Both the position numbers and the translations under genes were made by a program. Below, one piece after another: positions 1-64,000 of a stretch of 64,000 nt of DNA (positions are counted from its first letter, which is position 1; every line of letters begins with the position of its first letter). The stretch lies in NCBI RefSeq assembly GCF_007483665.1, contig NZ_ML660190.1:120334-184333 (forward strand), written 5' to 3'. The notes beneath the pieces are model-generated. The model was not told the DNA's origin. It was given only the letters and a program-made list of their open reading frames with translations, and searched no databases. Source of the DNA: Catellatospora sichuanensis. GTDB lineage: Bacteria > Actinomycetota > Actinomycetes > Mycobacteriales > Micromonosporaceae.

Positions 1-75
1 GCGTTGGTCGTGGGGTGGTTGGTTGGGGCGCGGGGGGGGGCGGGGGGGGCCCCCACTTCCGGCACTGCGGCAGCC
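1..75. other. G-rich tract beyond the binding-protein gene
   Basis: This short non-coding stretch follows the stop codon of the minus-strand binding protein. It holds G runs of four at about 12-15 and 25-28, nine at 32-40 and eight at 42-49, followed by five C residues. On the plus strand it could form a G-quadruplex, and it is also a typical place for sequencing error or a contig edge. No gene is visible in it. Confidence 0.5.
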
Positions 76-1149
76 TCAGTAGGCGCTGCTCAACGACACG
101 GCGGCGTTGGCCGAGTCGTACTCGCGGTCGGAGATGATGACGTTGGCGGGGATGGACTCGCCGTTGAGGAACTTCTGCGCGGTGGCGAAGGCCAGCGGGC
201 CGAAGCGGGGGTTGGACTCGATCACGGCGTTGATCTCGCCCTTGGTGATGGCCTCGACGGCGTTGCGGGTGCCGTCGATCGACACGATCTTGATGTCGGT
301 GCCGGGCTTCTTGCCCGCGCCCTTGATCGCGGTGACCGCGCCCAGCGCCATCTCGTCGTTCTCGGCGTAGATCGCGGTGATGCCCGGGTTGCTCAGCAGC
401 AGCTGCTCGGTGACCTGCTGGCCCTTGTCCCGGGCGAACTCGCCGGTCTGCTGGGCGACGATCTCGATGCCGGGCGCGGTGGCCTTGATCTGGTCGACGA
501 AGCCGCTGGTGCGGTCGGTGGTCACGTTGTTGCCCGACGAGCCGAGCAGGATCGCGACCTTGCCCTTGCCGCCGGTGGCCTTGACCATCGCGTCGGCCGC
601 GCGCTTGCCCTGCTCGACGAAGTTCGAGCCGAGGAACGCGAGGTAGTCCTTGCAGGCGGTGGCGTTGACCTTGCGGTCGATGGTGAGCACCGGGACCTTC
701 TTGTCGGCCGCGGCCTTGAGGGCGGGCTCCAGACCGTCGGAGTTCAGCGGCGCCACGATGAGGAACTGCGCGCCCTGGGCCAGCATGTCCTGGATGTCAC
801 TGACCTGCTTGGACAGCTGCGACTGCGCGTTGGTGACGAGCAGCTTCTTCACCCCGACCTTGGCCGCCTCGTCCTTGATGGACTGCGTCTCGGCGATGCG
901 GAACGGGTTGGCCTCCTTCTCCGACTGGGAGAAGCCGACGATCGCGTCCTTGAGCTCGATCTTTGTCGCGCCGTACGCCTGCAGCGTGCAGCCGTCGCCG
1001 CCGGCACTGGCCGAGGCCACGACCTGCGCGCCGGCGCTGCCGCCGTCGGTGGGGGTGCCGGTGTCCTCGCCCTTGGTGCAGGCGCCGAGCAGTGCTCCGC
1101 CCAGGACGAGGGTAGCTGTGATGGTCATTGCCTTGTTGCGCTGGAACAT
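76..1149 (-). CDS. Sugar ABC transporter substrate-binding lipoprotein (YtfQ/RbsB-like)
   Basis: Predicted 357-residue extracytoplasmic receptor of a sugar ABC importer. The start at 1149 is chosen because GGAGAG lies about 7 nt upstream and a lipoprotein signal follows directly, with lipobox LGAC at residues 21-24. A Gly/Ser/Thr-rich linker leads into a periplasmic-binding-protein fold of the LacI/RbsB type. The early FSQSEKEANPFRIAET segment resembles YtfQ, the galactofuranose receptor, so a pentose or furanose ligand is plausible but unproven. The permease and ATPase would lie beyond the left edge. An arabinose-binding domain remnant is encoded divergently next door. The function class is secure; the ligand is inferred. 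Confidence 0.88.
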   Translation of the reverse strand: MFQRNKAMTITATLVLGGALLGACTKGEDTGTPTDGGSAGAQVVASASAGGDGCTLQAYGATKIELKDAIVGFSQSEKEANPFRIAETQSIKDEAAKVGVKKLLVTNAQSQLSKQVSDIQDMLAQGAQFLIVAPLNSDGLEPALKAAADKKVPVLTIDRKVNATACKDYLAFLGSNFVEQGKRAADAMVKATGGKGKVAILLGSSGNNVTTDRTSGFVDQIKATAPGIEIVAQQTGEFARDKGQQVTEQLLLSNPGITAIYAENDEMALGAVTAIKGAGKKPGTDIKIVSIDGTRNAVEAITKGEINAVIESNPRFGPLAFATAQKFLNGESIPANVIISDREYDSANAAVSLSSAY

Positions 1150-1227
1150 GGGACTCTCCCTGCGGTGGGATTGACCTACGTCAATAAAGGAGGGCATTCT
1201 TACAGCGCGAATAGGCCGCCGAAAATG

Positions 1228-1262
1228 TTGACCCGCAATCGGTTCGGTCCGATTGCGATCAA
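1228..1262. promoter_or_regulatory. Inverted-repeat operator candidate upstream of the sugar-binding protein
   Basis: CGCAATCGG (1234-1242) and CCGATTGCG (1249-1257) form perfect 9-bp arms around a 6-bp spacer, with TTGA and TCAA as outer half-sites. It lies about 80-115 bp upstream of the binding-protein start, in a locally AT-rich promoter region. Size and symmetry suit a LacI- or ROK-family sugar regulator. No such regulator is encoded in the window. Confidence 0.5.
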
Positions 1263-1274
1263 CCGCCTTCGCTC

Positions 1275-1286
1275 TATAACGTTATA
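1275..1286. promoter_or_regulatory. Perfect palindrome TATAACGTTATA
   Basis: A 12-bp perfect palindrome, unusually AT-rich for this genome, lies in the divergent gap between the binding-protein gene and the AbfB fragment. It could be a second operator or contain a -10 element. Nothing more can be said from sequence. Confidence 0.35.
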
Positions 1287-1340
1287 CAGACCGAGTCCGA
1301 TGACGACAAGAAGTCGTGTCTGCACCGTTATGAAACATCG

Positions 1341-1715
1341 GTGACAGCAGATCTCACCGCCCCCGGTCCGCCCACCCGTAGGAGCGCCTCGCTGCGCGTC
1401 ACCACCGCCGGGCACACCACCAACTACCTGCGGCACGCCGGCTTCCGGGTACGCAAGGACGCCCGCGACGGCACCGCACTGTTCGACGCCGACGCGACGT
1501 GCTGCGCCCAGCCGGACCGCTCCGGGACGGGCAACGTGAGCCTGGCCAGTTCGAACCTGCCCAGCCTGAGCGTGCGGCACTACGCGGCGGAGGTGTGGGT
1601 GGCCGACAACGGCGGCCCGCACGCCTACGACAGCCCGACGAACCACGCCCCCGACACCACCTGGGCGGTGGACGCCCTAGCGGTCTCCCCGCCGCTCGCG
1701 GAACCGTCCACCTGA
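1341..1715 (+). pseudogene. AbfB-like (CBM42) arabinose-binding domain fragment
   Basis: The 124-residue reading frame has strong high-GC codon bias and two half-repeats typical of the AbfB beta-trefoil: a YLRHAGF...DGTALFDADAT segment, then SVRHYAAEVWV and DTTWAV. In known enzymes this domain is the C-terminal arabinofuranose-binding module of secreted alpha-L-arabinofuranosidases. Here there is no catalytic domain and no signal peptide, and the frame begins abruptly with a Pro/Thr-rich stretch. It is most simply the 3' remnant of a deleted glycoside hydrolase gene. A free-standing cytosolic lectin is possible but less likely. Confidence 0.6.
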
Positions 1716-1795
1716 GTCGCGCCGGCGTCGGTCCTCCCAGCAGCCGTGCCTGGAGGACCGGCGCCGGCGTGCGTCGCCCGTCCCGCCATGGCCGG

Positions 1796-2389
1796 TCACG
1801 AACTGGCCGCGCCGTCCTCGCTCAGGGTGGCGCTGACCTGCGGCCATACGGTCGCGAAAGGACGGATCTCGCCGGGCGGCGCGTCCGCCGCGCCGGGCGT
1901 GCGCTGCCAGAACCCGATGTCGCACCAGCGGCCGTGCTTGTAGCCGACGCCCTGCAGGGTGCCGGTGTGGCGGAAGCCGAACGCCTCGTGGAACCGGGCG
2001 CTGGGATCGTTGGGCAGGCCGATGACGCCGATCATGGTCCGGTAGCCCTGGGCGTCCAGTGCGGCCAGCAGCGCCCGGTAGAGCGCGTGCCCGACGCGCT
2101 GCCCCCGCCTGCCGTCGGCGACGTAGCCGGTGACCTCGGCGCACCAGTCATAGGCGGCGCGTGCCTTCCACTGGCCCGCGTAGGCGACCCCGGCCACCTC
2201 GCCCTCGACCGTGGCCACCAGCCAGGGATACCGTTCCCGCCCGCGGGCCCAGTCCTCGGCCCACTCCTGCGCCGTCTGCCGCCGGGTGCGGAAGTTCACC
2301 GTCGTGGTGTCGATGTAGAAGTTGACCAGATCGGCCACGGCCGCCCAATCGTCCGCCACCGCCGGCCGCACCTCGACGCCGCTGCTCAT
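1796..2389 (-). CDS. GNAT N-acetyltransferase (phosphinothricin acetyltransferase-like)
   Basis: A 197-residue GNAT-fold protein resembling the PAT/Bar group. It opens with VEVRPAVADDWAAVADLVNFY, has an acetyl-CoA-binding segment around DGRRGQRVGHALYRALL, and then the PSARFHEAFGFRHTGTL stretch typical of this group. The start at 2389 has GGGGAG about 7 nt upstream. Members acetylate small amines such as phosphinothricin or methionine sulfoximine; this enzyme's substrate is unknown. It stands alone on the minus strand just downstream of the ankyrin pair. Confidence 0.82.
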   Translation of the reverse strand: MSSGVEVRPAVADDWAAVADLVNFYIDTTTVNFRTRRQTAQEWAEDWARGRERYPWLVATVEGEVAGVAYAGQWKARAAYDWCAEVTGYVADGRRGQRVGHALYRALLAALDAQGYRTMIGVIGLPNDPSARFHEAFGFRHTGTLQGVGYKHGRWCDIGFWQRTPGAADAPPGEIRPFATVWPQVSATLSEDGAASS

Positions 2390-2460
2390 CGTGCACTCCC
2401 CGTCCCTGAACCGCCTCGGTCGCACCGCGCCGCCCATCGATGCCGCCGACCCGCGCGCGG

Positions 2461-3621
2461 CTACACCGGCAGTCTGCCGTGCCGATCGGCCAGGCCGGCA
2501 TCCGCCCCGGCGGCGAGCAGGGCCGCGATCACGTCGTCGGCACCGGCCTGCCAGGCGTGGTGCAGCGGTGTCTCGCCGAGCTTGTCCCGGCCGTCGACCG
2601 GCAGCCCGGCGGCGAGCAGGCGGGGCAGCAACCGGCCGTGGTCGAGCCCGGACAGCAGATGCAGCAGCGTCGCCCCGCCGCCGTCCACGACCGCCGGATC
2701 GAATCCGGCGTCGAGCATGGCGAGCACCACGTCACCGCGCCCCTCCCGGGCGCAGCGGAAGAAGAACTCCCGCTGCCACCGCAGCCGCTTGGGCAGCCGC
2801 CCCCACCCGGTCCGCCACGTGCGCAACGCCGCCGCGCACCCCGCGACCGGCCCGCCCAGCGCGCCCAGCGCCAGCTCCCGCTGGATCTCCTGGCCGGTGT
2901 GCTCCCTGGCGACCAGCGTGCCGCCGACGACCTGCACCTCGTGCCACACGGTCGCGCAGCGCACCCGCACCGCGGGAAACTCCCGGCCCGGTGCGGGCGG
3001 CGTCCGGACCTCGCCGGGGTACAGCGAGGCGAAGGTCAGCGGGTGCAGCTGGTGCCGGGTCATCACGCCGTTGCGCAGCGCCGTCGTGTCACGGGCGGCC
3101 TGCGGATGCCCCACCCGGTAGGCGTAGCGGCGCGCGGCGTGGGCGTCGGCGCGCCAGCACCACACCGGCACGGCCGTCCAGATGGGCGTCACCTGATCCG
3201 GGGCGAGCACCACGAGCCGCGCGCGATTGTCAACGGCCTGGTCCGTTTCCGGCGGGACGAGCGCGAGAACCGGCCCGTCCGGCAGCCGCACCGGACCGTA
3301 CGCCGACTCGGCCGACGTCTTGGCCAGGTCGGTAAGGACCGCACCGGGCCATCCCCGACGAAGGCGAAGCCCGTCGCCCAGATGGCAACGCAACAGGTCG
3401 GGAGCAAACTGTGCCAGGTCGTCCCGGACACGCCGCGCGGCGGTCGCACCGTGCTCCGCCGCGACCGCGGCGAGGTCGACGCGAGGGCTCACCCCGGCGG
3501 CCCGGCAGGCGCCCGTCCAGTCGCCGGACTCCCGCAGCCGGGTGCACTCGGCGACCGTCGACGGGGCCGGGTGGTGCAGCGGCACCCACCAGCCGCCCAG
3601 GGCCGGTCCTGCTTCGGCCAT
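2461..3621 (-). CDS. Ankyrin-repeat protein, copy A of the tRNA-like/ankyrin module
   Basis: A 386-residue soluble protein without signal peptide or membrane segments. Residues of about 15-90 form an alpha-helical N-terminal region (CTRLRESGDWTGACRAAG...LAPDLLRCHL). A conserved middle follows with the phrases PVWCWRADA and RCATVWHEVQV. The C-terminal third carries ankyrin repeats (FFFRCAREGRGDVVLAMLDAGFDP, TLLHLL, ETPLHHAWQAGADDVIAALLAAGAD). AGGAGGAG lies 8-9 nt before the ATG. The start codon is 28 nt after the CCA end of a tRNA-like RNA, and this unit is a tandem duplicate of the next one. I recall similar proteins in streptomycetes, but no function. Confidence 0.85.
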   Translation of the reverse strand: MAEAGPALGGWWVPLHHPAPSTVAECTRLRESGDWTGACRAAGVSPRVDLAAVAAEHGATAARRVRDDLAQFAPDLLRCHLGDGLRLRRGWPGAVLTDLAKTSAESAYGPVRLPDGPVLALVPPETDQAVDNRARLVVLAPDQVTPIWTAVPVWCWRADAHAARRYAYRVGHPQAARDTTALRNGVMTRHQLHPLTFASLYPGEVRTPPAPGREFPAVRVRCATVWHEVQVVGGTLVAREHTGQEIQRELALGALGGPVAGCAAALRTWRTGWGRLPKRLRWQREFFFRCAREGRGDVVLAMLDAGFDPAVVDGGGATLLHLLSGLDHGRLLPRLLAAGLPVDGRDKLGETPLHHAWQAGADDVIAALLAAGADAGLADRHGRLPV

Positions 3622-3649
3622 CGCCGGGCTCCTCCTGCGTACCGGGTGC

Positions 3650-3732
3650 TGGAGAGCGGGGCCGGCCGGATTCGCACCGGCGTCATCCCGTTTGACGACG
3701 GGCGCGACGACTTCTGCGCTACGGCCCCGCTC
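3650..3732 (-). ncRNA. tRNA-like RNA, copy A
   Basis: Read on the minus strand from 3732, it folds as a cloverleaf. GAGCGGGGCCG pairs perfectly with CGGCCCCGCUC (11 bp). UA and a short D arm (GCG/CGC) follow, then a CCCGU/ACGGG anticodon stem with a 6-nt loop CGUCAA (or CCCG/CGGG with 8 nt), five variable bases, and a T arm GCCGG/CCGGC closing UGCGAAU. U-CCA follows the long stem (3653-3650). The D loop lacks the GG pair and the T loop has G at position 55, so the usual tRNA elbow contacts are changed. It could be a degenerate tRNA or a dedicated tRNA mimic. Confidence 0.6.
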
Positions 3733-5017
3733 GCCGGGTGAGTGTAGTGGACCTCTCCTCAGCGCGGGTCCGGCGCAGGGCGCGAAGCCTGCGGAAGAAC
3801 GAAGGCAGGGGCGTGGCACGCACCTCCGCCACCTGGTCGTACCGCGGAGTCGGGCGCAGCGCCGAGGGCAGCCGCCCGAACCGGTCGGTCAGACCGGGGT
3901 CCGCGCCCGCCTCGTGCAGCGCCGCCACCACGTCGTCGGCCTGGGCCCGCTCGGCGTGGTGCAGCGGCGTGCCGCCTTCCTTGTCCCGGCCGTTCACGGG
4001 CAGGCCCGCGGCGAGCAGCCGGGGCAGCAGCCGCTCGTGGTCGAGCCGGGCCAGCAGGTGCAGCAGGGTCACCCCGCCGGTGCCGACCACGGCGGGGTCG
4101 AACCCGGCGTCCAGCATCGACAGCACCAGGTCGGTGCGCCCCGCCCGCGCACAGCGGAACAGGCGGTCCCGCTGCGGGCGCAGCGCCCTGGGCAGGCGGC
4201 CGTGGCCGGTGTGCCAGCCGCGCAGCACCGCCGCGCAGCCCTGCACCGGACCGCCCAGCGCGCCGAGTGCCAGTTCCCGCTGGATCTCCGCCTCGGTGTG
4301 CGCCATGGCGACCAGGCGGCCGTCGCGCACCTGCATCTCGTGCCACACGCTCGCGCAGCGCACCCGCACCGCGGGGAACTCCCAGGCCTGCTCGGCGGGC
4401 ACCTGGACCGTGCCGGGGTGCAGCGCCGCGAAGACCAGCGGGTGCAGGTCGTGTGCGGTCACGGCACCCGTGCGCAGGGCCCACCTGTCGGCCTCGGTCT
4501 GTGGCTGCTCGCTCGCGTACGCCTCGGCCCGGGCCGTGACCGCGTCGGCGCGCCAGCACCACACGGGCAGCGCCCGCCAGTAAACGGGCAGGCGGTCCGG
4601 GGCGACGACGGCCAGGTGCGCGCCGCGCCGCTCCTGCGCCGACCCCGGCGGGGTGAGCGCGAGCACCGGCTCGGCCGGCAGCCGCACCGGACTGGCCTCG
4701 ACCCTGTCCGGGGCGGCGGCCAGGTCGGTCAGCACGACATAGCCGGGCCACGAGGGCGAGTTGCGAAAGTCCGTCGGGAGGTAGCTCCGCAGCAGGTCGG
4801 GAGCGAGCTGGGCCAGCGCGGCCCTGATCCGGAGCGCGGCCGCCGCACCGTAGGCCACCTCCACCTCGACGAGGTCGACGTCGGGAGTCAGCCCGGCAAC
4901 CCGGCACGCCCCTGCCCAGTCGCCCGCCTCCCGCAGCCGGGCGCACTCGGCGACCGTCGACCGGGCCGGATGGTGCAGCAGCATCCGGCCGAGAAGGTCG
5001 CCCCCCACCTCTGCCAT
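3719..5017 (-). CDS. Ankyrin-repeat protein, copy B of the tRNA-like/ankyrin module
   Basis: A 432-residue paralog of copy A, collinear over its full length. It has the same N-terminal region (CARLREAGDWAGACRVAG...LAPDLLRSYL), the same PVWCWRADA and RCASVWHEMQV middle, and C-terminal ankyrin repeats. A roughly 45-residue Arg-rich C-terminal extension is absent from copy A. GGGGAGGA precedes the ATG at 5017, which lies 29 nt after the CCA end of tRNA-like copy B. The last codons run into copy A's RNA: the final Ala-Gly-Pro and the UAG stop are read from the first bases of its 11-bp stem. Function unknown; probably cytoplasmic and protein-binding. Confidence 0.85.
   Translation of the reverse strand: MAEVGGDLLGRMLLHHPARSTVAECARLREAGDWAGACRVAGLTPDVDLVEVEVAYGAAAALRIRAALAQLAPDLLRSYLPTDFRNSPSWPGYVVLTDLAAAPDRVEASPVRLPAEPVLALTPPGSAQERRGAHLAVVAPDRLPVYWRALPVWCWRADAVTARAEAYASEQPQTEADRWALRTGAVTAHDLHPLVFAALHPGTVQVPAEQAWEFPAVRVRCASVWHEMQVRDGRLVAMAHTEAEIQRELALGALGGPVQGCAAVLRGWHTGHGRLPRALRPQRDRLFRCARAGRTDLVLSMLDAGFDPAVVGTGGVTLLHLLARLDHERLLPRLLAAGLPVNGRDKEGGTPLHHAERAQADDVVAALHEAGADPGLTDRFGRLPSALRPTPRYDQVAEVRATPLPSFFRRLRALRRTRAEERSTTLTRRAGP
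3741..3746 (-). promoter_or_regulatory. -10 element of tRNA-like copy A
   Basis: TACACT on the minus strand (TANNNT type) ends 8 nt before the first base of the 11-bp stem, so transcription would begin at or next to the RNA's own 5' end. The motif CACTA(C/A)ACT is shared with copy B. No convincing -35 is seen. The element lies inside the end of ankyrin gene B. Confidence 0.45.
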
Positions 5018-5046
5018 GGACGACGTCCTCCCCGCGCGCCGGTTCT

Positions 5047-5130
5047 TGGGGAGCGGGGCCGACCGGATTCGCACCGGCGTCATCCCGCTTGTTGGACGGG
5101 CGCGACGACTTCTGCGCTACGGCCCCGCTC
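5047..5130 (-). ncRNA. tRNA-like RNA, copy B
   Basis: It matches copy A base for base outside the anticodon region, except for one T-stem change (a G-C pair becomes G-U). It has the same 11-bp terminal stem, D arm, five-base variable region and UGCGAAU T loop. The anticodon stem is CCCGU/GCGGG (one U-G pair) with a regular 7-nt loop CCAACAA. A three-base reading of the loop centre is AAC, but position 33 is C rather than the near-universal U. C-CCA follows the stem (5050-5047). Ankyrin gene B begins 29 nt downstream. A charged tRNA is not assured; a tRNA mimic or leader element fits equally well. Confidence 0.6.
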
Positions 5131-5137
5131 GCCGGGC

Positions 5138-5143
5138 AGTTTA
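5138..5143 (-). promoter_or_regulatory. -10 element of tRNA-like copy B
   Basis: TAAACT on the minus strand ends 7 nt before the first base of the tRNA-like stem at 5130, again placing the predicted start on the RNA's first nucleotide. The rest of the gap up to 5300 is GC-rich with no other feature recognised. Confidence 0.45.
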
Positions 5144-5300
5144 GTGCGGCCGGCTCGCCGCCGCGTACCCGGACAGACTGTTCGTCCCGGCCGGGGCACG
5201 TGTCGACGAGCGCGATCGTGGGTATTGATCAGGGCGCAGGCGGCCGTGCCGCGGCGCGGCATCAGGCTGCGCCGGGCGGTCGGGGGACGGAGGCTTCGTC

Positions 5301-5825
5301 ATGAACAGGCGCAGAGGGCTGCTCGTCGTGCTCGCCGCGGTGGTGCTCGCCGTCGGCGCGGCCGCACCGGCCGCGGCGGTGCCGTCACCGCAGGACGCGT
5401 CCTTCCTGATCGGTATCCACCAGGCGAACCTCTACGAGATCGCGTCCGGGAAGCTCGCGGCGCAGAAGGGCGCCTCCGACGAGGTACGGCGGCTCGGCCA
5501 GCTGATCACCAATGACCACACGCAGCTCGACGCAGCGGTTGTCGCGGTCGCCGACCAGGTCAAGGTGGCCCTGCCGAACCAGCCCGCCCAGGAGCAGCAG
5601 GACCTGCTCAAGGAGCTGGCCGCGACGCCGGCCGGGGCCACCTTCGATCAGATGTGGATCACAAGGGAGATCGAGACGCAGGGCGAGAGCCTGCAGGCGG
5701 CCCGCACGGAGCTGAACTACGGCTTCGACCCGCGGGTGAAGGAACTGGCCCGCCAGGCCGACGACGTGCTCATCGCGCACACCACCGAACTCAACCGCGC
5801 GGACGCGGACGTGAACGTCGGCTGA
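5301..5825 (+). CDS. Secreted DUF4142 family protein
   Basis: A 174-residue exported protein. Residues 1-26 form a Sec signal (Arg-rich start, hydrophobic core, AxA site near PAAAVPS). The mature part is a ferritin-like all-helical DUF4142 domain (QDASFLIGIHQANLYEIASGK..., LITNDHTQLDAAV..., late HTTELNRA). GGAGG sits about 8 nt before the ATG. DUF4142 proteins are widespread in bacteria and have no established biochemical role. It is divergent from the tRNA-like/ankyrin module. Confidence 0.85.
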   Translation: MNRRRGLLVVLAAVVLAVGAAAPAAAVPSPQDASFLIGIHQANLYEIASGKLAAQKGASDEVRRLGQLITNDHTQLDAAVVAVADQVKVALPNQPAQEQQDLLKELAATPAGATFDQMWITREIETQGESLQAARTELNYGFDPRVKELARQADDVLIAHTTELNRADADVNVG

Positions 5826-5945
5826 GCCGGTGGGCGGCCGTCCACCACGGCCGACGCCCGGAGTGTCATCGCGCACGGGCCGGACCGCAGCGCTCTAATC
5901 GAGCTGACACCACTGTTCACTGACCGTGAAAGTGCAGGCCGTACC

Positions 5946-6086
5946 GTGAGCGAACCGCAGCAGGCAGACAACCCGTCCCTGATCGACGACGACGAGCTCG
6001 AGGAGTTCGTGTCCTCGCCCGACGACACCATCGACCTGGGCGCGGTCGAGGACTTCGCGCCGTTCGACGACGACGAGGACTACTGA
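5946..6086 (+). CDS. 46-residue highly acidic peptide
   Basis: A GTG-started frame encoding a small soluble acidic peptide in which about twenty of 46 residues are Asp or Glu. It runs MSEPQQADNP..., then SLIDDDELEEFVSS and a DFAPFDDDEDY end. All but two codons end in G or C, as in real genes of this genome, so it is very probably translated. Only a weak purine stretch (GAAAG) lies upstream. It has no cysteine, signal or membrane segment. It could be a small partner or inhibitor, or a peptide precursor, but no modifying enzyme is adjacent. Confidence 0.6.
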   Translation: MSEPQQADNPSLIDDDELEEFVSSPDDTIDLGAVEDFAPFDDDEDY

Positions 6087-6098
6087 CCGCGTTCCGCC

Positions 6099-6821
6099 CT
6101 ACAAACGCATGCGGGTCCACGCAGGCCCGGCGATCTTCGGGCGCCGCAGGCCGTGACGTATCGGCCACCAGGCCGCCGTCCATTGCTGCGGCGCCTGGTG
6201 CAATGTCGCGCACATCTCGGCCGCCACCTCCTGCGGACTGCGGCCCTGCCACGGCGTGCTGACGAACACCTGGTAGCGCTCCTCACCGAGGAGGAGCGCG
6301 CATTCCAGCTCGTCGGAACCGCCGTAGAGCTGGTCGAAGCGCAGGCCGTACGCCCGCAGGTGGTCGCGGTCCGTCCCGGTCAGCACCAGCCGACATGCCG
6401 TACGCACCGGCGTCTCCCAGGAATGGTCGGCCGCCGCGCGGACGGCCTCGGCGTGATACTGGTCCGCGGCGAACGACACCCGGCCCCCGGGCACCCCGCC
6501 GCGGCCGGAGAAGTCCCAGTGCACCAGGTCCGCCTCGCGGCTCACGGTCACCTGGGTGTCGGCGCAGCCGCGCCCGCAGCCGGGGCACACGGCGAACGGC
6601 ACGGTGCGCGGCTCCGTCCCTGGCAGCAGCAGGTTGTCCGGAATCAGCAGGTGGTGCGGGTCGACGCCGCGGCCGGCAGCCAGCGAGGTCAGCTCGACCT
6701 CGTCGGCGTAGACGTCCACCTGGAACCCGACCCGCCCGAACGGCTCGATGGCGAGCCGCAACCGGCTCACACCGGTCGGGTACCGGGTCTGCGATGCCGC
6801 GCGAGCGGCGCTGTCGGCCAT
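6099..6821 (-). CDS. Hypothetical protein with a Cys cluster
   Basis: A 240-residue soluble protein of unrecognised family. It has C79, C82 and C86 in CPGCGRGCADT, possibly a partial metal site or zinc knuckle. Its second half contains RLVLTGTDRDHLRAYGLRFDQLYGGSDELECALLLGEERYQVFV-like alternating hydrophobic stretches. No signal peptide or transmembrane helix is visible. It ends 12 bp from the acidic peptide gene, tail to tail. Function unknown. Confidence 0.6.
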   Translation of the reverse strand: MADSAARAASQTRYPTGVSRLRLAIEPFGRVGFQVDVYADEVELTSLAAGRGVDPHHLLIPDNLLLPGTEPRTVPFAVCPGCGRGCADTQVTVSREADLVHWDFSGRGGVPGGRVSFAADQYHAEAVRAAADHSWETPVRTACRLVLTGTDRDHLRAYGLRFDQLYGGSDELECALLLGEERYQVFVSTPWQGRSPQEVAAEMCATLHQAPQQWTAAWWPIRHGLRRPKIAGPAWTRMRL

Positions 6822-6885
6822 GTCGCCATCCTGCCGCGCGCCGCGTCAACGCGGTGCCCCGCATATCCGGCGGGTTGCCGGGACC

Positions 6886-7362
6886 TCAGGCCCGGTACTG
6901 GTCGTGGCGGGCGAACAGGTCGGTCCACTCCTCCTCCGACAGTTGCCGCCCGGTGGCGGAGATGTCGGCGAGCTCGCGGAAGTACTTCTCTCTCGGGATG
7001 CCGGGCGCGAACAGGATGAGCATCGAGGCGGCGGCGCCGCTGTCATTGCGGAAGCCGTGCAAGCCGCCCTCCGGCACATGCAGGAAGTCGCCTGCCGAGG
7101 CGGCCACCCAGCGCGCGCCGTCGAACAGGCTGACCGTGCCGGTCATGACGTAGAAGGACTCCGAGAAGGTGCGGTGGAAGTGCGCGTCGGCCCCGCCCGC
7201 GCCGGCCGGCATCTGCCATTCGTAGAGGCCGAATCGGCCCTGGGTGACGCTGCCCGGCGCCAGGAACCGGGCGGTCGAGCCGGAGCCCATGACGGCCTGC
7301 TCCGCATCGGCGGAGGGGTGGTACGCGGCGCTGATCGCGCCGGAGTCGCCCGTGTAGGTCAT
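6886..7362 (-). CDS. Single-domain cupin protein
   Basis: A 158-residue cupin. The core reads ADAHFHRTFSESFYVMTGTVSLFDG (first cupin motif, with His, His and Glu metal-ligand candidates) and later GDFLHVPEGGLHGFRN (second motif). Such proteins are often small-molecule dioxygenases, isomerases or binding proteins. GAGGGAGAGG precedes the ATG. It is divergent from a MarR regulator with an AT-rich inverted repeat between them, so it is the likely regulatory target. Substrate unknown. Confidence 0.82.
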   Translation of the reverse strand: MTYTGDSGAISAAYHPSADAEQAVMGSGSTARFLAPGSVTQGRFGLYEWQMPAGAGGADAHFHRTFSESFYVMTGTVSLFDGARWVAASAGDFLHVPEGGLHGFRNDSGAAASMLILFAPGIPREKYFRELADISATGRQLSEEEWTDLFARHDQYRA

Positions 7363-7382
7363 GGCTGCCTCTCCCTCGAAAT

Positions 7383-7411
7383 TAGCTTATATGTAACTTA
7401 CCACTAAGCTA
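7383..7411. promoter_or_regulatory. MarR operator candidate between cupin and marR
   Basis: TAGCTTA (7383-7389) and TAAGCTA (7405-7411) form perfect arms with a 15-bp spacer, in the AT-rich 75-bp divergent gap. The position would let the MarR protein control both genes. AT content and symmetry are typical of MarR-family sites. Confidence 0.55.
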
Positions 7412-7437
7412 GTTTCCGTCAAGCTATCATTCCCGCC

Positions 7438-7932
7438 ATGAGCAGGGACGCCGTCGACGCGATCATCGACCAGTGGCGCGCCGAGCGCCCCGACCTCGAC
7501 GATCTGCTGCCCATGGAGGTCTTCGGGCGGGTCTACCGGGTCGCCGCGGCGATCGGCGACCGCATGGAGCGCGCCTACCAGCGCCTCGGCATCGGCCGGG
7601 GCGAGTTCGACGTGCTGGCCACGCTGCGCCGCGCCGGGGAGCCCTTCAACCTCTCCCCCAAGCAGCTGTCCGACACCCTGATGCTCACCACCGGCGGCAT
7701 GACCGGGCGGCTGGACAAGCTGGAGAAGGCCGGGCTCATCTCTCGTACGCCCGATCCGGGCGACCGGCGCTCGCTGCGCGCCCAGCTCACCCCGGCGGGC
7801 CGCGAGCTGATCGACGAGGCGGTCGCGGCCGGGCTGGCCGTGCAGCGCGAGGCGCTGAGCCGGCTGGATCCCGCCGACGCCCGCCGCCTGGGCGACCTGC
7901 TGCGCGAACTCGCCGCCGCGGTCACTCGCTGA
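7438..7932 (+). CDS. MarR family transcriptional regulator
   Basis: A 164-residue winged-helix regulator. Helices from about residue 25 lead to FDVLATLRRAGEPFNLSPKQLSDTLMLTTGGMTGRLDKLEKAGLISR (helix-turn-helix), with the wing at DPGDRRSLRAQLTPAG and a C-terminal dimerisation helix. It is transcribed divergently from the cupin gene. Members usually repress neighbouring genes and release DNA when a phenolic or other small ligand binds. The ligand is not predictable. Confidence 0.9.
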   Translation: MSRDAVDAIIDQWRAERPDLDDLLPMEVFGRVYRVAAAIGDRMERAYQRLGIGRGEFDVLATLRRAGEPFNLSPKQLSDTLMLTTGGMTGRLDKLEKAGLISRTPDPGDRRSLRAQLTPAGRELIDEAVAAGLAVQREALSRLDPADARRLGDLLRELAAAVTR

Positions 7933-7938
7933 GCGGGC

Positions 7939-8316
7939 TCAGTGCCGGACGAGGCAGAACGGGTGGCCGGCGGGGTCGGCGTACACGCGCCAGCTCTGCC
8001 CCGGCGAGCCCGCGTCGAGCACGGCCGCGCCGCACGCCAGCACCTCCTCCTCGGCGGTGTCCAGATCCGGCACACCGAAGTCCAGGTGGAACTGCTGCGG
8101 CTTGCTGGGGTCCGGCCACTGCGGAGCCTGGTATTCGGCGACCCGCTGGAACGCGAGCACCAATCCGTTGGGGGCGTGCAGCGTCGACCAGTCGTCACCC
8201 AGTGACCAGCGCCGGTCCGGCTGGTTGACCACGCCGCCGAGCAGCGACCGGTAGAACTCGGCGAGCCGCTTCGGGTCACGGCAGTCCAACACCACGCACT
8301 GCAGTTCAGCGAGCAT
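7939..8316 (-). CDS. VOC superfamily (glyoxalase-like) protein
   Basis: A 125-residue single VOC unit with two beta-alpha-beta-beta-beta halves. It opens LQCVVLDCRDPKRLAEFY, has the middle FHLDFGVPDLDTAEEEV and ends VYADPAGHPFCLV. The family covers glyoxalases, ring-cleaving dioxygenases and fosfomycin or bleomycin resistance proteins; this short form is usually unassigned. It is convergent with marR, with 6 bp between the stops. The 218 bp upstream hold no gene I can recognise. Confidence 0.8.
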   Translation of the reverse strand: MLAELQCVVLDCRDPKRLAEFYRSLLGGVVNQPDRRWSLGDDWSTLHAPNGLVLAFQRVAEYQAPQWPDPSKPQQFHLDFGVPDLDTAEEEVLACGAAVLDAGSPGQSWRVYADPAGHPFCLVRH

Positions 8317-8534
8317 GGCCCGATCCTAGGCGGTCGCGCCCACGCGGGCTCCGTGCAGCGGAACGGCGTACGCCGCCGGCAGGGACGCCGTCCGCGCTCA
8401 CGCGCGCCCCGTGTCCGTCGTCGGCACGACGCGGCCGGTCACCGGCCCGCGGCAGGCAACAGTTCCCCTGGGCTTCGCCGCGGCGACTCCCGCTCTTCGT
8501 CTCGACTCCCGGCGGCGGACCTAGCGTGGCGGCC

Positions 8535-9698
8535 ATGCGCGTGGCGATCATCACCGAGTCGTTCTCCCCGGACGTCAACGGCGTCGCGAACTCCGTCGCC
8601 CGCGTCGCGGAGCACCTGCTCGCGCGCGGTCATGAGCCGCTGGTCGTCGCGCCGAAGCCGGCGCCGAGGCCGAGCCGCACCAGCACCGCCAAGCCCTACC
8701 CCGTGGTACGGCTGGGCTCGCTGCCGATGCCCGGGTACGGCAACGTGCGGCTGGCCTGGCCGACCCGCCGGATCCGGGAGGCGCTCGCCGAGCACCAGGC
8801 GGACGTGGTGCACCTGGCCAGCCCGTTCGTGCTCGGCGCCTGGGGCGCGAAAGCCGCCGCCGACCTCGGCATCCCCGTCGTCGCGATCTACCAGACCGAC
8901 GTGCCCGGCTACGCCCGCGCCTACCGGGTGACCACCGGGGAGGCGCTGGCCTGGCGCTGGATCCGCCACGTGCACGGCCGCGCCGCGCTCACCCTCGCCC
9001 CGTCGTCGACGACCGCCGCCGAGCTCGTCGCGCACGGCGTGCCCAACGTCGGCCGGTGGGGCCGCGGCGTCGACGCCGAGCTGTTCCACCCGTCACGCCG
9101 CGACGACGCGCTGCGCGCCGAACTCGCCCCCGGCGGCGAGCTGATCGTCGGCTACGTCGGCCGGCTCGCCCGGGAGAAGCGGGTGGACCTGCTCGCGCAG
9201 ACCGCCGCACTGCCCGGGGTGCGGGTGGTCGTGGTCGGGGACGGCCCGACCCGCGGAGCCGTGCGCCGCGCCGTGCCCCAGGCCGCGTTTCTGGGCACCC
9301 GCCGCGGCACCGACCTGGCCCGGCTGTATGCCAGCCTCGACGTGTTCGTCCACACCGGACCGCACGAGACGTTCTGCCAGACCGTGCAGGAGGCCCAGGC
9401 CAGCGGCGTGCCCGTGGTCGCCCCCGCGATCGGCGGCCCGCTCGACCTGGTCCGCCACGGCGTCGACGGGCTGCTGGTGACCCCGAACGACGCCGACGGG
9501 TTCGCCGCGGCGGTCGGTGCACTCGCCGACCCGGCCGTGCGCCGCGCCTACGGGCAGGCGGCCCGCGCTGCGGTGTCCAGCCGGACCTGGTCCGCGCTGG
9601 GCGACGAGCTGATCGGCCACTACGCCACCGCGGCCGCCGCGGTGCGCTCCCCCGGCCGCCTCGCCGCACCCGTCGCCGTGCCGGTGCACGCCCCGTGA
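8535..9698 (+). CDS. GT4 glycosyltransferase (MgtA-like, GDP-mannose dependent)
   Basis: A 387-residue GT-B glycosyltransferase. The N-terminal domain starts MRVAIITESFSPDVNGVANSV, the signature of the alpha-mannosyltransferase group around mycobacterial MgtA and PimB. The C-terminal domain has GYVGRLAREKRVDLL, VVVGDGPTRGAV and HTGPHETFCQTVQEAQASGVPVVAP, which includes the EX7E-type donor site. ATG at 8535 is preferred to a GTG three codons earlier. The stop overlaps the start of the next glycosyltransferase, so the two are translationally coupled. A glycolipid or lipoglycan acceptor at the membrane is likely. Confidence 0.82.
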   Translation: MRVAIITESFSPDVNGVANSVARVAEHLLARGHEPLVVAPKPAPRPSRTSTAKPYPVVRLGSLPMPGYGNVRLAWPTRRIREALAEHQADVVHLASPFVLGAWGAKAAADLGIPVVAIYQTDVPGYARAYRVTTGEALAWRWIRHVHGRAALTLAPSSTTAAELVAHGVPNVGRWGRGVDAELFHPSRRDDALRAELAPGGELIVGYVGRLAREKRVDLLAQTAALPGVRVVVVGDGPTRGAVRRAVPQAAFLGTRRGTDLARLYASLDVFVHTGPHETFCQTVQEAQASGVPVVAPAIGGPLDLVRHGVDGLLVTPNDADGFAAAVGALADPAVRRAYGQAARAAVSSRTWSALGDELIGHYATAAAAVRSPGRLAAPVAVPVHAP

Positions 9699-10831
9699 CC
9701 GGGCTGCGCATCGTCCGGCTGGCCAACTTCGTCACGCCCAGCTCCGGCGGCCTGCGCACCGCGCTGCGCGAGCTGGGTCGCGGGTACGCCGCAGCCGGGC
9801 ACGAGCCGGTGCTGATCATCCCCGGCCCCGGACACGCCGACGAGCTGACCGAGCAGGGCCGCGTGATCACCCTGCCCGGCCCGATCGCGCCCGGCCTGGG
9901 CGGCGGCTACCGGATGCTGGTGCGCCGCAGGCCGCTGGCCGACCTGCTGACGGACCTGGCCCCGGACCGGATCGAGGTGTCCGACCGCACCACGCTGCGC
10001 TGGACCGGCGCCTGGGCCCGCCGCCACGGTGTGCCGTCGGTGATGGTGTCGCACGAGAGCGTCGACGGCCTGCTCGGCGTCGTGAAGCTGCCCGCCGCGG
10101 TGCGCTCGCGTATCGCCGCCGGGCTCAACCGCGCCAGCGCCGCAGCGTACGACCGGATCGTCTGCACGACCGCCTGGGCTGTCGGCGAGTTCACCGGCGT
10201 CGGCGCGCACAACGTCACGCAGGTGCCGCTCGGCGTCGACCTCGACCTGTTCCGCCCCGACCGCCGCGACCCCCTGGTGCGCGGCGTGCACGTGTCGTCC
10301 GGGGAGTTGCTGCTGGTCTGCTGCGTACGCCTGTCGCCGGAGAAGCGGCCCGAACGTGCGCTGACGACGCTGCGCACGCTGCTCGACCGCGGGGTCGCCG
10401 CCCGGCTCGTGATCGCGGGCGACGGACCGCTGCGGTCCCGGTTGCAGACCGCAGCCGCGGGACTGCCCGTCTCGTTCAGCGGCTGGATCAGCGACCGGCA
10501 GGAACTGGCGGCCCTGCTGGCCGGCGCGGACCTGGTGCTGGCGCCCGGTCCGATGGAGACGTTCGGACTTGCCGCTCTGGAGGCCCTGGCCTGCGGGACC
10601 CCGGCTGTGGTGAGCGTATCCAGCGCGCTGCCCGCGGTTGTCGGCGACGCCGGCGTCGCGGTCGCGGGCGAGGACCTCGCCGACGGGGTGTTGCAACTAC
10701 TCGACCGCGACGAGCAGCACCGCCGCGACGCCGCCCGCGCCCGCGCCGAACACTTCGGCTGGGACGCCGCCGTACGCGCCTTCCTCGACGTGCACACCGC
10801 CCTCGACCCAGCCGCCGTTCACCCGGGCTGA
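9695..10831 (+). CDS. GT4 glycosyltransferase, second of a coupled pair
   Basis: A 378-residue GT-B glycosyltransferase whose GTG start overlaps the previous stop (GTGA). It opens LRIVRLANFVTPSSGGLRTAL and contains VCCVRLSPEKRPERAL, VIAGDGPLRSRL and PGPMETFGLAALEALACGTPAVV (retaining GT4 donor-site motifs). Such pairs recur in actinomycetes and probably add successive sugars to one membrane acceptor. The sugar and acceptor cannot be read from sequence. It is convergent with the lower-GC nucleotidyltransferase, 6 bp apart. Confidence 0.82.
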   Translation: MTGLRIVRLANFVTPSSGGLRTALRELGRGYAAAGHEPVLIIPGPGHADELTEQGRVITLPGPIAPGLGGGYRMLVRRRPLADLLTDLAPDRIEVSDRTTLRWTGAWARRHGVPSVMVSHESVDGLLGVVKLPAAVRSRIAAGLNRASAAAYDRIVCTTAWAVGEFTGVGAHNVTQVPLGVDLDLFRPDRRDPLVRGVHVSSGELLLVCCVRLSPEKRPERALTTLRTLLDRGVAARLVIAGDGPLRSRLQTAAAGLPVSFSGWISDRQELAALLAGADLVLAPGPMETFGLAALEALACGTPAVVSVSSALPAVVGDAGVAVAGEDLADGVLQLLDRDEQHRRDAARARAEHFGWDAAVRAFLDVHTALDPAAVHPG

Positions 10832-10837
10832 ACTCGG

Positions 10838-11545
10838 TCAGGTGTCGGCGTGAACCGCATCGCGTCGTTCGTGGCCGAGCACACTCAGTTGACGGAGCCA
10901 GGAGACCATTGCCGGCAATTCCTCGGCGAAGTCGAGTTCTCGAGCGCGGATGACCTTGGCCGCCATGGGAAATCCCGGTGTGATGTACTCGAATACGTGT
11001 CCCTGGCTGTGTCCTAGACGAGTGGTGAGCGGGTCATAGTTGACGAGGCCAGACCATTCGTACATGCCCTGCCGGTCTTGCGCGGTATAGCGCACGGCTC
11101 CGGTCGCCATCAAATGATCGCCGAGTTGAGTAGTCCTGACGCTCACAGGATCAACGCTCGTCAGCGGCACGATTCCCGCCGTGTCGACTTCGCGGCACAG
11201 CATCATCCGGATGTCTGCCGGATGAACAATGAGATCCGCTGGAAGCGACAGCACGCGTCCGAATGCAAGAGCGGCGCCCTTGATGAGGGTGGCGGCCGCA
11301 CCCGTGGTCTCGTATGTGGAATTCACCACAAAGGCAACGTCTGACCTCACCGCGCGCGCCTCAGCCATGACCTGTTCAGACTGGTATCCCAGTCCGACGA
11401 CCACGGGCGTGTCACGCGGGAGCAACTCCAATTGCCACCTGATCAACGACTTCCCGTCGACCTCGACAAGTGCCTTGTTCCGACCCATCCCGAGACGACT
11501 TCCGCGGCCTCCGGCACTGATGACTATGGTTGTGGGAACCGACAC
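10838..11545 (-). CDS. Nucleotidyltransferase (sugar/polyol-phosphate type)
   Basis: A 235-residue Rossmann-like NTP transferase. The nucleotide loop is ISAGGRGSRLGMGRNKALVEVDGKSLI near the N-terminus, with the PADLIVHPADI metal region further on. Such enzymes make NDP-sugars, CDP-glycerol, CDP-ribitol or CDP-choline. Its partner downstream in the same cassette resembles CDP-glycerol glycerophosphotransferases, so a CDP-activated polyol is a reasonable guess. Codon use and local GC are clearly lower than in the flanking glycosyltransferases, suggesting acquired DNA. Confidence 0.72.
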   Translation of the reverse strand: MSVPTTIVISAGGRGSRLGMGRNKALVEVDGKSLIRWQLELLPRDTPVVVGLGYQSEQVMAEARAVRSDVAFVVNSTYETTGAAATLIKGAALAFGRVLSLPADLIVHPADIRMMLCREVDTAGIVPLTSVDPVSVRTTQLGDHLMATGAVRYTAQDRQGMYEWSGLVNYDPLTTRLGHSQGHVFEYITPGFPMAAKVIRARELDFAEELPAMVSWLRQLSVLGHERRDAVHADT

Positions 11546-11686
11546 AGCCTACCTCTGACGTAGAAGAACAGTCCGGGACGCCCGGAAGCGGCCCGCGTCG
11601 ACTATTCGATGCAAAAGATGATGGATATCCGACTGCGCGGAGCCGGGGAATTCGTGGTCTGCCGGCACCCTCACCCATCAAATCAT

Positions 11687-12916
11687 TCAATGCCTGGCCT
11701 GAGCCGGTGTCCGGGTCGGCTGCCAACACCGCCTGGCTCGCGAAACGATCGTGTCAGCCGGCAGGGCTGCCTTCCAGATGTCGACCGGGCTGCTCGCGAG
11801 TGTGGGGTGAATCCGCCGCGAGGCTTCCGCTCTCCCCGGGCTCGCGGTCACAGCTCCGGCTGACCATTTTTGCAACCACTCGGATATTTCCGAGCCGTTT
11901 GCGGCAACCTCCGCCACGGACACCAGCGCCTCTCCGTCATCGTTGAATCGAGGAGAGGCGGAATCCCTGATGACCACCAGGGGTTTTCCTGTCGCGGACC
12001 AGTAGGCGATAATGGAGATGCCATCCGTCACGAGCGCGTCGCAGCGGAGGATGTCGTCGACCATGCTGCTTGTCGACACCTCCACATTGGGTAGTGCGAG
12101 GAGCTCGCGAATGACCTCGACGGCCCATCCGTCCGTTGCCATGTCAATGCTCTTCGCCGCTTCCCGGTGCGCAACAGACGTCGCGCCGTCCAGATAGGAC
12201 TCAAGAGCCATCTTGAAGATCGGGTGCGGCCGGAACACCAGGTGATCGGACGGCCGGGATTTCTTCCAGTCCAGCATGGCGCCAGCTGATTCCTGCCAGC
12301 GGCTGTAACCACGGCTGCCGTCCCACAATGTCTTCGTCCAGTGCGGAGCCCAAAGTAATTTCGCACCATCATCCCGGGCGGGGCCGGCATGACTCAAACG
12401 ATCCCGCAGTTCCCATAGCAATGGGTTGCCGGACAGCAGCACATCTGCGTTCGGGCTGTTGGCCGCGTAACCATCGAGTTCATACTTGCCCGCAGCCAAC
12501 AGGTAAGACGATGCCAAGATCGGATCAGTGCGGAAATGGCCGTGCGTCCACGTCGAGAGCGGGAGACCATAGCCCGCATAAGCCAGCGAGAAGCTGTCCG
12601 CGCAGTCGAAGAACCAGGCGGGATAGTGCTCGGGATATGGCGACTGGAGGAACACGGCGGCTGACCTTGAGTCTGCGACATGCCGGCGCAATTGCTCTGC
12701 GTCCTGGACCACGGTCGCCTTGGCGATTCCTTCAATGGCCCGGGCATCAAGATCGAAGTTCGAATTCCCGAAGGTCAGGTAACACGTCGTCATGCCGGCC
12801 GCTGAAGCCTGTCGATCGATGGCGATCAGGTGTTCAACCGTCGCGACAGGCAATGCCGCCAGGCATACGTGACCGGACCATCGATCTCGGAGCGACCGCA
12901 TACTCAGCACGCTCAC
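11687..12916 (-). CDS. CDP-glycerol glycerophosphotransferase-like protein
   Basis: A 409-residue protein with features of the TagB/TagF-like (Glyphos_transf) group. LLWAPHWTKTLWDG and HLVFRPHPIFK correspond to the conserved phosphate/His region, and CDALVTDGISIIAYWSATGKPLVV to the second conserved motif. Members transfer polyol-phosphate units in teichoic-acid or capsule synthesis on the inner face of the membrane. It is upstream of the nucleotidyltransferase on the same strand, with a 141-bp gap. Base composition is lower-GC than its neighbours. The exact reaction is inferred from distant motifs. Confidence 0.62.
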   Translation of the reverse strand: MSVLSMRSLRDRWSGHVCLAALPVATVEHLIAIDRQASAAGMTTCYLTFGNSNFDLDARAIEGIAKATVVQDAEQLRRHVADSRSAAVFLQSPYPEHYPAWFFDCADSFSLAYAGYGLPLSTWTHGHFRTDPILASSYLLAAGKYELDGYAANSPNADVLLSGNPLLWELRDRLSHAGPARDDGAKLLWAPHWTKTLWDGSRGYSRWQESAGAMLDWKKSRPSDHLVFRPHPIFKMALESYLDGATSVAHREAAKSIDMATDGWAVEVIRELLALPNVEVSTSSMVDDILRCDALVTDGISIIAYWSATGKPLVVIRDSASPRFNDDGEALVSVAEVAANGSEISEWLQKWSAGAVTASPGRAEASRRIHPTLASSPVDIWKAALPADTIVSRARRCWQPTRTPAQARH

Positions 12917-13270
12917 GCTGCATTACCTCCTCCACCGGGGATCGGGATCGTAGCAGAACGCAAATGGCACTCGCGGTTGACCAGAGGAGGAGCAGGCCCG
13001 GTCGAGGCCGAGAACGCCAACGACCCGGCTGCTCCAAGGTCTGGGAGGATCCATCGGAAGATGCTGCGGTCCATACCGGGCGTGCGCCGGATGTGGTCAG
13101 TCTGCATGCGGGCCGTAAACGCGGCCTCAGCGACCTGCGTTCGAGCCGCGGCGGTCGGGTTCGCATGGGTGGTCGACGTTAGAGTCGTAACCGTGCCACC
13201 TCGGTCAGCCAGCAGCAGAGACGCCAACCGCGCACCCCGGGTGCCGGCGAGGCCGAAGCCGCCGTCAGCC
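12917..13270. other. Intergenic region without a convincing gene
   Basis: This 354-bp divergent gap separates the lower-GC cassette from the pentapeptide-repeat gene. Open frames cross it on both strands but none has a ribosome-binding site, recognisable motif or good codon bias. It presumably holds promoters for both flanking genes. No clear operator was seen. Confidence 0.5.
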
Positions 13271-13885
13271 ATGGACACGGCGCTGTCGCCGGATCACGAC
13301 CTGGAGGACGAGGCCACGTTCCGGCGGCTCGCGTTCCTCGACCTCGACCTGAACGGGCAGGCCGCCGACTCGGCCGAGTTCGAGCAGTGCCGCTTCACCC
13401 GCACCGGCCTCGCCCGCACCGTGCTGGAACGGGCGATGTTCACCGACTGCCTGGTGGAGACCTCGGACTGGGCGAACCTCAAGGCGACCAAGTCGGGTCT
13501 CCTGCGCGTCGAGGTGTCGCTGGCCCGGCTGACCGGCCTGCAGTGGATCGACGGCTCGCTGCGCGACGTGACGTTCCGGGAGTGCCGGATGGACCTGGCG
13601 ACGTTCCGGTTCACCTCGTTCAAGGACGTCGCCTTCACCGACTGCAACCTGACCCGGGCCGACTTCACCAGCGCCGACCTGCGCGGGGCGTCGTTCACCG
13701 GCTGCGACCTGTCGGGCGCGCAGTTCGCGCAGGCCGACTGCGCCGGAGCCCGGTTCATCCGCTGCGAGCTGGGCGGCATCGGCAGTGTGACGAGCCTCAA
13801 GGGAGCCGTGGTGAGCGCGCACGACCTGGCCGGCCTGGCGCACACCCTCGCCGCGGCGCTGGACATCACCATCGACGAGGGCTGA
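13271..13885 (+). CDS. Pentapeptide-repeat protein
   Basis: A 204-residue protein made largely of A(D/N)LXX-type pentapeptide repeats forming a right-handed quadrilateral beta-helix. Examples are FEQCRFTRTGLARTVLERAMFTDC, MDLATFRFTSFKDVAFTDC, LTRADFTSADLRGASFTGCDLSGAQF and QADCAGARFIRCELGG. Some family members, such as Qnr and MfpA, protect DNA gyrase; most have no known role. The ATG at 13271 has only a weak upstream purine stretch. No export signal is present. Confidence 0.83.
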   Translation: MDTALSPDHDLEDEATFRRLAFLDLDLNGQAADSAEFEQCRFTRTGLARTVLERAMFTDCLVETSDWANLKATKSGLLRVEVSLARLTGLQWIDGSLRDVTFRECRMDLATFRFTSFKDVAFTDCNLTRADFTSADLRGASFTGCDLSGAQFAQADCAGARFIRCELGGIGSVTSLKGAVVSAHDLAGLAHTLAAALDITIDEG

Positions 13886-13976
13886 CCGGCTGCCGGACGC
13901 GAGCGGCAACCCTGCGGCCACGGCTGGTTGGCGGTGCCGTCGTCTGCCGTACACCGCCTGCTGGCACCCTGCCTGG

Positions 13977-15545
13977 GTGCTGTCCGCCATCCGGTTGCCC
14001 GACGAGACCCGCCGCTGCCTCGTGCTGGGCTTCGCCGGTTCCACGGCGCTGGCGGGCGGCGGCCTCGCGGCGGGCGCGCTGCCGGTGCGTGACACCCTCG
14101 CGCCCGCGCTGGGTCTGGGCGAGCTGCGCCAGCACCAGGGCATCGGCCTGGTCTGCGCCTACTTCGGCCTGGCGCTGCTGGTCGCCGCCTGGTGGCGGCT
14201 GGGCGGGGCGGTACGCGGCGGCGACCCGCCCGCGCCCCGCGGCCTGCTGCTCGTCCTCGCGGCCTGGGCGCTGCCGCTGGTGGCGATGCCGCCGCTGTTC
14301 AGCCGCGACGTGTACAGCTACCTGGCGCAGGGCGCGATGGTCACGGCCGGGCTCGACGTCTACGAGGCGGGCCCGGCGGCGATGGGCGGGCCGCTGCCGG
14401 CCGAGGTGCCCGCGATCTGGCAGCACACCCCGACGCCGTACGGGCCGGCGTTCCTGTCCCTGGCCGCCGGGGTGTCCGGGTTCGCCGCGACCGACGTGCC
14501 GTTGGGCGTGTTCGGCATGCGGGCCGTCGCGCTGGCCGGGATCGTGTTGCTCATCGTCTGCCTGCCCCGGTTGGCCCTGGCCTGCGGGGTGGACCCGGCC
14601 GCGGCGCTGTGGCTGGGCGCGCTGAACCCGCTGGTGCTGCTGCACCTGGTCAGCGGTGCGCACAATGACGCCGTCATGCTGGGCCTGCTCATCGCAGGGC
14701 TGACCGCCGCGGCAGCGAGCCGCTTCGCCCTGGCCACCGTCGCGGTCACCCTCGCCTGCCTCGTGAAGGCCCCGGCCGCACTCGGCCTGGTGGTCGTGGT
14801 CTGGCTCTGGCAACACTCGCTGCGACAACCGTCAGGCCCGCGGCCGTCCCCGGTGGAGCCCTCCCGTCCGCCGAACCGGCCGTCGTCGCCCAGCGCACCG
14901 GCGGAGCCGCCGCCGGGCCGCCCGGCTTTCGGCCGTCGGACGGCCACGCTGCGGGCGCTGGCGCTGACGGCCGGGCTGGCGGCGGCGACTACGGCGCTGG
15001 TGACCGCCGTGACGGGTACGGGCTACGGGTGGGTGCGCTCGCTTTCGACGCCGATCTCGGCGCACAACTGGTCGCTGAGCAGCACCGTCGGCAGGATCAC
15101 CCGGAACCTGCTGGAGGCGGCGGGCAGCGACCTGGCCGCGTCGGCGATTCCGGCGTGGCGGTGGACCGGGCTGGTCGCCGCGGCCGCGGCGACGCTGCTC
15201 GCCTGGCATCACCGCCGACGGCTCGGCCTGGTGTACGCGCTCGGTTTGAGCCTGGCCGCGCTGGCCCTGCTCGGCCCGGCCCTGCGCCCCTGGTACCTGC
15301 TGTGGGGCCTGGTGCCGATCGCCGCGGCCGCGCCGCCGAACGGGCGGGTGCGCCGCTGGACCGCGCTCGCCTGCCTGGCCCTGACCGTGACCGTGTTCCC
15401 GAGCGGTTTCACCCCGTCCGCGGACGAGCTGGCCGCGGCGGTGGCCGGGGCGCTGCTGGCCGTGCCGGTGGTCTTCCTGTTCACCAGCGACATCGTCCCC
15501 GCAGCGGTGCGCCCCTACCGAGGAACGGAACCCGCCGCATGGTGA
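13977..15545 (+). CDS. GT-C mannosyltransferase, MptB-like
   Basis: A 522-residue polytopic membrane protein with about twelve hydrophobic segments and a Pro/Ser-rich cytoplasmic stretch near residues 280-320. The extracytoplasmic loop near residue 110 holds FSRDVYSYLAQGAMV, with the acidic residue expected of polyprenol-phosphate-sugar-dependent GT-C enzymes, and HTPTPYGPAF follows. This matches polyprenol-phosphomannose-dependent alpha-1,6-mannosyltransferases (MptA/MptB), which build lipomannan-type backbones outside the membrane. Start is GTG. It overlaps the next gene by 7 nt, so both probably act on the same glycan. Confidence 0.8.
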   Translation: MLSAIRLPDETRRCLVLGFAGSTALAGGGLAAGALPVRDTLAPALGLGELRQHQGIGLVCAYFGLALLVAAWWRLGGAVRGGDPPAPRGLLLVLAAWALPLVAMPPLFSRDVYSYLAQGAMVTAGLDVYEAGPAAMGGPLPAEVPAIWQHTPTPYGPAFLSLAAGVSGFAATDVPLGVFGMRAVALAGIVLLIVCLPRLALACGVDPAAALWLGALNPLVLLHLVSGAHNDAVMLGLLIAGLTAAAASRFALATVAVTLACLVKAPAALGLVVVVWLWQHSLRQPSGPRPSPVEPSRPPNRPSSPSAPAEPPPGRPAFGRRTATLRALALTAGLAAATTALVTAVTGTGYGWVRSLSTPISAHNWSLSSTVGRITRNLLEAAGSDLAASAIPAWRWTGLVAAAAATLLAWHHRRRLGLVYALGLSLAALALLGPALRPWYLLWGLVPIAAAAPPNGRVRRWTALACLALTVTVFPSGFTPSADELAAAVAGALLAVPVVFLFTSDIVPAAVRPYRGTEPAAW

Positions 15546-16750
15546 AGACCTCCCGCGCCCGCCTGCTCTGCGTGCTCCTGCTGGCCACCGCCGTCGGCCT
15601 GTTCATCGCGCTGATCCCGGGGCACCGTGGCTGGTTCGACGTGCTGGTCTACTACGGCACCGTCGACGACTGGGTGCACGAGGGCGGCGTGATCTACGAC
15701 TACCTGGTGCCGGGCACCCACTACGGCTTCACGTACCCGCCGTTCGCGGCCGTGGCGATGCTGCCGATGAGCCTGCTCGGCTGGCACACGGTCATCGCGG
15801 TGAACGTGGCGCTGACGGCCGTGGCCTGCGCGTTCCTGCTGTACTGGTTGGTCGATCCGATCGCCCGGGAGCAGCGGTGGCCGCGGCTGTTCGCCTTCGG
15901 GATCGCCGCGTGCCTGCTCGCGGCGTTGCAACCGGCTCGCGACACGGTCAGCTTCGGGCAGGTCAACCTGCTGCTCGTCGCGCTGGTGCTCGCCGACGCC
16001 CGGCTGCTGACGAGCGGTCGGAGCCGCTGGGCGGGCGTCGGCATCGGGATCGCCGCCGCGATCAAGCTCACCCCTGCGATCTTCATCGGGTATCTGCTGC
16101 TGGCCGGGCGGCGGCGAGCCGCCGTGATCGCGACCGGAACCGCAGCGGCCGCGACGCTGCTGGCGGCGCTGATCGCGCCGGGTCCGTCGTGGCGGTTCTG
16201 GACCGAGACGCTCGGCGACACCAGCCGGGTCGGCGACCTGTTCTACATCTCGAACCAGTCGCTGCGCGGGGTGATCGCCCGCCTGGACCCCGATTCGCCG
16301 CATCCGGTGTTCTGGCTGCTCACGGTGGTGGGTGTGCTGGCGCTGTGGGCTTGGCGGGTGCGCCGGGCCGCCCGCGCCGGCGACGTCTGGGGCGGGTTCG
16401 CGCTCACCGGTCTCGCCGCCTGCCTGGTCAGCCCGGTCACCTGGGTGCACCACCTGGTCTGGGTGGTGCCCGCGCTGGTCCTCGTGATCGGCGCGGGGCT
16501 GCGCGAGCCGGACCCGGCGCGCCGTCGGCGGCTGCTGTGGTCGGCCGGGGCCGCGTACGTGATCCTGTGCAGCAGCGTGGTGTGGCTGTGGTGGTACGAC
16601 TTCTCCGGCCCCGGGGGCTTCCTGGGCGGGAGCGCGTACGTCTGGATCACGCTCGGCCTGCTCGTCCTCCTGCCGCTGCGCTCGCCGACGCCCACCGTTC
16701 ACCGAGCGGCGGCGCAAGAGTCGATCACCGTACGCGCCGTCCGGTCATGA
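15539..16750 (+). CDS. GT87-type mannosyltransferase
   Basis: A 403-residue polytopic membrane protein of the GT87 (PimE-like, DUF2029) family. The first loop carries YYGTVDDWVHEGGVIYDY and GFTYPPFAAVAMLPM, with the conserved aspartate and the TYPPF motif. LTPAIFIGYLL and SNQSLRGV also fit the family. Such enzymes transfer mannose from polyprenol-phosphomannose to lipoglycans. Translation is coupled to the MptB-like gene by overlap. Specificity (alpha-1,2 in PimE) is only inferred. Confidence 0.8.
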   Translation: MVKTSRARLLCVLLLATAVGLFIALIPGHRGWFDVLVYYGTVDDWVHEGGVIYDYLVPGTHYGFTYPPFAAVAMLPMSLLGWHTVIAVNVALTAVACAFLLYWLVDPIAREQRWPRLFAFGIAACLLAALQPARDTVSFGQVNLLLVALVLADARLLTSGRSRWAGVGIGIAAAIKLTPAIFIGYLLLAGRRRAAVIATGTAAAATLLAALIAPGPSWRFWTETLGDTSRVGDLFYISNQSLRGVIARLDPDSPHPVFWLLTVVGVLALWAWRVRRAARAGDVWGGFALTGLAACLVSPVTWVHHLVWVVPALVLVIGAGLREPDPARRRRLLWSAGAAYVILCSSVVWLWWYDFSGPGGFLGGSAYVWITLGLLVLLPLRSPTPTVHRAAAQESITVRAVRS

Positions 16751-16801
16751 TGCCCGCACGCCGTCCGGTCACGGCGACGTGCGGACGGGCGGAGCGGATC
16801 C

Positions 16802-17737
16802 ATGACCATTCTCAGCACCATCCTGGGTCTGCTCGCGGCCGCCCTGTTCGCGGCGGCGGCGGCCTTGCAGCACCGGGTGACCCGGACCGTGGCGCAGGCC
16901 CGCGGCGACACCGCCGGGCACTGGCTGCCGGTGCTGGGCACGGTCGCCAGGCTGCTGCGCAGCCCGGTGTGGCTGGCCGGGCTCGGCTGCAACGTGCTGG
17001 GCTTCGCCGCGCACGCCTCGGCGCTGCACACCGGTTCCATCGCGATCGTGCAGGCGCTGCTGGCGGTGCAGCTGATGTTCGCGCTGCCGATGTCGTACAC
17101 CCGCACCGGCCGGCCGCCCGCGGCCCGGGACTGGCTGGGCACGGCCGCGGTCTGCGCGGGTCTGGCGGTGCTGGTGCTGACCCGGGGCGGCGTCGCGCAG
17201 ACGGTACGCCGTGAGCCGCTGCCCGCCGTGCTGCTGGCCGCGATCGTCCTGATCGGCGTGCTGCTGACGGTCGCCCGCAGCCGCCTCGGCCGCACCGCGC
17301 GCACCGCGCTGACGGGTGTCGCCGCGGGCACCGGGTTCAGCACGACCGCCGTGCTCACCGTCGTCGTCGCCGACCAGCTCGCCGTCCGCGGCCCGGTGAC
17401 GACCGCGCTGGACTGGCCGGTGTACGCGCTCGGCCTGTCCGGACTGGTCGCGGCGGTGCTGGCACAGGAGGCGTTCGGCAGCGGCTCGCTCCCCGCGGCG
17501 CTCACCGCGATGACCGTCGCCGATCCGGTGCTGAGCTGGTTGTGGGGCGCGCTGCTGTTCGACGAGGCCCCGCCGGCCGGACTGAGCGCGCTGTGGACGC
17601 TGACCCTGGCGGGTGCCGCCATCGCGGCCGGGGTGGCGCTGCTGGCCTACTCCCCCACGCTGCGCGTCGCTGCCGCAGGGCCATCCGCCGGCATCACACG
17701 CGCTGCCGGCCACGCGCCGTCGCCCGTCGAGCGTTGA
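16802..17737 (+). CDS. DMT family (EamA-like) membrane transporter
   Basis: A 311-residue protein with about ten hydrophobic helices in two halves (starts MTILSTILGLLAAALFAAAAALQH; second half AVLTVVVADQLAV..., ALTAMTVADPVLSWLWGALLF). This is the layout of drug/metabolite transporters. It lies 51 bp downstream of the mannosyltransferase pair on the same strand. Substrate unknown. Confidence 0.75.
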   Translation: MTILSTILGLLAAALFAAAAALQHRVTRTVAQARGDTAGHWLPVLGTVARLLRSPVWLAGLGCNVLGFAAHASALHTGSIAIVQALLAVQLMFALPMSYTRTGRPPAARDWLGTAAVCAGLAVLVLTRGGVAQTVRREPLPAVLLAAIVLIGVLLTVARSRLGRTARTALTGVAAGTGFSTTAVLTVVVADQLAVRGPVTTALDWPVYALGLSGLVAAVLAQEAFGSGSLPAALTAMTVADPVLSWLWGALLFDEAPPAGLSALWTLTLAGAAIAAGVALLAYSPTLRVAAAGPSAGITRAAGHAPSPVER

Positions 17738-17902
17738 CGACGCCCGGCGGGACGTTCGCACCGAGGCGAAGTCGCGGCGCACCGTCCGTGCCGAGGCGTC
17801 GCCCCAGCGCACCGGGCCGTGCCGAAGAGTTCCCGTACCGTTCGCCGGAAGTACGCCCGTTGCGCGCCGCGCCGCCGCCCGCGATCGGCCACAGTTGCCG
17901 CC

Positions 17903-19234
17903 ATGGCATGGGACCTGCACGACTACCGCCTGGTGACCGCCAGCGCGTACCCCGGCATGATGGCGCCGCTGACCGAACACCCCTCATGCGTCTGTGTGCT
18001 GTCCGGTGACGCCGACGGCGACCTGCCCGGCACCCGGGCGCTGTCGCTGGAGAAGCTGGACCGCGTACGCCGCCGCTGGCGTTTCGGCGACGTGGCCCGG
18101 CTGGCCGACTTCGTCCCCAAGGTGCTGGCCGAGACCCCGGCCGACGATCGGCCGATCCTGCTGGTGCCACCGCGCGCCAGCACCGCCTGGGAGAACGCCG
18201 CGGCGGCCTGGCCGGGCCGGGTGCGGCTGGCGGCCGGGCCGCTCGAGGTGGTGGAACGGCTCGCCGAGGACAAGGTCCATGTCCGCGCGGCATTGCAGGA
18301 TCTCGGCGTGCCGGTGCCCGAGGCACTGGCGCTCGACCGGGACGAGCTCGACTTCACCGCGGTGGCCCGGCGGCTGGACGCGCCGTTCATCGCACAGACG
18401 CCCAACGGCGCAGGCGGGCAGGGTACCTATCTGGTACGCGACGCCGCCGAGCTGGCCGCCGCACGGCACGCGTACCCGCACGTCACCCGGTGGCTGCTGT
18501 CCCGCTACGCCGGGGACGTGACGATCAACGTGGCCGGGGTGGTGCACGCCGACGGCGTCCGCCTGCTGCCCGCATCGTTGCAGATCAGCGGCATCGCGCA
18601 GCTAGGCTACGCGTTCGGCGGCTACTGCGGCAGCGACTTCGCCGTGCCGCGCGTCGACCCCGGCGCGCTGGCGCAGGCATACCTGCACACCGAGCGCATC
18701 GGACAGTGGCTGGCCGCGCAGGGACACCGCGGCCTGTTCGGCGCCGACATCGCCGTGTGCGGCGGCGACGTGGCGTTTCTGGAGGTCAACCCGCGCATCC
18801 AGGGCTCGTCGTGGCTGCTGAGCCGGTTGCAGGAGCGGCACGGTCTCCAGCCCTGCCTGAGGCAGCACCTGCAGGCGCTGCTCGGCGAACCGCTCGATCC
18901 GGCCGACGCGGCACGGCCGGTGCTCGCCACCTCGGGCAGCCACCTGCTGGTCCGCTGGACCGGGCCGGGCGGCGTGGTGCGGTCGGTGCCACGGCCCGAC
19001 TCGTATGCCGGGGTCCAGGTCACCGGACTGCCGGCGCTCGGTGTGACGCTGCTGGCGGGTGCGATCCTGGCCCGGCTGGAGTCCACCGCGAGCCTGTCCG
19101 AGCCGGACGGACGTGGCCTGCTGCCCGCCACTGCGGCGCTGGTCGCCGCGCTCACCGCGGCCGTCGCGGTCGAGCCGCTGCGCTCGCGGTCACCAGCGCC
19201 ACTGGGCGGGAGCCGGCATCGGGTGGGCGCGTAG
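17903..19234 (+). CDS. ATP-grasp domain protein
   Basis: A 443-residue soluble enzyme. A central ATP-grasp fold is marked by LAEDKVHVRAALQDLGVPVPEAL, FIAQTPNGAGGQGTYLVRD (nucleotide lysine region and glycine loop) and DIAVCGGDVAFLEVNPRIQGSSWLLS (metal-binding Glu and Asn). Such enzymes ligate a carboxylate, through acyl-phosphate, to an amine or thiol. The ligand is unknown and no natural-product cluster is adjacent. ATG at 17903 fits the start of homology. Its last 45 bp overlap the convergent membrane-protein gene. The 165 bp upstream hold two degenerate GCGCACCG...CCGTGCCGA repeats and no gene. Confidence 0.8.
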   Translation: MAWDLHDYRLVTASAYPGMMAPLTEHPSCVCVLSGDADGDLPGTRALSLEKLDRVRRRWRFGDVARLADFVPKVLAETPADDRPILLVPPRASTAWENAAAAWPGRVRLAAGPLEVVERLAEDKVHVRAALQDLGVPVPEALALDRDELDFTAVARRLDAPFIAQTPNGAGGQGTYLVRDAAELAAARHAYPHVTRWLLSRYAGDVTINVAGVVHADGVRLLPASLQISGIAQLGYAFGGYCGSDFAVPRVDPGALAQAYLHTERIGQWLAAQGHRGLFGADIAVCGGDVAFLEVNPRIQGSSWLLSRLQERHGLQPCLRQHLQALLGEPLDPADAARPVLATSGSHLLVRWTGPGGVVRSVPRPDSYAGVQVTGLPALGVTLLAGAILARLESTASLSEPDGRGLLPATAALVAALTAAVAVEPLRSRSPAPLGGSRHRVGA

Positions 19235-20560
19235 CCACCCGGCCGCCGACCGGGCCAGGCGGGCCAGCACCGGGGCGGCGAGCCAGGCCCAGACGACGCC
19301 GAAGAAGGCCAGCTGCGCGTACCGGCCTGCGGCCAGGTGGCCCGGCCAGTCGGTCAGCGGGTACCACAGGTCGCTCTCGACGACACCGAAGCGGCAGTAG
19401 TCCTCCTGCAGGTTCGCCTTGTCGTAGCAGCGCGGCGCGCCGCTGGACTCGAATACGCTGCTGTTCGCGCCGACCCACACCGACAGCGACAGCGCGCCCA
19501 GCAGCACCAGGTTCGCCCAGGCGCGGGTCTCGGGGCGGCTCAGCCAGACCGCCAGGGCCAGCGCCGCGGGCAGGACGGCGAGCAGGAAGAAGCGCGGCCC
19601 CCAGTACAGATCGCCGCTCCACGCCCACCAGTTGGCGTACACCGCGATCATGGCTCCGACGTAGATCAGCCACGACCGGTAGGCGCCCCACAGGTCGATC
19701 GCGTCCGGGTCGTAGAGCCCGCGCAGCCTGCGCCCGATCGGCAGGAACAGGCCCGGCACGAACCAGACGAGGCCCTTGCCGAACGAGAAGAGGATCGCCA
19801 GCACGCCCAGCGCCATCGGGTAGTCGAAGCGCTCGCCGGTGTACCCCTGGTCCAGCGGGTCGCCGCGGCGCAGCCACGCCTCCCCGAGCACCAGCAGCAC
19901 CGCCGCCACGACCGGCACGGCATACCGCAGCCGGCGCAGCCGCACCGCGCGGTCGGCGGCGGTCAGCGCGAGCGCCGGGATCGTCGCCGCGATGTTGGCC
20001 GTGCCGAACGCCATGCCGGCCCAGCCGAGCCGCCGCTGCCAGGGGTGCGTGGCGGCGAGACAGGCGGCCAGCACGCCGACGCCGACGGTCGTCGCCGAGA
20101 ACGTCTCGGCGTAGAAGTTCGAGATGTGCGCGGGGATCATGCTCCCGACGACCAGCAGCAGCAGGAACCGCCGGAGCAGCCCGGCATCGATCCGCCCCCG
20201 CAGTAGCAGGTGCAGCGCGAGCAGGCCGAGGGCGAAGACCGCCAGGTTGAAGTACGCCAGCCAGCCGTCCGGGCGGCCGGCCACCTGCCCCGCCAGCCAC
20301 ATCGGCGTCGCGAACAGCGGCCCGAGCAGCGAGTACCGGTCCTCGGACAGCCCTTCGCCGCTGAGCAGCTGGTCCAGCGCGTCGTAGCGGCGACGGGCGT
20401 CCCAGGTCACCTTGTGGTTGGCGAAGACCAGCGACAGCATGCCGATCCAGAACAGCGCCCATTCCACGGCCCGGGCGCGGCCGCACGGCGGCGAGACCGG
20501 ATCGCTGCCCGGGAGTGCGGCCGGTGCGGTCGTGGTCTGCTCTCGGGTCTCTGCGGGCAT
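19190..20560 (-). CDS. Large polytopic membrane protein, possible GT-C glycosyltransferase
   Basis: A 456-residue protein with roughly eleven hydrophobic segments. The first external loop includes KVTWDARRRYDALDQLLSGEGLSEDRYSLLGPLFATP, with several acidic residues as in GT-C enzymes. A late YWGPRFFLLAVLPAALALA segment is also conserved-looking. This suggests a lipid-linked-sugar glycosyltransferase, consistent with the mannosyltransferases nearby, but no family-defining motif is clear. It overlaps the ATP-grasp gene tail to tail by 45 bp. Confidence 0.6.
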   Translation of the reverse strand: MPAETREQTTTAPAALPGSDPVSPPCGRARAVEWALFWIGMLSLVFANHKVTWDARRRYDALDQLLSGEGLSEDRYSLLGPLFATPMWLAGQVAGRPDGWLAYFNLAVFALGLLALHLLLRGRIDAGLLRRFLLLLVVGSMIPAHISNFYAETFSATTVGVGVLAACLAATHPWQRRLGWAGMAFGTANIAATIPALALTAADRAVRLRRLRYAVPVVAAVLLVLGEAWLRRGDPLDQGYTGERFDYPMALGVLAILFSFGKGLVWFVPGLFLPIGRRLRGLYDPDAIDLWGAYRSWLIYVGAMIAVYANWWAWSGDLYWGPRFFLLAVLPAALALAVWLSRPETRAWANLVLLGALSLSVWVGANSSVFESSGAPRCYDKANLQEDYCRFGVVESDLWYPLTDWPGHLAAGRYAQLAFFGVVWAWLAAPVLARLARSAAGWLRAHPMPAPAQWRW

Positions 20561-20663
20561 TCAGCGAACCTAAGGAAGCAGCCGTCCACGACGCGACCGG
20601 CTTCGATTGCTGTTGGGTAACGGTCCACCGGGCGGGCCCAGGGGCGGGCTCCGCCCGATCGGA

Positions 20664-21269
20664 TCAGGCCTCCGCGGCGGTCAGCAGGCGGGCCTGCACC
20701 CGGCTCGCCGCGGCCCGCAGGTACGGCGCCCGGCCCACGTGGGCGGCCCCGTGCGGCGAGAACGCCCCGTGGCGCCGCAGCACCTCGGCCAACCGGTCCT
20801 CCAGGAACACCGGCTCCCCGCGTACCCCCGTGGTCTGGTCGGCGCAGGCCAGCGCATCGGTCACCGCCGAGCGCTCGTCGCCGAACTCGGCCATGCCGGC
20901 GACGCCCTGCGCGGCAGCCAGGAAGGAAGCGCCGGAGTGGTGCGCCACCAGCGCGCACAGCCGCACCGGCCAGCCCCTGCGCCGCAGCAGGCGGGCCCCG
21001 TCCAGCGGATGGAACCCGGTGTCGCGAGCCGTGGCGGCATAGCCGATGTCGTGCAGCCACGCCGCGCACAGCAGCAGGTCCCGGTCGGCCGGGTCGACGG
21101 CGGCGGCGAGGTCGGCCGCGCGACCGGCCACCCCGGCGGTGTGCGACCACCGCTGCGGCAGATCGACCAGCAGCTCGTCGGCCAGGCACATGGCCCGGGC
21201 GGGCACGAGACGATCGATGATGATCAGCGGCACGTCCGTGACGGTAGGCCGGTACGCCACTCTGCTCAA
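20664..21269 (-). CDS. HD domain hydrolase
   Basis: A 201-residue HD-superfamily protein. Histidine near QRWSHTAGVAGRA, the HD pair in LLCAAWLHDIGYAATARDTGFHPLDGA and a later VAHHSG form the metal-binding set. Such proteins are metal-dependent phosphohydrolases acting on nucleotides or similar phosphoesters. It is divergent from the zinc-ribbon gene. Substrate unknown. Confidence 0.8.
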   Translation of the reverse strand: MSRVAYRPTVTDVPLIIIDRLVPARAMCLADELLVDLPQRWSHTAGVAGRAADLAAAVDPADRDLLLCAAWLHDIGYAATARDTGFHPLDGARLLRRRGWPVRLCALVAHHSGASFLAAAQGVAGMAEFGDERSAVTDALACADQTTGVRGEPVFLEDRLAEVLRRHGAFSPHGAAHVGRAPYLRAAASRVQARLLTAAEA

Positions 21270-21474
21270 CCGATGTCGCCGACCGGCCTTCCACTGTTCG
21301 CCCGCTGTTCATCTGGCATGGCTGGACCTGCCACCGCACGGACACGGCCGGGCCGCCATCGACCGAACGCCTTGGTTGTTCGCTCCGCAACGATGTCCGA
21401 TCGGTGGGCGCACTGAAACCGTTACCGGTTTAACGTCCACATCGCACTGTCGGGCGATCACGGGAGAGCGCGCC

Positions 21475-21876
21475 ATGAGACCACGTCCATACGTGCGCTG
21501 CCGCGGCTGCGACCTCGTCGGGCCGGCCGAGCGCCTCGACTACGAGCTCAGCGACACCGGCGACGTCGACTGGGGCCAGCAGGTGACCTGGCAGTGCGCC
21601 GAATGCGGCTTCCTGGACTCGATCGCCTCGGATCAGGTGCTCGCTCTCGACGCCACGCACACCTGCGTCGACTGCGCGACGCACACCCCCTGCCCGGCCA
21701 CGGCCGCGCGGGTCGAGTGCGACCGGTGCGGCCTCATCGGGCTGGGCCCCGCGACCACCGACCCGGAGATCGCGGGACAGTTGCGGGCCATCGAGGCGCT
21801 GCACGAGATGGAACTGCGGGTGCAGCAGGCGCTGCGGGACAGCCGCGGCGCGTCCGACGGACCCCGCCCCGCCTGA
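21475..21876 (+). CDS. Small protein with multiple CxxC zinc-binding pairs
   Basis: A 133-residue protein with CxxC pairs at the start (VRCRGCDLVG), middle (WQCAECGFLD), then THTCVDCATHTPC and VECDRCGLIG. This gives two or three zinc ribbons followed by a helical tail (AIEALHEMELRVQQAL). GGGAGA precedes the ATG. It is probably a nucleic-acid- or protein-binding adaptor. I do not recognise a named family. Confidence 0.65.
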   Translation: MRPRPYVRCRGCDLVGPAERLDYELSDTGDVDWGQQVTWQCAECGFLDSIASDQVLALDATHTCVDCATHTPCPATAARVECDRCGLIGLGPATTDPEIAGQLRAIEALHEMELRVQQALRDSRGASDGPRPA

Positions 21877-22118
21877 CCGGCGGCCGCCGCCTGTGCACCG
21901 GCCGAGCGTCGGGGGTCAGCCGGTCGGCGCGCTCGGCGACCGACAGGACGACCGGGCAGGACCTCGCGCGCGGCGCGCGGCGCCGCGAAGCCACCCTGAC
22001 GTCGACCGCATCGCCCGGCCAGGCCCACATGGCATGATTCCCTGCGACGACGGCCGGGATCCGCCCGGCGGCGAGGATCGGGCCCGGCGGCTGCCGCGGC
22101 GGGAGAGGCGGCGACGGC

Positions 22119-23111
22119 GTGCGGACCGCGGTAATGGGAGCGGGTTCCTGGGGCAGTGTCTTCGCCAAGATCCTGGCCGAGGCCGGCGGCGAGGTGACCA
22201 TGTGGGCCCGCCGTGAGTCCATCGCCGAGGCGATCCGCACCACCGGCCGCAACCCCGACTACTTCCCCGAGGCCGCGCTGCCGCGAAATGTCACGGCGAC
22301 CGCAGACCCGGCGTCGGCCATGGCCGGAGCCGACCTGGTCGTGCTCGCGGTGACCTCGCAGACACTGCGCGCCAACCTCGCCGCGTGGTCCGGACTGATC
22401 CCCGCCGACGCGACGCTGGTCTCCCTGATGAAGGGGATCGAGCTGGGCACGACGAAGCGGATGAGCGAGGTCATCGTGGAGACCACCGGGATCGACCCGA
22501 GCCGGGTCGCCGTGGTCACCGGCCCCAACATCGCCCCCGAACTCGTCGTCCGCCAGCCTGCCGCGGCCGTGGTCGCCTGCACGGACCTGGCCCGGGCGAC
22601 CGCGGTACAGGAGGCGATCACCACGCCCTACTTCCGGCCGTACACCAACGACGACGTCATCGGGTGTGAGCTGGGCGGGGCGGTCAAGAACGTGATCGCG
22701 CTGGCTTACGGCATCGCCACGTCGATGGACCTGGGCGAGAACATCAAAGCGACCCTGATCACGCGCGGCCTGGCCGAGACGACCCGGCTCGGGGTGGCGC
22801 TGGGCGCCGACCCGCTCACCTTCGCCGGTCTGTCGGGGCTGGGCGACCTGGTCGCCACCTGCTGCTCGCCGCTGACCCGCAACCGCACCTTCGGCGAGCA
22901 CCTGGGCCGAGGGCTGACCCTGGAGCAGGCGCAGGCGGCCACCCGGTACACCGCCGAGGGTGTGAAGAGCTGCCTGGCCATCCGGGACCTGGCGCACGCG
23001 CACGGGGTGGAGATGCCGATCACCGAGCAGGTCGAGCGGATCTGCCACGAGGGCGTCGACCCGAAGGTCGCCCTGGCCACGCTGATGAGCAGGCAGACCA
23101 AGCCGGAGTAG
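22119..23111 (+). CDS. NAD(P)-dependent glycerol-3-phosphate dehydrogenase
   Basis: A 330-residue enzyme reducing dihydroxyacetone phosphate to sn-glycerol-3-phosphate for phospholipid synthesis in the cytoplasm. The N-terminal Rossmann motif is [19 protein letters not shown], followed by SLMKGIE and TGPNIAPE. The catalytic lysine region is [16 protein letters not shown], and [12 protein letters not shown] and SRNR-type LTRNRTFG complete the family signature. Length is usual for GpsA. The GTG start follows GGGAGAGG. It stands alone on the plus strand; the 242 bp before it hold no gene I recognise. Confidence 0.88.
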
Positions 23112-23192
23112 CCGTCAGCCGGCGGGCTCCTGCTACTGATCGGCCGGGACGCGGGCGCTCCAGGCGACGCCCCCGGGACCGGGTCTCGGCAT

Positions 23193-23582
23193 GTGATCAT
23201 GGGCGGCATGACCATGGCTCTGCACAGCATCACCGTCGACTGCCACGACTGCTACGCCCAGTCCCTGTTCTGGACGAAGGTCACCGGCTGGCAGGAGGAC
23301 CCCGAAGACCCGAACAGCCCCGGCGACCCCAACGGCCGCCTGGTCGGCCCGCACGGCGTCAATCTGCTGTTCATCCCGGTGCCGGAGGGCAAGACCGGCA
23401 AGAACCGCGTGCACCTGGACCTGCAACCGCAGGAGCGCAGCCGCGACGAGGAGGTCGAGCGCCTGGTCGGCATCGGCGCGACGATCGTCTCCGACCAGCG
23501 CCGCCCCGACGGGCGCGGCTGGGTCGTGCTGGCCGACCCGGAGGGCAACGAGTTCTGCGTCGAGCGCGGCCCGCTGGGCTGA
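23193..23582 (+). CDS. VOC superfamily (glyoxalase-like) protein
   Basis: A 129-residue VOC protein. ITVDCHDCYAQSLFWTKVTGW begins the first half, NRVHLDLQPQERSRDEEVERL starts the second and VVLADPEGNEFCVERG closes it. This short single-unit type is common in actinomycetes and mostly uncharacterised. An internal ATG a few codons in (MTMALHS) is an alternative start. It lies downstream of gpsA on the same strand without evident coupling. Confidence 0.78.
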   Translation: MIMGGMTMALHSITVDCHDCYAQSLFWTKVTGWQEDPEDPNSPGDPNGRLVGPHGVNLLFIPVPEGKTGKNRVHLDLQPQERSRDEEVERLVGIGATIVSDQRRPDGRGWVVLADPEGNEFCVERGPLG

Positions 23583-23592
23583 CCGGAACGGG

Positions 23593-23611
23593 GGCCGGCG
23601 ACGCGCCGGCC
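23593..23611. terminator. Hairpin between convergent genes
   Basis: GGCCGGCG and CGCCGGCC form an 8-bp stem around a 3-nt loop, 10 bp after the VOC stop. No strong U tract follows, as is common for actinobacterial terminators. Confidence 0.5.
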
Positions 23612-23629
23612 ACCGTCGTCATGCCTGCG

Positions 23630-23776
23630 TCAGCAGGGCGCCGCGGTGTACGTCTGTCCCTGCAGGAAGACGTTGCCGGGCACGCCGCAGATCTGCGGGA
23701 TGTGGTCGAGACCCTTGATGAAGCCGCCGCCGCTGATCGGGTCGGCGGTGCTGTCCGGCACCGCGACCTCGAAGTG
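23630..23776 (-). pseudogene. C-terminal remnant of an exported protein
   Basis: A minus-strand frame of about 48 codons has excellent G/C third-position bias and ends naturally in TGA. Its product reads HFEVAVPDSTADPISG..., then PQICGVPGNVFLQG and TYTAAPC, with two cysteines as in a secreted protein. It has no start codon of its own and runs out of frame into the YkvA gene. It looks like the tail of a gene whose 5' part was deleted. The parent family is not recognised. Confidence 0.4.
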
Positions 23777-23787
23777 CAGGCGCCGGA

Positions 23788-24198
23788 TCAGCCGGGCCGC
23801 CTGCCCAGCCCGGCCAGCCGGGTGAGCGCCGTGAAGCCGTCGTCGGTGCCCGGCCAGTGCCGGCGGACCGCGTCCAGCCCCGCGCGGCGCACCACCGAGC
23901 GCAGCACCAGCGCGACGATGATCGCGTCGTCGGCGTACCCGATGATCGGCACAAAGTCGGGGATCAGGTCGAACGGCACGGCCAGATACGCCATCAGCAG
24001 CGCCAGCCGGACGCGCACGCCCCGCGGCAGGGTGCGGTCGGCGGCCAGCCGGCGCAGCAGCCGCAGCAGGTCCGGCAGCAGCCGCACCGCCTCGGCCAGC
24101 AGCGGCCCCTTCGGCCGGGCCAGCAGCAGGCCCACGACCAGCAGCAGCCACGACGCCAGCAGCGCCACGCCGAGGCCGATCAGCAGGTCCCGGCCCAC
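23788..24198 (-). CDS. YkvA family (DUF1232) membrane protein
   Basis: A 136-residue protein from GTG 24198. An N-terminal hydrophobic helix (LLIGLGVALLASWLLLVVGLLLA) precedes a Leu/Arg-rich amphipathic stretch. The DUF1232 core follows: YLAVPFDLIPDFVPIIGYADDAIIVALVLRSV, with the diagnostic PxDLIPDxxPxxGxxDD pattern. Function unknown; members are small membrane-associated proteins. It starts 9 bp after the aldo/keto reductase stop, probably in one operon. Confidence 0.78.
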   Translation of the reverse strand: MGRDLLIGLGVALLASWLLLVVGLLLARPKGPLLAEAVRLLPDLLRLLRRLAADRTLPRGVRVRLALLMAYLAVPFDLIPDFVPIIGYADDAIIVALVLRSVVRRAGLDAVRRHWPGTDDGFTALTRLAGLGRRPG

Positions 24199-24206
24199 GG
24201 CGGCGC

Positions 24207-25037
24207 TCAGTGTCCGACGAGGTCGGAGTCCACCGCCGCCCGCTCTCCCTGGTCGAGGCCCGAGATCCGGTCCATCTCCGGCTCGCTCAGCGCGAAGTCG
24301 AAGACGGCCAGGTTGTCGCGCATCCGCTGCGGATCGGCCGACTTCGGCACCGCGGTCAGCCCCAGCTGAAGGTGCCAGCGCAGCACGATCTGCGCCGGGC
24401 TGCGCCCGTGACCGGCCGCGACCTCTCCGATCACCGGATCGGCCAGCAGTTCCCGCCCCTGGCCGAGCGGGCTCCACGACTGCGTGACGATGCCGTGTTC
24501 GGCGTGGTAGGCGCGCGGCAGCTTGCGGGCGATACGCGGGCTGAGCTGCACCTGGTTGACGTCAGGCAGCACCCCGGTCTCGGCGCGCAGCCGTTCCAGG
24601 TGGGCCGGCTTGAAGTTCGACACGCCCACGGCGCGCAACCGGCCCTCCGCCAACAGCGCGACCATACCCTTCCAGGCATCGACGTAGCGGTCCTGCTCGG
24701 GGTTGGGCCAGTGGATCATCAGCAGGTCGACGTAGTCGACGCCGAGCCGGCCGGCGGACGCGTCGAACGCCCGGCGCACCAGGTCGCGGCCATGCCAGCG
24801 GGCATTGAACTTGCTGGTGACGAACAGCTCCTCCCGGGGAAGGCCGGCGTTCCGCATGCCCTGCCCGACGCCACGCTCGTTGCCGTAGTTCTCCGCCGTG
24901 TCGAAGAGCCGGTAACCCGCCTCGACGGCCTGCACCACGCAGCTCGCGGCCTGGGCGTCGTCCATCGGCCAGGTGCCCAGCCCGATGCGCGGCATCACCG
25001 CGCCGTGCGTGAGCTTCACCGTCGTCTCGTTGGTCAT
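24207..25037 (-). CDS. Aldo/keto reductase
   Basis: A 276-residue NADPH-dependent TIM-barrel oxidoreductase reducing aldehydes or ketones. The catalytic tetrad is visible as D46 and Y51 (LFDTAENYGNE), K76 (TSKFN) and H109 (LLMIHWPNP). The cofactor site near the C-terminus reads AVPKSADPQRMRDNL. Length and motifs match the 2,5-diketo-D-gluconate-reductase-like group. It is followed closely by the YkvA gene. Substrate unknown. Confidence 0.88.
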   Translation of the reverse strand: MTNETTVKLTHGAVMPRIGLGTWPMDDAQAASCVVQAVEAGYRLFDTAENYGNERGVGQGMRNAGLPREELFVTSKFNARWHGRDLVRRAFDASAGRLGVDYVDLLMIHWPNPEQDRYVDAWKGMVALLAEGRLRAVGVSNFKPAHLERLRAETGVLPDVNQVQLSPRIARKLPRAYHAEHGIVTQSWSPLGQGRELLADPVIGEVAAGHGRSPAQIVLRWHLQLGLTAVPKSADPQRMRDNLAVFDFALSEPEMDRISGLDQGERAAVDSDLVGH

Positions 25038-25110
25038 ACCGCCATCCTCGCGCTCGAGCGTCCTGCCGTCACCTGCGGTCCCCCCTGGCCCGACCGGCGG
25101 CCCGCCCGGG

Positions 25111-25860
25111 TCAGACCTGGTTCATGCCGCCGTCGACGAAGAGCTCGATGCCGGTGATGAAGCTGCTCTGATCGGAGGCGAGGAAGAGCACCGCTTCGGC
25201 GACCTCCTCGGGGCGGCCCATGCGGCCCATCGGCACCCGGTCGATCAACGTCTGCTTGAGCTGCCGCGCCTGCTGCTCGTCGGCGAACAGGCCGTTGATG
25301 CCGGGCGTCTCCACGGGGCCGGGGCTCAACGCGTTGACGCGGATGCCGCGGTCCTTCAGCTCCATCGCCCAGGAACGGGCGAACGAGCGGACCGCCGCCT
25401 TCGAGGCCCCGTACACGCTGAACGCCGCCTCGCCGTTGGAACCCGCCGTCGACGCGGTCAGGATGATCGAGGAGCCCTCGCCGAGCAGCGGGAGGGCCTT
25501 CTGCACGGTGAACAGCAGCGCCTTGACGTTCAGGTCGAAGGTGCCGTCGAAGTGCTCCGGCGTCACCTGGTCCAGCGGCATGAACTCGCCGCCGCCGGCG
25601 TTGGCCAGCACCACGTCCAGGCCCTTGCCGCGCCGCCGGACCGCGGCGTAGAGCCGGTCCAGGTCCGCGTCGGAGGTGACGTCCCCGGTGACCCCGGTGG
25701 CGTTCGCGCCGATCCCGGCCACCGCTTCGGCGACCTGCTGCTCGCGGCGGCCGATGAGGAACACGTGCGCGCCCTCGGCGGCCAGCCGCCGGGCGGCCGC
25801 CAGCCCGATACCGGTGGTCCCGCCCGTCACCACCGCCGTCTTGCCGTCGAGCCGACCCAC
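25111..25860 (-). CDS. Short-chain dehydrogenase/reductase
   Basis: A 249-residue classical SDR. The cofactor motif TGGTTGIG lies at residues 12-19, NAGGG follows, and the catalytic set is S137 (TASTAGS), Y150 and K154 (YGASK). GPVETPG and the C-terminal ITGIELFVDGGM complete the family pattern. GTG at 25860 is chosen because GAGGGGG lies just upstream and homology starts there. A basic residue near the first strand end (IGRRE) suggests NADP preference. Substrate unknown. Confidence 0.87.
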   Translation of the reverse strand: MGRLDGKTAVVTGGTTGIGLAAARRLAAEGAHVFLIGRREQQVAEAVAGIGANATGVTGDVTSDADLDRLYAAVRRRGKGLDVVLANAGGGEFMPLDQVTPEHFDGTFDLNVKALLFTVQKALPLLGEGSSIILTASTAGSNGEAAFSVYGASKAAVRSFARSWAMELKDRGIRVNALSPGPVETPGINGLFADEQQARQLKQTLIDRVPMGRMGRPEEVAEAVLFLASDQSSFITGIELFVDGGMNQV

Positions 25861-25992
25861 GACGCCCCCTCGTGCTGACCGGTGCCGGCCGGGGTCTCGA
25901 CCGACTCCCCCATTGGTCCACACGACGGACCGGCCCGTCCCGCGAATCACGGATCGGGCCGGGAGCGCGGCACACCGGGCCGCGGCGGGCGG

Positions 25993-26538
25993 TCAGCTCA
26001 GGGCGTTCTTGGCCGCGGCACAGGCCGAGGAGGTGATGGGGCGCTTGCCACGGATACGCGAGACGAGCGCGACGTTGTCCTCGTAGAGGTGCATCGAGCG
26101 GATGCGCCCGGCCGACACGCTCAGGTGGATCGCGACCGGCGTGGACAGCCTGCGGCCGGTCGGCTTGATCACGTGGATGAAGTGGCCGAGCACCACCGCG
26201 TCGGCACCGTCGACCAGCAGCCTGTCCGCCTCGACCGCGCTGCGGCCGAGCTCGAACCGCGGCATGGTCAGCCGCAGGAAGTCGGCGGCCAGCCCGCGGC
26301 TGGCCATCCACGGCGCCGCCTCGGCCGCGGCCACGTAGCACTCGACCTCTTCCGCGAACAGCTCCGCGATGTGCTCCGCGTCGCCATCCGCCAGCCTGGC
26401 CAGGTACTCCTCGACGACCGCACGGGTGCCGGGCACGGTGGGGGCCGCCGGACGGCGCAGCGGGGCGATCCCGGTGGACTGCCCGACGGTGAGGCCGGTC
26501 CAGGGCGCGGACGCCACGGCCTGATCCTGGATCAACAT
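25993..26538 (-). CDS. SnoaL-like (NTF2-fold) protein
   Basis: A 180-residue protein. After a variable 50-residue start comes an NTF2/SnoaL cone fold: AVVEEYLARLADGDAEHIAELFAEEVECYV, FLRLTMPRFELGRS, ADAVVLGHFIHVIKPTGR and HLSVSAGRIRSMHLYEDN. Such folds include ketosteroid isomerase-like and polyketide cyclase-like enzymes and many unassigned proteins. The ATG at 26538 lacks a good Shine-Dalgarno sequence. It could follow the regulation of the divergent PadR locus, but this is not shown. Confidence 0.7.
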   Translation of the reverse strand: MLIQDQAVASAPWTGLTVGQSTGIAPLRRPAAPTVPGTRAVVEEYLARLADGDAEHIAELFAEEVECYVAAAEAAPWMASRGLAADFLRLTMPRFELGRSAVEADRLLVDGADAVVLGHFIHVIKPTGRRLSTPVAIHLSVSAGRIRSMHLYEDNVALVSRIRGKRPITSSACAAAKNALS

Positions 26539-26860
26539 GGGCGGAACGGTACCTTCGGGGCGACCCGGATCCCCAGCATCCGGGTTATCGGATAGATCAC
26601 CTGCCGCTGCCGGAATGCGACCGGCGGCCCGCACGGTTGTACAACCCCGATCAGGAGCAACGGGACAAAACATCTCATACGCGACACCAGGGACGTAGGG
26701 TCACGACGGCCCGCGGTACCAGGTCGCGTAACCCGCCAGCGGCCCGGAAGCTCCCGCTCGGCGCGTGCCACGACGGTGCGGCCGCGCATCTGACGTCCCG
26801 CGACGCGATCGCCTCCGATCACGACTGTCCGGACACGACCTGCTCATATCTTCGTCCATT
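26539..26860. other. Intergenic region upstream of padR
   Basis: The gap between the SnoaL-like gene and padR (354 bp including the operator) holds no gene with codon bias or a ribosome-binding site. Its right end becomes AT-rich and carries the PadR operator candidate. Otherwise I see nothing in it. Confidence 0.5.
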
Positions 26861-26885
26861 GCATATGTTTGCAAGACGTATATGC
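26861..26885. promoter_or_regulatory. PadR operator candidate
   Basis: GCATAT (26861-26866) and ATATGC (26880-26885) form an inverted repeat with a 13-bp spacer, ending 8 bp before the padR ATG. The AT-rich ATGT/ACAT-like halves and the position suit PadR autoregulation of the whole two-gene operon. Confidence 0.55.
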
Positions 26886-26892
26886 TCCCGGC

Positions 26893-27240
26893 ATGGCTGA
26901 GTTATCCATGGGGGAGCCCGCCTTCCTCATCCTCACGGCGCTGGTGGCCGAGCCCAAACACGGCTACGCCGTGATCGAGGACGTGCTCGACATCTCCGGC
27001 GGGCAGGTCCGCCTGCACACCGGCACCCTCTACTCCGTACTGGACCGGCTGCGCGAGGGAGGCCTGATCGAGGTCGACCGCGAGGAGATCGTCGCGTCCC
27101 GGCTCCGCCGCTACTACCGGCTCACCGGTGTCGGGCAGGAGCGCCTGGCCGCCGAGACGGTGCGCCTGCGCCGCAACGCCGACGCGGCCGCCGCCCGGCT
27201 GTCCGGCTTCTCCCTGCGCCCGGGGACGGGAGTGGCATGA
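26893..27240 (+). CDS. PadR family transcriptional regulator
   Basis: A 115-residue winged-helix protein of the small PadR-s2 type. The sequence GEPAFLILTALVAEPKHGYAVIEDV is followed by HTGTLYSVLDRLREGGLIEVD (recognition helix and wing), RRYYRLTGVGQERLAAE and a C-terminal dimer helix. ATG at 26893 is preferred to an upstream TTG. The stop overlaps the next ATG by 4 bp. In such pairs PadR usually represses its own operon and responds to membrane or drug stress. Confidence 0.88.
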   Translation: MAELSMGEPAFLILTALVAEPKHGYAVIEDVLDISGGQVRLHTGTLYSVLDRLREGGLIEVDREEIVASRLRRYYRLTGVGQERLAAETVRLRRNADAAAARLSGFSLRPGTGVA

Positions 27241-28343
27241 CCGGCCACGATCCGCGGCTCGAACGGCGTTACGAACGCCTGCTCGCCCTGTTCCCGGTCG
27301 CGCACCGGCGGGAGTACGAGGACGAGATGATGGGCGTGCTCATGGCCGGGTCGGCACCGCAGCAGCGCTACCCCGGCCTGCGCGAGACGGCGAACCTGGT
27401 CCGCTGCGCGGTCTGGCTTCGGGTGGGCGGGCGCGGCGCGGGCTCCACGGACCGGCACTGGGCCCCCGCCGCCGCGGTGTTCGGACTGGTCGTGTGCTTC
27501 ATGCTGCTCACCTACCGGCTGGGCGTCGTGGGCGCGGAGGTGCTCGGCGGCTGGCGCGTCGACGGGCGTCTGCTCATCCTGCCCGGGCAGTGGTGGTTCG
27601 CCATGGCCGGCTGGACGGTGGCCGTTGCTTTCGCGTTCACCAGGTTCCGTCTCGTCGCGGCCGCAGGCGCCTGGGCCGCGGGGCTCAGCGAGGTGGCGGT
27701 GGAGGTCGTCGACTACCCGACCTGGCCCAGCCACCTGGTGGAGGTCTGGTGGATGCTGGTGCTGAGCGGCGGCGCCGCGCTGGCTCTCACCGCGCGGGGC
27801 AGGGCCCGCCCGCAGGGGGCGCTGGGCGTCCGCCGTGCCGTCGTCATGTCGTCGGCCTTCGCCGTGCTGGCGATCCTGCCCTCGGTCGACGCGATGCTCG
27901 CGGTGGTGACCCGCTTTGGCGACGGCGGCTATTCGATCGGCGCGCTGGGCGGTTACAACGCACCCGGCTGGCTCGGCGGCCACCACGTCAGCGGCGTCAT
28001 CACGCTGGTGCCGGGCATGATCTGCGCGCTGGTGATCCTGTACTGCCTGCTGCGGGCCAGCGCGCCGGTGTGCCGCCGGCTGGTGGCGATGTTCGCGCCC
28101 GCGCTGGCGCTGTACGTCGTCGTGCCACCGGTGTTCAACGGATTCCTCGTTTCGACTCAGCGGTTCGATCCGCCCGTGCTGCTCGTGCCCGGGCAGTGGG
28201 TGTTCCTGATCGCATTCCCACTGGCGCTCTTCATCGCCGGGGCGCTGCTGGTGGCGCGCGGCGAGCGGCATGCCTACCTGATCGAGCTGGGCCGGACCGC
28301 CGAGCGCGAGGCACGGCTCAAGCAGGCGGCCGCGACGTCCTGA
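27237..28343 (+). CDS. Membrane protein co-transcribed with padR
   Basis: A 368-residue protein. A soluble N-terminus with the recurrent phrase LERRYERLLALFPVAHRREYEDEMMGVLM is typical of PadR-linked membrane proteins in actinomycetes. It is followed by about eight hydrophobic segments and a basic tail. The ATGA overlap with padR means coupled translation. The role is unknown; a PadR-controlled envelope or transport function is inferred from context only. Confidence 0.75.
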   Translation: MTGHDPRLERRYERLLALFPVAHRREYEDEMMGVLMAGSAPQQRYPGLRETANLVRCAVWLRVGGRGAGSTDRHWAPAAAVFGLVVCFMLLTYRLGVVGAEVLGGWRVDGRLLILPGQWWFAMAGWTVAVAFAFTRFRLVAAAGAWAAGLSEVAVEVVDYPTWPSHLVEVWWMLVLSGGAALALTARGRARPQGALGVRRAVVMSSAFAVLAILPSVDAMLAVVTRFGDGGYSIGALGGYNAPGWLGGHHVSGVITLVPGMICALVILYCLLRASAPVCRRLVAMFAPALALYVVVPPVFNGFLVSTQRFDPPVLLVPGQWVFLIAFPLALFIAGALLVARGERHAYLIELGRTAEREARLKQAAATS

Positions 28344-28353
28344 CCGGACCCCG

Positions 28354-28386
28354 TGCGGGCAGCGCCACGGGGGCGCTGCCCGCACG
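28354..28386 (+). terminator. 14-bp hairpin after the padR operon
   Basis: GTGCGGGCAGCGCC and GGCGCTGCCCGCAC form a perfect 14-bp stem around a 5-nt loop, starting 10 bp after the stop codon. No U run follows. A strong transcription stop for the padR operon is likely. Confidence 0.75.
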
Positions 28387-28399
28387 GTGTGCGAGGTCG

Positions 28400-28478
28400 G
28401 GAAGGGCACCTTCTACAACACATGGCGATGTGCCGAGCTGCTGCTCGTCTCGCTGACGCGAGCCGACGACGCCCTTCC
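28400..28478. terminator. Repeat-family terminator hairpin, copy 1
   Basis: The segment 28400-28433 is a near copy (32 of 34 bases) of 31997-32030. Its GGAAGGGC pairs with GCCCTTCC at 28471-28478, directly after the LPMO stop on the minus strand. The larger interior also has self-complementary bases. It likely ends LPMO transcription. Confidence 0.6.
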
Positions 28479-28483
28479 TTCTG

Positions 28484-29614
28484 TCACGTGGGTGAGCAGG
28501 TGAGGGTGGGGGCGCCGTTGGCGGAGCCGGTGTAGCTGCCGAGGAAGCCGAAGGTGGTGCTGGCTCCCGCGGACAGTGCACTGTTGTGGGCGACGCTCTT
28601 GGCTGTGGCCGTCGACCCGCTGGTCGTTACCGTAGCGTTCCAGGCGTTGGTGATCTGCTGGCCGTTGGTCCAGGCTACGGTGACCGTCCACTTGGTGATC
28701 GCGGACGAGCCCGCGGTCACCTTGACCTCACCCTGGAAGCCGCCCGGCCACTGGCCGGTCAGCGAGTACGTCGCCGAGCAACCACCGGGCGGCGGCGGGG
28801 ACGACGGCGCACTGGGCGAGGCCGACGGGCTGGCCGACGGCGGACGGCTCGGCGACGGTGAAGCCGACGGCGGGCGGCTCGGCGAAGCCGACGGGGACGC
28901 CGACTGGCTGGGCGTGACGCCGCCGAAGGTCACGTCGCTGCAGAAGTAGTACGACTGGTCCAGGTGGCTGGCCTGCCAGATGGTGTACACGATGTGCCGG
29001 CCGGAGCGCCCGCTGGCGGAGCCGCCGACCTGGATCGACACGCCGCCCGCGCTCTCCGGGGTCCACTGCGACGCGGGGGTGTTGCCGATCTGGCCGACCA
29101 GTTCCAGGTTGCCCCAGCCCAGCGGTTGTGTGATCGGGTTGTACCCCTGCTTGGTCACGTACACGCGGATGTAGTCCGCGCCGTGACTGGCCTGGTCGTA
29201 GAGCTTGACGCTGAAGTTGGTGCCGATCGACTGGGCCTTCCAGTCGCCGACCGTGTCCATGGCGTTGTAGCGGCCGCCCTCGGTGCGGCCGGCGCTGCAC
29301 AGCTGGCCGTCCGGGATGGCGCCCTGGTGGTTGCCGGCCACGCCCTCGCGGAACAGGCCGTTCCAGTTCCACATGGCGTTCGGGTTGGCCTGCCAGGCCT
29401 GCCAGCACATCGGGTCCTGGGTGGCCATCGCCGGGTTCTGGAAGTCGCTGCCCCAGCGCTGCCAGCACCCGTAGTTGCGCGAGGCCGGGCTGACGATGTT
29501 GCCGTGCGCGTCGGCGATCTTCGCCAGCGCCGTGGTGAGCAGCAGGACCGAGGCTACGGCCACGATCAGCCCGTAGAGTGCGGCCCGCCGCCGAGAGGCG
29601 AGTGTGGTGGACAT
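28484..29614 (-). CDS. AA10 lytic polysaccharide monooxygenase with CBM2
   Basis: A 376-residue secreted copper enzyme that oxidatively cleaves cellulose and/or chitin. The signal peptide ends ...ADA, leaving H37 as the mature N-terminus (HGNIVSPASRNYGCW). H144 (ASHGADYIRVYVTK) is the second histidine-brace ligand, and SYYFCSD carries the axial aromatic region. The catalytic domain resembles Streptomyces LPMO10B, which oxidises both substrates. A Ser/Pro linker (repeated PSASPS/RPPS) leads to a C-terminal CBM2 with three expected Trp positions (GQWPGGF, KWTV, NAWNA). AAGGAG precedes the ATG. Confidence 0.92.
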   Translation of the reverse strand: MSTTLASRRRAALYGLIVAVASVLLLTTALAKIADAHGNIVSPASRNYGCWQRWGSDFQNPAMATQDPMCWQAWQANPNAMWNWNGLFREGVAGNHQGAIPDGQLCSAGRTEGGRYNAMDTVGDWKAQSIGTNFSVKLYDQASHGADYIRVYVTKQGYNPITQPLGWGNLELVGQIGNTPASQWTPESAGGVSIQVGGSASGRSGRHIVYTIWQASHLDQSYYFCSDVTFGGVTPSQSASPSASPSRPPSASPSPSRPPSASPSASPSAPSSPPPPGGCSATYSLTGQWPGGFQGEVKVTAGSSAITKWTVTVAWTNGQQITNAWNATVTTSGSTATAKSVAHNSALSAGASTTFGFLGSYTGSANGAPTLTCSPT

Positions 29615-29778
29615 GGGAACTCCTTCGTACGGAGTGCCATGCACGCGTGGGCGGATACCGAGGGAGCCCGGGGCCGTCGCACCGCACGCGAACGCACGCA
29701 TGGTCGGACTTCGACTTCAGCCGCGGCAGGCTGCCCCACTCCCGCGCTGCTACGTGGCTCCCGTAGCGGTCGAATCAG

Positions 29779-29806
29779 ACCTTACGCATTACCTTGAATA
29801 TGTCAA
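29779..29806 (-). promoter_or_regulatory. Predicted sigma70-type promoter of the LPMO gene
   Basis: On the minus strand TTGACA (29806-29801) and TAAGGT (29784-29779) are separated by 16 bp, a near-consensus housekeeping promoter with a leader of about 160 nt. It lies in a markedly AT-rich part of the 328-bp gap between the LPMO and the efflux-pump gene. No other gene is visible in that gap. Confidence 0.6.
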
Positions 29807-29942
29807 TTTATCACTCTGCGTACACCTGATCGCACTGTTCGGTGACCAATCCGCAGCGCCACCCCGACAGGCGGACGGTACGGCGGAAGTCATCGCTCGA
29901 GGACTATGCTCCACCCGCTCGGACGCAGACAGGAGACGCGCC

Positions 29943-31625
29943 ATGATCACTCAGCGCACGGCCGGTGAGACACCGGCTGACGACGCCCCGCCGCGCAACC
30001 CCTGGCTCATCCTGTCGGTGCTCTGCCTGGGCTTCTTCATGATCCTTCTGGATACGACGATCGTGAACATCGCGATCCCCGACCTCATCGACGACCTCGG
30101 CGCGACGCTGAACCAGATCCTGTGGATCCTCAACGCCTACATCCTGGTGTACGCCGTCCTGCTGATCACCGCCGGACGGCTCGGCGACATCCACGGCCCC
30201 AAGCGGCTGTTCATGATCGGCCTCGCCCTGTTCACCGTCGCGTCGATAGCCTGCGGGCTGGCCCAGGACCCGGCCCAGCTCGTCGTGTTCCGCATCGCGC
30301 AGGGCCTCGGCGGGGCGCTGCTGACCCCGCAGACGCTCGCCGTCATCACCACCATCTTCCCCGCCGAGCGGCGCGGCGCCGCGTTCGGCGTCTGGGGCGG
30401 CGTGGCCGGCCTGGCCACGGTCGCCGGGCCGACCCTGGGCGGCTGGCTGGTCTCCGAGTGGGGCTGGCGCTGGATCTTCTTCGTCAACGTGCCCGTCGGC
30501 GTGATCGCCCTCGTCATGGCCGCGGTCATCATGCCCGACCTGCGCTTCAACCGCCGCCACCGGCTCGATCTGCCCGGAACCGCGCTGGTCACCGCGGGAC
30601 TGTTCGGCATCTGCTACGGCCTCATCGAGGGCGAGTCGCACGACTGGGGACGGGTGTGGGGCCCGGTCACCATCCCGATGGTCATCGCCGCCGGAGTGCT
30701 GATCCTGGCCCTGTTCGTCTGGCAGTCGCACACCCGGCGCGACCAGGAGCCGCTGATCCCGCTGCGGCTGTTCGCCGACCGCAACTTCTCCGTGATGAAC
30801 GCCGTGGTCGCCGCGGTCTCCTTCGGCATGCTCGGACTGTTCCTGCCGCTCACCATCTACCTGCAGTCGGTCCTCGACCTCACCGCGCTGCAGGCCGGGC
30901 TCACCACCGCACCCATGTCACTGATCTCCATGTTCGTCGCGCCCGTCGCCGGCCGCCTGGCCGACCGCCACGGCAAGTACGTGCTGCTGGCCGGCATGAC
31001 CCTGTGGACGGTCGGCCTCACCTGGGTCGTGCTCGCCGCGCAGGCCGGCTCTGACCGCGGCGACCTCCTGCCCGGCCTGCTCGTCGCGGGCCTCGGCCTC
31101 GGCGGCGTATTCGCGCCGCTGCAGACCATCGCCATGCGCGACATCGAGCCGCGCTTCGCAGGCGCCGCCTCGGGCGTCTTCAACACCACCCGCCAGCTCG
31201 GCGCGGTCATCGGCGCCGCCGCGGTGGGCGCGCTGCTCCAGGCCCGGCTCGCCGTCGACCTGGCCGCACAGGCCCGGACCGACGCGGCCGCACTGCCCGA
31301 GCCGTTCCGCGACCGGTTCGTCGCCGCGTTCGACGAGGCCGGATCACGCGGTATCGAGGTCGGCGCAGGTCAGAGCGGAGCGCACCTGCCCGCGGGCGCC
31401 CCGCCGGAGATCGCGCAGCTCGCGTTGACCACGTTCCACGAGGGCTTCACCGCGGCGATGAAGTCGACCATGGTCCTGCCCCTGATCGTGCTCGGCTTCG
31501 CGGCTCTGTCGGTGCTGCTGGTGAAGCGGCGCAGGACGGCGGACCCCGAACCGCGGCCGGCCGTGCCGGACGCCGTCACCGTCAGCGCGGACAGCGACGA
31601 ACAGAGCGTGGGCGTGCAAGCCTGA
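29943..31625 (+). CDS. MFS drug efflux transporter, DHA2 (EmrB/QacA) type
   Basis: A 560-residue membrane protein with fourteen predicted helices. Family motifs are LDTTIVNIAIPDL in helix 1, ITAGRLGDIHGPKRLF (motif A) and the motif C region GVAGLATVAGPTLGGWL. RWIFFVNVPVG follows. The late extracytoplasmic insertion before the last helix is typical of 14-TM pumps. AGGAGA precedes the ATG. It exports hydrophobic drugs or metabolites by proton antiport. It is divergent from the LPMO gene, and no regulator is adjacent. Confidence 0.9.
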   Translation: MITQRTAGETPADDAPPRNPWLILSVLCLGFFMILLDTTIVNIAIPDLIDDLGATLNQILWILNAYILVYAVLLITAGRLGDIHGPKRLFMIGLALFTVASIACGLAQDPAQLVVFRIAQGLGGALLTPQTLAVITTIFPAERRGAAFGVWGGVAGLATVAGPTLGGWLVSEWGWRWIFFVNVPVGVIALVMAAVIMPDLRFNRRHRLDLPGTALVTAGLFGICYGLIEGESHDWGRVWGPVTIPMVIAAGVLILALFVWQSHTRRDQEPLIPLRLFADRNFSVMNAVVAAVSFGMLGLFLPLTIYLQSVLDLTALQAGLTTAPMSLISMFVAPVAGRLADRHGKYVLLAGMTLWTVGLTWVVLAAQAGSDRGDLLPGLLVAGLGLGGVFAPLQTIAMRDIEPRFAGAASGVFNTTRQLGAVIGAAAVGALLQARLAVDLAAQARTDAAALPEPFRDRFVAAFDEAGSRGIEVGAGQSGAHLPAGAPPEIAQLALTTFHEGFTAAMKSTMVLPLIVLGFAALSVLLVKRRRTADPEPRPAVPDAVTVSADSDEQSVGVQA

Positions 31626-31702
31626 ACCGTTCGACCCGCGACGCGTGAATCGGCCGCCGTGGCGTCCGCCGGCCGGCTGGCGCTGCACGTCCGGCGAGGC
31701 GT

Positions 31703-31927
31703 TCAGCGGCCCGCGTTGCGCGGGTGGTTGCGCGCGGTGCGCTCGTTGCCGTGCCGGTAGTTGCCGGTCCAGCGGGCCATGACCTCCTGCGGGTCACCGG
31801 CCCGCACCTCGTCCAGGAAACGCTTGGCGCGCTCCCCGCGCAGCAGCGTCACCACGGCACGGTGGTGTGACACGGCGACGGTTCCGTCGGCGCGTACGGC
31901 GAAGTCGAATCCGTGGGGCGCGGGCAC
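31703..31927 (-). CDS. Small conserved hypothetical protein
   Basis: A 74-residue basic protein, best started at GTG 31927. It reads PHGFDFAVRADGTVAVSHHRAVVTLLRG, then FLDEVRAGDPQEVMARWTGNYRHGNE. This beta-hairpin plus helix pattern recurs in short actinobacterial proteins of unknown role. No signal or membrane segment is seen. Confidence 0.6.
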   Translation of the reverse strand: MPAPHGFDFAVRADGTVAVSHHRAVVTLLRGERAKRFLDEVRAGDPQEVMARWTGNYRHGNERTARNHPRNAGR

Positions 31928-31996
31928 GCGGCCGATCCTGCCACGGGCCGAACCCGACCGCACCGAGATTTCCGCAGGCACCGCCTACCGCGCGTT

Positions 31997-32043
31997 GGGA
32001 AGGGCACCTTCTACAACGTATGGCGATGTGAAGGTGCCCTTCC
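31997..32043. terminator. Repeat-family terminator hairpin, copy 2
   Basis: GGAAGGGCACCTTC (31998-32011) and GAAGGTGCCCTTCC (32030-32043) form a perfect 14-bp stem with an 18-nt loop, 4 bp beyond the F420 reductase stop. The first 34 bases are nearly identical to those at 28400-28433, so this is a member of a repeated terminator family. Confidence 0.75.
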
Positions 32044-32047
32044 TTTC

Positions 32048-32713
32048 TCAGGCGGGGTTGACGGCGGCGCGGACGGCGGCCGCGGGGGCGGGGGTGCCGT
32101 GGTCGTCGCTGAACGGGCCGTAGGGGGTGCCGTAGGCCGGGGTGCCTGGCTGGTACATGCGGCCGCCCGCGCCCAGGGGCCCGACGTCGACGGCGTCGTA
32201 GCCGATCGCGTCCAGGAACGCCGTCACGGCCGTCTTGGCAGCGGGGTCGTCGGAGGCGATGGGCAGTGCGGAGCGGTCTGTCGCACCGGCCGGGCGGGCC
32301 AGCGAACCCAGGTGCTTGAAGTAGATGTTGTTGAACACCTTCACCACGTGCGCGCCCGCCAGGTGGCGCTGCAGCAGCTCGCTGCTGGTGGCGCTGCCGT
32401 CGTCGAGGACCTCGATCTGCCCGTCGCGCTCGGGGTAGTAGTTGTTGGTGTCCATCACGACCTTGCCGGTCAGCGGTTCCGGCGGAACGCTGTCGTAGGC
32501 GTGCAGCGGCACGCTGACCAGCACCAGGTCACCCGCTGCAGCGGCCTGGGCGACGGTGCCCGCGCGGGCCCGCGGGCCCAGCTCGGCGGCCAGGTCGGCC
32601 AGCGTCTCGGGCCCCCGCGAGTTGCTCAGCACCACGTCATACCCGGCGGCCACGGCCAGCCTGGCCACGGTGCCGCCGATGTTCCCGCTGCCGATCAACC
32701 CGATCGTCGTCAT
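32048..32713 (-). CDS. F420-dependent NADP reductase-like oxidoreductase
   Basis: A 221-residue Rossmann protein of the Fno/NADPH-F420 oxidoreductase family. The dinucleotide motif is IGLIGSGNIGGTVARLA, followed by LSNSRGPETL, which suits NADP phosphate binding. VVMDTNNYYPERDG and VVKVFNNIYFKHLGSLARP continue the fold. In characterised members it passes hydride between coenzyme F420 and NADP; family relatives use other acceptors. GGAAGG lies upstream of the ATG. It is followed by the repeat-family terminator. Confidence 0.82.
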   Translation of the reverse strand: MTTIGLIGSGNIGGTVARLAVAAGYDVVLSNSRGPETLADLAAELGPRARAGTVAQAAAAGDLVLVSVPLHAYDSVPPEPLTGKVVMDTNNYYPERDGQIEVLDDGSATSSELLQRHLAGAHVVKVFNNIYFKHLGSLARPAGATDRSALPIASDDPAAKTAVTAFLDAIGYDAVDVGPLGAGGRMYQPGTPAYGTPYGPFSDDHGTPAPAAAVRAAVNPA

Positions 32714-32818
32714 CGCCCACTGCCTTCCGCCGTCGCCCGGCATGATCGCCGGCACCACGGTGGTCAACGGTCGACCCGCGCCGACGGTTCCGGGGGCCCG
32801 TCCTCGTAAGGTCGCGGC

Positions 32819-33742
32819 ATGTTCAGCGTGCGCGAAGCGACCGGGCCGGAGATCGAGCAGTGGCGGGCGGAGTGGGTGCGGCGGCTGCGGGAGCGGTATG
32901 TCCGGTGCTACACCGACCCGGCGACGGTCGACCGGGAGGTCGAACGCAGCCTCGCCAACCAGCGTGACGACGCGGGCGGGCGGGTCTACGCGGTCGAAGC
33001 CGGCGGCACGACGGCCGGTTTCCTGGCCCTCGGCGGGTCCCGACCACGCCGCCCGGAGCAGCGCAGCCTGCACGACCTGTGGCTGGCACCCGAGCACCGC
33101 GGCCGAGGGCTGGGCCGCGCGCTGGTGGCGTGGGCCAGGGAACGCGCCACGTCGGACGGCGGCAGCCGCCTGGCCGTGGTGGTCGCGCCCGGCGACCTCG
33201 CCGTCGACGCGCTCTTCGGCGCGTACCCGCTGCGGGCGCAGCAGATGGTCAAGACGGTGACCGCCGAGGTCTCCCTGCCCGCCGGGGTCGCCGGACGGCC
33301 GATGACCCCGGCCGACTTCGGGCCGTGGCGGGAGCAGACGATCCGGACATACGCCGAGGAGATGGCCGCCTCGGGCAGCCGCTCCCCCGCCGACGCGCTG
33401 GCCGCGTCCGTCGCCGAGCACGACGAGCTGCTCCCCGAGGGACTGCGCACCGCCGGGCACGCCTTCTGGTGCGTGGCCGCCGGGGACGAGGTGGTGGGCA
33501 CGATCTGGCTGCGTCACGCATTCCTGCCCGGGATGAGCTTCGTATTCGGCGTGGACGTGGACCCGGCTCACCGGGGCCGCGGCTACGGGCGGGCGGCGAT
33601 GCTCGTCGGCGAGCAGGCGACCGCGGCGGCGGGCGACGCCCGGCTGGGGCTGAACGTCTTCGGCCACAACACGATCGCCATGCGCCTCTACGACTCGATG
33701 GGCTACCGGATCGTCGAGCAGTACCGCGCCGAGGACCTGTAG
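32819..33742 (+). CDS. Tandem GNAT-domain acetyltransferase
   Basis: A 307-residue protein with two GNAT folds. The N-terminal domain has LHDLWLAPEHRGRGLGRALVAWARE (acetyl-CoA loop around residues 85-105). The C-terminal domain has VFGVDVDPAHRGRGYGRAAMLVGEQ and GLNVFGHNTIAMRLYDSMGYRIVEQY. Both acetyl-CoA-binding loops look intact. The acceptor substrate is unknown. It is divergent from the F420 reductase. Confidence 0.85.
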   Translation: MFSVREATGPEIEQWRAEWVRRLRERYVRCYTDPATVDREVERSLANQRDDAGGRVYAVEAGGTTAGFLALGGSRPRRPEQRSLHDLWLAPEHRGRGLGRALVAWARERATSDGGSRLAVVVAPGDLAVDALFGAYPLRAQQMVKTVTAEVSLPAGVAGRPMTPADFGPWREQTIRTYAEEMAASGSRSPADALAASVAEHDELLPEGLRTAGHAFWCVAAGDEVVGTIWLRHAFLPGMSFVFGVDVDPAHRGRGYGRAAMLVGEQATAAAGDARLGLNVFGHNTIAMRLYDSMGYRIVEQYRAEDL

Positions 33743-33864
33743 CGCCGCGGCGACCGCGCGCCGGCATTCATTCGCCAGTCGGGTTCCGACAGATTCGTTG
33801 AGATCGTTAGATCCACATGTTTGCATGTATCGAGTTACCGTCCCGTCACGGAAAGGTATCGGAC

Positions 33865-34917
33865 ATGCTAAGACCGACTCGCGTGCTCTCCACCCTGGTG
33901 GGGATCGTCGCCATGCTCGGCACGCTGCTGGTCGCCGGCACGCCCTCGCAGGCTGCCGTGCCCAACCGGTTCGGCTTCGTCCTGTGGAACGGCGCGGCGG
34001 TGGTGCCCGGGGGAACCTACCCGGCGGCCACCACCGTCGTGCCGCTGGCCGTCGGCCGTTACCAGGTCACGTTCCCGGGTCAGGGGTTCAGCGGCGGCGT
34101 CGTGCACGTCACCGCGATCAGCAACGGACCCCGCTGGTGCCAGGCGGAGGCCTGGGGCCCGTCGGGCGCCAACGAGATCGCGATCATCCGCTGCTACCGG
34201 GTGGGCGGGGTGCCCGACAACAGCGGGTTCAGCGCCATCTTCACCACCAGCTCGGGCCCCGGCGCGTCCGGGCCCTACGGCTACGTGGACACCCAGCCCA
34301 CCGGCGTGATCATCAGCCAGTACAACGCGTCCGGCGCGGGCAACCTGGTCACACCGCTGGGTGTCGGCCAGTGGAGCGTGAAGTTCCCGAACATCGGCTC
34401 CGGCGGGCCGATCGACGGCAGCGCGCAGGTGACCGCCGTCGGCACCGTGGGCACCCGCTGCAAGATCCGAAACTGGACCTCGATCCCGGCCCAGCAAGAG
34501 GTCATCGTGTTCTGCTTCAACTCGGCGGGCGCGCTGGTCAACAGCCGCTTCACGGTGTCGTACCAGCAGAAGGCATCGCTCTACGGCGCGGGCTTCCCGC
34601 CGCAGAAGTTCGGCTACCTCTGGAACGCGCCACCGGTGGGCCCGGCGTTCACCAACTTCAACTCGGTGCTCGGCTACAGCGCGAACACCCTCATCTCGGC
34701 AGGCCCCGGACTGTCCCTGGTCACCTTCCGCCAGATCGGCTTCGCGCCGCTCACCGTGCAGGTCACCGCGGCCGGTTCGAACTCGAACTTCTGCGGGCTG
34801 AACTTCCCGTGGACCATCGCCGGCGTCGATCTGTACGTCCGTGACGTCAGCTGCTACACCAACGCCGGCGCGGCCGTGAACACCGGCTTCACCGTCAGCG
34901 CCAGCTCGCGCGTCTGA
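33865..34917 (+). CDS. Secreted protein with three tandem repeat domains
   Basis: A 350-residue exported protein. Signal peptide about residues 1-31 (hydrophobic core, AxA-type end before AVPNRFGF). Three related units of about 100 residues follow, starting FGFVLWNGAAVV, YGYVDTQPTGVI and FGYLWNAPPVGP. Each has a V-rich beta pattern, a central VTA(I/V) strand, two cysteines and an ending like NSGFSA or NSRFTVS or NTGFTVS. It is probably a beta-sandwich protein with a disulfide per unit. The ATG at 33865 follows GAAAGG. Function not recognised. Confidence 0.72.
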   Translation: MLRPTRVLSTLVGIVAMLGTLLVAGTPSQAAVPNRFGFVLWNGAAVVPGGTYPAATTVVPLAVGRYQVTFPGQGFSGGVVHVTAISNGPRWCQAEAWGPSGANEIAIIRCYRVGGVPDNSGFSAIFTTSSGPGASGPYGYVDTQPTGVIISQYNASGAGNLVTPLGVGQWSVKFPNIGSGGPIDGSAQVTAVGTVGTRCKIRNWTSIPAQQEVIVFCFNSAGALVNSRFTVSYQQKASLYGAGFPPQKFGYLWNAPPVGPAFTNFNSVLGYSANTLISAGPGLSLVTFRQIGFAPLTVQVTAAGSNSNFCGLNFPWTIAGVDLYVRDVSCYTNAGAAVNTGFTVSASSRV

Positions 34918-34926
34918 CCGGCCCGC

Positions 34927-34957
34927 GGCCACGCCCGGCTCCCTACCGGGCGTGGCC
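34927..34957. terminator. Bidirectional hairpin terminator
   Basis: GGCCACGCCCGG and CCGGGCGTGGCC form a perfect 12-bp stem around a 7-nt loop in the convergent gap. The right arm includes the stop codon region of the minus-strand gene, so it can serve both directions. Confidence 0.75.
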
Positions 34958-35716
34958 GTCACCGTCCTCCCCCGCCGGGTCCTTGCCCGCCACCGCCACC
35001 GTCGCCGCGGCCGCGGCGAGCAGGGCGCGCAACCGGTCGTGCGGGAAGTCTCCGCTGCCGGGTGGCGTGGTGCGGACGCTGTAAAACTCAGGCTCGCCAC
35101 CGCCGGGCTGGTGCGCCCACTGATTTCCGTTCTCGTCCCGCTGCCAGACCACGCCCGCGCCGCGGAAGTCGGCGCGCGCGAGCCAGTCGGCGGCACGCGG
35201 CCAGTAGCCGTGCCAGCCGTCCGGACGCAGCGAGTCGAACGCCGCGTCGACCATGGCCTCGGCCTGCGCCGCGTCGTCGTCGAACACGGCGGCGAACCGG
35301 GCCAGCAGCGCCAGGGCCGGGCCGGGGTGCGGCAGCAGTGGATCCCGCGCGGCCAGCGCACGGCAGGTCAGGTCCAGTTCCGACCAGCGCAGCGCGTACG
35401 GGTGCCAGTGCGCCTGATCGTCCCAGCCGAGGCAGGCGTCCTCGGCGTCACCGGGCCCCTGGATGCCGAGACTGTGATACCCGAGGACCGGGCTGAGTTC
35501 CAGCACCAGCCGGTGGCCGCCGCCGACGTCGAATACGGCGGTCATCTCGGGCTCGTCCTCGTCGTCCTCGTCGTCGAGTGCGGCTTCCTGCTCGGCCAGC
35601 AGGTCCGCGAGGTCACCGAGCCGGTCCGAGCCGGGTCCGTCGTCGTGCGCGAACTGATAACGCGCCCAGAAGACAGGATCGTGCCAAGACTCGCGCAGCA
35701 GATCAGGTACGGCCAT
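34943..35716 (-). CDS. Hypothetical cytoplasmic protein
   Basis: A 257-residue acidic protein starting MAVPDLLRESWHDPVFWARYQFAHDD. An acidic stretch (LDDEDDEDEPEM) lies near residue 50, VLELSPVLGYHSLGIQGP near residue 70 and a helical C-terminal half beyond. No signal, membrane helix or known motif is seen. The organisation faintly resembles the immunity-like SMI1/SUKH or DUF-type proteins of actinomycetes, but no defining motif supports that. Unknown function. Confidence 0.55.
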   Translation of the reverse strand: MAVPDLLRESWHDPVFWARYQFAHDDGPGSDRLGDLADLLAEQEAALDDEDDEDEPEMTAVFDVGGGHRLVLELSPVLGYHSLGIQGPGDAEDACLGWDDQAHWHPYALRWSELDLTCRALAARDPLLPHPGPALALLARFAAVFDDDAAQAEAMVDAAFDSLRPDGWHGYWPRAADWLARADFRGAGVVWQRDENGNQWAHQPGGGEPEFYSVRTTPPGSGDFPHDRLRALLAAAAATVAVAGKDPAGEDGDGHAR

Positions 35717-35789
35717 CACACGATCATGGCGCACGAACCAGCAGCCCTTCAACATCACCCCGCGCCGTCTACCTCCCACCGACAACGAC

Positions 35790-35809
35790 AAGAAGGTGCC
35801 TTCCTTCTT
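35790..35809 (-). terminator. Hairpin after the Rieske operon
   Basis: AAGAAGG and CCTTCTT pair over 7 bp around a 6-nt loop, 4 bp beyond the Rieske gene stop. The A/T-rich outer bases are unusual here. It likely ends the minus-strand Rieske operon. Confidence 0.5.
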
Positions 35810-35813
35810 GAGG

Positions 35814-36401
35814 TCAGGCGCGGAAGACGCCGGTGGCGTCGGACTTGACGGCGATTTCGCGGAGGGGGCGGTTGGCGGGGCCCCCGGCCACGGAGCCGTC
35901 GGCGGCACGGAAGCGGCTGCCGTGGCAGCCGCACTCGATGACGCCGTCGGCGACGCTGGTGACGATGCAGCCCTGGTGGGTGCAGACGGCGGAGAACGCC
36001 TTGAACACGCCCTGCTGCGGCTGGGTGACGACCAGACGCTCGGCTTCGAGCACCACGCCGCCGCCCACCGGCACCTTGCCCGCCTCGACCAGCGGCTTGG
36101 CCTTCGGCGGGGCCGCAGCGGTGGCGCCGGGACCCGTGGTGCCCGGTGCGGGGCCGGGACCCGTGGTGCCCGGTGCGGCGCCGGGGCCAGTGGTGCCCGG
36201 TGCCGGGCCGGTCGTGCCGGGGACGGGCTCGGTCGGTAGCGGCTCGGCCGCGGTGTTCTCGCCGTAGGTCTGGCAGCCTGCCAGCAGGGCGGCCGCCCCG
36301 GCCACGCCCGCCAGCACGGCCCGGCGTGAGGCGCAGCCGGCCGCGCAGCCGCCGGTGGTGGTGGTGGTGGTGGTGTCGTCGTGCATCTCGGTCTCCCGCA
36401 T
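35814..36401 (-). CDS. Rieske [2Fe-2S] lipoprotein
   Basis: A 195-residue exported electron-transfer protein. The start is polar with a Thr run (HDDTTTTTTT), then SRRAVLAGVAGAAALLAGC combines a twin-arginine-like pair with a lipobox. A low-complexity linker of PGTTGPG-type repeats follows. The Rieske domain has both cluster motifs, CTHQGC and CGCHGS, spaced as usual, and a late GGPANRPLREI. ATG 36401 overlaps the upstream stop (TGATG); ATG 36386, preceded by GGGAGA, is an alternative. It probably pairs with the heme-like membrane protein encoded just before it. Confidence 0.88.
   Translation of the reverse strand: MRETEMHDDTTTTTTTGGCAAGCASRRAVLAGVAGAAALLAGCQTYGENTAAEPLPTEPVPGTTGPAPGTTGPGAAPGTTGPGPAPGTTGPGATAAAPPKAKPLVEAGKVPVGGGVVLEAERLVVTQPQQGVFKAFSAVCTHQGCIVTSVADGVIECGCHGSRFRAADGSVAGGPANRPLREIAVKSDATGVFRA
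36351..36380. repeat. Trinucleotide GTG/CAC repeat
   Basis: A run of GTG units (CAC on the coding strand) encodes the poly-Thr start of the Rieske lipoprotein. Length changes would keep the frame and alter only the Thr count ahead of the signal sequence. Confidence 0.6.
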
Positions 36402-36955
36402 CAGAAACGCACCCCGATCGTGGTGAAGTACCAGAACGACGAGGTCAGCCACAGTCCTATCAGGAGGGTGAACACCGCACCGCCGAGCAGCGGCAGGGTC
36501 CACCCGGGCAGCCCGCGTTTGGGCAGGCTCAGCATCTTCACCGTGAACGCGCCGAAGAAGAAGCAGCCCAGCAGCGAGTGGACCAGAGTGCGGGTGTCGT
36601 AGGTGGCGAAGCCCAGCGCATACAGGCAGTGCACGGCCACCGGCACCGTCAGCAGGAAGGCGAACCGGCCCGACCAGCGGTGCAGCGTCCCGATCCAGGA
36701 CGGCACCCGCGACCCGAACTTGCCCCACATCGCGAACGCGCTGACCAGTTGTACCAGCGCGAGCAGCGCCGCCCCGCTGGCCAGCCACACCTTCACCGTC
36801 TGCGGGCCGGAGAAGCCGGCCACGTTCACCGCGATCCCGGTCGGGGTGTGCACGCTGCCGTAAACGCCCAGGGTCACCGTCACCACCGCGCCGAGCAGCA
36901 GCGGCACGTACAGCCCTGCCGCCGAGACCCTGGTGCGCCTGGTCTGCTCGCTCAT
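36401..36955 (-). CDS. DUF6529 family membrane protein, cytochrome b561-like
   Basis: A 184-residue protein with about five to six membrane helices. Candidate heme ligands are histidines in GTLHRWSGRFAFLL, VPVAVHCLYALGF and LVHSLLGCFFFGAF, the pattern of b-type di-heme or ferric-reductase-like membrane proteins. It directly precedes the Rieske lipoprotein with a TGATG overlap. Together they could form a membrane-to-outside electron-transfer pair. Heme binding is inferred from His placement. Its ATG is overlapped by a short upstream frame carrying the Shine-Dalgarno. Confidence 0.72.
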   Translation of the reverse strand: MSEQTRRTRVSAAGLYVPLLLGAVVTVTLGVYGSVHTPTGIAVNVAGFSGPQTVKVWLASGAALLALVQLVSAFAMWGKFGSRVPSWIGTLHRWSGRFAFLLTVPVAVHCLYALGFATYDTRTLVHSLLGCFFFGAFTVKMLSLPKRGLPGWTLPLLGGAVFTLLIGLWLTSSFWYFTTIGVRF

Positions 36956-37023
36956 GCCTTCTCCTCGCTGCGCTCGTCGGCGGCATCACCGAGCCTGCCG
37001 ATTCGCTCGCACTGCTCGCTCAT
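36952..37023 (-). CDS. 23-residue leader peptide with ADERSEE tail
   Basis: An ATG-started frame encodes MSEQCERIGRLG followed by DAADERSEEKA and a stop that overlaps the next ATG (ATGA). Both it and the downstream protein start MSEQ. Its last 27 bases before the coupling site repeat a segment at the end of the nucleotide cyclase gene. It most likely acts as a translational-coupling leader rather than a functional peptide. Confidence 0.4.
   Translation of the reverse strand: MSEQCERIGRLGDAADERSEEKA
36953..36986 (-). repeat. Coupling cassette repeat, copy 1
   Basis: On the minus strand this reads ATGCCGCCGACGAGC then GCAGCGAGGAGA, and continues to the ATGAGC start of the DUF6529 gene. Over about 37 bp only two bases differ from the copy at 39606-39642. 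It encodes ADERSEE plus a strong GAGGAGA Shine-Dalgarno placed just before an overlapping start. Confidence 0.7.
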
Positions 37024-37089
37024 GCCCTTTTCCCTTCCTGCTTGCCGGTGGCGCGAACGGCCACGAGTTGTCGGCGACGCTCGTCCATG

Positions 37090-37776
37090 TCAGTTCGTGG
37101 TCAGCGCGCCGGTGACGGGCTCGGCGGTCAGCGCCGCGCCGTCGACGGTGACCGCCCCGGTGGCCGGGTCGATCGCGGGTGCCGGCTGCGGCACGTCGTC
37201 GACGGTGACGACACCGACCTGGCTGCCGTCGGGCAGCACGATCCAGCCGCCGACGACCTTGGCGTTGCGTACGGTCGCGGTGGCACGGTATAGGCCGGAC
37301 GGTTTGGCGACCGCTTTGACGGTGAAGGTCCACTTCCGGCCGTTCGCGGTGACCGTGCCGGTGGCCTTGCCGCCGCCGAAGGTGCCGGTGAGGGTGGCGC
37401 CCTTCTTGCCGGTGAGCGTCAGCTTGCCGTCCGCGGCAGTGCCCTGCAGCCACACCTCGGCCTTCTTGCCGTCGCACAGGTATGCCACCGCGACGCCGTC
37501 GGTGACCGAGATCGCGATCGTCGCCCCGCCGCCGTCGACGGTGCCCGCCCAGACGGCGTTCACCTTGGCGGCGGGCGCAGCCGGGGACGCGTCCGCCGTA
37601 GGCGGGGCCGCGGGCGGCGCGGACTCGGCGGGCGCGGTCGTGGCCGGCGCGGCGCCGAACCCGACCGGGTCCGGGTCGTCGCCGCCGCGTGCGGTGACCG
37701 TCAGGTTCACGGTGATCAGCACGGCCGCGAGCGCGAGTCCGGCCAGCAGCGTGAGCAGAGGTCCGTTGCGCTTCAT
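37090..37776 (-). CDS. Exported or membrane-anchored hypothetical protein
   Basis: A 228-residue protein. Residues 6-28 form a hydrophobic signal or anchor (LLTLLAGLALAAVLITVNLTV), followed by a Pro/Ala/Thr-rich linker to about residue 72. A beta-rich domain with many short alternating strands follows (VWAGTVDGGGATIAISVTDGVAVAYLCDG..., LTGTFGGGKATGTVTANGRKWTFTVKAV). The second half looks like a small beta-barrel. It sits upstream of the DUF6529/Rieske pair on the same strand. Function unknown. Confidence 0.62.
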   Translation of the reverse strand: MKRNGPLLTLLAGLALAAVLITVNLTVTARGGDDPDPVGFGAAPATTAPAESAPPAAPPTADASPAAPAAKVNAVWAGTVDGGGATIAISVTDGVAVAYLCDGKKAEVWLQGTAADGKLTLTGKKGATLTGTFGGGKATGTVTANGRKWTFTVKAVAKPSGLYRATATVRNAKVVGGWIVLPDGSQVGVVTVDDVPQPAPAIDPATGAVTVDGAALTAEPVTGALTTN

Positions 37777-37915
37777 GGTCAGCTCCTAACGCCGCCGGAC
37801 ACAGCACCGGCGACGGGTCCAGCCAACCGCGGATGCGGGCGGCGGTCTGCGTACTAGTCCACACAGCGGATTCGCGACAGTTCTGCGGCGGTGTCGCGGG
37901 GCGTAGGGTGTCGGC

Positions 37916-39640
37916 GTGTCGCGGCCCTTCCTCCCTCCCGCCGTCCAGCCGGTGCGCGCCCTGGTCTGGCTGCTGCATCTGGCGCTGCCGATGGCGGGGC
38001 TGTGGCTGCTGCTGGCCGTGCCGGGCGCCGACATCTCCTGGCACGACGCGCACAGCCACTTCTGGCTGGTGCTGGTGGTCGCCGCGGTCAACGTGGTGCT
38101 GGGCCTGCGGATCTCGGCCGTGGCACGCAAGCGGGCCGACGCGCGGCTGCTGCTGGTGTCACTGGCGTTCCTGGCCAGCGCCGGCTTCCTGCTGCTGCAC
38201 GCACTGGCCACGCCCGGCGTGCTGGTGCATCACCCCACCGTCGGCTTCGACATGTCACAGCCCGTGGGCCTGGCCGTCGCGTCGGTGTTCGCGCTGGTCT
38301 CGTCGCTGCCGCTGGAGGGGGCCCGGGGCGCGGCGGTGCTGCGGGCCCGGCCCTGGCTCCAACTCGGACTGTGGCTGCTGATCCTGGGCTGGGGCGTGAT
38401 CGAGCTGCTGGACCTGCCGCCGCTGAGCGCCCGGCCCGGCCCACGCGACGTGCAGGGTGCGATGGCCTGGGTCACCGCGGCCACGGTCGTGCTCTACCTG
38501 GTCGCCGCGCTGCGCTACTTCGCCATGCACCGGCGCAAGCCCGCCGCCATGCTGATCAGCATCGTCACCGCGTTCACCCTGCTGGCCGAGTCGAGCGTGG
38601 CGGTGCTGCTGGCGTACAAGTGGCAGCTGTCCTGGTGGGAGTGGCACCTGCTGCTGGCGTTCGCGTTCGGCTTCGTCGCGTACAGCGCCTACGTGCAGTA
38701 CGGCCGCGAGGGCGGCAGCGCAGGCCTGTTCGACGCGATCACGCTGGACCAGACCGCTCGCGCGATCCGCGCCGAATACGGTGCGGCGCTGGAGGAGCTG
38801 GTCACCGCGCTGCAGGAGCGCGAGCGCACCGGGGCGGCCACCGGGCCGGTCTCCGCCCGGCTGGCCGAACGCTTCGGGCTGACCGAGGGCCAGACCGCGG
38901 TGCTCGACCGGGCCGCCGCGGCGCTGTCGGCCGAGCGGGAGGTGTCGCGCACGCTGGGCACCCTGTTCCGGCACTACCTGTCGCCGGACGTGGCCGCGGC
39001 GCTGCTGGCCGACCCCGACCAGGCCGCGCTCGGCGGCGAGGTGGTCCAGGTGACCGCGCTCTTCGCCGACCTGCGCGGCTTCACGACGTTCTCCGAAGGC
39101 GTCGAACCGGCCGAGATCGTACGGATGCTCAACCGCTACCACGGCGTCGCGGTGCCGGCGATCCTCGACAACGGGGGCACCGTGGTGCAGTTCGTGGGCG
39201 ACGCGCTGCTGGCGCTGTTCAACGCCCCGGCCCGGCAGCCCGACCACGCGCTGCGGGCCGTACGCGCGGCACTGGCCATGCAGCGCGGGGTCGACGCGAT
39301 CGCCGCCGGGCACCCCGACTGGCCGCGTTTCCGGGTCGGTGCGAACACCGGCCCGGCGCTGGTCGGCAACATCGGCAGTGAGCAGCTGCGAGGCTTCAAC
39401 GCAATGGGCGACGCGGTCAACGTCGCGGCCCGCCTGCAGACCCTCGCCGAGCCCGGCCAGGTCGTCATCGGCGAGGCGACCCGCCTGGCCGCCGGGCGCG
39501 CGATCATCGTGCAGCCGCTGGGCGACCTGCCGGTCAAGGGCCGGATCGCCACGGTACGCGCATACGCCGTCACGGGGATGCACACCGCGGTGCGGGCCCC
39601 CGCCCATGCCGCCGACGAGCGCAGCGAGGAGAGGGCGTGA
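37916..39640 (+). CDS. Membrane class III nucleotide cyclase with a Q/N purine pair
   Basis: A 574-residue protein. About seven hydrophobic segments fill residues 15-260, a helical linker follows, and a class III cyclase domain spans about 375-555. Metal ligands D385 (FADLRGF) and D429 (FVGDALLALF) and transition-state residues N502 and R506 (VNVAARL) are intact. The purine-selecting positions, Lys and Asp in typical adenylate cyclases, are Q425 and N495. Mycobacterial Rv0386 has such a Q/N pair and makes mostly cAMP with some cGMP. The stop overlaps the GTG of a CRP-type regulator. Start is GTG. Confidence 0.88.
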   Translation: MSRPFLPPAVQPVRALVWLLHLALPMAGLWLLLAVPGADISWHDAHSHFWLVLVVAAVNVVLGLRISAVARKRADARLLLVSLAFLASAGFLLLHALATPGVLVHHPTVGFDMSQPVGLAVASVFALVSSLPLEGARGAAVLRARPWLQLGLWLLILGWGVIELLDLPPLSARPGPRDVQGAMAWVTAATVVLYLVAALRYFAMHRRKPAAMLISIVTAFTLLAESSVAVLLAYKWQLSWWEWHLLLAFAFGFVAYSAYVQYGREGGSAGLFDAITLDQTARAIRAEYGAALEELVTALQERERTGAATGPVSARLAERFGLTEGQTAVLDRAAAALSAEREVSRTLGTLFRHYLSPDVAAALLADPDQAALGGEVVQVTALFADLRGFTTFSEGVEPAEIVRMLNRYHGVAVPAILDNGGTVVQFVGDALLALFNAPARQPDHALRAVRAALAMQRGVDAIAAGHPDWPRFRVGANTGPALVGNIGSEQLRGFNAMGDAVNVAARLQTLAEPGQVVIGEATRLAAGRAIIVQPLGDLPVKGRIATVRAYAVTGMHTAVRAPAHAADERSEERA

Positions 39641-39642
39641 GC
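39606..39642 (+). repeat. Coupling cassette repeat, copy 2
   Basis: This copy forms the 3' end of the cyclase gene (HAADERSEERA) and supplies GAGGAGA as ribosome-binding site for the overlapping GTGAGC start of the CRP-type gene. It repeats the minus-strand segment at 36953-36986 and the adjoining start codon with two differences. Confidence 0.7.
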
Positions 39643-40305
39643 GGTGATTTCTGGAGCCTGCTCACCCCCGCCGAGCAGGAGCAGTTCACCCGGCGCAGCG
39701 CCCTGCGCCGGTGGAGCCGGGGCGAGGTGCTGTGCCGGGAGGCCGACCGCTCCGACTGGGTCGCCATGCTGCGCGCCGGACGGGTCAAGGCGTCCTCGCA
39801 CACCGCCGCGGGCGGCGAGGTCGTGCTCGCCGTACGCGGACCCGGCGCGCTGCTCGGCGAGCTGTCGGCGGTCGACCGCGCGCCGCGTTCTGCCACGCTG
39901 ACCGCGCTGGAGCCGGTGACCGCGCTGGTCATGGCGCTGCCGGAGTTCGAGGCATACCTGCAGGCCCACGGCCGGGTGGCGTTTCTGCTGATGCGGCTGC
40001 TCACCGAGCGGCTGCGCGACGCCGACCGCAAGCGGGTCGAGTTCGGCGCGCAGGACAGCACCGGCCGGGTCGCCGCGCGCCTGGTCGAGCTGGCCGAGCG
40101 GTTCGGCCGCCCGGACGGGGACGCGATCGCCATCGCGCTGCCGCTGTCCCAGGACGAGCTGGCGGGCTGGGTGGGCGCGTCCCGTGAGGCGGTCAGCAAG
40201 GCGCTGGGCGTGCTGCGGGCCGCCGGCTGGATCCGCACCAGCCGGATGTCGGTGACCGTGCTGGACCTGGCCGCGTTGCGGGCACGCGCCGGTCTGTCCG
40301 GTTGA
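39637..40305 (+). CDS. CRP/FNR family cyclic-nucleotide-responsive regulator
   Basis: A 222-residue regulator. The N-terminal cyclic-nucleotide-binding barrel has a phosphate-binding cassette with G74, E75 and R84-S85-A86-T87 (GELSAVDRAPRSATL), the residues that contact cyclic phosphate and ribose. A dimer helix follows (VAFLLMRLLTERLRDAD), then a winged helix with LSQDELAGWVGASREAVSKALGVLRAAGWI. The GTG start overlaps the cyclase stop, so enzyme and receptor are made together. Its targets are unknown. No CRP-type TGTGA-N6-TCACA site was noticed nearby. Confidence 0.88.
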   Translation: MSGDFWSLLTPAEQEQFTRRSALRRWSRGEVLCREADRSDWVAMLRAGRVKASSHTAAGGEVVLAVRGPGALLGELSAVDRAPRSATLTALEPVTALVMALPEFEAYLQAHGRVAFLLMRLLTERLRDADRKRVEFGAQDSTGRVAARLVELAERFGRPDGDAIAIALPLSQDELAGWVGASREAVSKALGVLRAAGWIRTSRMSVTVLDLAALRARAGLSG

Positions 40306-40389
40306 TCGGCCCGGTTGCCGGCCGCCCGCCCGGGACTCGGCCGTGTCGCAGGCGCGCGCCCGGTCGCCCGGTTGAGTAGATTGCCCCGT

Positions 40390-40956
40390 GTGCACCGTTC
40401 ATCGACATCCACCCGGCCGCACGGTCTCCGTCCCGGCCGCCGGTCTCTGCCGGCAGTTGTGATCGCGGCGCTGCTGCCGGTCCTCGCCGCGTGCTCCGGC
40501 GTCGAGCACGCCGCGCGCGAACCCGACCCCGTCGAGCACGGCGCGCTCATCAACGTGGTCCGCAACGGGGGACGGCCCTTCCGCGACGAGAGTGCGATGG
40601 TGCTGCCCGACGGCTCGTGGCGCACCTACCGGGGCGGCCGGGACAAGGCGACCGGCGTGCTGACCTCGCAGCAGCAGGCGCAGCTGACGGCGCTGCTCGC
40701 CGATCCGCGCCTGCGGGACGAGGGTCGGCAGAGCCACCCGCCGGTCGTTTGCCCGGACGCCTTCCGGGTCTGGGTGTACGTGGTGCACCCGGACCGCAAC
40801 GTCACCATCGGATACGCCGAATGCCCGGACGCCGCGGCGCCCCCGGTGGCCGCGGGCATCGCACAGCTGCTGATGGATGCGACGGACTGGGTCGGAGTGC
40901 AGGCCATGGTCGCCGGCCCCGGTGGCCCACCAGGCCGCATAGACTGGCACACATGA
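40390..40956 (+). CDS. Lipoprotein, first of a paralogous pair
   Basis: A 188-residue lipoprotein from GTG 40390. A long basic n-region precedes AVVIAALLPVLAAC, which includes the lipobox. The mature part has LPDGSWRTYRGG, LTSQQQAQLTALLADPRL, VCPDAFRVWVYVVHPDRNVTIGYAECPD and a helical end. The two mature cysteines could form a disulfide. The stop overlaps the start of a second gene of the same design. Function unknown. Confidence 0.72.
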   Translation: MHRSSTSTRPHGLRPGRRSLPAVVIAALLPVLAACSGVEHAAREPDPVEHGALINVVRNGGRPFRDESAMVLPDGSWRTYRGGRDKATGVLTSQQQAQLTALLADPRLRDEGRQSHPPVVCPDAFRVWVYVVHPDRNVTIGYAECPDAAAPPVAAGIAQLLMDATDWVGVQAMVAGPGGPPGRIDWHT

Positions 40957-41489
40957 ATGGAGCACCGCCGGCAGGCAACCGACCCGCGACCCGGGACGTC
41001 TCAGGGCACATGACCGCACTGCGTTTCGCCGCTTTGGCGGCACTGCTGTCGCTCACCACGGCCTGCGCGCCCGGCCCCCCGGATCCCGGCGCCTCGCCCA
41101 GCGCGGGGGCCGAGGTCTCGCCCAGTCCGGCCTCGGTCGTCGTGCACCGCACCGGCGGCATCGCCGGCGTCGACGATCAGATCACGGTCGACCCGACGGG
41201 CGCCTGGACCGCAACGGACCGCGCCAGAACCCGCAAATCAGGCGAACTGACCAATTCGGAGCGGGAGCAGCTGCAGACCCTCGCCGCCGACCCGCGGCTG
41301 GACGCCGAGGCCGCCCGCCCCACCGCGCCGACCAAGTGCGCCGACGCCTTTCAGTACTCCGTCACCGTGGATCGGACAGGCGGCGACGGAACGGTCATCG
41401 TCACGTTCACCGACTGCCCCGGTGACGAAAATCTGCCAGAGGCCGCCGCCGCGATAGCGAACCTGGTCACGGGCGCTGTCGATAGCTGA
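40953..41489 (+). CDS. Lipoprotein, second of a paralogous pair
   Basis: A 178-residue lipoprotein paralogous to the preceding product. It shares DPTGAWTAT, LTNSEREQLQTLAADPRL, KCADAFQYSVTVDR and VTFTDCPGDENLPEAAAAIANL. ATG 40953 overlaps the previous stop (ATGA); ATG 41010 gives a tighter signal peptide (MTALRFAALAALLSLTTAC) and may be the true start. The pair probably arose by tandem duplication. Role unknown. Confidence 0.7.
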   Translation: MNGAPPAGNRPATRDVSGHMTALRFAALAALLSLTTACAPGPPDPGASPSAGAEVSPSPASVVVHRTGGIAGVDDQITVDPTGAWTATDRARTRKSGELTNSEREQLQTLAADPRLDAEAARPTAPTKCADAFQYSVTVDRTGGDGTVIVTFTDCPGDENLPEAAAAIANLVTGAVDS

Positions 41490-41534
41490 TCTTCATCCAT
41501 ACGCGTCTACGGACGGCATCCCGATGACGTTTGC

Positions 41535-43202
41535 ATGTCGGCGGAACTGGTTAGAGTCGCGGCGATGATGTTCTTATTCCGCTCCCTGCGCCTGCGTCGC
41601 GCCGCCCGTGACCACTTCGGCTGGAATCGGTTGCGGCCCGCGCAGCTGGACGCCATGCGCGCCCTGCTGCGCGGCCGCGACGCGGTGGTGGTGCTGCCCA
41701 CCGGTGGCGGAAAGTCGGCCGTCTACCAGGTCACCGCGTCCCTCCTGAAGGGACCGACGGTGGTCATCTCGCCGCTGCTGGCACTGCAGCAGGACCAGAT
41801 CGCCAACCTCAACGACCGGGGCAACCCGGCCCTGCGGGCGGTGCGCATCAGCTCCGTGGAGACACCCGCCAAGCAGGCCGCGGCCCTGCAGGAGCTGCGG
41901 GCGGGCACGGCGCGCTTCCTGTTCATCACGCCCGAGCAGCTCAGCTCACCGGAGCGGATGGCCGAGGTGAAGGCGCTGCGCCCGGCGCTGGTCGCGGTGG
42001 ACGAGGCGCACTGCATCTCGTCCTGGGGCCACGACTTCCGGCCCGACTACCTGACCATCGGGCACCTGATCCGGGCCCTGGGCCGCCCGCCGGTGGTGGC
42101 GCTGACGGCCACCGCCTCGCCGCCGATGCGCGAGGACATCATCGCCCGGCTCGGGCTGCGCAAGCCCAAGGTGGTGCTGACCGGGCTGGACCGGCCCAAC
42201 CTGTTCCTGGAGGCCACCCACTGCCCCAGCGAGGACTACCGCTGGCGGCGGCTGCTCAAGCTGCTGGAGGAGGCCACCCCACCGGGCATCGTGTACGTGG
42301 CGACCCGGCGCGCCGCCGAGGAACTCGCCCAGCGGCTGAACGAGGCGGGTCACGAGGCCACGGCATACCACGGCGGCCTGGCGGCCGGGGTGCGCGCCCG
42401 CGCGCACGAGGCGTTCCTCGCCGACCGGGTGCCGATCATGGTCGCCACGTCGGCCTTCGGCATGGGCATCGACAAGCCGAACATCCGCTTCGTGGTGCAC
42501 ATGGCTCTGCCCGACTCCCCCGACAGCTACCTGCAGGAGATCGGCCGGGCCGGCCGCGACGGCGACCCCGCCCACGCGCTGCTGCTGCACCGGGCCGAGG
42601 ACGTGGCCCTGCAACGCTTCTTCAACGGCGGCGCGCCCGACCTCGCCGAGCTGCGCACCGTCGCCGCGGCTCTGCACAGCGGCCCGATCACCAAGACGGC
42701 CCTGGCCAAGACCACCGGCTACCCCGCCCGCAAGCTCGCCGCGCACCTCAGCCTGCTGGAGCAGGTCGGCGCGGTGGCAACGGGGAACAAGGGCGAGCTG
42801 AGCGTGCCGCGCTTCGCACCGCTGCCCGATCAGGCGGCCCGCGACGCGATCGCCGAGCACGGGCGGTACCAGGCGGGCCAGCGCTCGCGCACCGACATGA
42901 TGCGCCGGTTCGCGGAGATGCGCGGCTGCCGGGTGCAGGCGCTGCTGGGCTACTTCGGCGAGCAGCTCAACCAGACCTGCGGGCACTGCGACAGCTGCCA
43001 CGAGGGCACCTCGGAGGTGCTGCCCGACGACGGCCTGCCGTATCCGCTGCACAGCACGGTGCGCCATGCCGACTGGGGCACCGGCATGGTGCTCGGTTAC
43101 GAGAAGGACCGGATGACGGTCCTGTTCGACCAGGTCGGCTACAAGACCCTGGCCGTCGCCGTGGTGACCGCGCAGAACCTGCTGGTCCTCGAACGCGGCT
43201 GA
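41535..43202 (+). CDS. RecQ family ATP-dependent DNA helicase
   Basis: A 555-residue 3'-5' helicase. Walker A LPTGGGKS at residues 54-61, DEAH at 156-159, the aromatic-rich SWGHDFRPDY loop and TATASP follow. Helicase motifs V and VI are ATSAFGMGIDKPNIRFVVH and YLQEIGRAGRDG. The zinc-binding RQC region is RGCRVQALLGYFGE...CGHCDSC. A C-terminal extension (STVRHADWGTGMVLGYEKDRMTVLFD) replaces a canonical HRDC domain. It acts in recombination and fork repair. It may start at internal ATGs 41565 or 41568. Confidence 0.9.
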   Translation: MSAELVRVAAMMFLFRSLRLRRAARDHFGWNRLRPAQLDAMRALLRGRDAVVVLPTGGGKSAVYQVTASLLKGPTVVISPLLALQQDQIANLNDRGNPALRAVRISSVETPAKQAAALQELRAGTARFLFITPEQLSSPERMAEVKALRPALVAVDEAHCISSWGHDFRPDYLTIGHLIRALGRPPVVALTATASPPMREDIIARLGLRKPKVVLTGLDRPNLFLEATHCPSEDYRWRRLLKLLEEATPPGIVYVATRRAAEELAQRLNEAGHEATAYHGGLAAGVRARAHEAFLADRVPIMVATSAFGMGIDKPNIRFVVHMALPDSPDSYLQEIGRAGRDGDPAHALLLHRAEDVALQRFFNGGAPDLAELRTVAAALHSGPITKTALAKTTGYPARKLAAHLSLLEQVGAVATGNKGELSVPRFAPLPDQAARDAIAEHGRYQAGQRSRTDMMRRFAEMRGCRVQALLGYFGEQLNQTCGHCDSCHEGTSEVLPDDGLPYPLHSTVRHADWGTGMVLGYEKDRMTVLFDQVGYKTLAVAVVTAQNLLVLERG

Positions 43203-43204
43203 CG

Positions 43205-43245
43205 CCGCCGGGCCCGACCGGGGAAGACAAGGACGGGCCCGGCGG
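43205..43245 (+). terminator. Hairpin after recQ
   Basis: CCGCCGGGCCCG and CGGGCCCGGCGG form a perfect 12-bp stem around a 17-nt loop, starting 2 bp past the stop codon. No U tract follows. Confidence 0.7.
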
Positions 43246-43293
43246 GGTCAGGTCAGCAGAGGCCGCCGCATCTCACCAGGATCCCCTGGCCTT

Positions 43294-43368
43294 GATCGTC
43301 CGACTTGCCCGGCAGGTGTGCGTATCTTGCACGCCCATACGCCCCCTTGCCCGGCAAGTCGAGCGATC
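43294..43368. repeat. 75-bp REP-like palindromic element, copy 1
   Basis: The arms GATCGTCCGACTTGCCCGGCA-type (43294-43314) and their complement (43348-43368) match at 18 of 21 positions. The centre contains GTATCTTGCACGC. A second element of the same length, with the same arms and centre but inverted, lies at 63037-63111. Both sit in convergent gene gaps. It resembles non-autonomous mobile or REP elements. Confidence 0.75.
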
Positions 43369-43375
43369 TTCCAGG

Positions 43376-44836
43376 TCAGTGCACGTCGTGTGTGGACAGT
43401 GCGGCGGCGGCGTCCGCGTCGTAGCTGCGCCAGGCACGGAGCACGATCAGGCTGCCCACCACGAGCGGCGCGATGACCACGGCGTACGCCAGGCGCAGCG
43501 AGCCGGTGGCGTCCGAGGCCTCGCCGATGAGCCAGGGCCCGAGCGCGCCGCCCAGGGTGATCACCGACTGGAGCACCGCGAAGCCCAGGCCACGCCGGGA
43601 CGCGGCGACCACGTCGGCGTTGGCCGCCGTCAGGTTCGCGATCGCCCCGGCGAAGCCGACGTTGGCGAGTCCGAAGCAGACCACCTGCGGCACGAACGGG
43701 CCGACCGCCACCGCCCCGGCCAGCGCGACGGTGCCGAACAGCAACGACCAGCCGCCCAGCAGCACCCGCCAGCCTGGACGGCGGCCGTGCCCGCGGTCGC
43801 CGAGCCAGCTGCCCAGGCCGATGCCGGCGAGGATGCCGACCAGGCCCGCGCCGCCGCCCACCGCGGCCGAGGCGGCCTCGTCGAGCCCGAACTCGCGCTG
43901 GTAGAACGACGGCATCCAGAAGAACAGCCCGCCCAACCCGAAGAACAGGATGCTCAGCCCGCTCACCACGGAACGGAGCGTGCGGATCCCCCACAGCTCA
44001 CGCACCTGCGTGACCAGTCCCGACATTCCCGCGCTCCGGGGCGCGACCGCAGGGCCTGCCTCCGGCGCCCCGCCGGCCGGACCGGTGGCCTCCGCCACGG
44101 CAGCCGTCGAGCCGTCCGGCACCGCGGGCGACCGCTGGGCCGGTGTGCCCCCGGCGGGGTCGGCGTACCAGGAGCTCAGGCGGTCGCCGACGCCGCGGAC
44201 CGGCTCGCGCACGGTGAGCATGAGCACCGCGATGACCGCGCCGGGGATGGCGACGAGGAAGAAGCCGGTGCGCCAGTCGTACGCCTTCGCCAGCGCCCCG
44301 CCCGCGATGACCCCGATCGGCAGGCCGGCGAAGTAGGCGGCGCGTTCGAGGCCGTAGGCGCGGGCCCGGCTCGGCCCCGGGTAGAGGTCGCCGAGCAGGC
44401 TGGACGACGGCGGGTTGTAGAGCTGACCGGCCGCACCGAGCAGCACCCGCACCCCGAAGAGCATGGCGTAGGAGCCGGCCAGGCCGGTGCCGAGGGTGAG
44501 CAGCGCCCACACCGCGACCACGGCGGCCACGGTCCAGGTGCGCCGCCCGGTGTCGGCCAGCCGCCCGGCGGGCAGCAGCAGGAGCACCGCGGCGATCGCC
44601 CCGGCGGTGGCGATGGCGCCCGCCGCACCGTCGTCGAACCCGAATTCGCGCTGGATGGCCGGCAGCGCCCCGGCGAGCAGGTTGTACTCGATCCGGTCGA
44701 TCAGCGCGACCAGGGCGATGCAGACCGCGGGCCACCAGCCGAACGGGGCGGCGCGGCCGCGGGTGACCCGCACGGGTGGCCGCCCCGGATACGCGGCGAT
44801 CTCGCGGACCTGCTCGTCGACGACGGGTGCGGCCAT
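43376..44836 (-). CDS. MFS transporter (Spinster-like)
   Basis: A 486-residue membrane protein with twelve helices. It opens VCIALVALIDRIEYNLLAGALPAIQREFG, then LLLLPAGRLADTGRRTW (motif A). A long charged, Ala/Pro-rich central loop spans about residues 225-275. The second half begins RTLRSVVSGLSILFFGLGGLFFWMP. GGAGG precedes the ATG. Its promoter (-10 TAGGAT at 44885-44890) carries the GGAAAC-type operator shared with the CoA-transferase/HMG-CoA lyase locus. It may therefore import the substrate of that pathway; this is inferred. Confidence 0.85.
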   Translation of the reverse strand: MAAPVVDEQVREIAAYPGRPPVRVTRGRAAPFGWWPAVCIALVALIDRIEYNLLAGALPAIQREFGFDDGAAGAIATAGAIAAVLLLLPAGRLADTGRRTWTVAAVVAVWALLTLGTGLAGSYAMLFGVRVLLGAAGQLYNPPSSSLLGDLYPGPSRARAYGLERAAYFAGLPIGVIAGGALAKAYDWRTGFFLVAIPGAVIAVLMLTVREPVRGVGDRLSSWYADPAGGTPAQRSPAVPDGSTAAVAEATGPAGGAPEAGPAVAPRSAGMSGLVTQVRELWGIRTLRSVVSGLSILFFGLGGLFFWMPSFYQREFGLDEAASAAVGGGAGLVGILAGIGLGSWLGDRGHGRRPGWRVLLGGWSLLFGTVALAGAVAVGPFVPQVVCFGLANVGFAGAIANLTAANADVVAASRRGLGFAVLQSVITLGGALGPWLIGEASDATGSLRLAYAVVIAPLVVGSLIVLRAWRSYDADAAAALSTHDVH

Positions 44837-44884
44837 GTGCCTGACCTCCAGGGCTCGACCGGGCGGTCCGGCCCGGTGCCGTGC

Positions 44885-44911
44885 ATCCTATGTACGGGAA
44901 ACGGCGTTTCG
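44885..44911 (-). promoter_or_regulatory. Operator site 1 with -10 of the MFS gene
   Basis: GGAAAC-GGC-GTTTCG (44897-44911) lies immediately upstream of the minus-strand -10 TAGGAT (44890-44885). From GCATCCTATG through GTTTCGCTAGAGGAACC this promoter is nearly identical to the one at 54037-54077. A repressor bound here would cover the -35/-10 spacer. Confidence 0.6.
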
Positions 44912-44992
44912 CTAGAGGAACCATGTTGCGATCGATCGACGCACTCCGGCGAAACCCGCTGCGCCGCAGGTGCGGCGGCCTAGCCTGAGGAC

Positions 44993-46249
44993 ATGGCGGA
45001 ACACTGCGACGTGGCCGTCGTCGGCGCAGGCCTGGCCGGCCTGGTCGCCGCCCGGCGGATCACCGAGGCAGGCCTGCGGGTGACCGTGCTGGAGGCGGCC
45101 GACGACATCGGCGGGCGGGTGCGCACCGACACCGTCGACGGCTTCCTGCTGGACCGCGGCTTCCAGACCCTTTGCCCGGCGTACCCGGCGCTGCAGGACG
45201 AGTGCGACCTGGCCGACCTGCACCTGCGGCCGTTCACCCGCGGACTCGCGGTGCACTGGGGCGGGCGCACCCACCACCTGCGTCCCGGCCCGACCGCGGC
45301 CCTCGCGCTGGCCGCCGGACTGGTGCCGCCCGCCGACGGGCTGACGCTGGTCGAGCTGGCGGCCCGGGACACGCTCGGCTCGACCGCCGCGGTGCTGCGC
45401 CAACCCGACCTGACCACCCTCGACGAACTCAAGGCGGCCGACCTGTCGCCGGTGACGGTCGACCGGGTGCTGCGCCCGTTCCTGGCCGGGGTGTTCCTCG
45501 AGGACCGGCTCGACACCTCGGGCCGCTTCTTCCATCTCATGTGGCGCATGTTCCTGCGCGGCGGCGCGGCCGTGCCCGCCCGGGGCATGCAGGCCCTGCC
45601 CCGGCTGCTCGCGGCCCGGCTGCCCGCCGGGACGATCCACACGGGGGCGCGGGTCGACGGGCTGACCCCGCACGGCGTGGCGGTGCACGGCGGCGACGAG
45701 ATCGTCGCGCGGGCCGTCGTGGTGGCCACGGACGGGGCCGCCGCCGCGGCACTGCTGCCCGGCCTGCGCGCACCCGCCTGGCACGGGGTGACCACCTTCT
45801 ACCACGCCTGCTTCGGGGCTCCGTCCGCCCATCCGATGCTGACCGTGGACCCCGGGAGCGGCGGCCTGCTGACCAACACCGTGGTGCTCACGGCGGCCGC
45901 GGCCGGGTATGCCACCGACGGCCGGGCACTGATCGCGACGTCCACCCTGGACACCGCCACACCGGTCGACGAGCTGGAACGGGCGATCCGAGCCCGGCTG
46001 TCCGTGCTGTACGAGGTGCCGACCGACGGCTGGCAGTTCCTGGACGCGTACCGCATCCCGCACGCGCTGCCGGCGATGCCCGCACCGCACCGGATGCGCC
46101 GCCCGGTGCGCCACGGCTACGGGCGCTACGTGTGCGGCGACCACCGCGACACCAGCTCGATCCAGGGCGCCCTGGTCTCCGGCCGTCGTGCGGCGAACGC
46201 TGTGCTGGCCGACCTCGGCGCGCGCGTCTACGCGGCGGGCCGAGTCTGA
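44993..46249 (+). CDS. FAD-dependent amine oxidase/phytoene desaturase-like oxidoreductase
   Basis: A 418-residue flavoprotein. The dinucleotide fold is at the N-terminus: CDVAVVGAGLAGLVAARRITEAGLRVTVLEAADDIGGRVRTD. LDRGFQTLCPAYPAL and the C-terminal FAD-contacting GYGRYVCGDHRDTSSIQGALVSGRRAANAV follow. It resembles protoporphyrinogen-oxidase or amine-oxidase superfamily members. It is divergent from the MFS gene across a gap carrying the operator. Substrate unknown. Confidence 0.82.
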   Translation: MAEHCDVAVVGAGLAGLVAARRITEAGLRVTVLEAADDIGGRVRTDTVDGFLLDRGFQTLCPAYPALQDECDLADLHLRPFTRGLAVHWGGRTHHLRPGPTAALALAAGLVPPADGLTLVELAARDTLGSTAAVLRQPDLTTLDELKAADLSPVTVDRVLRPFLAGVFLEDRLDTSGRFFHLMWRMFLRGGAAVPARGMQALPRLLAARLPAGTIHTGARVDGLTPHGVAVHGGDEIVARAVVVATDGAAAAALLPGLRAPAWHGVTTFYHACFGAPSAHPMLTVDPGSGGLLTNTVVLTAAAAGYATDGRALIATSTLDTATPVDELERAIRARLSVLYEVPTDGWQFLDAYRIPHALPAMPAPHRMRRPVRHGYGRYVCGDHRDTSSIQGALVSGRRAANAVLADLGARVYAAGRV

Positions 46250-46291
46250 ATCCCGCCGCGCCCTGCTCCGGCCGCGCGGACAACCGGCGGT

Positions 46292-46333
46292 GGTGCCGGG
46301 TGCGATCCGCGATCGGCGGCCGCACCCGGCACC
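46292..46333. terminator. Bidirectional hairpin terminator
   Basis: GGTGCCGGGTGCG and CGCACCCGGCACC form a perfect 13-bp stem with a 16-nt loop in the convergent gap between the flavoprotein and the hydrolase gene. Confidence 0.75.
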
Positions 46334-46345
46334 CCCCGTGCTCAC

Positions 46346-47242
46346 CTAGGCGACGCCCTCGAAGACGACCTGTGGGTCGCTCGTCGCGCCGGGTCCCCAG
46401 ACGGCGTTGTAGGCCGTGGTGTCCCCCGCCAGGTAGTAGCGGAACCAGTCGGTCAGCACCCGCCGCGTGATCTGCAGCTGGGTCGCCCGGCTGATGGTGC
46501 CGCTGTCGCAGAAGACCGACGAGGAGTCGATGAAGCCGCAGTGGAAGCCGCCGACGATGGTGCGCAGCTGCTTGGGGGCGGGCTTGGCCTGGTAGATGGG
46601 GCGCTGGTGGCTCGCGATCGGCGCGGTGCCGTCCCTCTCCCCCGCGACCAGCATCATCGGCACCCGCACCGAAGCCGCGGCGGTGGCCGCCGACGGGTTG
46701 GTCTCCGCGGCGGCGAGGTTGGCCACCGTGGTGACCGCGGGGTTGCGGGCTGCGGCCAGCACGCTCGCGCCCGCGCCCATGGAGTGGCCGGACAGCCCCA
46801 GCTTGGTGGTGACGATGTGCGCGTTGAACCGGGAGCCCGCCGTGGTGTCCTGCGCGACCAGCCAGGTGAGCTGCGCGTTGAGGTCGTCGGCGAAAGCGCT
46901 GTGGCTCGGGAACAGGCTGCCCTGCGAGGTCGGCGCGGCCACCACGAAGCCCCAGGAGGCCAGGTGCTGCATGGTGCTGTAGTACTTGCTGACGCCCTGC
47001 AGGAAGCCGTGTCCGAACGCGATGGCCGGGAAGCGTCCGGCGGCCACGGCCGCGTTCTGCCCCGCGGCGGCCGCCGGGTAGTAGATCCGGGCGCTGAAGG
47101 AGCGCCCGGAGGCGCTGACCGAGGCGTCGACATAACCCACGGCGTACGCACCGGGGGTGGAGCTGTCGGCCGCGGCGGGCGAACCCACGCCCGCCACCGC
47201 GGCGGTGATCACTGCCAGTACGAGGATCGCTCGTCTGAACAT
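46346..47242 (-). CDS. Secreted alpha/beta hydrolase (dienelactone hydrolase/polyester hydrolase-like)
   Basis: A 298-residue exported serine hydrolase. Signal peptide about residues 1-26. The oxyanion region is FGHGFLQGVSKYYSTMQHLASWGFVV, the nucleophile elbow is GLSGHSMGAGASVLA (GHSMG), the acid is near MLVAGERDGTAPI and the histidine in GGFHCGF. The layout matches chlorophyllase/PETase-like esterases, but the cutinase-type histidine context differs. Two late cysteines may form a disulfide. AGAGG precedes the ATG. It likely cleaves an ester outside the cell. Confidence 0.78.
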   Translation of the reverse strand: MFRRAILVLAVITAAVAGVGSPAAADSSTPGAYAVGYVDASVSASGRSFSARIYYPAAAAGQNAAVAAGRFPAIAFGHGFLQGVSKYYSTMQHLASWGFVVAAPTSQGSLFPSHSAFADDLNAQLTWLVAQDTTAGSRFNAHIVTTKLGLSGHSMGAGASVLAAARNPAVTTVANLAAAETNPSAATAAASVRVPMMLVAGERDGTAPIASHQRPIYQAKPAPKQLRTIVGGFHCGFIDSSSVFCDSGTISRATQLQITRRVLTDWFRYYLAGDTTAYNAVWGPGATSDPQVVFEGVA

Positions 47243-47340
47243 CGATGTTCCTCTCATCGAGGGAATCTGGTTCGCACAGTGGAACACCGTTTCCCCTGAC
47301 GGGACAAGAAATGATTTATGCCAACATATCGATACGCAGG

Positions 47341-48111
47341 TCAGGCTGCCCAGGACGGCTTGCGCCGCTGCAGGAACGCGGTCATGCCCTCGATCGCTTC
47401 ATCCGTGGCGAACAGCCGCGCCGACTCCTCGGCCAGCCGCGCCCCGTGCTCGTCCAGGGCGCGCCGCACCGCCGCCGTGGTCAGCAGCTTCGACGCGGCC
47501 AGTCCCTGCGGTGAGGCGGCACGCAGCCCCACCAGCACCTCTGCCAGCAGCGTGTCCACATCGTCCCCGGCCTGGGTGACCAGACCGCAGGCGACCGCAG
47601 CCGCGGCGTCGAACACCTCGCCGGTCAGGTAGTAGCGGGCGGCGGCGCGTTCGGGCATCCGGGTGAGCGTGGTCAGCGAGATCACGGCAGGGGCGACCCC
47701 GAGCCTGGCCTCGGTGAACGCGAATCCAGCCGTGGGCCCGGCCAGCGCGATGTCGCACGCGCCGAGCAGGCCCAGCCCGCCCGCGCGCACCTGGCCGTCG
47801 ATCCGCGCCACCACCGGCTTGGGCAGCTCGACGATGGCGCGCAACAACCCCAGCAGGCGCGCCGTGCCCTCGGCGATACCGCCGCCGGCGGCCTCGGTCA
47901 GGTCCGCGCCGGCGCAGAAGACCCGGCCGGTATGGGTGAGCACCACGGCGCGCACGCCGGGATCGGCCGCCGCGGCGGCCAGCGCATCGCCGAGTTGTGC
48001 GACGAGCGCCGCGGACAGGGCGTTGCGGTTGTGCGGGGAGTCCAGCGTCAGCGTCGCGACGCCGCGCTCCACCGTCGAGGTCACGAGGTTCAGCACGGCG
48101 TCCACCCTCAT
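47341..48111 (-). CDS. Enoyl-CoA hydratase/isomerase family protein
   Basis: A 256-residue crotonase-fold protein. Oxyanion-hole segments are FCAGADLTEAA and VARIDGQVRAGGLGLLGACDIALAG. The second hydratase glutamate position falls near GFAFTEARLGVAPAVISL, typical of acyl-CoA hydratases of carboxylic-acid catabolism. ATG 48111 is preferred to a TTG seven codons upstream. It is divergent from an aldehyde dehydrogenase/acyl-CoA ligase operon across a perfect 14-bp palindrome. Confidence 0.85.
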   Translation of the reverse strand: MRVDAVLNLVTSTVERGVATLTLDSPHNRNALSAALVAQLGDALAAAAADPGVRAVVLTHTGRVFCAGADLTEAAGGGIAEGTARLLGLLRAIVELPKPVVARIDGQVRAGGLGLLGACDIALAGPTAGFAFTEARLGVAPAVISLTTLTRMPERAAARYYLTGEVFDAAAAVACGLVTQAGDDVDTLLAEVLVGLRAASPQGLAASKLLTTAAVRRALDEHGARLAEESARLFATDEAIEGMTAFLQRRKPSWAA

Positions 48112-48128
48112 CACCACGTCAATAAAAG

Positions 48129-48142
48129 TCAAGCGCGCTTGA
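48129..48142. promoter_or_regulatory. Perfect palindrome TCAAGCGCGCTTGA
   Basis: A 14-bp perfect palindrome flanked by A- and T-rich bases (ATAAA/TTTAT) lies between the enoyl-CoA hydratase and aldehyde dehydrogenase genes. It looks like a TetR-family acyl-CoA-responsive operator controlling both directions. No TetR gene is in the window. Confidence 0.55.
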
Positions 48143-48213
48143 TTTATCTTGCGTTGACCTGGCTAAATGTGGCGACCTCTTGCGTTTGCGCCGCGAACGG
48201 CTACCGTGCACGC

Positions 48214-49716
48214 ATGGGCACCCCTGTATGCCGTGGGGCCGACGCCGTTCCGCTGGCGCCGCTCACCGGCGAGCCCCTCCCGCCCGTGCGGCAGTCCACT
48301 GCCGACGACGTCGCGCTGGCCTACGCCCGGGCCCGCGCGGCCCAGGTCGGCTGGGCGGCGCTGCCGCCGCTCGAGCGCGCCCGGCCGGTGCGCCGCTTCG
48401 CCGCGCTGCTGCTGCGCCGCCAGGACGAGATCCTCGACCTGGTGCAGCGCGAGACGGGCAAGGCCCGGCTGCACGCACACGAGGAGGTGCTCGACGCGGC
48501 GCTGGTCAGCACCTACTACGCCCGCCGCGCGCCGCGGCTGCTGCGGCCCCGCCGCCGCGGCGGTGCGCTGCCGCTGCTGACATACGCGGTCGAGGTGCGC
48601 CACCCGCTCGGCGTCGTCGGCGTGATCACGCCGTGGAACTATCCGCTGGCCCTCGCCGTCACCGACATCGTGCCCGCGCTGCTGGCCGGCAACGCGGTGG
48701 TGCACAAGCCGGACACCCAGACCGCGCGGACCGCGGCCTGGACCCGGGACCTGATGACCGAGGCCGGCCTGCCGGACGGGGTGTGGCAGCAGGTCACCGG
48801 CGAGCCCGCCGACATCGGCGACGCGATCCTCGACGGCGCGGACCACCTGTGCCTGACCGGTTCCACGGCCGCGGGCCGGGCGATCGCGACCCGTGCCGGG
48901 CGGCGGCTGATCGGCTGCTCGCTGGAGTTGGGCGGCAAGAACTCCCTGCTGGTACGCGCCGACGCCGACCTCGACCAGGCCGCCCAGGCCGCCGTACGGG
49001 CCTGCTTCGCCAGCGCCGGGCAGCTGTGCCTGTCCGCCGAGCGCATCATCGTGCACGAGAGCGTGCACGACGCGTTCCTGGACCGCTTCCTGCCGCTGGT
49101 GCGCGGCCTACGGCTGGCGGCCGACCTGGACTACGGCCCGCAGATGGGCTCGCTGAGCCTGCCCCGGGTGCTGGCCACGGTCCGCCGGCACCTCGACGAC
49201 GCGACGGCCCGCGGCGCGGTCGTGCTGGCCGGCGGCGCGGCGCGCCCGGACCTGGGCCCGCTGTTCCACGAACCGACCGTGCTGGCCGGGGTGACACCCG
49301 CGATGGCGGTGTATCGCGAGGAGACGTTCGGGCCGGTGGTGGCCGTGTTCGGCGTGCCCGGCGACGATGCCGCGGTCGCGCTGGCCAACGACACCGAGTA
49401 CGGCCTCAACGCCGCCGTGTTCAGCCGGGACAACGGCGCGGCGCGGGCGCTGGCCCGGCGGCTGCGGGCCGGGACCGTGAACATCAACGAGGGCTACGCG
49501 GCCGCGTACGCCTCGCATGACGCGCCCATGGGCGGCATGAGGTCGTCCGGGCTCGGCCGCCGCCACGGGACGGCCGGGCTGCTCGCCTACACCGCCTCGC
49601 AGACCATCGCCCACCAGCGGCTGAACCTCGCCCCGCCGGCCGGCCCCGGGCAGGCCCGCTACGCCCGCGCACTGACCGCCGCGGTGCGCGCCATGCAGTT
49701 GCTGCACCTACGCTGA
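48214..49716 (+). CDS. Aldehyde dehydrogenase (succinate-semialdehyde dehydrogenase-like)
   Basis: A 500-residue NAD(P)-dependent aldehyde dehydrogenase. PWN at 140-142 (VITPWNYPLAL), the general base E238 (CSLELGGKN), nucleophile C272 (ASAGQLCLSAER) and EETFGPVVAVF are all present. The N- and C-termini are longer than in short ALDHs. It is 20 bp ahead of an acyl-CoA ligase in one operon, consistent with converting an aldehyde to an acid that is then CoA-activated. Substrate unknown. Confidence 0.88.
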   Translation: MGTPVCRGADAVPLAPLTGEPLPPVRQSTADDVALAYARARAAQVGWAALPPLERARPVRRFAALLLRRQDEILDLVQRETGKARLHAHEEVLDAALVSTYYARRAPRLLRPRRRGGALPLLTYAVEVRHPLGVVGVITPWNYPLALAVTDIVPALLAGNAVVHKPDTQTARTAAWTRDLMTEAGLPDGVWQQVTGEPADIGDAILDGADHLCLTGSTAAGRAIATRAGRRLIGCSLELGGKNSLLVRADADLDQAAQAAVRACFASAGQLCLSAERIIVHESVHDAFLDRFLPLVRGLRLAADLDYGPQMGSLSLPRVLATVRRHLDDATARGAVVLAGGAARPDLGPLFHEPTVLAGVTPAMAVYREETFGPVVAVFGVPGDDAAVALANDTEYGLNAAVFSRDNGAARALARRLRAGTVNINEGYAAAYASHDAPMGGMRSSGLGRRHGTAGLLAYTASQTIAHQRLNLAPPAGPGQARYARALTAAVRAMQLLHLR

Positions 49717-49736
49717 CCCGTTCCGGAAAGGACAGC

Positions 49737-51476
49737 ATGACCCCCACGACCCTGTGTGCGGCGTTCCAGGCCACCGCAGCCGTGCAGCCCGACGCCGTCG
49801 CGCTCGGGGCCTACGGCTCTGATGTGGAGCTGACCTGGCGCGAATACGGCGCGCGGGTGCGCGCCATCGCGGCGGGCCTGGCGGGTGCGGGGGTGCGCCG
49901 GGGGCAGACCGTGGCGCTGATGCTGGCCAACCGGCCCGAGTTCCACCTGGCCGACACGGCGGCGATCCATCTCGGCGCGGTGCCGTTCTCGGTCTACAAC
50001 ACCTCTTCACCGTCGCAGATCGCCCACGTGCTCGACAACGCGCAGGCTCGGATCGTGATCTGCGAGCAGCAGTACGCGGCGCGCATCGCCGCCAGCGGGG
50101 CCGGTTACGACCACCTGGTCTGCGTGGACGGCCGGCCCGACGGCACGATGACCCTGGACGAGCTGTGCGCGCTGGCCGAACCGGGCTTCGACTTCGACGC
50201 CGCGTGGCGTGCCGTGCAGCCCGACGACCTGCTCACCCTCATCTACACGTCGGGCACCACCGGCCCGCCGAAGGGCGTCGAGCTGACCCACGCCAACCTG
50301 CTGGCCGAGGCGGACGCGGTGACCGCGCTGTTCCCGCTGCACCGCGCCGACCACGGGCTGTCCTACCTGCCCGCGGCGCACGTCGCCGACCGCCTGGCCA
50401 GCCATTACCTGCAGCTGCTCTACGGCGCGCGCATCACCTGCCTGGCCGACCTGACCCAGCTCGGCGCGGCCCTGGCCCAGGTGGGCCCGACGTACTGGGC
50501 GGCGGTCCCGCGGGTGTTCGAGAAGATGCGCGCCCGCATCTCCGACGCCCTGCTCGACGCGCCCGCGCCACGGCGGTGGGCGTTCCGGCTGGCGCTGCGC
50601 TGGGGCCGGGGCAGGCGGGGCGGCCCGGCCTCGCGGGCGCTGGCGCGGGTCGCGGACCGGCTCGTGCTCGGCCGGGTGCTGGCCCGGCTGGGCATGGACC
50701 GCATGCGCTGGGCGATGTGCGGGGCGGCCGCGCTGCCCGTACCGGTGCTGGAGTTCTTCCTCGCCCTCGGGCTGCCCGTGTGCGAGATCTGGGGCATGTC
50801 GGAGACCTGCGGCGCGAGCACGCTCAACCCGCCCGGCGCGATCCGTCCCGGCACCGTCGGCATCCCCGCGCCCGGGGTCGAGGTGCGCCTGGCCGACGAC
50901 GGCGAGCTGCTGATCCGCGGACCGCTGGTGACCCGGGGCTACCACCGCGACCTCGCCCGCACCGCCGACGCGTTCGACCTCGACGGCTGGCTGCGCACCG
51001 GGGACGTGGCCACGATCGACGCCGACGGCTACGTGTCCATCGTGGACCGGAAGAAGGAACTGATCATCAACGCGGCGGGCAAGAACATGTCCCCGGCCAA
51101 CATCGAGGGCGTGGTCAAGTCGGCGTGCCCGCTGATCGGCGCGCTGGTCGTGGTCGGTGACGGGCGTCCGTACAACGTGGCTTTGATCGTGGCCGACCCG
51201 GAGGCCGTGGCGTCGTTCACCGCCCGGCACGGCGCGGCGGCGGTGCCGGACGCGATCGCCGCGGGGGTCGCCGCGGGCAACGCCGAGCTGTCCCGGGTCG
51301 AGCAGATCAAGCGGTACGAGGTGCTCGACGCGGTGTGGGCGCCGGGCGGGGACGAGCTGACGCCGACGCTGAAGCTGCGCCGCGCGGCGATCGTCCGCAA
51401 GTACGCGTCCGTGATCGACGGGCTTTATCAGGCACCCGAAAAAATCTCTCAAAGTGCTCAGAAAGTAGAAAAATAA
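49737..51476 (+). CDS. Long-chain-type acyl-CoA ligase (AMP-forming)
   Basis: A 579-residue ANL-superfamily enzyme. The P-loop is LTLIYTSGTTGPPKGVELTHANL, the A5 region is EIWGMSETCGASTLNPPG, and GWLRTGDVATIDADGYVSIVDRKKELIINAAGKNMSP holds the A7-A8 motifs. It activates a carboxylic acid as acyl-AMP and then acyl-CoA. GGAAAGGA precedes the ATG. The last 13 residues (PEKISQSAQKVEK) and following bases are abruptly AT-rich and Lys/Ser-rich, and the expected A10 lysine is not obvious there. The C-terminus may be altered. Confidence 0.86.
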   Translation: MTPTTLCAAFQATAAVQPDAVALGAYGSDVELTWREYGARVRAIAAGLAGAGVRRGQTVALMLANRPEFHLADTAAIHLGAVPFSVYNTSSPSQIAHVLDNAQARIVICEQQYAARIAASGAGYDHLVCVDGRPDGTMTLDELCALAEPGFDFDAAWRAVQPDDLLTLIYTSGTTGPPKGVELTHANLLAEADAVTALFPLHRADHGLSYLPAAHVADRLASHYLQLLYGARITCLADLTQLGAALAQVGPTYWAAVPRVFEKMRARISDALLDAPAPRRWAFRLALRWGRGRRGGPASRALARVADRLVLGRVLARLGMDRMRWAMCGAAALPVPVLEFFLALGLPVCEIWGMSETCGASTLNPPGAIRPGTVGIPAPGVEVRLADDGELLIRGPLVTRGYHRDLARTADAFDLDGWLRTGDVATIDADGYVSIVDRKKELIINAAGKNMSPANIEGVVKSACPLIGALVVVGDGRPYNVALIVADPEAVASFTARHGAAAVPDAIAAGVAAGNAELSRVEQIKRYEVLDAVWAPGGDELTPTLKLRRAAIVRKYASVIDGLYQAPEKISQSAQKVEK

Positions 51477-51556
51477 AAAATCCGGCGATCTGACCAAACC
51501 ATGCCGAGCCCGGTGCCGAATCCCTCCTGAAGTCTCACCGGAGGAAGGACACCGAC

Positions 51557-52165
51557 ATGCTCGGCAAGAGGAGGCTGACCGCGCTCGCGGCCGCCGGCAC
51601 CTTTGCGTTCACGCTGGCCCTGACGGCCTGCGGCACCGAAACCATGGCCACCCAGCCCACGGGCACGGACACCGCCGCGATGGCCGCGGAGGAGTTCGGG
51701 TCCGGCTGCGCGGCCGTACCGAAGGACCCGAACAACCCGGGCAGCTTCGAGGCGATGGCCCAGCAACCGGTGGCGACCGCCGCCTCGGGCAACCCGCTGC
51801 TGTCCACGCTGGTCACCGCGGTCAAGCAGGCCGGCCTGGTCGACACGCTCAACAACGCCGAAGCCGTCACCGTCTTCGCGCCGACCAACGACGCCTTCGC
51901 GAAGATCCCGAAGGCCGACCTGGACAAGGTGCTGGCCGACAAGGAACTGCTCACGAAGATCCTGACCTACCACGTGGTGGCCGGGAAGACCGCGCCCGAG
52001 CAGCTCGCGGGCACCCACAAGACCCTGGAGGGCCAGGACCTGACCGTGTCCGGCAGCGGCGCCGACTTCAAGGTCAACGACAGCGCGAAGGTGGTCTGCG
52101 GCAACGTGCAGACCCGCAACGGCACCGTGTACCTCGTCGACACCGTGCTGATGCCGCAGTCCTGA
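51557..52165 (+). CDS. Fasciclin-domain (MPB70-like) lipoprotein
   Basis: A 202-residue surface lipoprotein. Lipobox ALTAC near residue 25, a Thr/Ala-rich linker, then one FAS1 domain: NPLLSTLVTAVKQAGLVDTLNNAEAVTVFAPTNDAF (H1), ILTYHVVAGK and a closing GTVYLVDTVLMPQ (H2). FAS1 domains mediate adhesion and, in mycobacteria, are abundant secreted antigens. GGAGGAAGGA precedes the ATG. Confidence 0.88.
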   Translation: MLGKRRLTALAAAGTFAFTLALTACGTETMATQPTGTDTAAMAAEEFGSGCAAVPKDPNNPGSFEAMAQQPVATAASGNPLLSTLVTAVKQAGLVDTLNNAEAVTVFAPTNDAFAKIPKADLDKVLADKELLTKILTYHVVAGKTAPEQLAGTHKTLEGQDLTVSGSGADFKVNDSAKVVCGNVQTRNGTVYLVDTVLMPQS

Positions 52166-52181
52166 CCTGCTTTGGACACTC

Positions 52182-52206
52182 CCCGGCCCGCGCACCGGGC
52201 CGGGGC
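52182..52206. terminator. Hairpin between fasciclin and amidohydrolase genes
   Basis: CCCCGGCCCG and CGGGCCGGGG form a perfect 10-bp stem around a 5-nt loop in the 44-bp convergent gap. Confidence 0.7.
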
Positions 52207-52209
52207 GTC

Positions 52210-52839
52210 CTACTGCGGTCGGACCAGCCGGGACAGCGCCTCGGCCAGGCCGACCACGTCGGCGTACTTGGCGTCGAGGTCGAACAGGTTGGCCTCGTGC
52301 GGGCCGGGGTCGCGGTCGGCGCAGGCCTCGCGCACCACCATGGGCCGGAACCCGTGCTGCAGCGCGTCGACCGCGGAGGCGCGCACGCAGCCGCTGGTGG
52401 AGAAGCCGCCGATGACCAACGTGTCCACGCGGTTCGCGGTCAGCCAGGCCGGCAGCGAGGTTCCGGCGAACGCGCTCGCGTAGTGCTTGAGCACGACGTG
52501 CTCCCCTGCGGCGGGGGCCACCTCCGGCGGGAACTCGCCCAGCGGGCTGCCCGCGGCGAACGCCGCCAGCGCGGGCACCTTCGCGGCGAACAGCGGGGCC
52601 TCGGCGCAACTGGCGTCGGCGTACCGCACGCCGGTCAGCACCACGGGCAGCCCGGCCGCGCGCGCGGCCGCCAGCAGCGCGGCCATCGCCTCCAGCGCGG
52701 CCTGCCCGGTGTCGAGCCGCAGCGGCGAACCATCCGCCGTGTACGCGGCCACCGGGTCGACCAGCAGCACCGCCGGCCGCACGCCCCAGCCGAGCCGCCG
52801 GGCGAATCCGGCCTGCGCGTAGTCGGCGTCCAGCGCCAT
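52210..52839 (-). CDS. Isochorismatase-fold amidohydrolase (N-carbamoylsarcosine amidase-like)
   Basis: A 209-residue cysteine hydrolase. The catalytic triad is D28 (LLVDPVAAY), K118 (VVLKHYASAFAGTSLP) and C151 (GGFSTSGCVRASAVDAL). The KHYASAF...TSL and STSGCVRA phrases are those of N-carbamoylsarcosine amidase and maleamate amidohydrolase rather than true isochorismatases. It should release ammonia (and perhaps CO2) from an amide or ureido group. The start overlaps the CoA-transferase stop, so the product acid may be CoA-activated next. Confidence 0.82.
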   Translation of the reverse strand: MALDADYAQAGFARRLGWGVRPAVLLVDPVAAYTADGSPLRLDTGQAALEAMAALLAAARAAGLPVVLTGVRYADASCAEAPLFAAKVPALAAFAAGSPLGEFPPEVAPAAGEHVVLKHYASAFAGTSLPAWLTANRVDTLVIGGFSTSGCVRASAVDALQHGFRPMVVREACADRDPGPHEANLFDLDAKYADVVGLAEALSRLVRPQ

Positions 52840-54032
52840 CAGATGACGCCCCGCTCCCGCAGCTCGGCCCGCTCCCGCTCGGACAGCCCCAGCAGGTTGC
52901 CGTAGACCTCGTCGTTGTGCTGGCCCAGGGCGGGCCCGGCCCAGCGCACCGAGCCGGGGTCGGCGGACAGCCGCGGGGCGACGTTCTGCATGGGCAGCTC
53001 GCCGAAGTCGGGGTGCGGCACGCGCACGATCGCCTCACGGGCGGCGATGTGCGGGTCGGCCAGCATGTCCTTGGCGGTGTAGACGCCGCCCGCGGGCACC
53101 CCGGCCTCGTGCAGCGCGGCCAGCAGCTTGTCCGCGGGCTGGGTACGCGTCCACGCCGCGATCAGGTCGTCCAGCTCGGCCTGGTGCGCGCCGCGGGAGC
53201 CGTGCGTGGCGTACCGCGGATCGGCGGCCAGCTCCGGCATCCCCATGACCTCGCACAGCCGCCCGAAGACGGTGTCCTGGTTCGCGGCGACCAGCACCTC
53301 GGTGCCGTCGGCGGTCGGGTAGGCGTTGCTCGGCGCGACGTTCGGCAGCACCGCGCCGGTGCGCTCGCGCTGGTAGCCCGCCACCGCCCACTCGGGCAGC
53401 AGCGACTCCATCATGGCCAGCACCGCCTCGTAGATCGCCGAGTCGACGACCTGACCGACGCCGGTGCGCTCCCGGGCGTGCAGCGCGGCCAGGGTGCCGT
53501 AGGCGGCATACGTGGCGGCGAGGGAGTCGCCCAGCGAGATGCCGGAGCGCGACGGTGGCCGGTCGGGTTCGCCGGTGACGTAGCGGATGCCGCCCATCGC
53601 CTCGCCGATCGAGCCGAACCCGGCCCGTGGCGCGTACGGTCCGGTCTGGCCGTAGCCGGTGACCCGGACCAGGATCAGCCGCGGGTTGATCGCGGACAGT
53701 TCGTCCCAGCCCAGCCCCCAGCGCTCCAGGGTGCCGGGGCGGAAGTTCTCCAGCAGCACGTCCGCGTCGGCGACCAGGCGGCGCACCAGGTCCTGGCCCT
53801 CTTTGACGCGCAGGTTGCAGGTGACGGACTTCTTGTTGCGGGCCACCACCGGCCACCACAGCGACTGCCCGTGCGGCTTCTCCCGGCCCCACTGGCGCAT
53901 CGGGTCGCCTTTGCCCGGGTCTTCGAGTTTGATGACCTCGGCGCCGAAATCGCCGAGAAGCTGGCCGCAGAACGGGCCGGCCAGCAGCGTGCCCGTCTCG
54001 ATCACCCTGATGTCGGATAGTGCCCCAGTCAC
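52839..54032 (-). CDS. Family III CoA-transferase (CaiB/BaiF)
   Basis: A 397-residue enzyme transferring CoA between carboxylic acids through a glutamyl/aspartyl anhydride. IRVIETGTLLAGPFCGQLLGDFGAEVIKLEDP begins the fold, NFRPGTLERWGLG follows, and D169 (SGISLGDSLAATYAAYG) is the catalytic aspartate position of formyl-CoA transferase. The GTG start lies 6 nt after the -10 TAGGAT (54044-54039), predicting a leaderless mRNA. It overlaps the amidohydrolase gene by one base. Confidence 0.88.
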   Translation of the reverse strand: MTGALSDIRVIETGTLLAGPFCGQLLGDFGAEVIKLEDPGKGDPMRQWGREKPHGQSLWWPVVARNKKSVTCNLRVKEGQDLVRRLVADADVLLENFRPGTLERWGLGWDELSAINPRLILVRVTGYGQTGPYAPRAGFGSIGEAMGGIRYVTGEPDRPPSRSGISLGDSLAATYAAYGTLAALHARERTGVGQVVDSAIYEAVLAMMESLLPEWAVAGYQRERTGAVLPNVAPSNAYPTADGTEVLVAANQDTVFGRLCEVMGMPELAADPRYATHGSRGAHQAELDDLIAAWTRTQPADKLLAALHEAGVPAGGVYTAKDMLADPHIAAREAIVRVPHPDFGELPMQNVAPRLSADPGSVRWAGPALGQHNDEVYGNLLGLSERERAELRERGVI

Positions 54033-54038
54033 GGCCGC

Positions 54039-54077
54039 ATCCTATGCTTTGGAAACGCTGTTTCGCTAGAGGAACCG
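54039..54077. promoter_or_regulatory. Operator site 2 with -10 of the CoA-transferase gene
   Basis: GGAAAC-GCT-GTTTCG (54051-54065) lies just upstream of the minus-strand -10 TAGGAT and is followed by CTAGAGGAACC, as at the MFS promoter. It sits in the short divergent gap between the CoA-transferase and the HMG-CoA lyase-like gene and can control both. Confidence 0.65.
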
Positions 54078-54085
54078 AGGGTGTC

Positions 54086-54973
54086 GTGGAGATCGTGGAG
54101 GTCGGCCCGCGCGACGGGCTGCAGAACGAGAAGACCCTGCTGTCCACCGAGGTGAAGGTCGAGTACATCACGCGCGCGATCGCCGCGGGAGTGCGCCGCG
54201 TCGAGGCCGTCGCGTTCGCCCACCCGGCGCGGGTGCCGCAGATGGCCGACGCCGAAGCCGTGCTCGACGCGGTCCCCCGGCGCGCGGACGTCTCCTACAT
54301 CGGCCTGGTGCTCAACCGGCGCGGCCTCGACCGCGCGCTCGCTTCGGCGGGCGTGGACGAGGTCAACTACGTACTGGTCGCCACCGACGAGTTCTCGCAG
54401 CGCAACCAGGGCATGACCACCGCCGCGTCCCTCGCGCAGTGGGACGACGTCGCCGCGGACGCCCGCGCGGCCGGGCTGCGCACCACGCTGACCGTCGCCG
54501 CCGCGTTCGGCTGCCCGTTCACCGGCGAGGTCACCGCCGACCACGTGGCCTCGCTGGTCGCCCGAGCGCAGACGAGGCCGGACGAGATCTGTCTCGCCGA
54601 CACCATCGGCGTCGGCGTGCCGCGCCAGGTCGCCGCGCTGGTCGCGGCCGTACGCGAGGTCGCGCCGGACGTCGCGCTGCGCGCGCACTTCCACAACACC
54701 CGCAACACGGGGTACGCCAACGCGCTGGCCGCACTGGAGCACGGGGTGCCGGCGCTGGACGCGAGCACCGGCGGGATCGGCGGCTGCCCGTTCGCCCCGG
54801 CCGCGACCGGCAACATCGCCACCGAGGATCTCGCCTACCTGCTGGAGCGCTCCGGGATGGAGGCAGGCGTCCGGCTGGACGGCCTGGCCGCCACCGGGGC
54901 CTGGATCGCCGAACGGCTCGGCATCACGGCTCCGGCCATGCTCGGCCGCGCCGGGATGTTCCCGCCCGGCTGA
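54086..54973 (+). CDS. Hydroxymethylglutaryl-CoA lyase-like enzyme
   Basis: A 295-residue TIM-barrel lyase. GPRDGLQNE at residues 7-15 has the catalytic Arg-Asp, AHFHNTRNTG near 200-209 the metal-binding His-X-His, and GGIGGCPFAPAATGNIATEDL the lid cysteine C234, the HMG-CoA lyase signature. It cleaves HMG-CoA or a related 3-hydroxy-3-methyl acyl-CoA to acetyl-CoA plus a keto acid. The GTG start follows GAGGG. It is divergent from a CoA-transferase that could supply its acyl-CoA substrate. Confidence 0.88.
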   Translation: MEIVEVGPRDGLQNEKTLLSTEVKVEYITRAIAAGVRRVEAVAFAHPARVPQMADAEAVLDAVPRRADVSYIGLVLNRRGLDRALASAGVDEVNYVLVATDEFSQRNQGMTTAASLAQWDDVAADARAAGLRTTLTVAAAFGCPFTGEVTADHVASLVARAQTRPDEICLADTIGVGVPRQVAALVAAVREVAPDVALRAHFHNTRNTGYANALAALEHGVPALDASTGGIGGCPFAPAATGNIATEDLAYLLERSGMEAGVRLDGLAATGAWIAERLGITAPAMLGRAGMFPPG

Positions 54974-54991
54974 ACCAGCCCTTGCCTCAGA

Positions 54992-55010
54992 ATGGAAACG
55001 GTGTTTCCAT
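54992..55010. promoter_or_regulatory. Operator site 3 upstream of the acyl-CoA ligase
   Basis: ATGGAAAC-GGT-GTTTCCAT has perfect 8-bp arms and a 3-bp spacer, the best-conserved of the four sites. It ends 7 bp before the ligase ATG. Half-sites resemble the E. coli IclR box (TGGAAA/TTTCCA), but the spacing differs. Confidence 0.7.
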
Positions 55011-55017
55011 TACGCGC

Positions 55018-56514
55018 ATGGTGCTACCGGGAGGCGCGGACCTTACCATCGCCGGCGGCGTACGCGAGTTCGCCCGCGCGACGCCGACCGTTGCGGCGGT
55101 CGTCGACGGCGACCGGCGGCTGACGTACGCCCAGCTCGACGAACGCTCGTCCCGGCTCGCGCAGGCGCTGCTGGCCCGCGGCCTGCGCGCCGGCGACCGG
55201 GTGGCGGTGCTGCTCGGCAACCGCCTGGAGTATCCCGAGATCGCCGCCGGGCTGGCCAAGGCCGGGCTGGTGCTGGTGCCGCTCAACCCGCGCATGGCGG
55301 GACCGGAGATCGAGTTCATCGTCGGGCACTCCCGAGCCCGCGCGATCCTCGCCGACGAGGCGCTGGCCCATCTCGCCCCCGCGCTCGACGTGTCCGTCGC
55401 CGTCGGCGAGCAGTACGAGCAGGTGCTGGCGGCCGCCGACGCGCGGGACCCGTGGGCGGCGGTGTCCGAGCGCGACCCGTTCTGCGTCGCGTACACCTCG
55501 GGGACCACCGGGGATCCGAAGGGCGTACAGATCTCGCACCGCTCGCGGGTGCTCACCTTCTATGCCGCCGCGCTGGAGTGGGGCCTGGGGCCGGGGCGGC
55601 GCACCATCGCCGTCGCGCCGATGTACCACGGGGCCGGGTTCGCGTTCGCGTACGCGGCGGTGTTCTGCGGCGGCACGGTCAGCATGCTGCGCAGCTTCGA
55701 CGCGGGCAACGTGCTGGAGATGATCGCGCGCGACCGGGCGCAGTCGGTGTTCCTGGTGCCCACGCACGCGCAGCTGATCCGCTCGCTGACCGCCGAACCG
55801 GCCGCCCACGCCGATCTGTCCAGCCTGGACACCCTGTACTTCAACGCCGCCGCGCTGCCCCGCCCGCTCAAGGAGTGGGTGCTCGACGCGTTCCCCGGCG
55901 TCGGCGTGCACGAGCTGTACGGCTCCACCGAGGCCGGGGTGATCACGAACCTGCGCCCGGCCGACGCCCGCCGCAAGGCGGGTTCCGTCGGCCACCCGTG
56001 GTTCGCCACGCAGGTGCGCGTCGTCGACGACGAGGGGCAGCCGGTGCCGCCCGGCACACCGGGCGAGCTGTTCAGCCGCTCGCCGTACCTGATGAACGGC
56101 TACCTGGACAACGACGCCGCCACGGCCGCCTGCACGACCCCGGACGGGTACCTGACCAGCGGGGACATCGTGGTGGTCGACGACGAGGGCTTCATCTCCA
56201 TCGTCGACCGGAAGAAGGACGTGATCATCACCGGCGGCGTCAACGTGTATCCCCGTGACGTCGAAGAGGCCTTGGTCACGCACCCCGGTGTGGTCGAGGC
56301 CGCCGTCGTCGGGATGCCGGACGAGCACTGGGGCGAGCGGATCGTCGCGCACGTGGTGTGCCGCGAGACCGTCGCGCCCGCCGAGCTCGACGCCCACCTG
56401 CGCACCCGGCTGGCCGGCTACAAGGTGCCCAAGTCGTACGAATTCCCCGGCGCGCTGCCCCGCAACGCCGCCGGAAAGGTGTTGAAACGACAGTTGAGGA
56501 GCGAACCGCAGTGA
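55018..56514 (+). CDS. Acyl-CoA synthetase (AMP-forming)
   Basis: A 498-residue ANL enzyme. P-loop CVAYTSGTTGDPKGVQISH, AVAPMYHGAGFAFAY, ELYGSTEAGVITNL and GYLTSGDIVVVDDEGFISIVDRKKDVIITGGVNVYP are followed by a normal C-terminal lysine motif (LPRNAAGKVLKRQL). The ATG sits 7 bp after operator site 3 with no Shine-Dalgarno, suggesting a leaderless message. The following bicupin gene overlaps its stop. It probably activates a pathway intermediate. Confidence 0.9.
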   Translation: MVLPGGADLTIAGGVREFARATPTVAAVVDGDRRLTYAQLDERSSRLAQALLARGLRAGDRVAVLLGNRLEYPEIAAGLAKAGLVLVPLNPRMAGPEIEFIVGHSRARAILADEALAHLAPALDVSVAVGEQYEQVLAAADARDPWAAVSERDPFCVAYTSGTTGDPKGVQISHRSRVLTFYAAALEWGLGPGRRTIAVAPMYHGAGFAFAYAAVFCGGTVSMLRSFDAGNVLEMIARDRAQSVFLVPTHAQLIRSLTAEPAAHADLSSLDTLYFNAAALPRPLKEWVLDAFPGVGVHELYGSTEAGVITNLRPADARRKAGSVGHPWFATQVRVVDDEGQPVPPGTPGELFSRSPYLMNGYLDNDAATAACTTPDGYLTSGDIVVVDDEGFISIVDRKKDVIITGGVNVYPRDVEEALVTHPGVVEAAVVGMPDEHWGERIVAHVVCRETVAPAELDAHLRTRLAGYKVPKSYEFPGALPRNAAGKVLKRQLRSEPQ

Positions 56515-57362
56515 GAGCGCACGTAGAACTGATCCACGAGGACGACTACATCTGGCACGTCGGCGAGCTGCCGTACGGCGAGGGCAAGGTGCGCGAGCGC
56601 CGCCTGTCCGTCGACGAGGAGGACGGCTCGTCCTCGCTGTCGCTGGACTTCCCCGCCGACTGGGGCCGCGGGGGCGGGGTGCCGCACGCGAACACCGAGT
56701 TCTACGTGGTGTCGGGGTCCCTGAACTACGGCGGCACCGAGATCGGGGCCGGTGGCTACGTGCAGGTCCCGCGTGGCGTGCCGATGGACTGGATCAAGGT
56801 GCGCGAGGGCAGCCGGGTGCTGCACTGGCGCGAGTACGGCGACTGCGGGTTCGACCCCGACGCGCGGCGGTGGGCCGACGCCGTGGGCGAGGCGACCGTG
56901 GTGGACTCCAACAAGATGGAGTGGACCGAGGCGCCCAGCGTCGGGCCCCTCACCCCGCTGTACATCAAGCTGCTGCACCGCGACCCGAAGACCGGCTTCT
57001 ACACCCGGCTCATCCGGGCGAAGAAGGGCTGGACGGACCACCGGCTCGCACACCACCCGTGCTACGAGGAGTTCTACACGCTCGGCGGAAAGATGGCGTA
57101 CAACTTCGGCGACATCGACGACGGCACGTACTGCTTCCGCCCGGCCGGGGTGAAGCACGGCCACTTCATCGCCGAGACCGACATCGACTGGATCATCCGG
57201 TCGGACGGCGAGCTGATCAACTGGTACACCACCGAAGAGTGGGTCAAGTGGGGCGGCCACGCCGAGAACTACGACGACCACAACCACGACCACCTGCCCG
57301 TCATCTCCACGCTGCCGGTGCGTTCGCGCTCCCGCGGCGAATGGACCGGCGACGGCATGTGA
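56511..57362 (+). CDS. Bicupin (DUF4437-like) protein
   Basis: A 283-residue soluble protein with two cupin domains. The first spans about residues 35-110 (HANTEFYVVSGSLNYGGTEIGAGGYVQVPRGVPM). The second spans about 150-250 (HRLAHHPCYEEFYTLGGKMAYNFG... FRPAGVKHGHFIAETD). His and Glu positions suit a metal-dependent hydrolase or dioxygenase. The GTG start overlaps the ligase stop and follows GAGGAG. It is in one operon with the HMG-CoA lyase and the ligase. Substrate unknown. Confidence 0.75.
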   Translation: MRAHVELIHEDDYIWHVGELPYGEGKVRERRLSVDEEDGSSSLSLDFPADWGRGGGVPHANTEFYVVSGSLNYGGTEIGAGGYVQVPRGVPMDWIKVREGSRVLHWREYGDCGFDPDARRWADAVGEATVVDSNKMEWTEAPSVGPLTPLYIKLLHRDPKTGFYTRLIRAKKGWTDHRLAHHPCYEEFYTLGGKMAYNFGDIDDGTYCFRPAGVKHGHFIAETDIDWIIRSDGELINWYTTEEWVKWGGHAENYDDHNHDHLPVISTLPVRSRSRGEWTGDGM

Positions 57363-57367
57363 CCGGC

Positions 57368-57411
57368 ACGTGCCCGGGCCGACGCGCCGACGCGCGACGA
57401 CCCGGGCACGT
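57368..57411 (+). terminator. Hairpin after the bicupin gene
   Basis: ACGTGCCCGGG and CCCGGGCACGT form a perfect 11-bp stem around a 22-nt GC-rich loop, 5 bp beyond the stop. It probably ends the operon starting at 54086. Confidence 0.7.
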
Positions 57412-57431
57412 CCGTCTGCCTCGACATACCG

Positions 57432-57735
57432 GTGCCGAGAATGTGCCGCTTGACTCTCAGGCCGTTGGAGAGATCACGAATCGAGGTCGTGACTCGCGAG
57501 ACCTTGCAGGAGCTGTGGCCGATCGGCAGGTTTGCACTGGCCACAGGGCTCAGCGTGCCGACGTTGCGGCACTATGACGAGATCGGCCTGCTCCCGCCCG
57601 CCCATGTCGGAGTACACCGGCCGGCAGGTGCCCGTGGTCGAGCCGCCCCGGGACACGGAATGGGGCTATCGGCAGTTCACGATCACGGATCCAGACGGGC
57701 ACCGCCTGCATCTGTTCCGTTTCCTTGAAGATTGA
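57432..57735 (+). pseudogene. Broken MerR regulator/VOC fusion remnant
   Basis: One frame encodes the start of a MerR helix-turn-helix: PIGRFALATGLSVPTLRHYDEIGLLPPAHV. About 10 codons later a different frame continues with PPRDTEWGYRQFTITDPDGHRLHLFRFLED, the end of a VOC (glyoxalase-like) domain. The middle of both domains is missing and the frames are shifted, so the gene is not functional. MerR proteins with a C-terminal VOC-like domain are known, so this may be one gene with a large internal deletion. It may once have regulated the local cluster. Confidence 0.65.
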
Positions 57736-57800
57736 ACCAGGCCCGATCCGCAGGTCTCGACATCTGTGGTCGCTCCGGCGGCCACATCTCTCCCGCAGCC

Positions 57801-57836
57801 GCTCGTTTCGGGACGCTTGAGCGTCCCGAAACGAGC
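57801..57836. terminator. 17-bp near-perfect cruciform hairpin
   Basis: GCTCGTTTCGGGACGCT and AGCGTCCCGAAACGAGC are exact complements separated by 2 bp. It lies 71 bp past the hydantoinase stop (minus strand) and after the MerR/VOC remnant. It could be a bidirectional terminator or the scar or end of a mobile element. The stretch from the remnant to 57906 otherwise holds no gene. Confidence 0.6.
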
Positions 57837-57906
57837 AGGCCTGGGCGCCTACCCCGTCCGGCGGTCGGCGGGGACGGCCCGAGTGGGCCGACGACCATGC
57901 AAAGGG

Positions 57907-59334
57907 TCAGCGGGCGACGAAACGGCCCGAGGGTGTGCCGACCACCACGCCGTCGCGGTAGGCGAGGCGGCCGCCGACGACGGTGGCGACCGGCCAGCCC
58001 TTGACCTTGTGGCCCTCGAACGGGCAGTGGTCCTGGCCGGACAGCAGCAGGTCGGTGGTGACCTCCTGCTCCAGCTCCGGGTCCACGATGGTCAGGTCGG
58101 CGTCCATGCCCACCATCAGGCTGCCCTTGCGCCCGGCCAGCCCGTAGGCGCGCGCGGGGTTGCCCGCGGCCAGCTCGGCGACGCGCTGCGGGGACAGGCC
58201 CCGCTTGTGCATGCCCTCGCTGAGCAGGATCGGGTAGAGCAGGGCGGTGCCGCCGAAGCCGGGCAGCGCGGGCCACAGCTGGTCGCCCTTGTTCTCCTCG
58301 AGGCAGCAGGCATGGTCGGAGGCCACCCAGTCCACGGTGCCGTCCAGCACCGCGGCCCACAGCGCCTCGGTGTCCGACACGGACCGGATCGGCGGGTTGA
58401 CCTTCGCGCCCAGGCCGCCGCGGCGGTCCAGGCTCTCGTGGTCCAGGCACAGGTGGTGCAGGGTGACCTCGCAGCGCAGGTCGAGGCGTCCGGTCGCCTT
58501 GGCCGCGGCAGCCGCGGCGATCGCCTCGGCCGACGACAGGTGCAGCAGGTTGACCGGGCAGCCGGTCGCGCCGGCCAGCGTCGTCGCCTCGCCGATGGCG
58601 ACCTGCTCGGTCAGCGGCGGGCGGGCGTCGGAGTACGCCTTCAGGGTCTGCGGGTCGCCCGCGGCTCGGACCCGGTCGATGAACAGCCGCATCAGCTCCG
58701 CCTGCTCGCAGTGCAGCGACAGCGAGACCCGGCGGCCGTCGCGCTGGTTGGCCGCGACCGCTTCCATGATCTGGTACAGGTGACCGAGGTCGTACTCGTC
58801 GCTCATGGTGAACGACTTGGCATCACGGGAGTCGGCGGAGAGGTTGAAGCCCTTGTAGAACATGTAGTACTTGAACGAGCTCACGCCGTGCTCGTCGATC
58901 AGCGCGGGCACCTCGCCCACCTGCGCGGTGTCCATCGGCGCGAGATGGAAGCCGTAGTCGGTCCAGGCGTGCCCGGCGACCGCGTCCAGCACCTGCGGGA
59001 AGATCTCGCCGTACGGACCGGTGCGGTTGAGGTAGTGCTGACCGGTGCGGAAGTAGGACAGCACCGTGGTCACCCCGCCGACCAGCGAGGAGCGGGTCTC
59101 CTCGGCCGCGTCCAGCGCCAGGTCCCGGTAGATGCCCAGGTGGTAGTGGGCGTCCACCGCGCCGGGGAACACCAGCCGGCCCTGCGCGGAGAGCACCTGC
59201 TCGGCCGAGGCCGGGTCGAGGTCGTCACCGATCGCCGCGATCTTCCCGTCGCGTACGGCGAGATCGGCGCGTACCGTGCCGACATACGGCAGCACCAGCG
59301 TTCCGGCCTTGACCAGCAGATCGTATCGTGCCAC
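57907..59334 (-). CDS. D-hydantoinase/dihydropyrimidinase-like amidohydrolase
   Basis: A 475-residue cyclic-amide hydrolase with a binuclear metal centre. H63 and H65 (VDAHYHLG), the carboxylated lysine K155 (SSFKYYMFYKG), H208 (SLHCEQ), H265 (NLLHLSS) and D340 (VASDHACC) are all in place. The GTG start follows GGGAGG. Family members open hydantoin, dihydropyrimidine, allantoin or imide rings. It is controlled from a promoter overlapping operator site 4 and is divergent from a CoA-transferase operon. The ring substrate is unknown. Confidence 0.87.
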   Translation of the reverse strand: MARYDLLVKAGTLVLPYVGTVRADLAVRDGKIAAIGDDLDPASAEQVLSAQGRLVFPGAVDAHYHLGIYRDLALDAAEETRSSLVGGVTTVLSYFRTGQHYLNRTGPYGEIFPQVLDAVAGHAWTDYGFHLAPMDTAQVGEVPALIDEHGVSSFKYYMFYKGFNLSADSRDAKSFTMSDEYDLGHLYQIMEAVAANQRDGRRVSLSLHCEQAELMRLFIDRVRAAGDPQTLKAYSDARPPLTEQVAIGEATTLAGATGCPVNLLHLSSAEAIAAAAAAKATGRLDLRCEVTLHHLCLDHESLDRRGGLGAKVNPPIRSVSDTEALWAAVLDGTVDWVASDHACCLEENKGDQLWPALPGFGGTALLYPILLSEGMHKRGLSPQRVAELAAGNPARAYGLAGRKGSLMVGMDADLTIVDPELEQEVTTDLLLSGQDHCPFEGHKVKGWPVATVVGGRLAYRDGVVVGTPSGRFVAR

Positions 59335-59364
59335 GGCGATCCTCCCAGGAGTGCGTTTCGCACA

Positions 59365-59381
59365 CTGTAACGAGGTTTCCT
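59365..59381. promoter_or_regulatory. Operator site 4 over the hydantoinase promoter
   Basis: GTAAC-GAG-GTTTCC (59368-59381) has the same 3-bp spacing as the other sites but one degenerate arm. It overlaps the minus-strand -10 TACAGT (59370-59365) of the hydantoinase gene, in the divergent gap with the second CoA-transferase. It is the weakest member of the set. Confidence 0.4.
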
Positions 59382-59396
59382 TTTTGAGGGTAGGGC

Positions 59397-60608
59397 GTGT
59401 ACGGTTCCCCCATGCCGCCCGCCGCCCTGTCCGGCGTCACCGTCGTCGACGCCGCGACCCTCTTCGCCGGACCCCTCGCCGCGACGATCCTCGGCGACTA
59501 CGGCGCGGATGTGATCAAGATCGAGCACCCGGCCAAGGGCGACCCTTCCCGGGGACACGGCCCGTCCCGCGACGGCGTGCCGCTGTGGTGGACCATGCTG
59601 GGCCGCAACAAGCAGACGGTCACCCTCGACCTCGGCCGCGCCGAGGGGGCAGTGCTGGCCAAGCGCCTGCTGTCCGAAGCTGACGTGCTCATCGAGAACT
59701 TCCGGCCCGGCACGCTGGAGCGCTGGGGCCTGTCCCCCGAGGTGCTGCACGAGGTCAACCCGCGTCTGGTCATCGCCCGGGTCACCGCGTTCGGCCAGCA
59801 CGGCCCGTACGCCCACCGGCCCGGCTTCGGCACGCTCGCCGAGGCGATGAGCGGCTTCGCGGCGATCACCGGCGCGCCCGACGGGCCGCCCACCCTGCCG
59901 CCGTTCGGACTGGCCGACGGCATCTCCGCGCTGACCTGCGCACAGGCCGTGATGACCGCGCTCTACCACCGCGACGCGCGCGGCGGCACCGGGCAGGTGA
60001 TCGACCTGGCCATCGTCGAGCCGATGCTGACCGTGCTGGGCATGCAGGCCATGGCGTACGACCAGCTCGGGCTCGTGCAGCAGCGCACCGGCAACCGCTC
60101 GGTCAACAACGCGCCGCGCAACACGTACCGCACCCGCGACGGCCGGTGGGTGGCCGTGTCCACCAGCGCCCAGGCCATCGCCGAACGCGTCATGCACCTG
60201 GTCGGCCACCCCGAGGTCATCACCGAACCCTGGTTCGCCACCGGCGCGGGCCGCGCCGCCCACGCCGACGAACTGGACGCCCACGTCGGCGACTGGATCG
60301 CCCAGCGCGACCTGGACGAGGTGGCCAAGGCGTTCGACGAGGCCCAGGCCGCGGTCGCGCCGATCTACGACATCACCGACGTGTTCACCGACCCGCAGTT
60401 CACCGCCCTGGACTCGATCACCACGGTCGACGACCCGGTGCTCGGCCCGCTGCGGATGCCGAACGTGCTCTACCGCATGTCGCAGACGCCGGGCCGGATC
60501 GGCTGGACCGGACGGCCCCGCGGCGCGGACAACGACACCGTCTACCGCGAACGGCTCGGCCTGACCGAGGACGAGCTGACCGCACTGCGCGACACCGGAG
60601 TGATCTGA
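59397..60608 (+). CDS. Family III CoA-transferase (CaiB/BaiF), second copy
   Basis: A 403-residue CoA-transferase paralogous to the one at 52839-54032. VTVVDAATLFAGPLAATILGDYGADVIKIEHP, NFRPGTLERWGLS and GLADGISALTCAQAVMTALYHRDARGGTGQVID define the fold. The aspartate in GLADGIS corresponds to the catalytic position. GTG 59397 has GAGGG 6 nt upstream; ATG 59412 is an alternative. It heads an operon with a cyclase-family hydrolase and an MmgE/PrpD protein, joined by overlapping codons. Confidence 0.88.
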   Translation: MYGSPMPPAALSGVTVVDAATLFAGPLAATILGDYGADVIKIEHPAKGDPSRGHGPSRDGVPLWWTMLGRNKQTVTLDLGRAEGAVLAKRLLSEADVLIENFRPGTLERWGLSPEVLHEVNPRLVIARVTAFGQHGPYAHRPGFGTLAEAMSGFAAITGAPDGPPTLPPFGLADGISALTCAQAVMTALYHRDARGGTGQVIDLAIVEPMLTVLGMQAMAYDQLGLVQQRTGNRSVNNAPRNTYRTRDGRWVAVSTSAQAIAERVMHLVGHPEVITEPWFATGAGRAAHADELDAHVGDWIAQRDLDEVAKAFDEAQAAVAPIYDITDVFTDPQFTALDSITTVDDPVLGPLRMPNVLYRMSQTPGRIGWTGRPRGADNDTVYRERLGLTEDELTALRDTGVI

Positions 60609-61507
60609 TGCAGGGCCTCGACCAGGACCAGCACGCACTGCTGCCCGCACCCAGCGGGCGGCCGACGCCGACTGCCACCACCCGGAACGGCACCGCGACG
60701 CCGAGCAGGACCGTCACGCCGTGGGAGGCGCTGCGCGGGCGGCAGGTGATCGACCTGGCGCAGCCGATGCGGCGGGGCATGCCGCAGTCGCCCAACCATC
60801 CGCCGTTCCGGATGGCGCTGGAACGACGGCACGGCGACATGACGCGGCCCGACGGCGGGTCCGCCGCCAACGAGCTGATCGTCACCGGCGGCCACGTCGG
60901 CACGCACGTCGACGCGCTGTCGCACGTATCGCAGGACGGGCTGCTGCACGGCGGCCGACCGGCCGGCCCGCTGCAGTCCCACCTGGGCTTCAGCGACCTC
61001 GGCATCGACACGTTTCCGCCTTACCTGGGTCGCGCCGTGGTCCTCGACGTGGCCCGCGTGCACGGCGCCGACGTGCTGCCCGCCGGGTACGCGATCACGC
61101 CCGAAGACCTCGACCGGGCCGCGGCGGGCCTGACCCTGGCGCCCGGCGAGGTGATCCTCATCGGCACCGGCTGGTCCCGCCGCTGGTCCGAACACGACGC
61201 CTTCATCGGCTCCCGCGACGGCACCCCGGGTCCGGACGAGGCGGCCGCGCGCTGGCTCGCTGCCCACTCCCCCGCCGCCGTCGGCGCGGAGACCATCGCC
61301 TTCGAGCACATCCCCGCCGGGCGCGGCCACGCCGTGCTGCCCGCGCACCGGGTGCTGCTGGTCGAACACGGCGTACACATCATCGAGACGATGAACCTGG
61401 ACCCGCTGCTGGCCACCGGCGCACGCGAGATCCTGCTCGTGCTCAACCCGCTGCCCCTGGTCGGCGCGACCGGCGCCCCGGTGCGCCCGCTGGCGGTGCT
61501 CGCATGA
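60608..61507 (+). CDS. Cyclase family (kynurenine formamidase/isatin hydrolase-like) hydrolase
   Basis: A 299-residue metal-dependent hydrolase. The signature GGHVGTHVDALSH carries the HxGTHxDxxxH-type metal ligands. IGTGWSRRWSEHDAFIG and FEHIPAGRGHAVLPAHRVLLVEHGVHIIETM follow. Members hydrolyse formamides, isatin or cyclic amides. The first 35 residues are a low-complexity extension. The ATG overlaps the CoA-transferase stop by one base. A second ring- or amide-opening step in this pathway is suggested. Confidence 0.82.
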   Translation: MQGLDQDQHALLPAPSGRPTPTATTRNGTATPSRTVTPWEALRGRQVIDLAQPMRRGMPQSPNHPPFRMALERRHGDMTRPDGGSAANELIVTGGHVGTHVDALSHVSQDGLLHGGRPAGPLQSHLGFSDLGIDTFPPYLGRAVVLDVARVHGADVLPAGYAITPEDLDRAAAGLTLAPGEVILIGTGWSRRWSEHDAFIGSRDGTPGPDEAAARWLAAHSPAAVGAETIAFEHIPAGRGHAVLPAHRVLLVEHGVHIIETMNLDPLLATGAREILLVLNPLPLVGATGAPVRPLAVLA

Positions 61508-62982
61508 CCGCCGGACGCGCCGTTCCGCGCGGTGCGGACGTGACCACCGGACCCGTCGCCGCGCCCGGCCCGGTCGGCGATTCCACTGGATCCGGCGCAT
61601 CGACGACGTCCGCGAACACGGCGGTGGCCCGGCTCGCCGAGTTCGCCGTGGGCTGTCGTGACGCCGAGATCCCCGACGGTGTGCCCGAACGCATCCTCGA
61701 CATCCTCGGGCTGGCGCTGGCCGCGCAGGACGATCCCGCGGTGCGGGCCGTGCTCGCGTCGGTACGGCGCTGGGGCGGCACGCCCGAGGCGACCGTGATC
61801 GGGGCGGGCGACCGGCTGCCCGCGCCCGCCGCGGCGCTGGTCAACGGGGTCATGGCGCACGCGCTCGACTTCGACGACACGCACCTGCCGTCCGTGCTGC
61901 ACCCGAGCGCGAGCATCGTGCCCGCCGCGCTGGCCGCCGCCGAGGCCACCGGCGCGGACGGGCCCGCGCTGGTCCGCGCCGTCGCCGCCGGGATCGAGAT
62001 CTGCAACCGGCTCGGCATGGCCGCGTACGACCGGGAGCTGCGCAACTCCGTCTTCTTCGAACGGGGCCTGCACGCCACCTCGATCTGCGGCACGATCGGC
62101 GGCGCCGCCGCCGCGGGACTGCTGTACGGGCTGGACGCGGGCGGCATCGGGCACGCCATGGGCATCGCGGCGTCCATGGGCGCGGGGCTGCTGGAGGCCA
62201 ACCGCACCGGCGGCACGGTCAAGAAGACGCACTGCGGCTGGGCGGCGCACGCCGGGGTCAGCGCCGCCGTGTTCGCCGCCGACGGGCTCACCGGCCCGCC
62301 GACGGTGCTGGAGGGGCGGTTCGGCTTCTTCGCCGCGTACACCTCGGGGGTCTTCGACGCCGACGCCCTGCTCGGCGGGCTCGGTGAGCGGTGGGAGCTG
62401 TCGCGGACCGTCTACAAGCCCTACCCGACCAACCACTTCACCCATCCCGGCATCGACTGCGCCCTGGCACTGCGGGCGGCCGGGCTGCGCGCCGCCGACG
62501 TGGCGTCGGTGGAACTGGGGGTGGCCGCGCCGGTGCTGCGCACGATCGCCGAACCGGCCGCGGAGAAGGCACGGCCGCAGACGGCTTACCACGGGAAGTT
62601 CTCCGGGCCGTACACGGTCGCGGCGGCCCTGCTCGGTGGCAGCGGGCTGGGCGTGGGCACCGCCGACTTCCACGACCTCGACGAGGCGGTGCTCGCGCTG
62701 GCGGCGCGGGTGACCTGCGTGGCCGACGAACGCGCCACCGAGATCTTCCCGAACGCGTTCGCGGCCGTGTTGCGGGTGCGCACCACCGGCGGCGAACTGC
62801 TGGAGCACCGGGTCGACGCGTCGCGCGGCAGCGAGGCCCACCCGCTGAGCGCCGGCGACCTCGACCTGAAGTTCCGGCTGAACGCCGCGGCCCTGTCCAC
62901 CGCGCAGGCCGCGGCGGTGTCAGCGGCCACGCGAGACCTTCGTCCCGCCGCCGAAATCCTGGCACTGACGCACCACCGCTGA
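61504..62982 (+). CDS. MmgE/PrpD family protein (2-methylcitrate dehydratase-like)
   Basis: A 492-residue protein. After about 40 low-complexity residues comes the all-helical domain: LVNGVMAHALDFDDTHLPSVLHPSASIVPAALA. The conserved EANRTGGTVKKTHCGWAAHAGVSAA and YKPYPTNHFTHPGIDC segments mark the active-site region. Relatives dehydrate 2-methylcitrate or isomerise/decarboxylate related acids. The ATG overlaps the cyclase stop (ATGA). In this operon it may handle a hydroxy-acid or CoA-free branched acid. Confidence 0.85.
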   Translation: MTAGRAVPRGADVTTGPVAAPGPVGDSTGSGASTTSANTAVARLAEFAVGCRDAEIPDGVPERILDILGLALAAQDDPAVRAVLASVRRWGGTPEATVIGAGDRLPAPAAALVNGVMAHALDFDDTHLPSVLHPSASIVPAALAAAEATGADGPALVRAVAAGIEICNRLGMAAYDRELRNSVFFERGLHATSICGTIGGAAAAGLLYGLDAGGIGHAMGIAASMGAGLLEANRTGGTVKKTHCGWAAHAGVSAAVFAADGLTGPPTVLEGRFGFFAAYTSGVFDADALLGGLGERWELSRTVYKPYPTNHFTHPGIDCALALRAAGLRAADVASVELGVAAPVLRTIAEPAAEKARPQTAYHGKFSGPYTVAAALLGGSGLGVGTADFHDLDEAVLALAARVTCVADERATEIFPNAFAAVLRVRTTGGELLEHRVDASRGSEAHPLSAGDLDLKFRLNAAALSTAQAAAVSAATRDLRPAAEILALTHHR

Positions 62983-63036
62983 CCCCGCCCCGAGCTGTCC
63001 GCGCCAACTCCAGCGCTCGTCGCCGCCTCCCCGCAT

Positions 63037-63111
63037 GATCGTCGAACTTGCCTGGCACATGGGCGAATCCGCGTGCAAGATACCCACAGGTGCCAGGCAA
63101 GTCGGGCGATC
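63037..63111. repeat. 75-bp REP-like palindromic element, copy 2
   Basis: The arms (63037-63057 and 63091-63111) match each other at 18 of 21 positions, and the centre carries GCGTGCAAGATAC. It is the inverted form of the element at 43294-43368, equal in length. It lies in the convergent gap between the PrpD-like gene and the symporter gene. Confidence 0.75.
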
Positions 63112-63139
63112 TCGGGTGCCACGACCGACGTTCGGGCGG

Positions 63140-64000
63140 CTAGGGCCAGACGTCGCCGACCAGTGGCCGGGGCAGGTGCGGGTTGCCGGTCGCGGTGAAG
63201 ACGGGCTCCCGGCCGAGGCGGGCCGCCGCCTCGAAGTCGTCGAGCATCCCGAACGCCCACTTGCCGAGCAGCAGGATCGCGGTCAGGTTCACCAGCGCCA
63301 TGAGCGCCATCGCGACGTCCGCGAGCGCCCACACCGGCTCCAGCGCCACCACCGAACCGATCGCGACCGCCACGAGGACCACGATCCGGAACGCCGTCTC
63401 CACGGCCGGGCTCGCGCGCAGGAAGTCCAGGTTGACCAGGGCGTACGACGAGTTGCCGAGGATCGACGAGAACGCGAAGACGGTGACCAGCACCGCCATC
63501 AGCCAGTTGCTCCAGCCGCCGAGCTGCGCCGCGACGGCCGCCTGGGTCAGTGACGCGCCGGTGTTCGCGCTGGCCTGGCCCGGCTGGTACACGTTCTCTC
63601 CGCCGAGCATGATGATGAACGCGGTCGCGGTGCAGATCAGGATGGTGTCGACGAAGACGCCCAGCGTCTGGATCAGGCCCTGCCGCGCGGGGTGGGTGGT
63701 GGTCGCGGTGGCCGCCGCGTTCGGGGCGCTGCCCATGCCGGCCTCGTTGGAGAACAGGCCGCGCTTGGCCCCGTTGAGCAGCGCCGCGCTCAGCCCGCCC
63801 GCGACGCCCGCCGCGGCCGGGTCCAGGCCGAACGCCGACTTCACGATGGTGGCGAGCATGCCCGGCACCTCGCCGAGGTTGAGCAGCACGATCAGCGCAG
63901 CCAGCAGCAGGTAGATCGCCGCCATGACGGGCACCACCAGCTCGGCGACGCGCGCGATGCGCCGGATGCCGCCGAACAGCACGGGCGCGGTCGCCAGCAC
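63140..64000 (-). CDS. Sodium:alanine symporter (AGCS family), 5' end outside window
   Basis: The C-terminal 286 residues of a membrane transporter; the start lies beyond position 64000. GLSAALLNGAKRGLFSNEAGMGSAPNAAATATTTHPARQGLIQ is the AGCS signature around the substrate/Na+ site. TLGVFVDTILICTATAFIIML and later helices follow, with a polar tail. It imports alanine, glycine or related small amino acids with sodium. It is adjacent to the amide-hydrolysing operon and may move a substrate or product. Confidence 0.9.
   Translation of the reverse strand: MLATAPVLFGGIRRIARVAELVVPVMAAIYLLLAALIVLLNLGEVPGMLATIVKSAFGLDPAAAGVAGGLSAALLNGAKRGLFSNEAGMGSAPNAAATATTTHPARQGLIQTLGVFVDTILICTATAFIIMLGGENVYQPGQASANTGASLTQAAVAAQLGGWSNWLMAVLVTVFAFSSILGNSSYALVNLDFLRASPAVETAFRIVVLVAVAIGSVVALEPVWALADVAMALMALVNLTAILLLGKWAFGMLDDFEAAARLGREPVFTATGNPHLPRPLVGDVWP

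Follow-up and report, generated by a model that had tools for sequence, protein, structure and literature searches.

Two tRNA-like RNAs precede paralogous ankyrin genes

What are the two tRNA-like RNAs encoded on the reverse strand of a 64,000-nt stretch of the Catellatospora sichuanensis genome (contig NZ_ML660190.1, positions 120,334 to 184,333; here called the window)? A preliminary description offered three readings: a dedicated tRNA mimic, an odd tRNA, or decaying pseudo-tRNAs. Of these, the first is the best fit. RNA1 and RNA2 (Table 1) match, as had been described, in the terminal stem, the D and T arms, and the variable region, apart from a single G-C to G-U change in the T stem; they also differ in the base after the stem and in the anticodon arm, where the loops CGUCAA (RNA1) and CCAACAA (RNA2) were confirmed on the sequence. 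A separate TANNNT −10 element for each RNA was likewise confirmed.

TABLE 1 Features of the RNA-ankyrin region of the window
Feature	Position	Strand	Details
RNA2, tRNA-like	5050..5130	−	Anticodon loop CCAACAA; 11-bp stem, 5120-5130 with 5051-5061; model R1, 103.3 bits
−10 element of RNA2	5138..5143	−	TAAACT; first base of stem 7 nt on
D arm of RNA2	5102-5117	−	Carries A18
Anticodon arm of RNA2	5084..5100	−	CCCGT-CCAACAA-GCGGG; hypervariable part of the family
T arm of RNA2	5062..5078	−	Loop TGCGAAT; G55 covaries with A18 of the D loop
ANK2, ankyrin-repeat gene	3719..5017	−	432 aa; start ~30 nt 3' of RNA2; GGGGAGGA precedes ATG
RNA1, tRNA-like	3653..3732	−	Anticodon loop CGUCAA, 6 nt; 11-bp stem, 3722-3732 with 3654-3664; model R1, 101.2 bits
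−10 element of RNA1	3741..3746	−	TACACT; first base of stem 8 nt on
Anticodon arm of RNA1	3687..3702	−	CCCGT-CGTCAA-ACGGG
CCA of RNA1	3650-3652	−	
ANK1, ankyrin-repeat gene	2461..3621	−	386 aa; start ~30 nt 3' of RNA1; AGGAGGAG precedes ATG

ARAGORN called both RNAs tRNAs, one of them without a valid anticodon. Against the Rfam tRNA covariance model they scored 47.5 and 44.3 bits (cut-off, 29); an Rfam scan of the whole window with fast filters listed RNA2 alone. Features of a canonical tRNA that the two RNAs lack are the unextended 7-bp acceptor (both RNAs have 11 bp), the 7-nt loop with U33 (the RNA1 loop has 6 nt, and RNA2 has C33), and the G18-U55 elbow (both have A18/G55). Single-sequence minimum-energy folds kept the 11-bp stem and did not keep the cloverleaf within it; the cloverleaf is therefore based on comparison, not on energy.

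The two downstream genes, ANK1 and ANK2, are paralogous, and the 3' end of ANK2 overlaps the 5' end of RNA1. Judged by sequence, the likeness of the two RNAs exceeds chance, because the ankyrin proteins that follow them are only 64% identical, yet the RNAs are nearly the same, and because of the family-wide tests of stem, elbow, and −10 element given below. ANK1 consists of an N-terminal part of 286 aa and C-terminal ankyrin repeats. The ANK N-terminal domain gave no significant fold match in the PDB among the best 50 of 101 matches (best E value, 1.4), and the 60 matches listed in a profile search showed only ankyrin repeats at the C-terminal end; for full-length ANK, the 50 fold matches listed were ankyrin or DARPin chains or fusions, judged by their titles. 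The window holds two satellite RNA-ANK units, and the full operon lies on contig C17 of the same genome.

The family has a covarying extended stem and elbow and a fixed −10 spacing

Covariation of the 11-bp stem in homologous loci was a check set beforehand, and compensatory changes were found: none of 500 shuffles attained any of the measures. Beyond the usual seven pairs, columns 4-84 are CG in 41 and GC in 20 RNAs, and columns 2-86 are GC in 35, CG in 8, AU in 7, and UA in 2. At least three contiguous extra acceptor pairs occur in 135 of 163 family RNAs versus 1 of 57 ordinary tRNAs of genome G000. The family scaffold is an acceptor of at least 10 bp stacked on a 5-bp T stem, giving at least 15 bp in total in 135/163. 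The pooled counts exclude the ordinary tRNAs L164:15136-, L164:15338+, and L130; the degenerate copy L165:14003 was left out of the stem-extension, CCA, and within-locus anticodon counts.

The elbow contacts had been described as lost. An unusual A18/G55 is indeed present in both window RNAs, but the contacts are exchanged rather than simply lost: positions 18/55 are G/U in 149, A/G in 14, and odd in one of 164 family RNAs, so that A18/G55 covaries across the family and the elbow of the window RNAs is a covarying variant. The exchange may be a single evolutionary change, and to our knowledge such an elbow is unusual among natural variants. The ankyrin proteins directly after A18/G55 RNAs lie on one tree branch (support, 99), and GCG-type RNAs pair with another ankyrin branch, as judged by eye.

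A −10 element at fixed spacing precedes 176 of 185 RNAs, versus 0 to 2 of 185 in each of six control windows, and with this spacing transcription would likely begin at the foot of the extended stem. A run of TTTT lies within 40 nt 3' of the RNA in 13/177. The N-CCA noted directly after the 11-bp stem holds for both window RNAs and was rejected as a defining trait of the family: CCA is encoded there in 9/163 and at the usual tRNA place in 22/163.

The RNAs are linked to a conserved actinobacterial operon

A covariance model found the RNA family in five actinobacterial families, in genera that include Micromonospora, Actinoplanes, Catellatospora, Streptomyces, and Nocardiopsis. Among 80 named loci with a single LRR gene, 77 have a same-strand RNA upstream of that gene. 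In the remaining three, the RNA lies within the operon (L185) or was not found (L137 and L200); at L200, from Virgisporangium, the operon is present and no RNA was found in 7000-16000. The typical order is RNA(s)-(SDR)-LRR-ANK-MoxR-DUF2201, and the next operon gene is often predicted to begin ~15 to 90 nt 3' of the RNA. Some RNAs form arrays of tandem copies, each with its own −10 element, and there are orphan copies with no operon gene after them; conversely, L011 has ANK-MoxR-DUF2201 without an RNA. Gene prediction was incomplete (the SDR and LRR genes of L064, for example, were missed). The search of loci with model R1 covered 45 of 66; L001-L008, L012-L015, L017, L028-L030, L035, L036, L038, L039, and L044 were left out and are mostly short copies of longer regions.

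The linkage was also seen in whole genomes. Among 394 genomes of the class, 18 have the LRR gene and 25 have the RNA at E ≤ 1e-11; 16 of the 18 are among the 25, and in the other two an RNA of 64 to 69 bits lies beside the LRR gene. Nine of the 25 have no LRR match at E ≤ 1e-60, among them G460, where the RNA match is an ordinary tRNA-Pro, and G405, where an SDR gene lies beside an RNA array. Several operon loci of genus g70 share 80 to 90% DNA identity with named Streptomyces loci, and this genus is accordingly taken to be Streptomyces. Within the taxonomic family, model R1 matched all 200 genomes at E ≤ 0.01, presumably a reflection of ordinary tRNAs, which reach about 1e-8; at E ≤ 1e-11 it matched 56 of 200 (counted by E value), including all 11 of the window's genus.

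The conserved operon genes matched Pfam AAA_5, DUF2201_N, and DUF2201 (VWA-like) above the cut-off and VWA_2 and bpMoxR below it (bpMoxR, 22.7; cut-off, 27); no integrase was seen among the Pfam matches of the genes scanned. PADLOC gave weak matches confined to AAA or ankyrin stretches (RtcR, PDC-M54A, PDC-M72A, Ankyrin, and MzaA). The LRR protein was not found in PLSDB plasmids at E ≤ 1e-40, nor was RNA2-like phage DNA found at E ≤ 0.01.

The anticodon arm is hypervariable

RNAs were compared at the equivalent place in 76 of the 80 loci; L137 and L200 have no RNA, L185 has none upstream, and no LRR or SDR gene was predicted in L143. Entropy at this place is 0.09 bits in the D arm, 0.19 in the T arm, and 0.64 to 1.04 in the anticodon arm. 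The 76 RNAs fall into 14 anticodon/loop classes: AUC in 38 and UGC, CUC, AGC, GUC, UCC, UUC, CGC, or 6-nt loops in the rest. Of 127 distinct anticodon arms, 74 lack a canonical loop or stem and 53 are canonical; in the best-conserved member, the RNA upstream of the LRR gene, the arm is mostly weak and shifted. The sole difference between L020 and L027, from the same genus, is one anticodon-loop base.

Some arms equal those of host tRNAs. The 17-nt arm is identical to that of a tRNA of the same genome in G173 and G389 (tRNA-Glu-CUC) and in G067 (tRNA-Asp-GUC); in two further genomes tested, G405 and G458, no identical host copy was found. Compared with the 60 predicted tRNAs of one genome, G000, 17 of 109 seven-nt loops equal one of its loops (5.8 expected by column shuffling); Trp loops, from five genomes of one genus and similar rows, account for six of these matches, which are therefore not independent. 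A deliberate panel of differing anticodons at each locus was not supported, since RNA pairs of one locus have the same anticodon in 5/95 (4.3 expected); this count leaves out the ordinary tRNAs L255:11775 and 11895, and in it the arm reading is one base off in some second-version RNAs.

Possible roles of the family RNAs

The constant body, the changing arms, and the conserved set of repeat-protein and ATPase genes that usually lies just behind argue that the family RNAs probably function as RNA components of a cellular system not described before and are not dying tRNA genes. We tentatively favor the view, from sequence comparison, that the window RNAs are dedicated tRNA mimics and supply the RNA component of a system conserved among actinobacteria. 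Its other parts would be an optional SDR, an LRR protein, one or more ankyrin proteins, a MoxR-type AAA ATPase, and a DUF2201 metallopeptidase/VWA-like protein. The constant body may be held by proteins of the system itself (the N-terminal domain of ANK, the LRR protein, or both), and this binding would keep the RNA out of translation. In tRNASec, a single extra acceptor pair already weakens EF-Tu binding, according to the available text of PMC7609411.

The most speculative step concerns the variable arm, which might reproduce the anticodon arm of a host tRNA and serve as bait. Whatever cleaves or modifies that host tRNA, be it an anticodon nuclease, a phage, or a rival toxin, would then alter the bait too, and the altered RNA-ANK/LRR complex would turn on the MoxR-DUF2201 module. 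It is possible, although we consider it rather doubtful, that the whole forms a sentinel system: a set of RNA baits that share one protein-binding body and carry exchangeable copies of host arms, each accompanied by an ankyrin protein and wired to the LRR/MoxR/metallopeptidase module, which fires when the copied tRNA is damaged or seized. Such a sentinel would transfer to RNA the "integrated decoy" principle known from plant immunity.

The RNAs could instead be working, if unusual, tRNAs, trimmed to a 7-bp acceptor, charged, and decoding, and would then add to or rewire codon reading in the way suggested for Streptomyces tRNA-Asp-AUC. That they have tRNA ancestry stands, given their Rfam membership, and the 53 canonical arms as well as the expression, small-RNA reads, and rescue of a GAU-rich reporter recorded for tRNA-Asp-AUC (PMC9262613, available text) agree with a decoding role. 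However, AUC is found at only 38 of the 76 equivalent places, 74 of the 127 arms are noncanonical, CCA is seldom encoded at either place, and at least 3 bp are added in 135/163 RNAs where 1 bp weakens the tRNASec-EF-Tu interaction (available text of PMC7609411), and we regard this account as unlikely. About equally improbable is that the tRNA-like fold acts in cis, as a 5' leader on the ANK, SDR, or LRR mRNA that steers processing or translation, for example through an RNase P/Z cut or a tRNA-binding protein. The −10 spacing sets the start at the first base of the RNA and the next gene is close by, so that one transcript is likely, and T runs after the RNA are few; tandem copies with their own −10 elements and orphans without a following operon gene speak against a leader, and a pure leader leaves the hypervariable arm and the host-arm copies unexplained.

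A structural or guide RNA of an LRR/ANK complex, whose arm pairs with or picks a target other than a host-tRNA attacker (another RNA, for instance), would fit a constant body with a variable arm and the ties of A18/G55 and, by eye, GCG types to separate ankyrin branches; the variable arms, however, form short hairpins, three of which are identical to host tRNA arms, making this a quite unlikely alternative. Decay into pseudo-tRNAs, or an origin as tRNA attachment sites that integrative elements left behind, is very improbable. An ARAGORN call without a valid anticodon and the ancestral integrative element suggested in the available text of PMC9262613 point that way, but the stem covaries, which refutes decay as a general account; the −10 element is fixed, the D arm is near-invariant, the operon is conserved in five families, and no integrase was among the Pfam matches of its scanned genes. 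Single degenerate copies such as L165:14003 may be decaying.

Relation to known RNAs and systems

The available text of Chen et al. 2022 (PMC9262613) describes Streptomyces tRNA-Asp-AUC as constitutively expressed at the level of tRNA-Asp-GUC, as represented in small-RNA reads, as decoding GAU in S. coelicolor, where it rescues a GAU-rich reporter, and as raising antibiotic yields. It reports the tRNA in 32 of 4,649 streptomycete genomes and no homologue in any other organism sequenced, and it gives a gene cluster of LRR, "PE-PGRS," MoxR, and hypothetical genes. Matched by this description and not by its own sequence, tRNA-Asp-AUC almost certainly belongs to our family. By eye, the cluster 3' of the RNA is alike in our Streptomyces loci among L160-L214, and most of these share with tRNA-Asp-AUC the AUC anticodon, purine 32, C33, and a weak arm with three G:C pairs. 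As with tRNA-Asp-AUC, the RNA of the named Streptomyces loci lies 5' of LRR-ANK-MoxR-DUF2201, whereas the window copies precede ANK genes only and their loops, CGUCAA and CCAACAA, contain no AUC. The extended stem, variable anticodon, arrays, A18/G55, and five-family spread are features of our family absent from the available text of PMC9262613. In this family, tRNA-Asp-AUC gains a different context, in which its anticodon is not what evolution conserves.

A lengthened acceptor domain on a tRNA scaffold is also found in tRNASec (8/5 and 9/4) and allo-tRNAs. The acceptor/T arm of noncanonical tRNAs reaches at most 13 bp in the available text of PMC7609411, compared with at least 15 bp in 135/163 of our RNAs. 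The variable anticodon and operon linkage further set our family apart from these tRNAs. On the protein side, a possible counterpart is found in the MoxR-vWA NTP-dependent conflict systems (Kaur et al. 2020, PMC7159879), in which filamentous actinobacteria combine a MoxR-type ATPase and a VWA-like/metallopeptidase protein; the AAA_5 and DUF2201 matches of our operon may fit such a pair, and its VWA_2 and bpMoxR matches are below the cut-off. In the available text of that paper, ankyrin, SDR, and DUF2201 are absent and tRNA and LRR appear in reference titles only, whereas an RNA is a regular part of our system; LRR and ANK are candidates for the third, variable effector/recognition component of a MoxR-vWA-type system.

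We found no published description of the RNA family and its system in the open-access literature. The present results unite scattered odd tRNA calls in a single RNA family that has fixed gene partners; if the RNAs are mimics that act with LRR and ankyrin proteins, this would be an undescribed RNA-protein system. The tRNA fold is used outside translation by the tRNA-like modules of YrlA and Y RNAs and by viral tRNA-like structures, and the family would share this nontranslational use with them.

Two RNA-ankyrin units in tandem

The two tRNA-like RNAs of the window, RNA1 and RNA2, each open with an 11-bp stem, with a TANNNT hexamer 7 or 8 nt before the first stem base, and each is followed by an ankyrin-repeat gene (ANK1 and ANK2) with a good ribosome site in front of it; the ANK2 reading frame overlaps the 5' end of RNA1. 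Sequence comparison bore out the shared scaffold and different anticodon loops reported in the preliminary description: the RNAs are identical except for the anticodon arm, a single T-stem base, and the base that follows the stem. Because the ANK1 and ANK2 proteins are 64% identical and the RNAs almost the same, the tandem looks like a duplicated RNA-gene unit in which the RNA body would have been held constant.

Features of the two RNA-ankyrin units of the window, and loci with a more distant version of the operon
Feature	Position or loci	Strand	Basis or remark
RNA2	5050-5130	minus	sequence and covariance model
RNA1	3653-3732	minus	sequence and covariance model
-10-type hexamer of RNA2, TAAACT	5138-5143	minus	TANNNT
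-10-type hexamer of RNA1, TACACT	3741-3746	minus	TANNNT
ANK2, ankyrin-repeat gene, 432 aa	3719-5017	minus	~30 nt after RNA2
ANK1, ankyrin-repeat gene, 386 aa	2461-3621	minus	~30 nt after RNA1
Distant version	L244-L247, L256 (genus g70, probably Streptomyces)		RNAs near SDR and LRR genes; in L256 SDR only

An RNA family linked to an operon

A tRNA scan and an ankyrin search of the window's own genome (G000) gave two further RNAs with the same scaffold, the first directly 5' of an ankyrin gene on contig C5, the second preceding an SDR-LRR-ankyrin-MoxR-DUF2201 cluster on contig C17. A covariance model of these four RNAs (R1) was used to scan 200 genomes of the bacterial family. At an E value of ≤0.01 it matched in all 200, presumably through ordinary tRNAs, and therefore only stronger matches were counted; at ≤1e-11, 56 genomes were matched, including 11 of 11 from the window's genus. 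From 45 loci, 74 R1 matches (68 distinct) were aligned (alignment A3), and a second model, R2, followed, which at E ≤1e-11 matched 25 of 394 genomes of the class, one of them (G460) through an ordinary tRNA-Pro.

A scan of named genomes with an LRR alignment gave 162 loci, of which 80 were kept. R2 found 111 family RNAs in these, all in the same orientation as the LRR gene, and two ordinary tRNAs. At least one family RNA was present in 78 of the 80 loci and upstream of the LRR gene in 77; it was within 400 nt of that gene in 48 loci, the rest mostly having an SDR or ANK gene in between, and in L185 a family RNA lies inside the operon. R2 found no family RNA in L137, a locus in which no more than 590 bp precede the LRR gene, and no RNA above 14 bits in 7000-16000 of L200 (Virgisporangium) with filters off. 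Loci are usually arranged as RNA(s)-(SDR)-LRR-ANK(s)-MoxR-DUF2201, from which some deviate, one gene being absent or overlooked by the gene finder; in L064:6168-8877, two tandem family RNAs stand directly 5' of SDR and LRR genes that were overlooked. Some loci hold multiple RNAs, with six in L178 (Nocardiopsis) and four each in L142 and L181. Hosts include Micromonospora, Actinoplanes, Catellatospora, Hamadaea, Streptomyces, Kitasatospora, Nocardiopsis, Herbidospora, Planotetraspora, Actinomadura, and Thermomonospora, among others, and represent five bacterial families (named as in the ankyrin tree). In the class sample the LRR gene was found at E ≤1e-60 in 18 of 394 genomes, 16 of which belong to the 25 that have an RNA; in the other two (G458 and G551), RNAs scoring 64 to 69 bits adjoin the LRR gene.

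The distant version in g70 comprises RNA(s), SDR, and LRR, with a large AAA protein and a DUF2201_N protein nearby in several loci; the RNAs are in tandem in L247 and L256. In four further g70 loci (L249, L251, L252, and L254), no operon gene was predicted within ~8 kb of an orphan RNA; these orphans are Trp-like and carry CUCCAAA or CUCCAGA as the loop of a 6-bp arm. A fifth family RNA of G000 (L047:6854-6934, contig C19) is also an orphan: it lies beside ABC transporter genes and has a Cys-like loop, CUGCACA, and gene prediction gave no ankyrin gene in its 14-kb locus. Conversely, neither ARAGORN nor R1 found a family RNA in the 8-kb locus around an ankyrin-MoxR-DUF2201 cluster on G000 contig C18 (L011:37-3918).

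Extended stem, probable transcription start, and elbow

The extended acceptor stem is real. When A3 was examined for covariation, as the preliminary description had proposed for the 11-bp stem, the 11-pair stem and other helices gave 143 cells changed on both sides versus 37 in shuffles; none of 500 shuffles reached any measure, and sliding the partner strand abolished the signal. Outside the seven standard pairs, covariation is seen between columns 4 and 84 (4-84: CG 41, GC 20) and between 2 and 86 (2-86: GC 35, CG 8, AU 7, UA 2), 3-85 is an almost invariant G-C, and the eleventh pair is present in 26 of 68 RNAs. The stem runs on past seven pairs by at least three contiguous ones in 135 of 163 distinct family RNAs, versus 1 of 57 predicted G000 tRNAs, so that the acceptor/T stack of those 135 reaches at least 15 bp. 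By comparison, in the available text of PMC7609411, ordinary tRNAs have 7+5 bp and tRNASec has 13 bp, and an acceptor of 8 rather than 7 bp in tRNASec weakens EF-Tu binding 100-fold.

The -10 element noted before both stems holds its spacing family-wide. TANNNT ends 4 to 10 nt before the first stem base (mode, 6 nt) in 176 of 185 distinct upstream sequences, whereas each of six equally wide control windows held it in only 0 to 2 of the 185. Given this fixed spacing, transcription most likely starts at the base of the extended stem, and the 5' end most likely needs no RNase P.

A18 and G55 were confirmed, but not the loss of elbow contacts ascribed to them: the two positions change together. 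Counted as sequences rather than evolutionary events, 149 of 164 distinct RNAs have G18/U55 and 14 have A18/G55 (57 and 11 of 68 in A3; the L047 orphan is of the latter type); the one exception, the degenerate L165:14003, combines G55 with what by eye is G18. G55 occurs with three D-loop contexts, AGAAG, AGCAG, and AGGAG. Because the ankyrin proteins encoded immediately 3' of A18/G55 RNAs, including ANK1 and ANK2, share one branch (4 rows, support 99) of a 117-row tree (27 rows with a label), the exchange may have arisen once and then been kept.

A variable anticodon arm on a constant body

In each of 76 loci, entropy was measured on the RNA lying closest on the 5' side to the first SDR or LRR gene (63 distinct RNAs in all). 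Means were 0.09 bits for the D arm, 0.10 for the variable region, 0.19 for the T arm, 0.63 for the acceptor stem, where changes are compensated, and 0.64 to 1.04 for the anticodon arm. The commonest anticodon was AUC (38 loci), then UGC (12), CUC (5), AGC (5), and GUC (4); the remaining loci had other anticodons or loops of 6 nt. Between two family RNAs from one genus (L020 and L027), a single anticodon-loop base is the sole difference. A canonical arm, with a 7-nt loop, U33, and four or more pairs, is present in 53 of 127 distinct cases; the other 74 deviate. Position 36 of the anticodon is nearly always C (0.12 bits) in the RNAs that precede LRR/SDR genes in L136-L215, so the loops resemble those of GNN-codon tRNAs; by eye, many of these could form pairs between bases 32-33 (GC) and bases 39-40 (GC), leaving a 5-nt loop.

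Decay, one of the readings first offered, is excluded as a general account. Decoding tRNAs are a stronger rival, and the best evidence for them comes from tRNA-Asp-AUC of a desert Streptomyces. As far as the available text of PMC9262613 describes it, this RNA occurs in 32 of 4649 streptomycete genomes, has a purine at 32, C33, and a weak anticodon stem, and is followed on its 3' side by clustered LRR, "PE-PGRS", MoxR, and hypothetical genes; it matches tRNA-Asp-GUC in expression level and rescued a GAU-rich reporter. Most Streptomyces loci in L160-L214 share these marks of base 32/33, stem, and cluster, and by them, rather than by sequence, tRNA-Asp-AUC almost certainly belongs to the family; the experiment also shows that such an RNA accumulates. 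Against decoding, what the family conserves is, on comparison of its sequences, the body together with the operon rather than the anticodon. Further alternatives are a cis leader and a guide or scaffold RNA of some other kind. We consider it likely that the family RNAs are tRNA mimics whose main role is not decoding, and somewhat less firmly that system proteins bind them, with the constant body as the contact through which binding would occur.

With less confidence, and at below even odds, we propose that the mimic's anticodon arm acts as bait. Of 109 7-nt loops, 17 are identical to a G000 tRNA loop, with 5.8 expected from column shuffling; for loops with at least four pairs (n = 81), block-wise shuffling of the flanks gave an expectation of 10.3 host matches (P = 0.0015). 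Such P values are only a guide, because related sequences are not independent, and several of the 17 matches are Trp loops from one genus. The whole 17-nt arm equals the same genome's tRNA-Glu-CUC arm in G173 and G389 and its tRNA-Asp-GUC arm in G067; in two tested genomes with similar patterns (G405 and G458), the mimic arm had no identical host copy.

A structure model of ANK1 was confident (pLDDT 90, pTM 0.83), and its ankyrin repeats resemble DARPins among the fold-search matches listed. For the N-terminal 286 residues (pLDDT 87.6), no match among those listed from the PDB was significant (best E value, 1.4); as a guess, this domain is a candidate RNA-binding part. A DUF4132 protein gene (L010:1642-2574) adjoins the full operon on C17, and a similar gene (cluster c11) lies beside the operon in L065, from the same genus.
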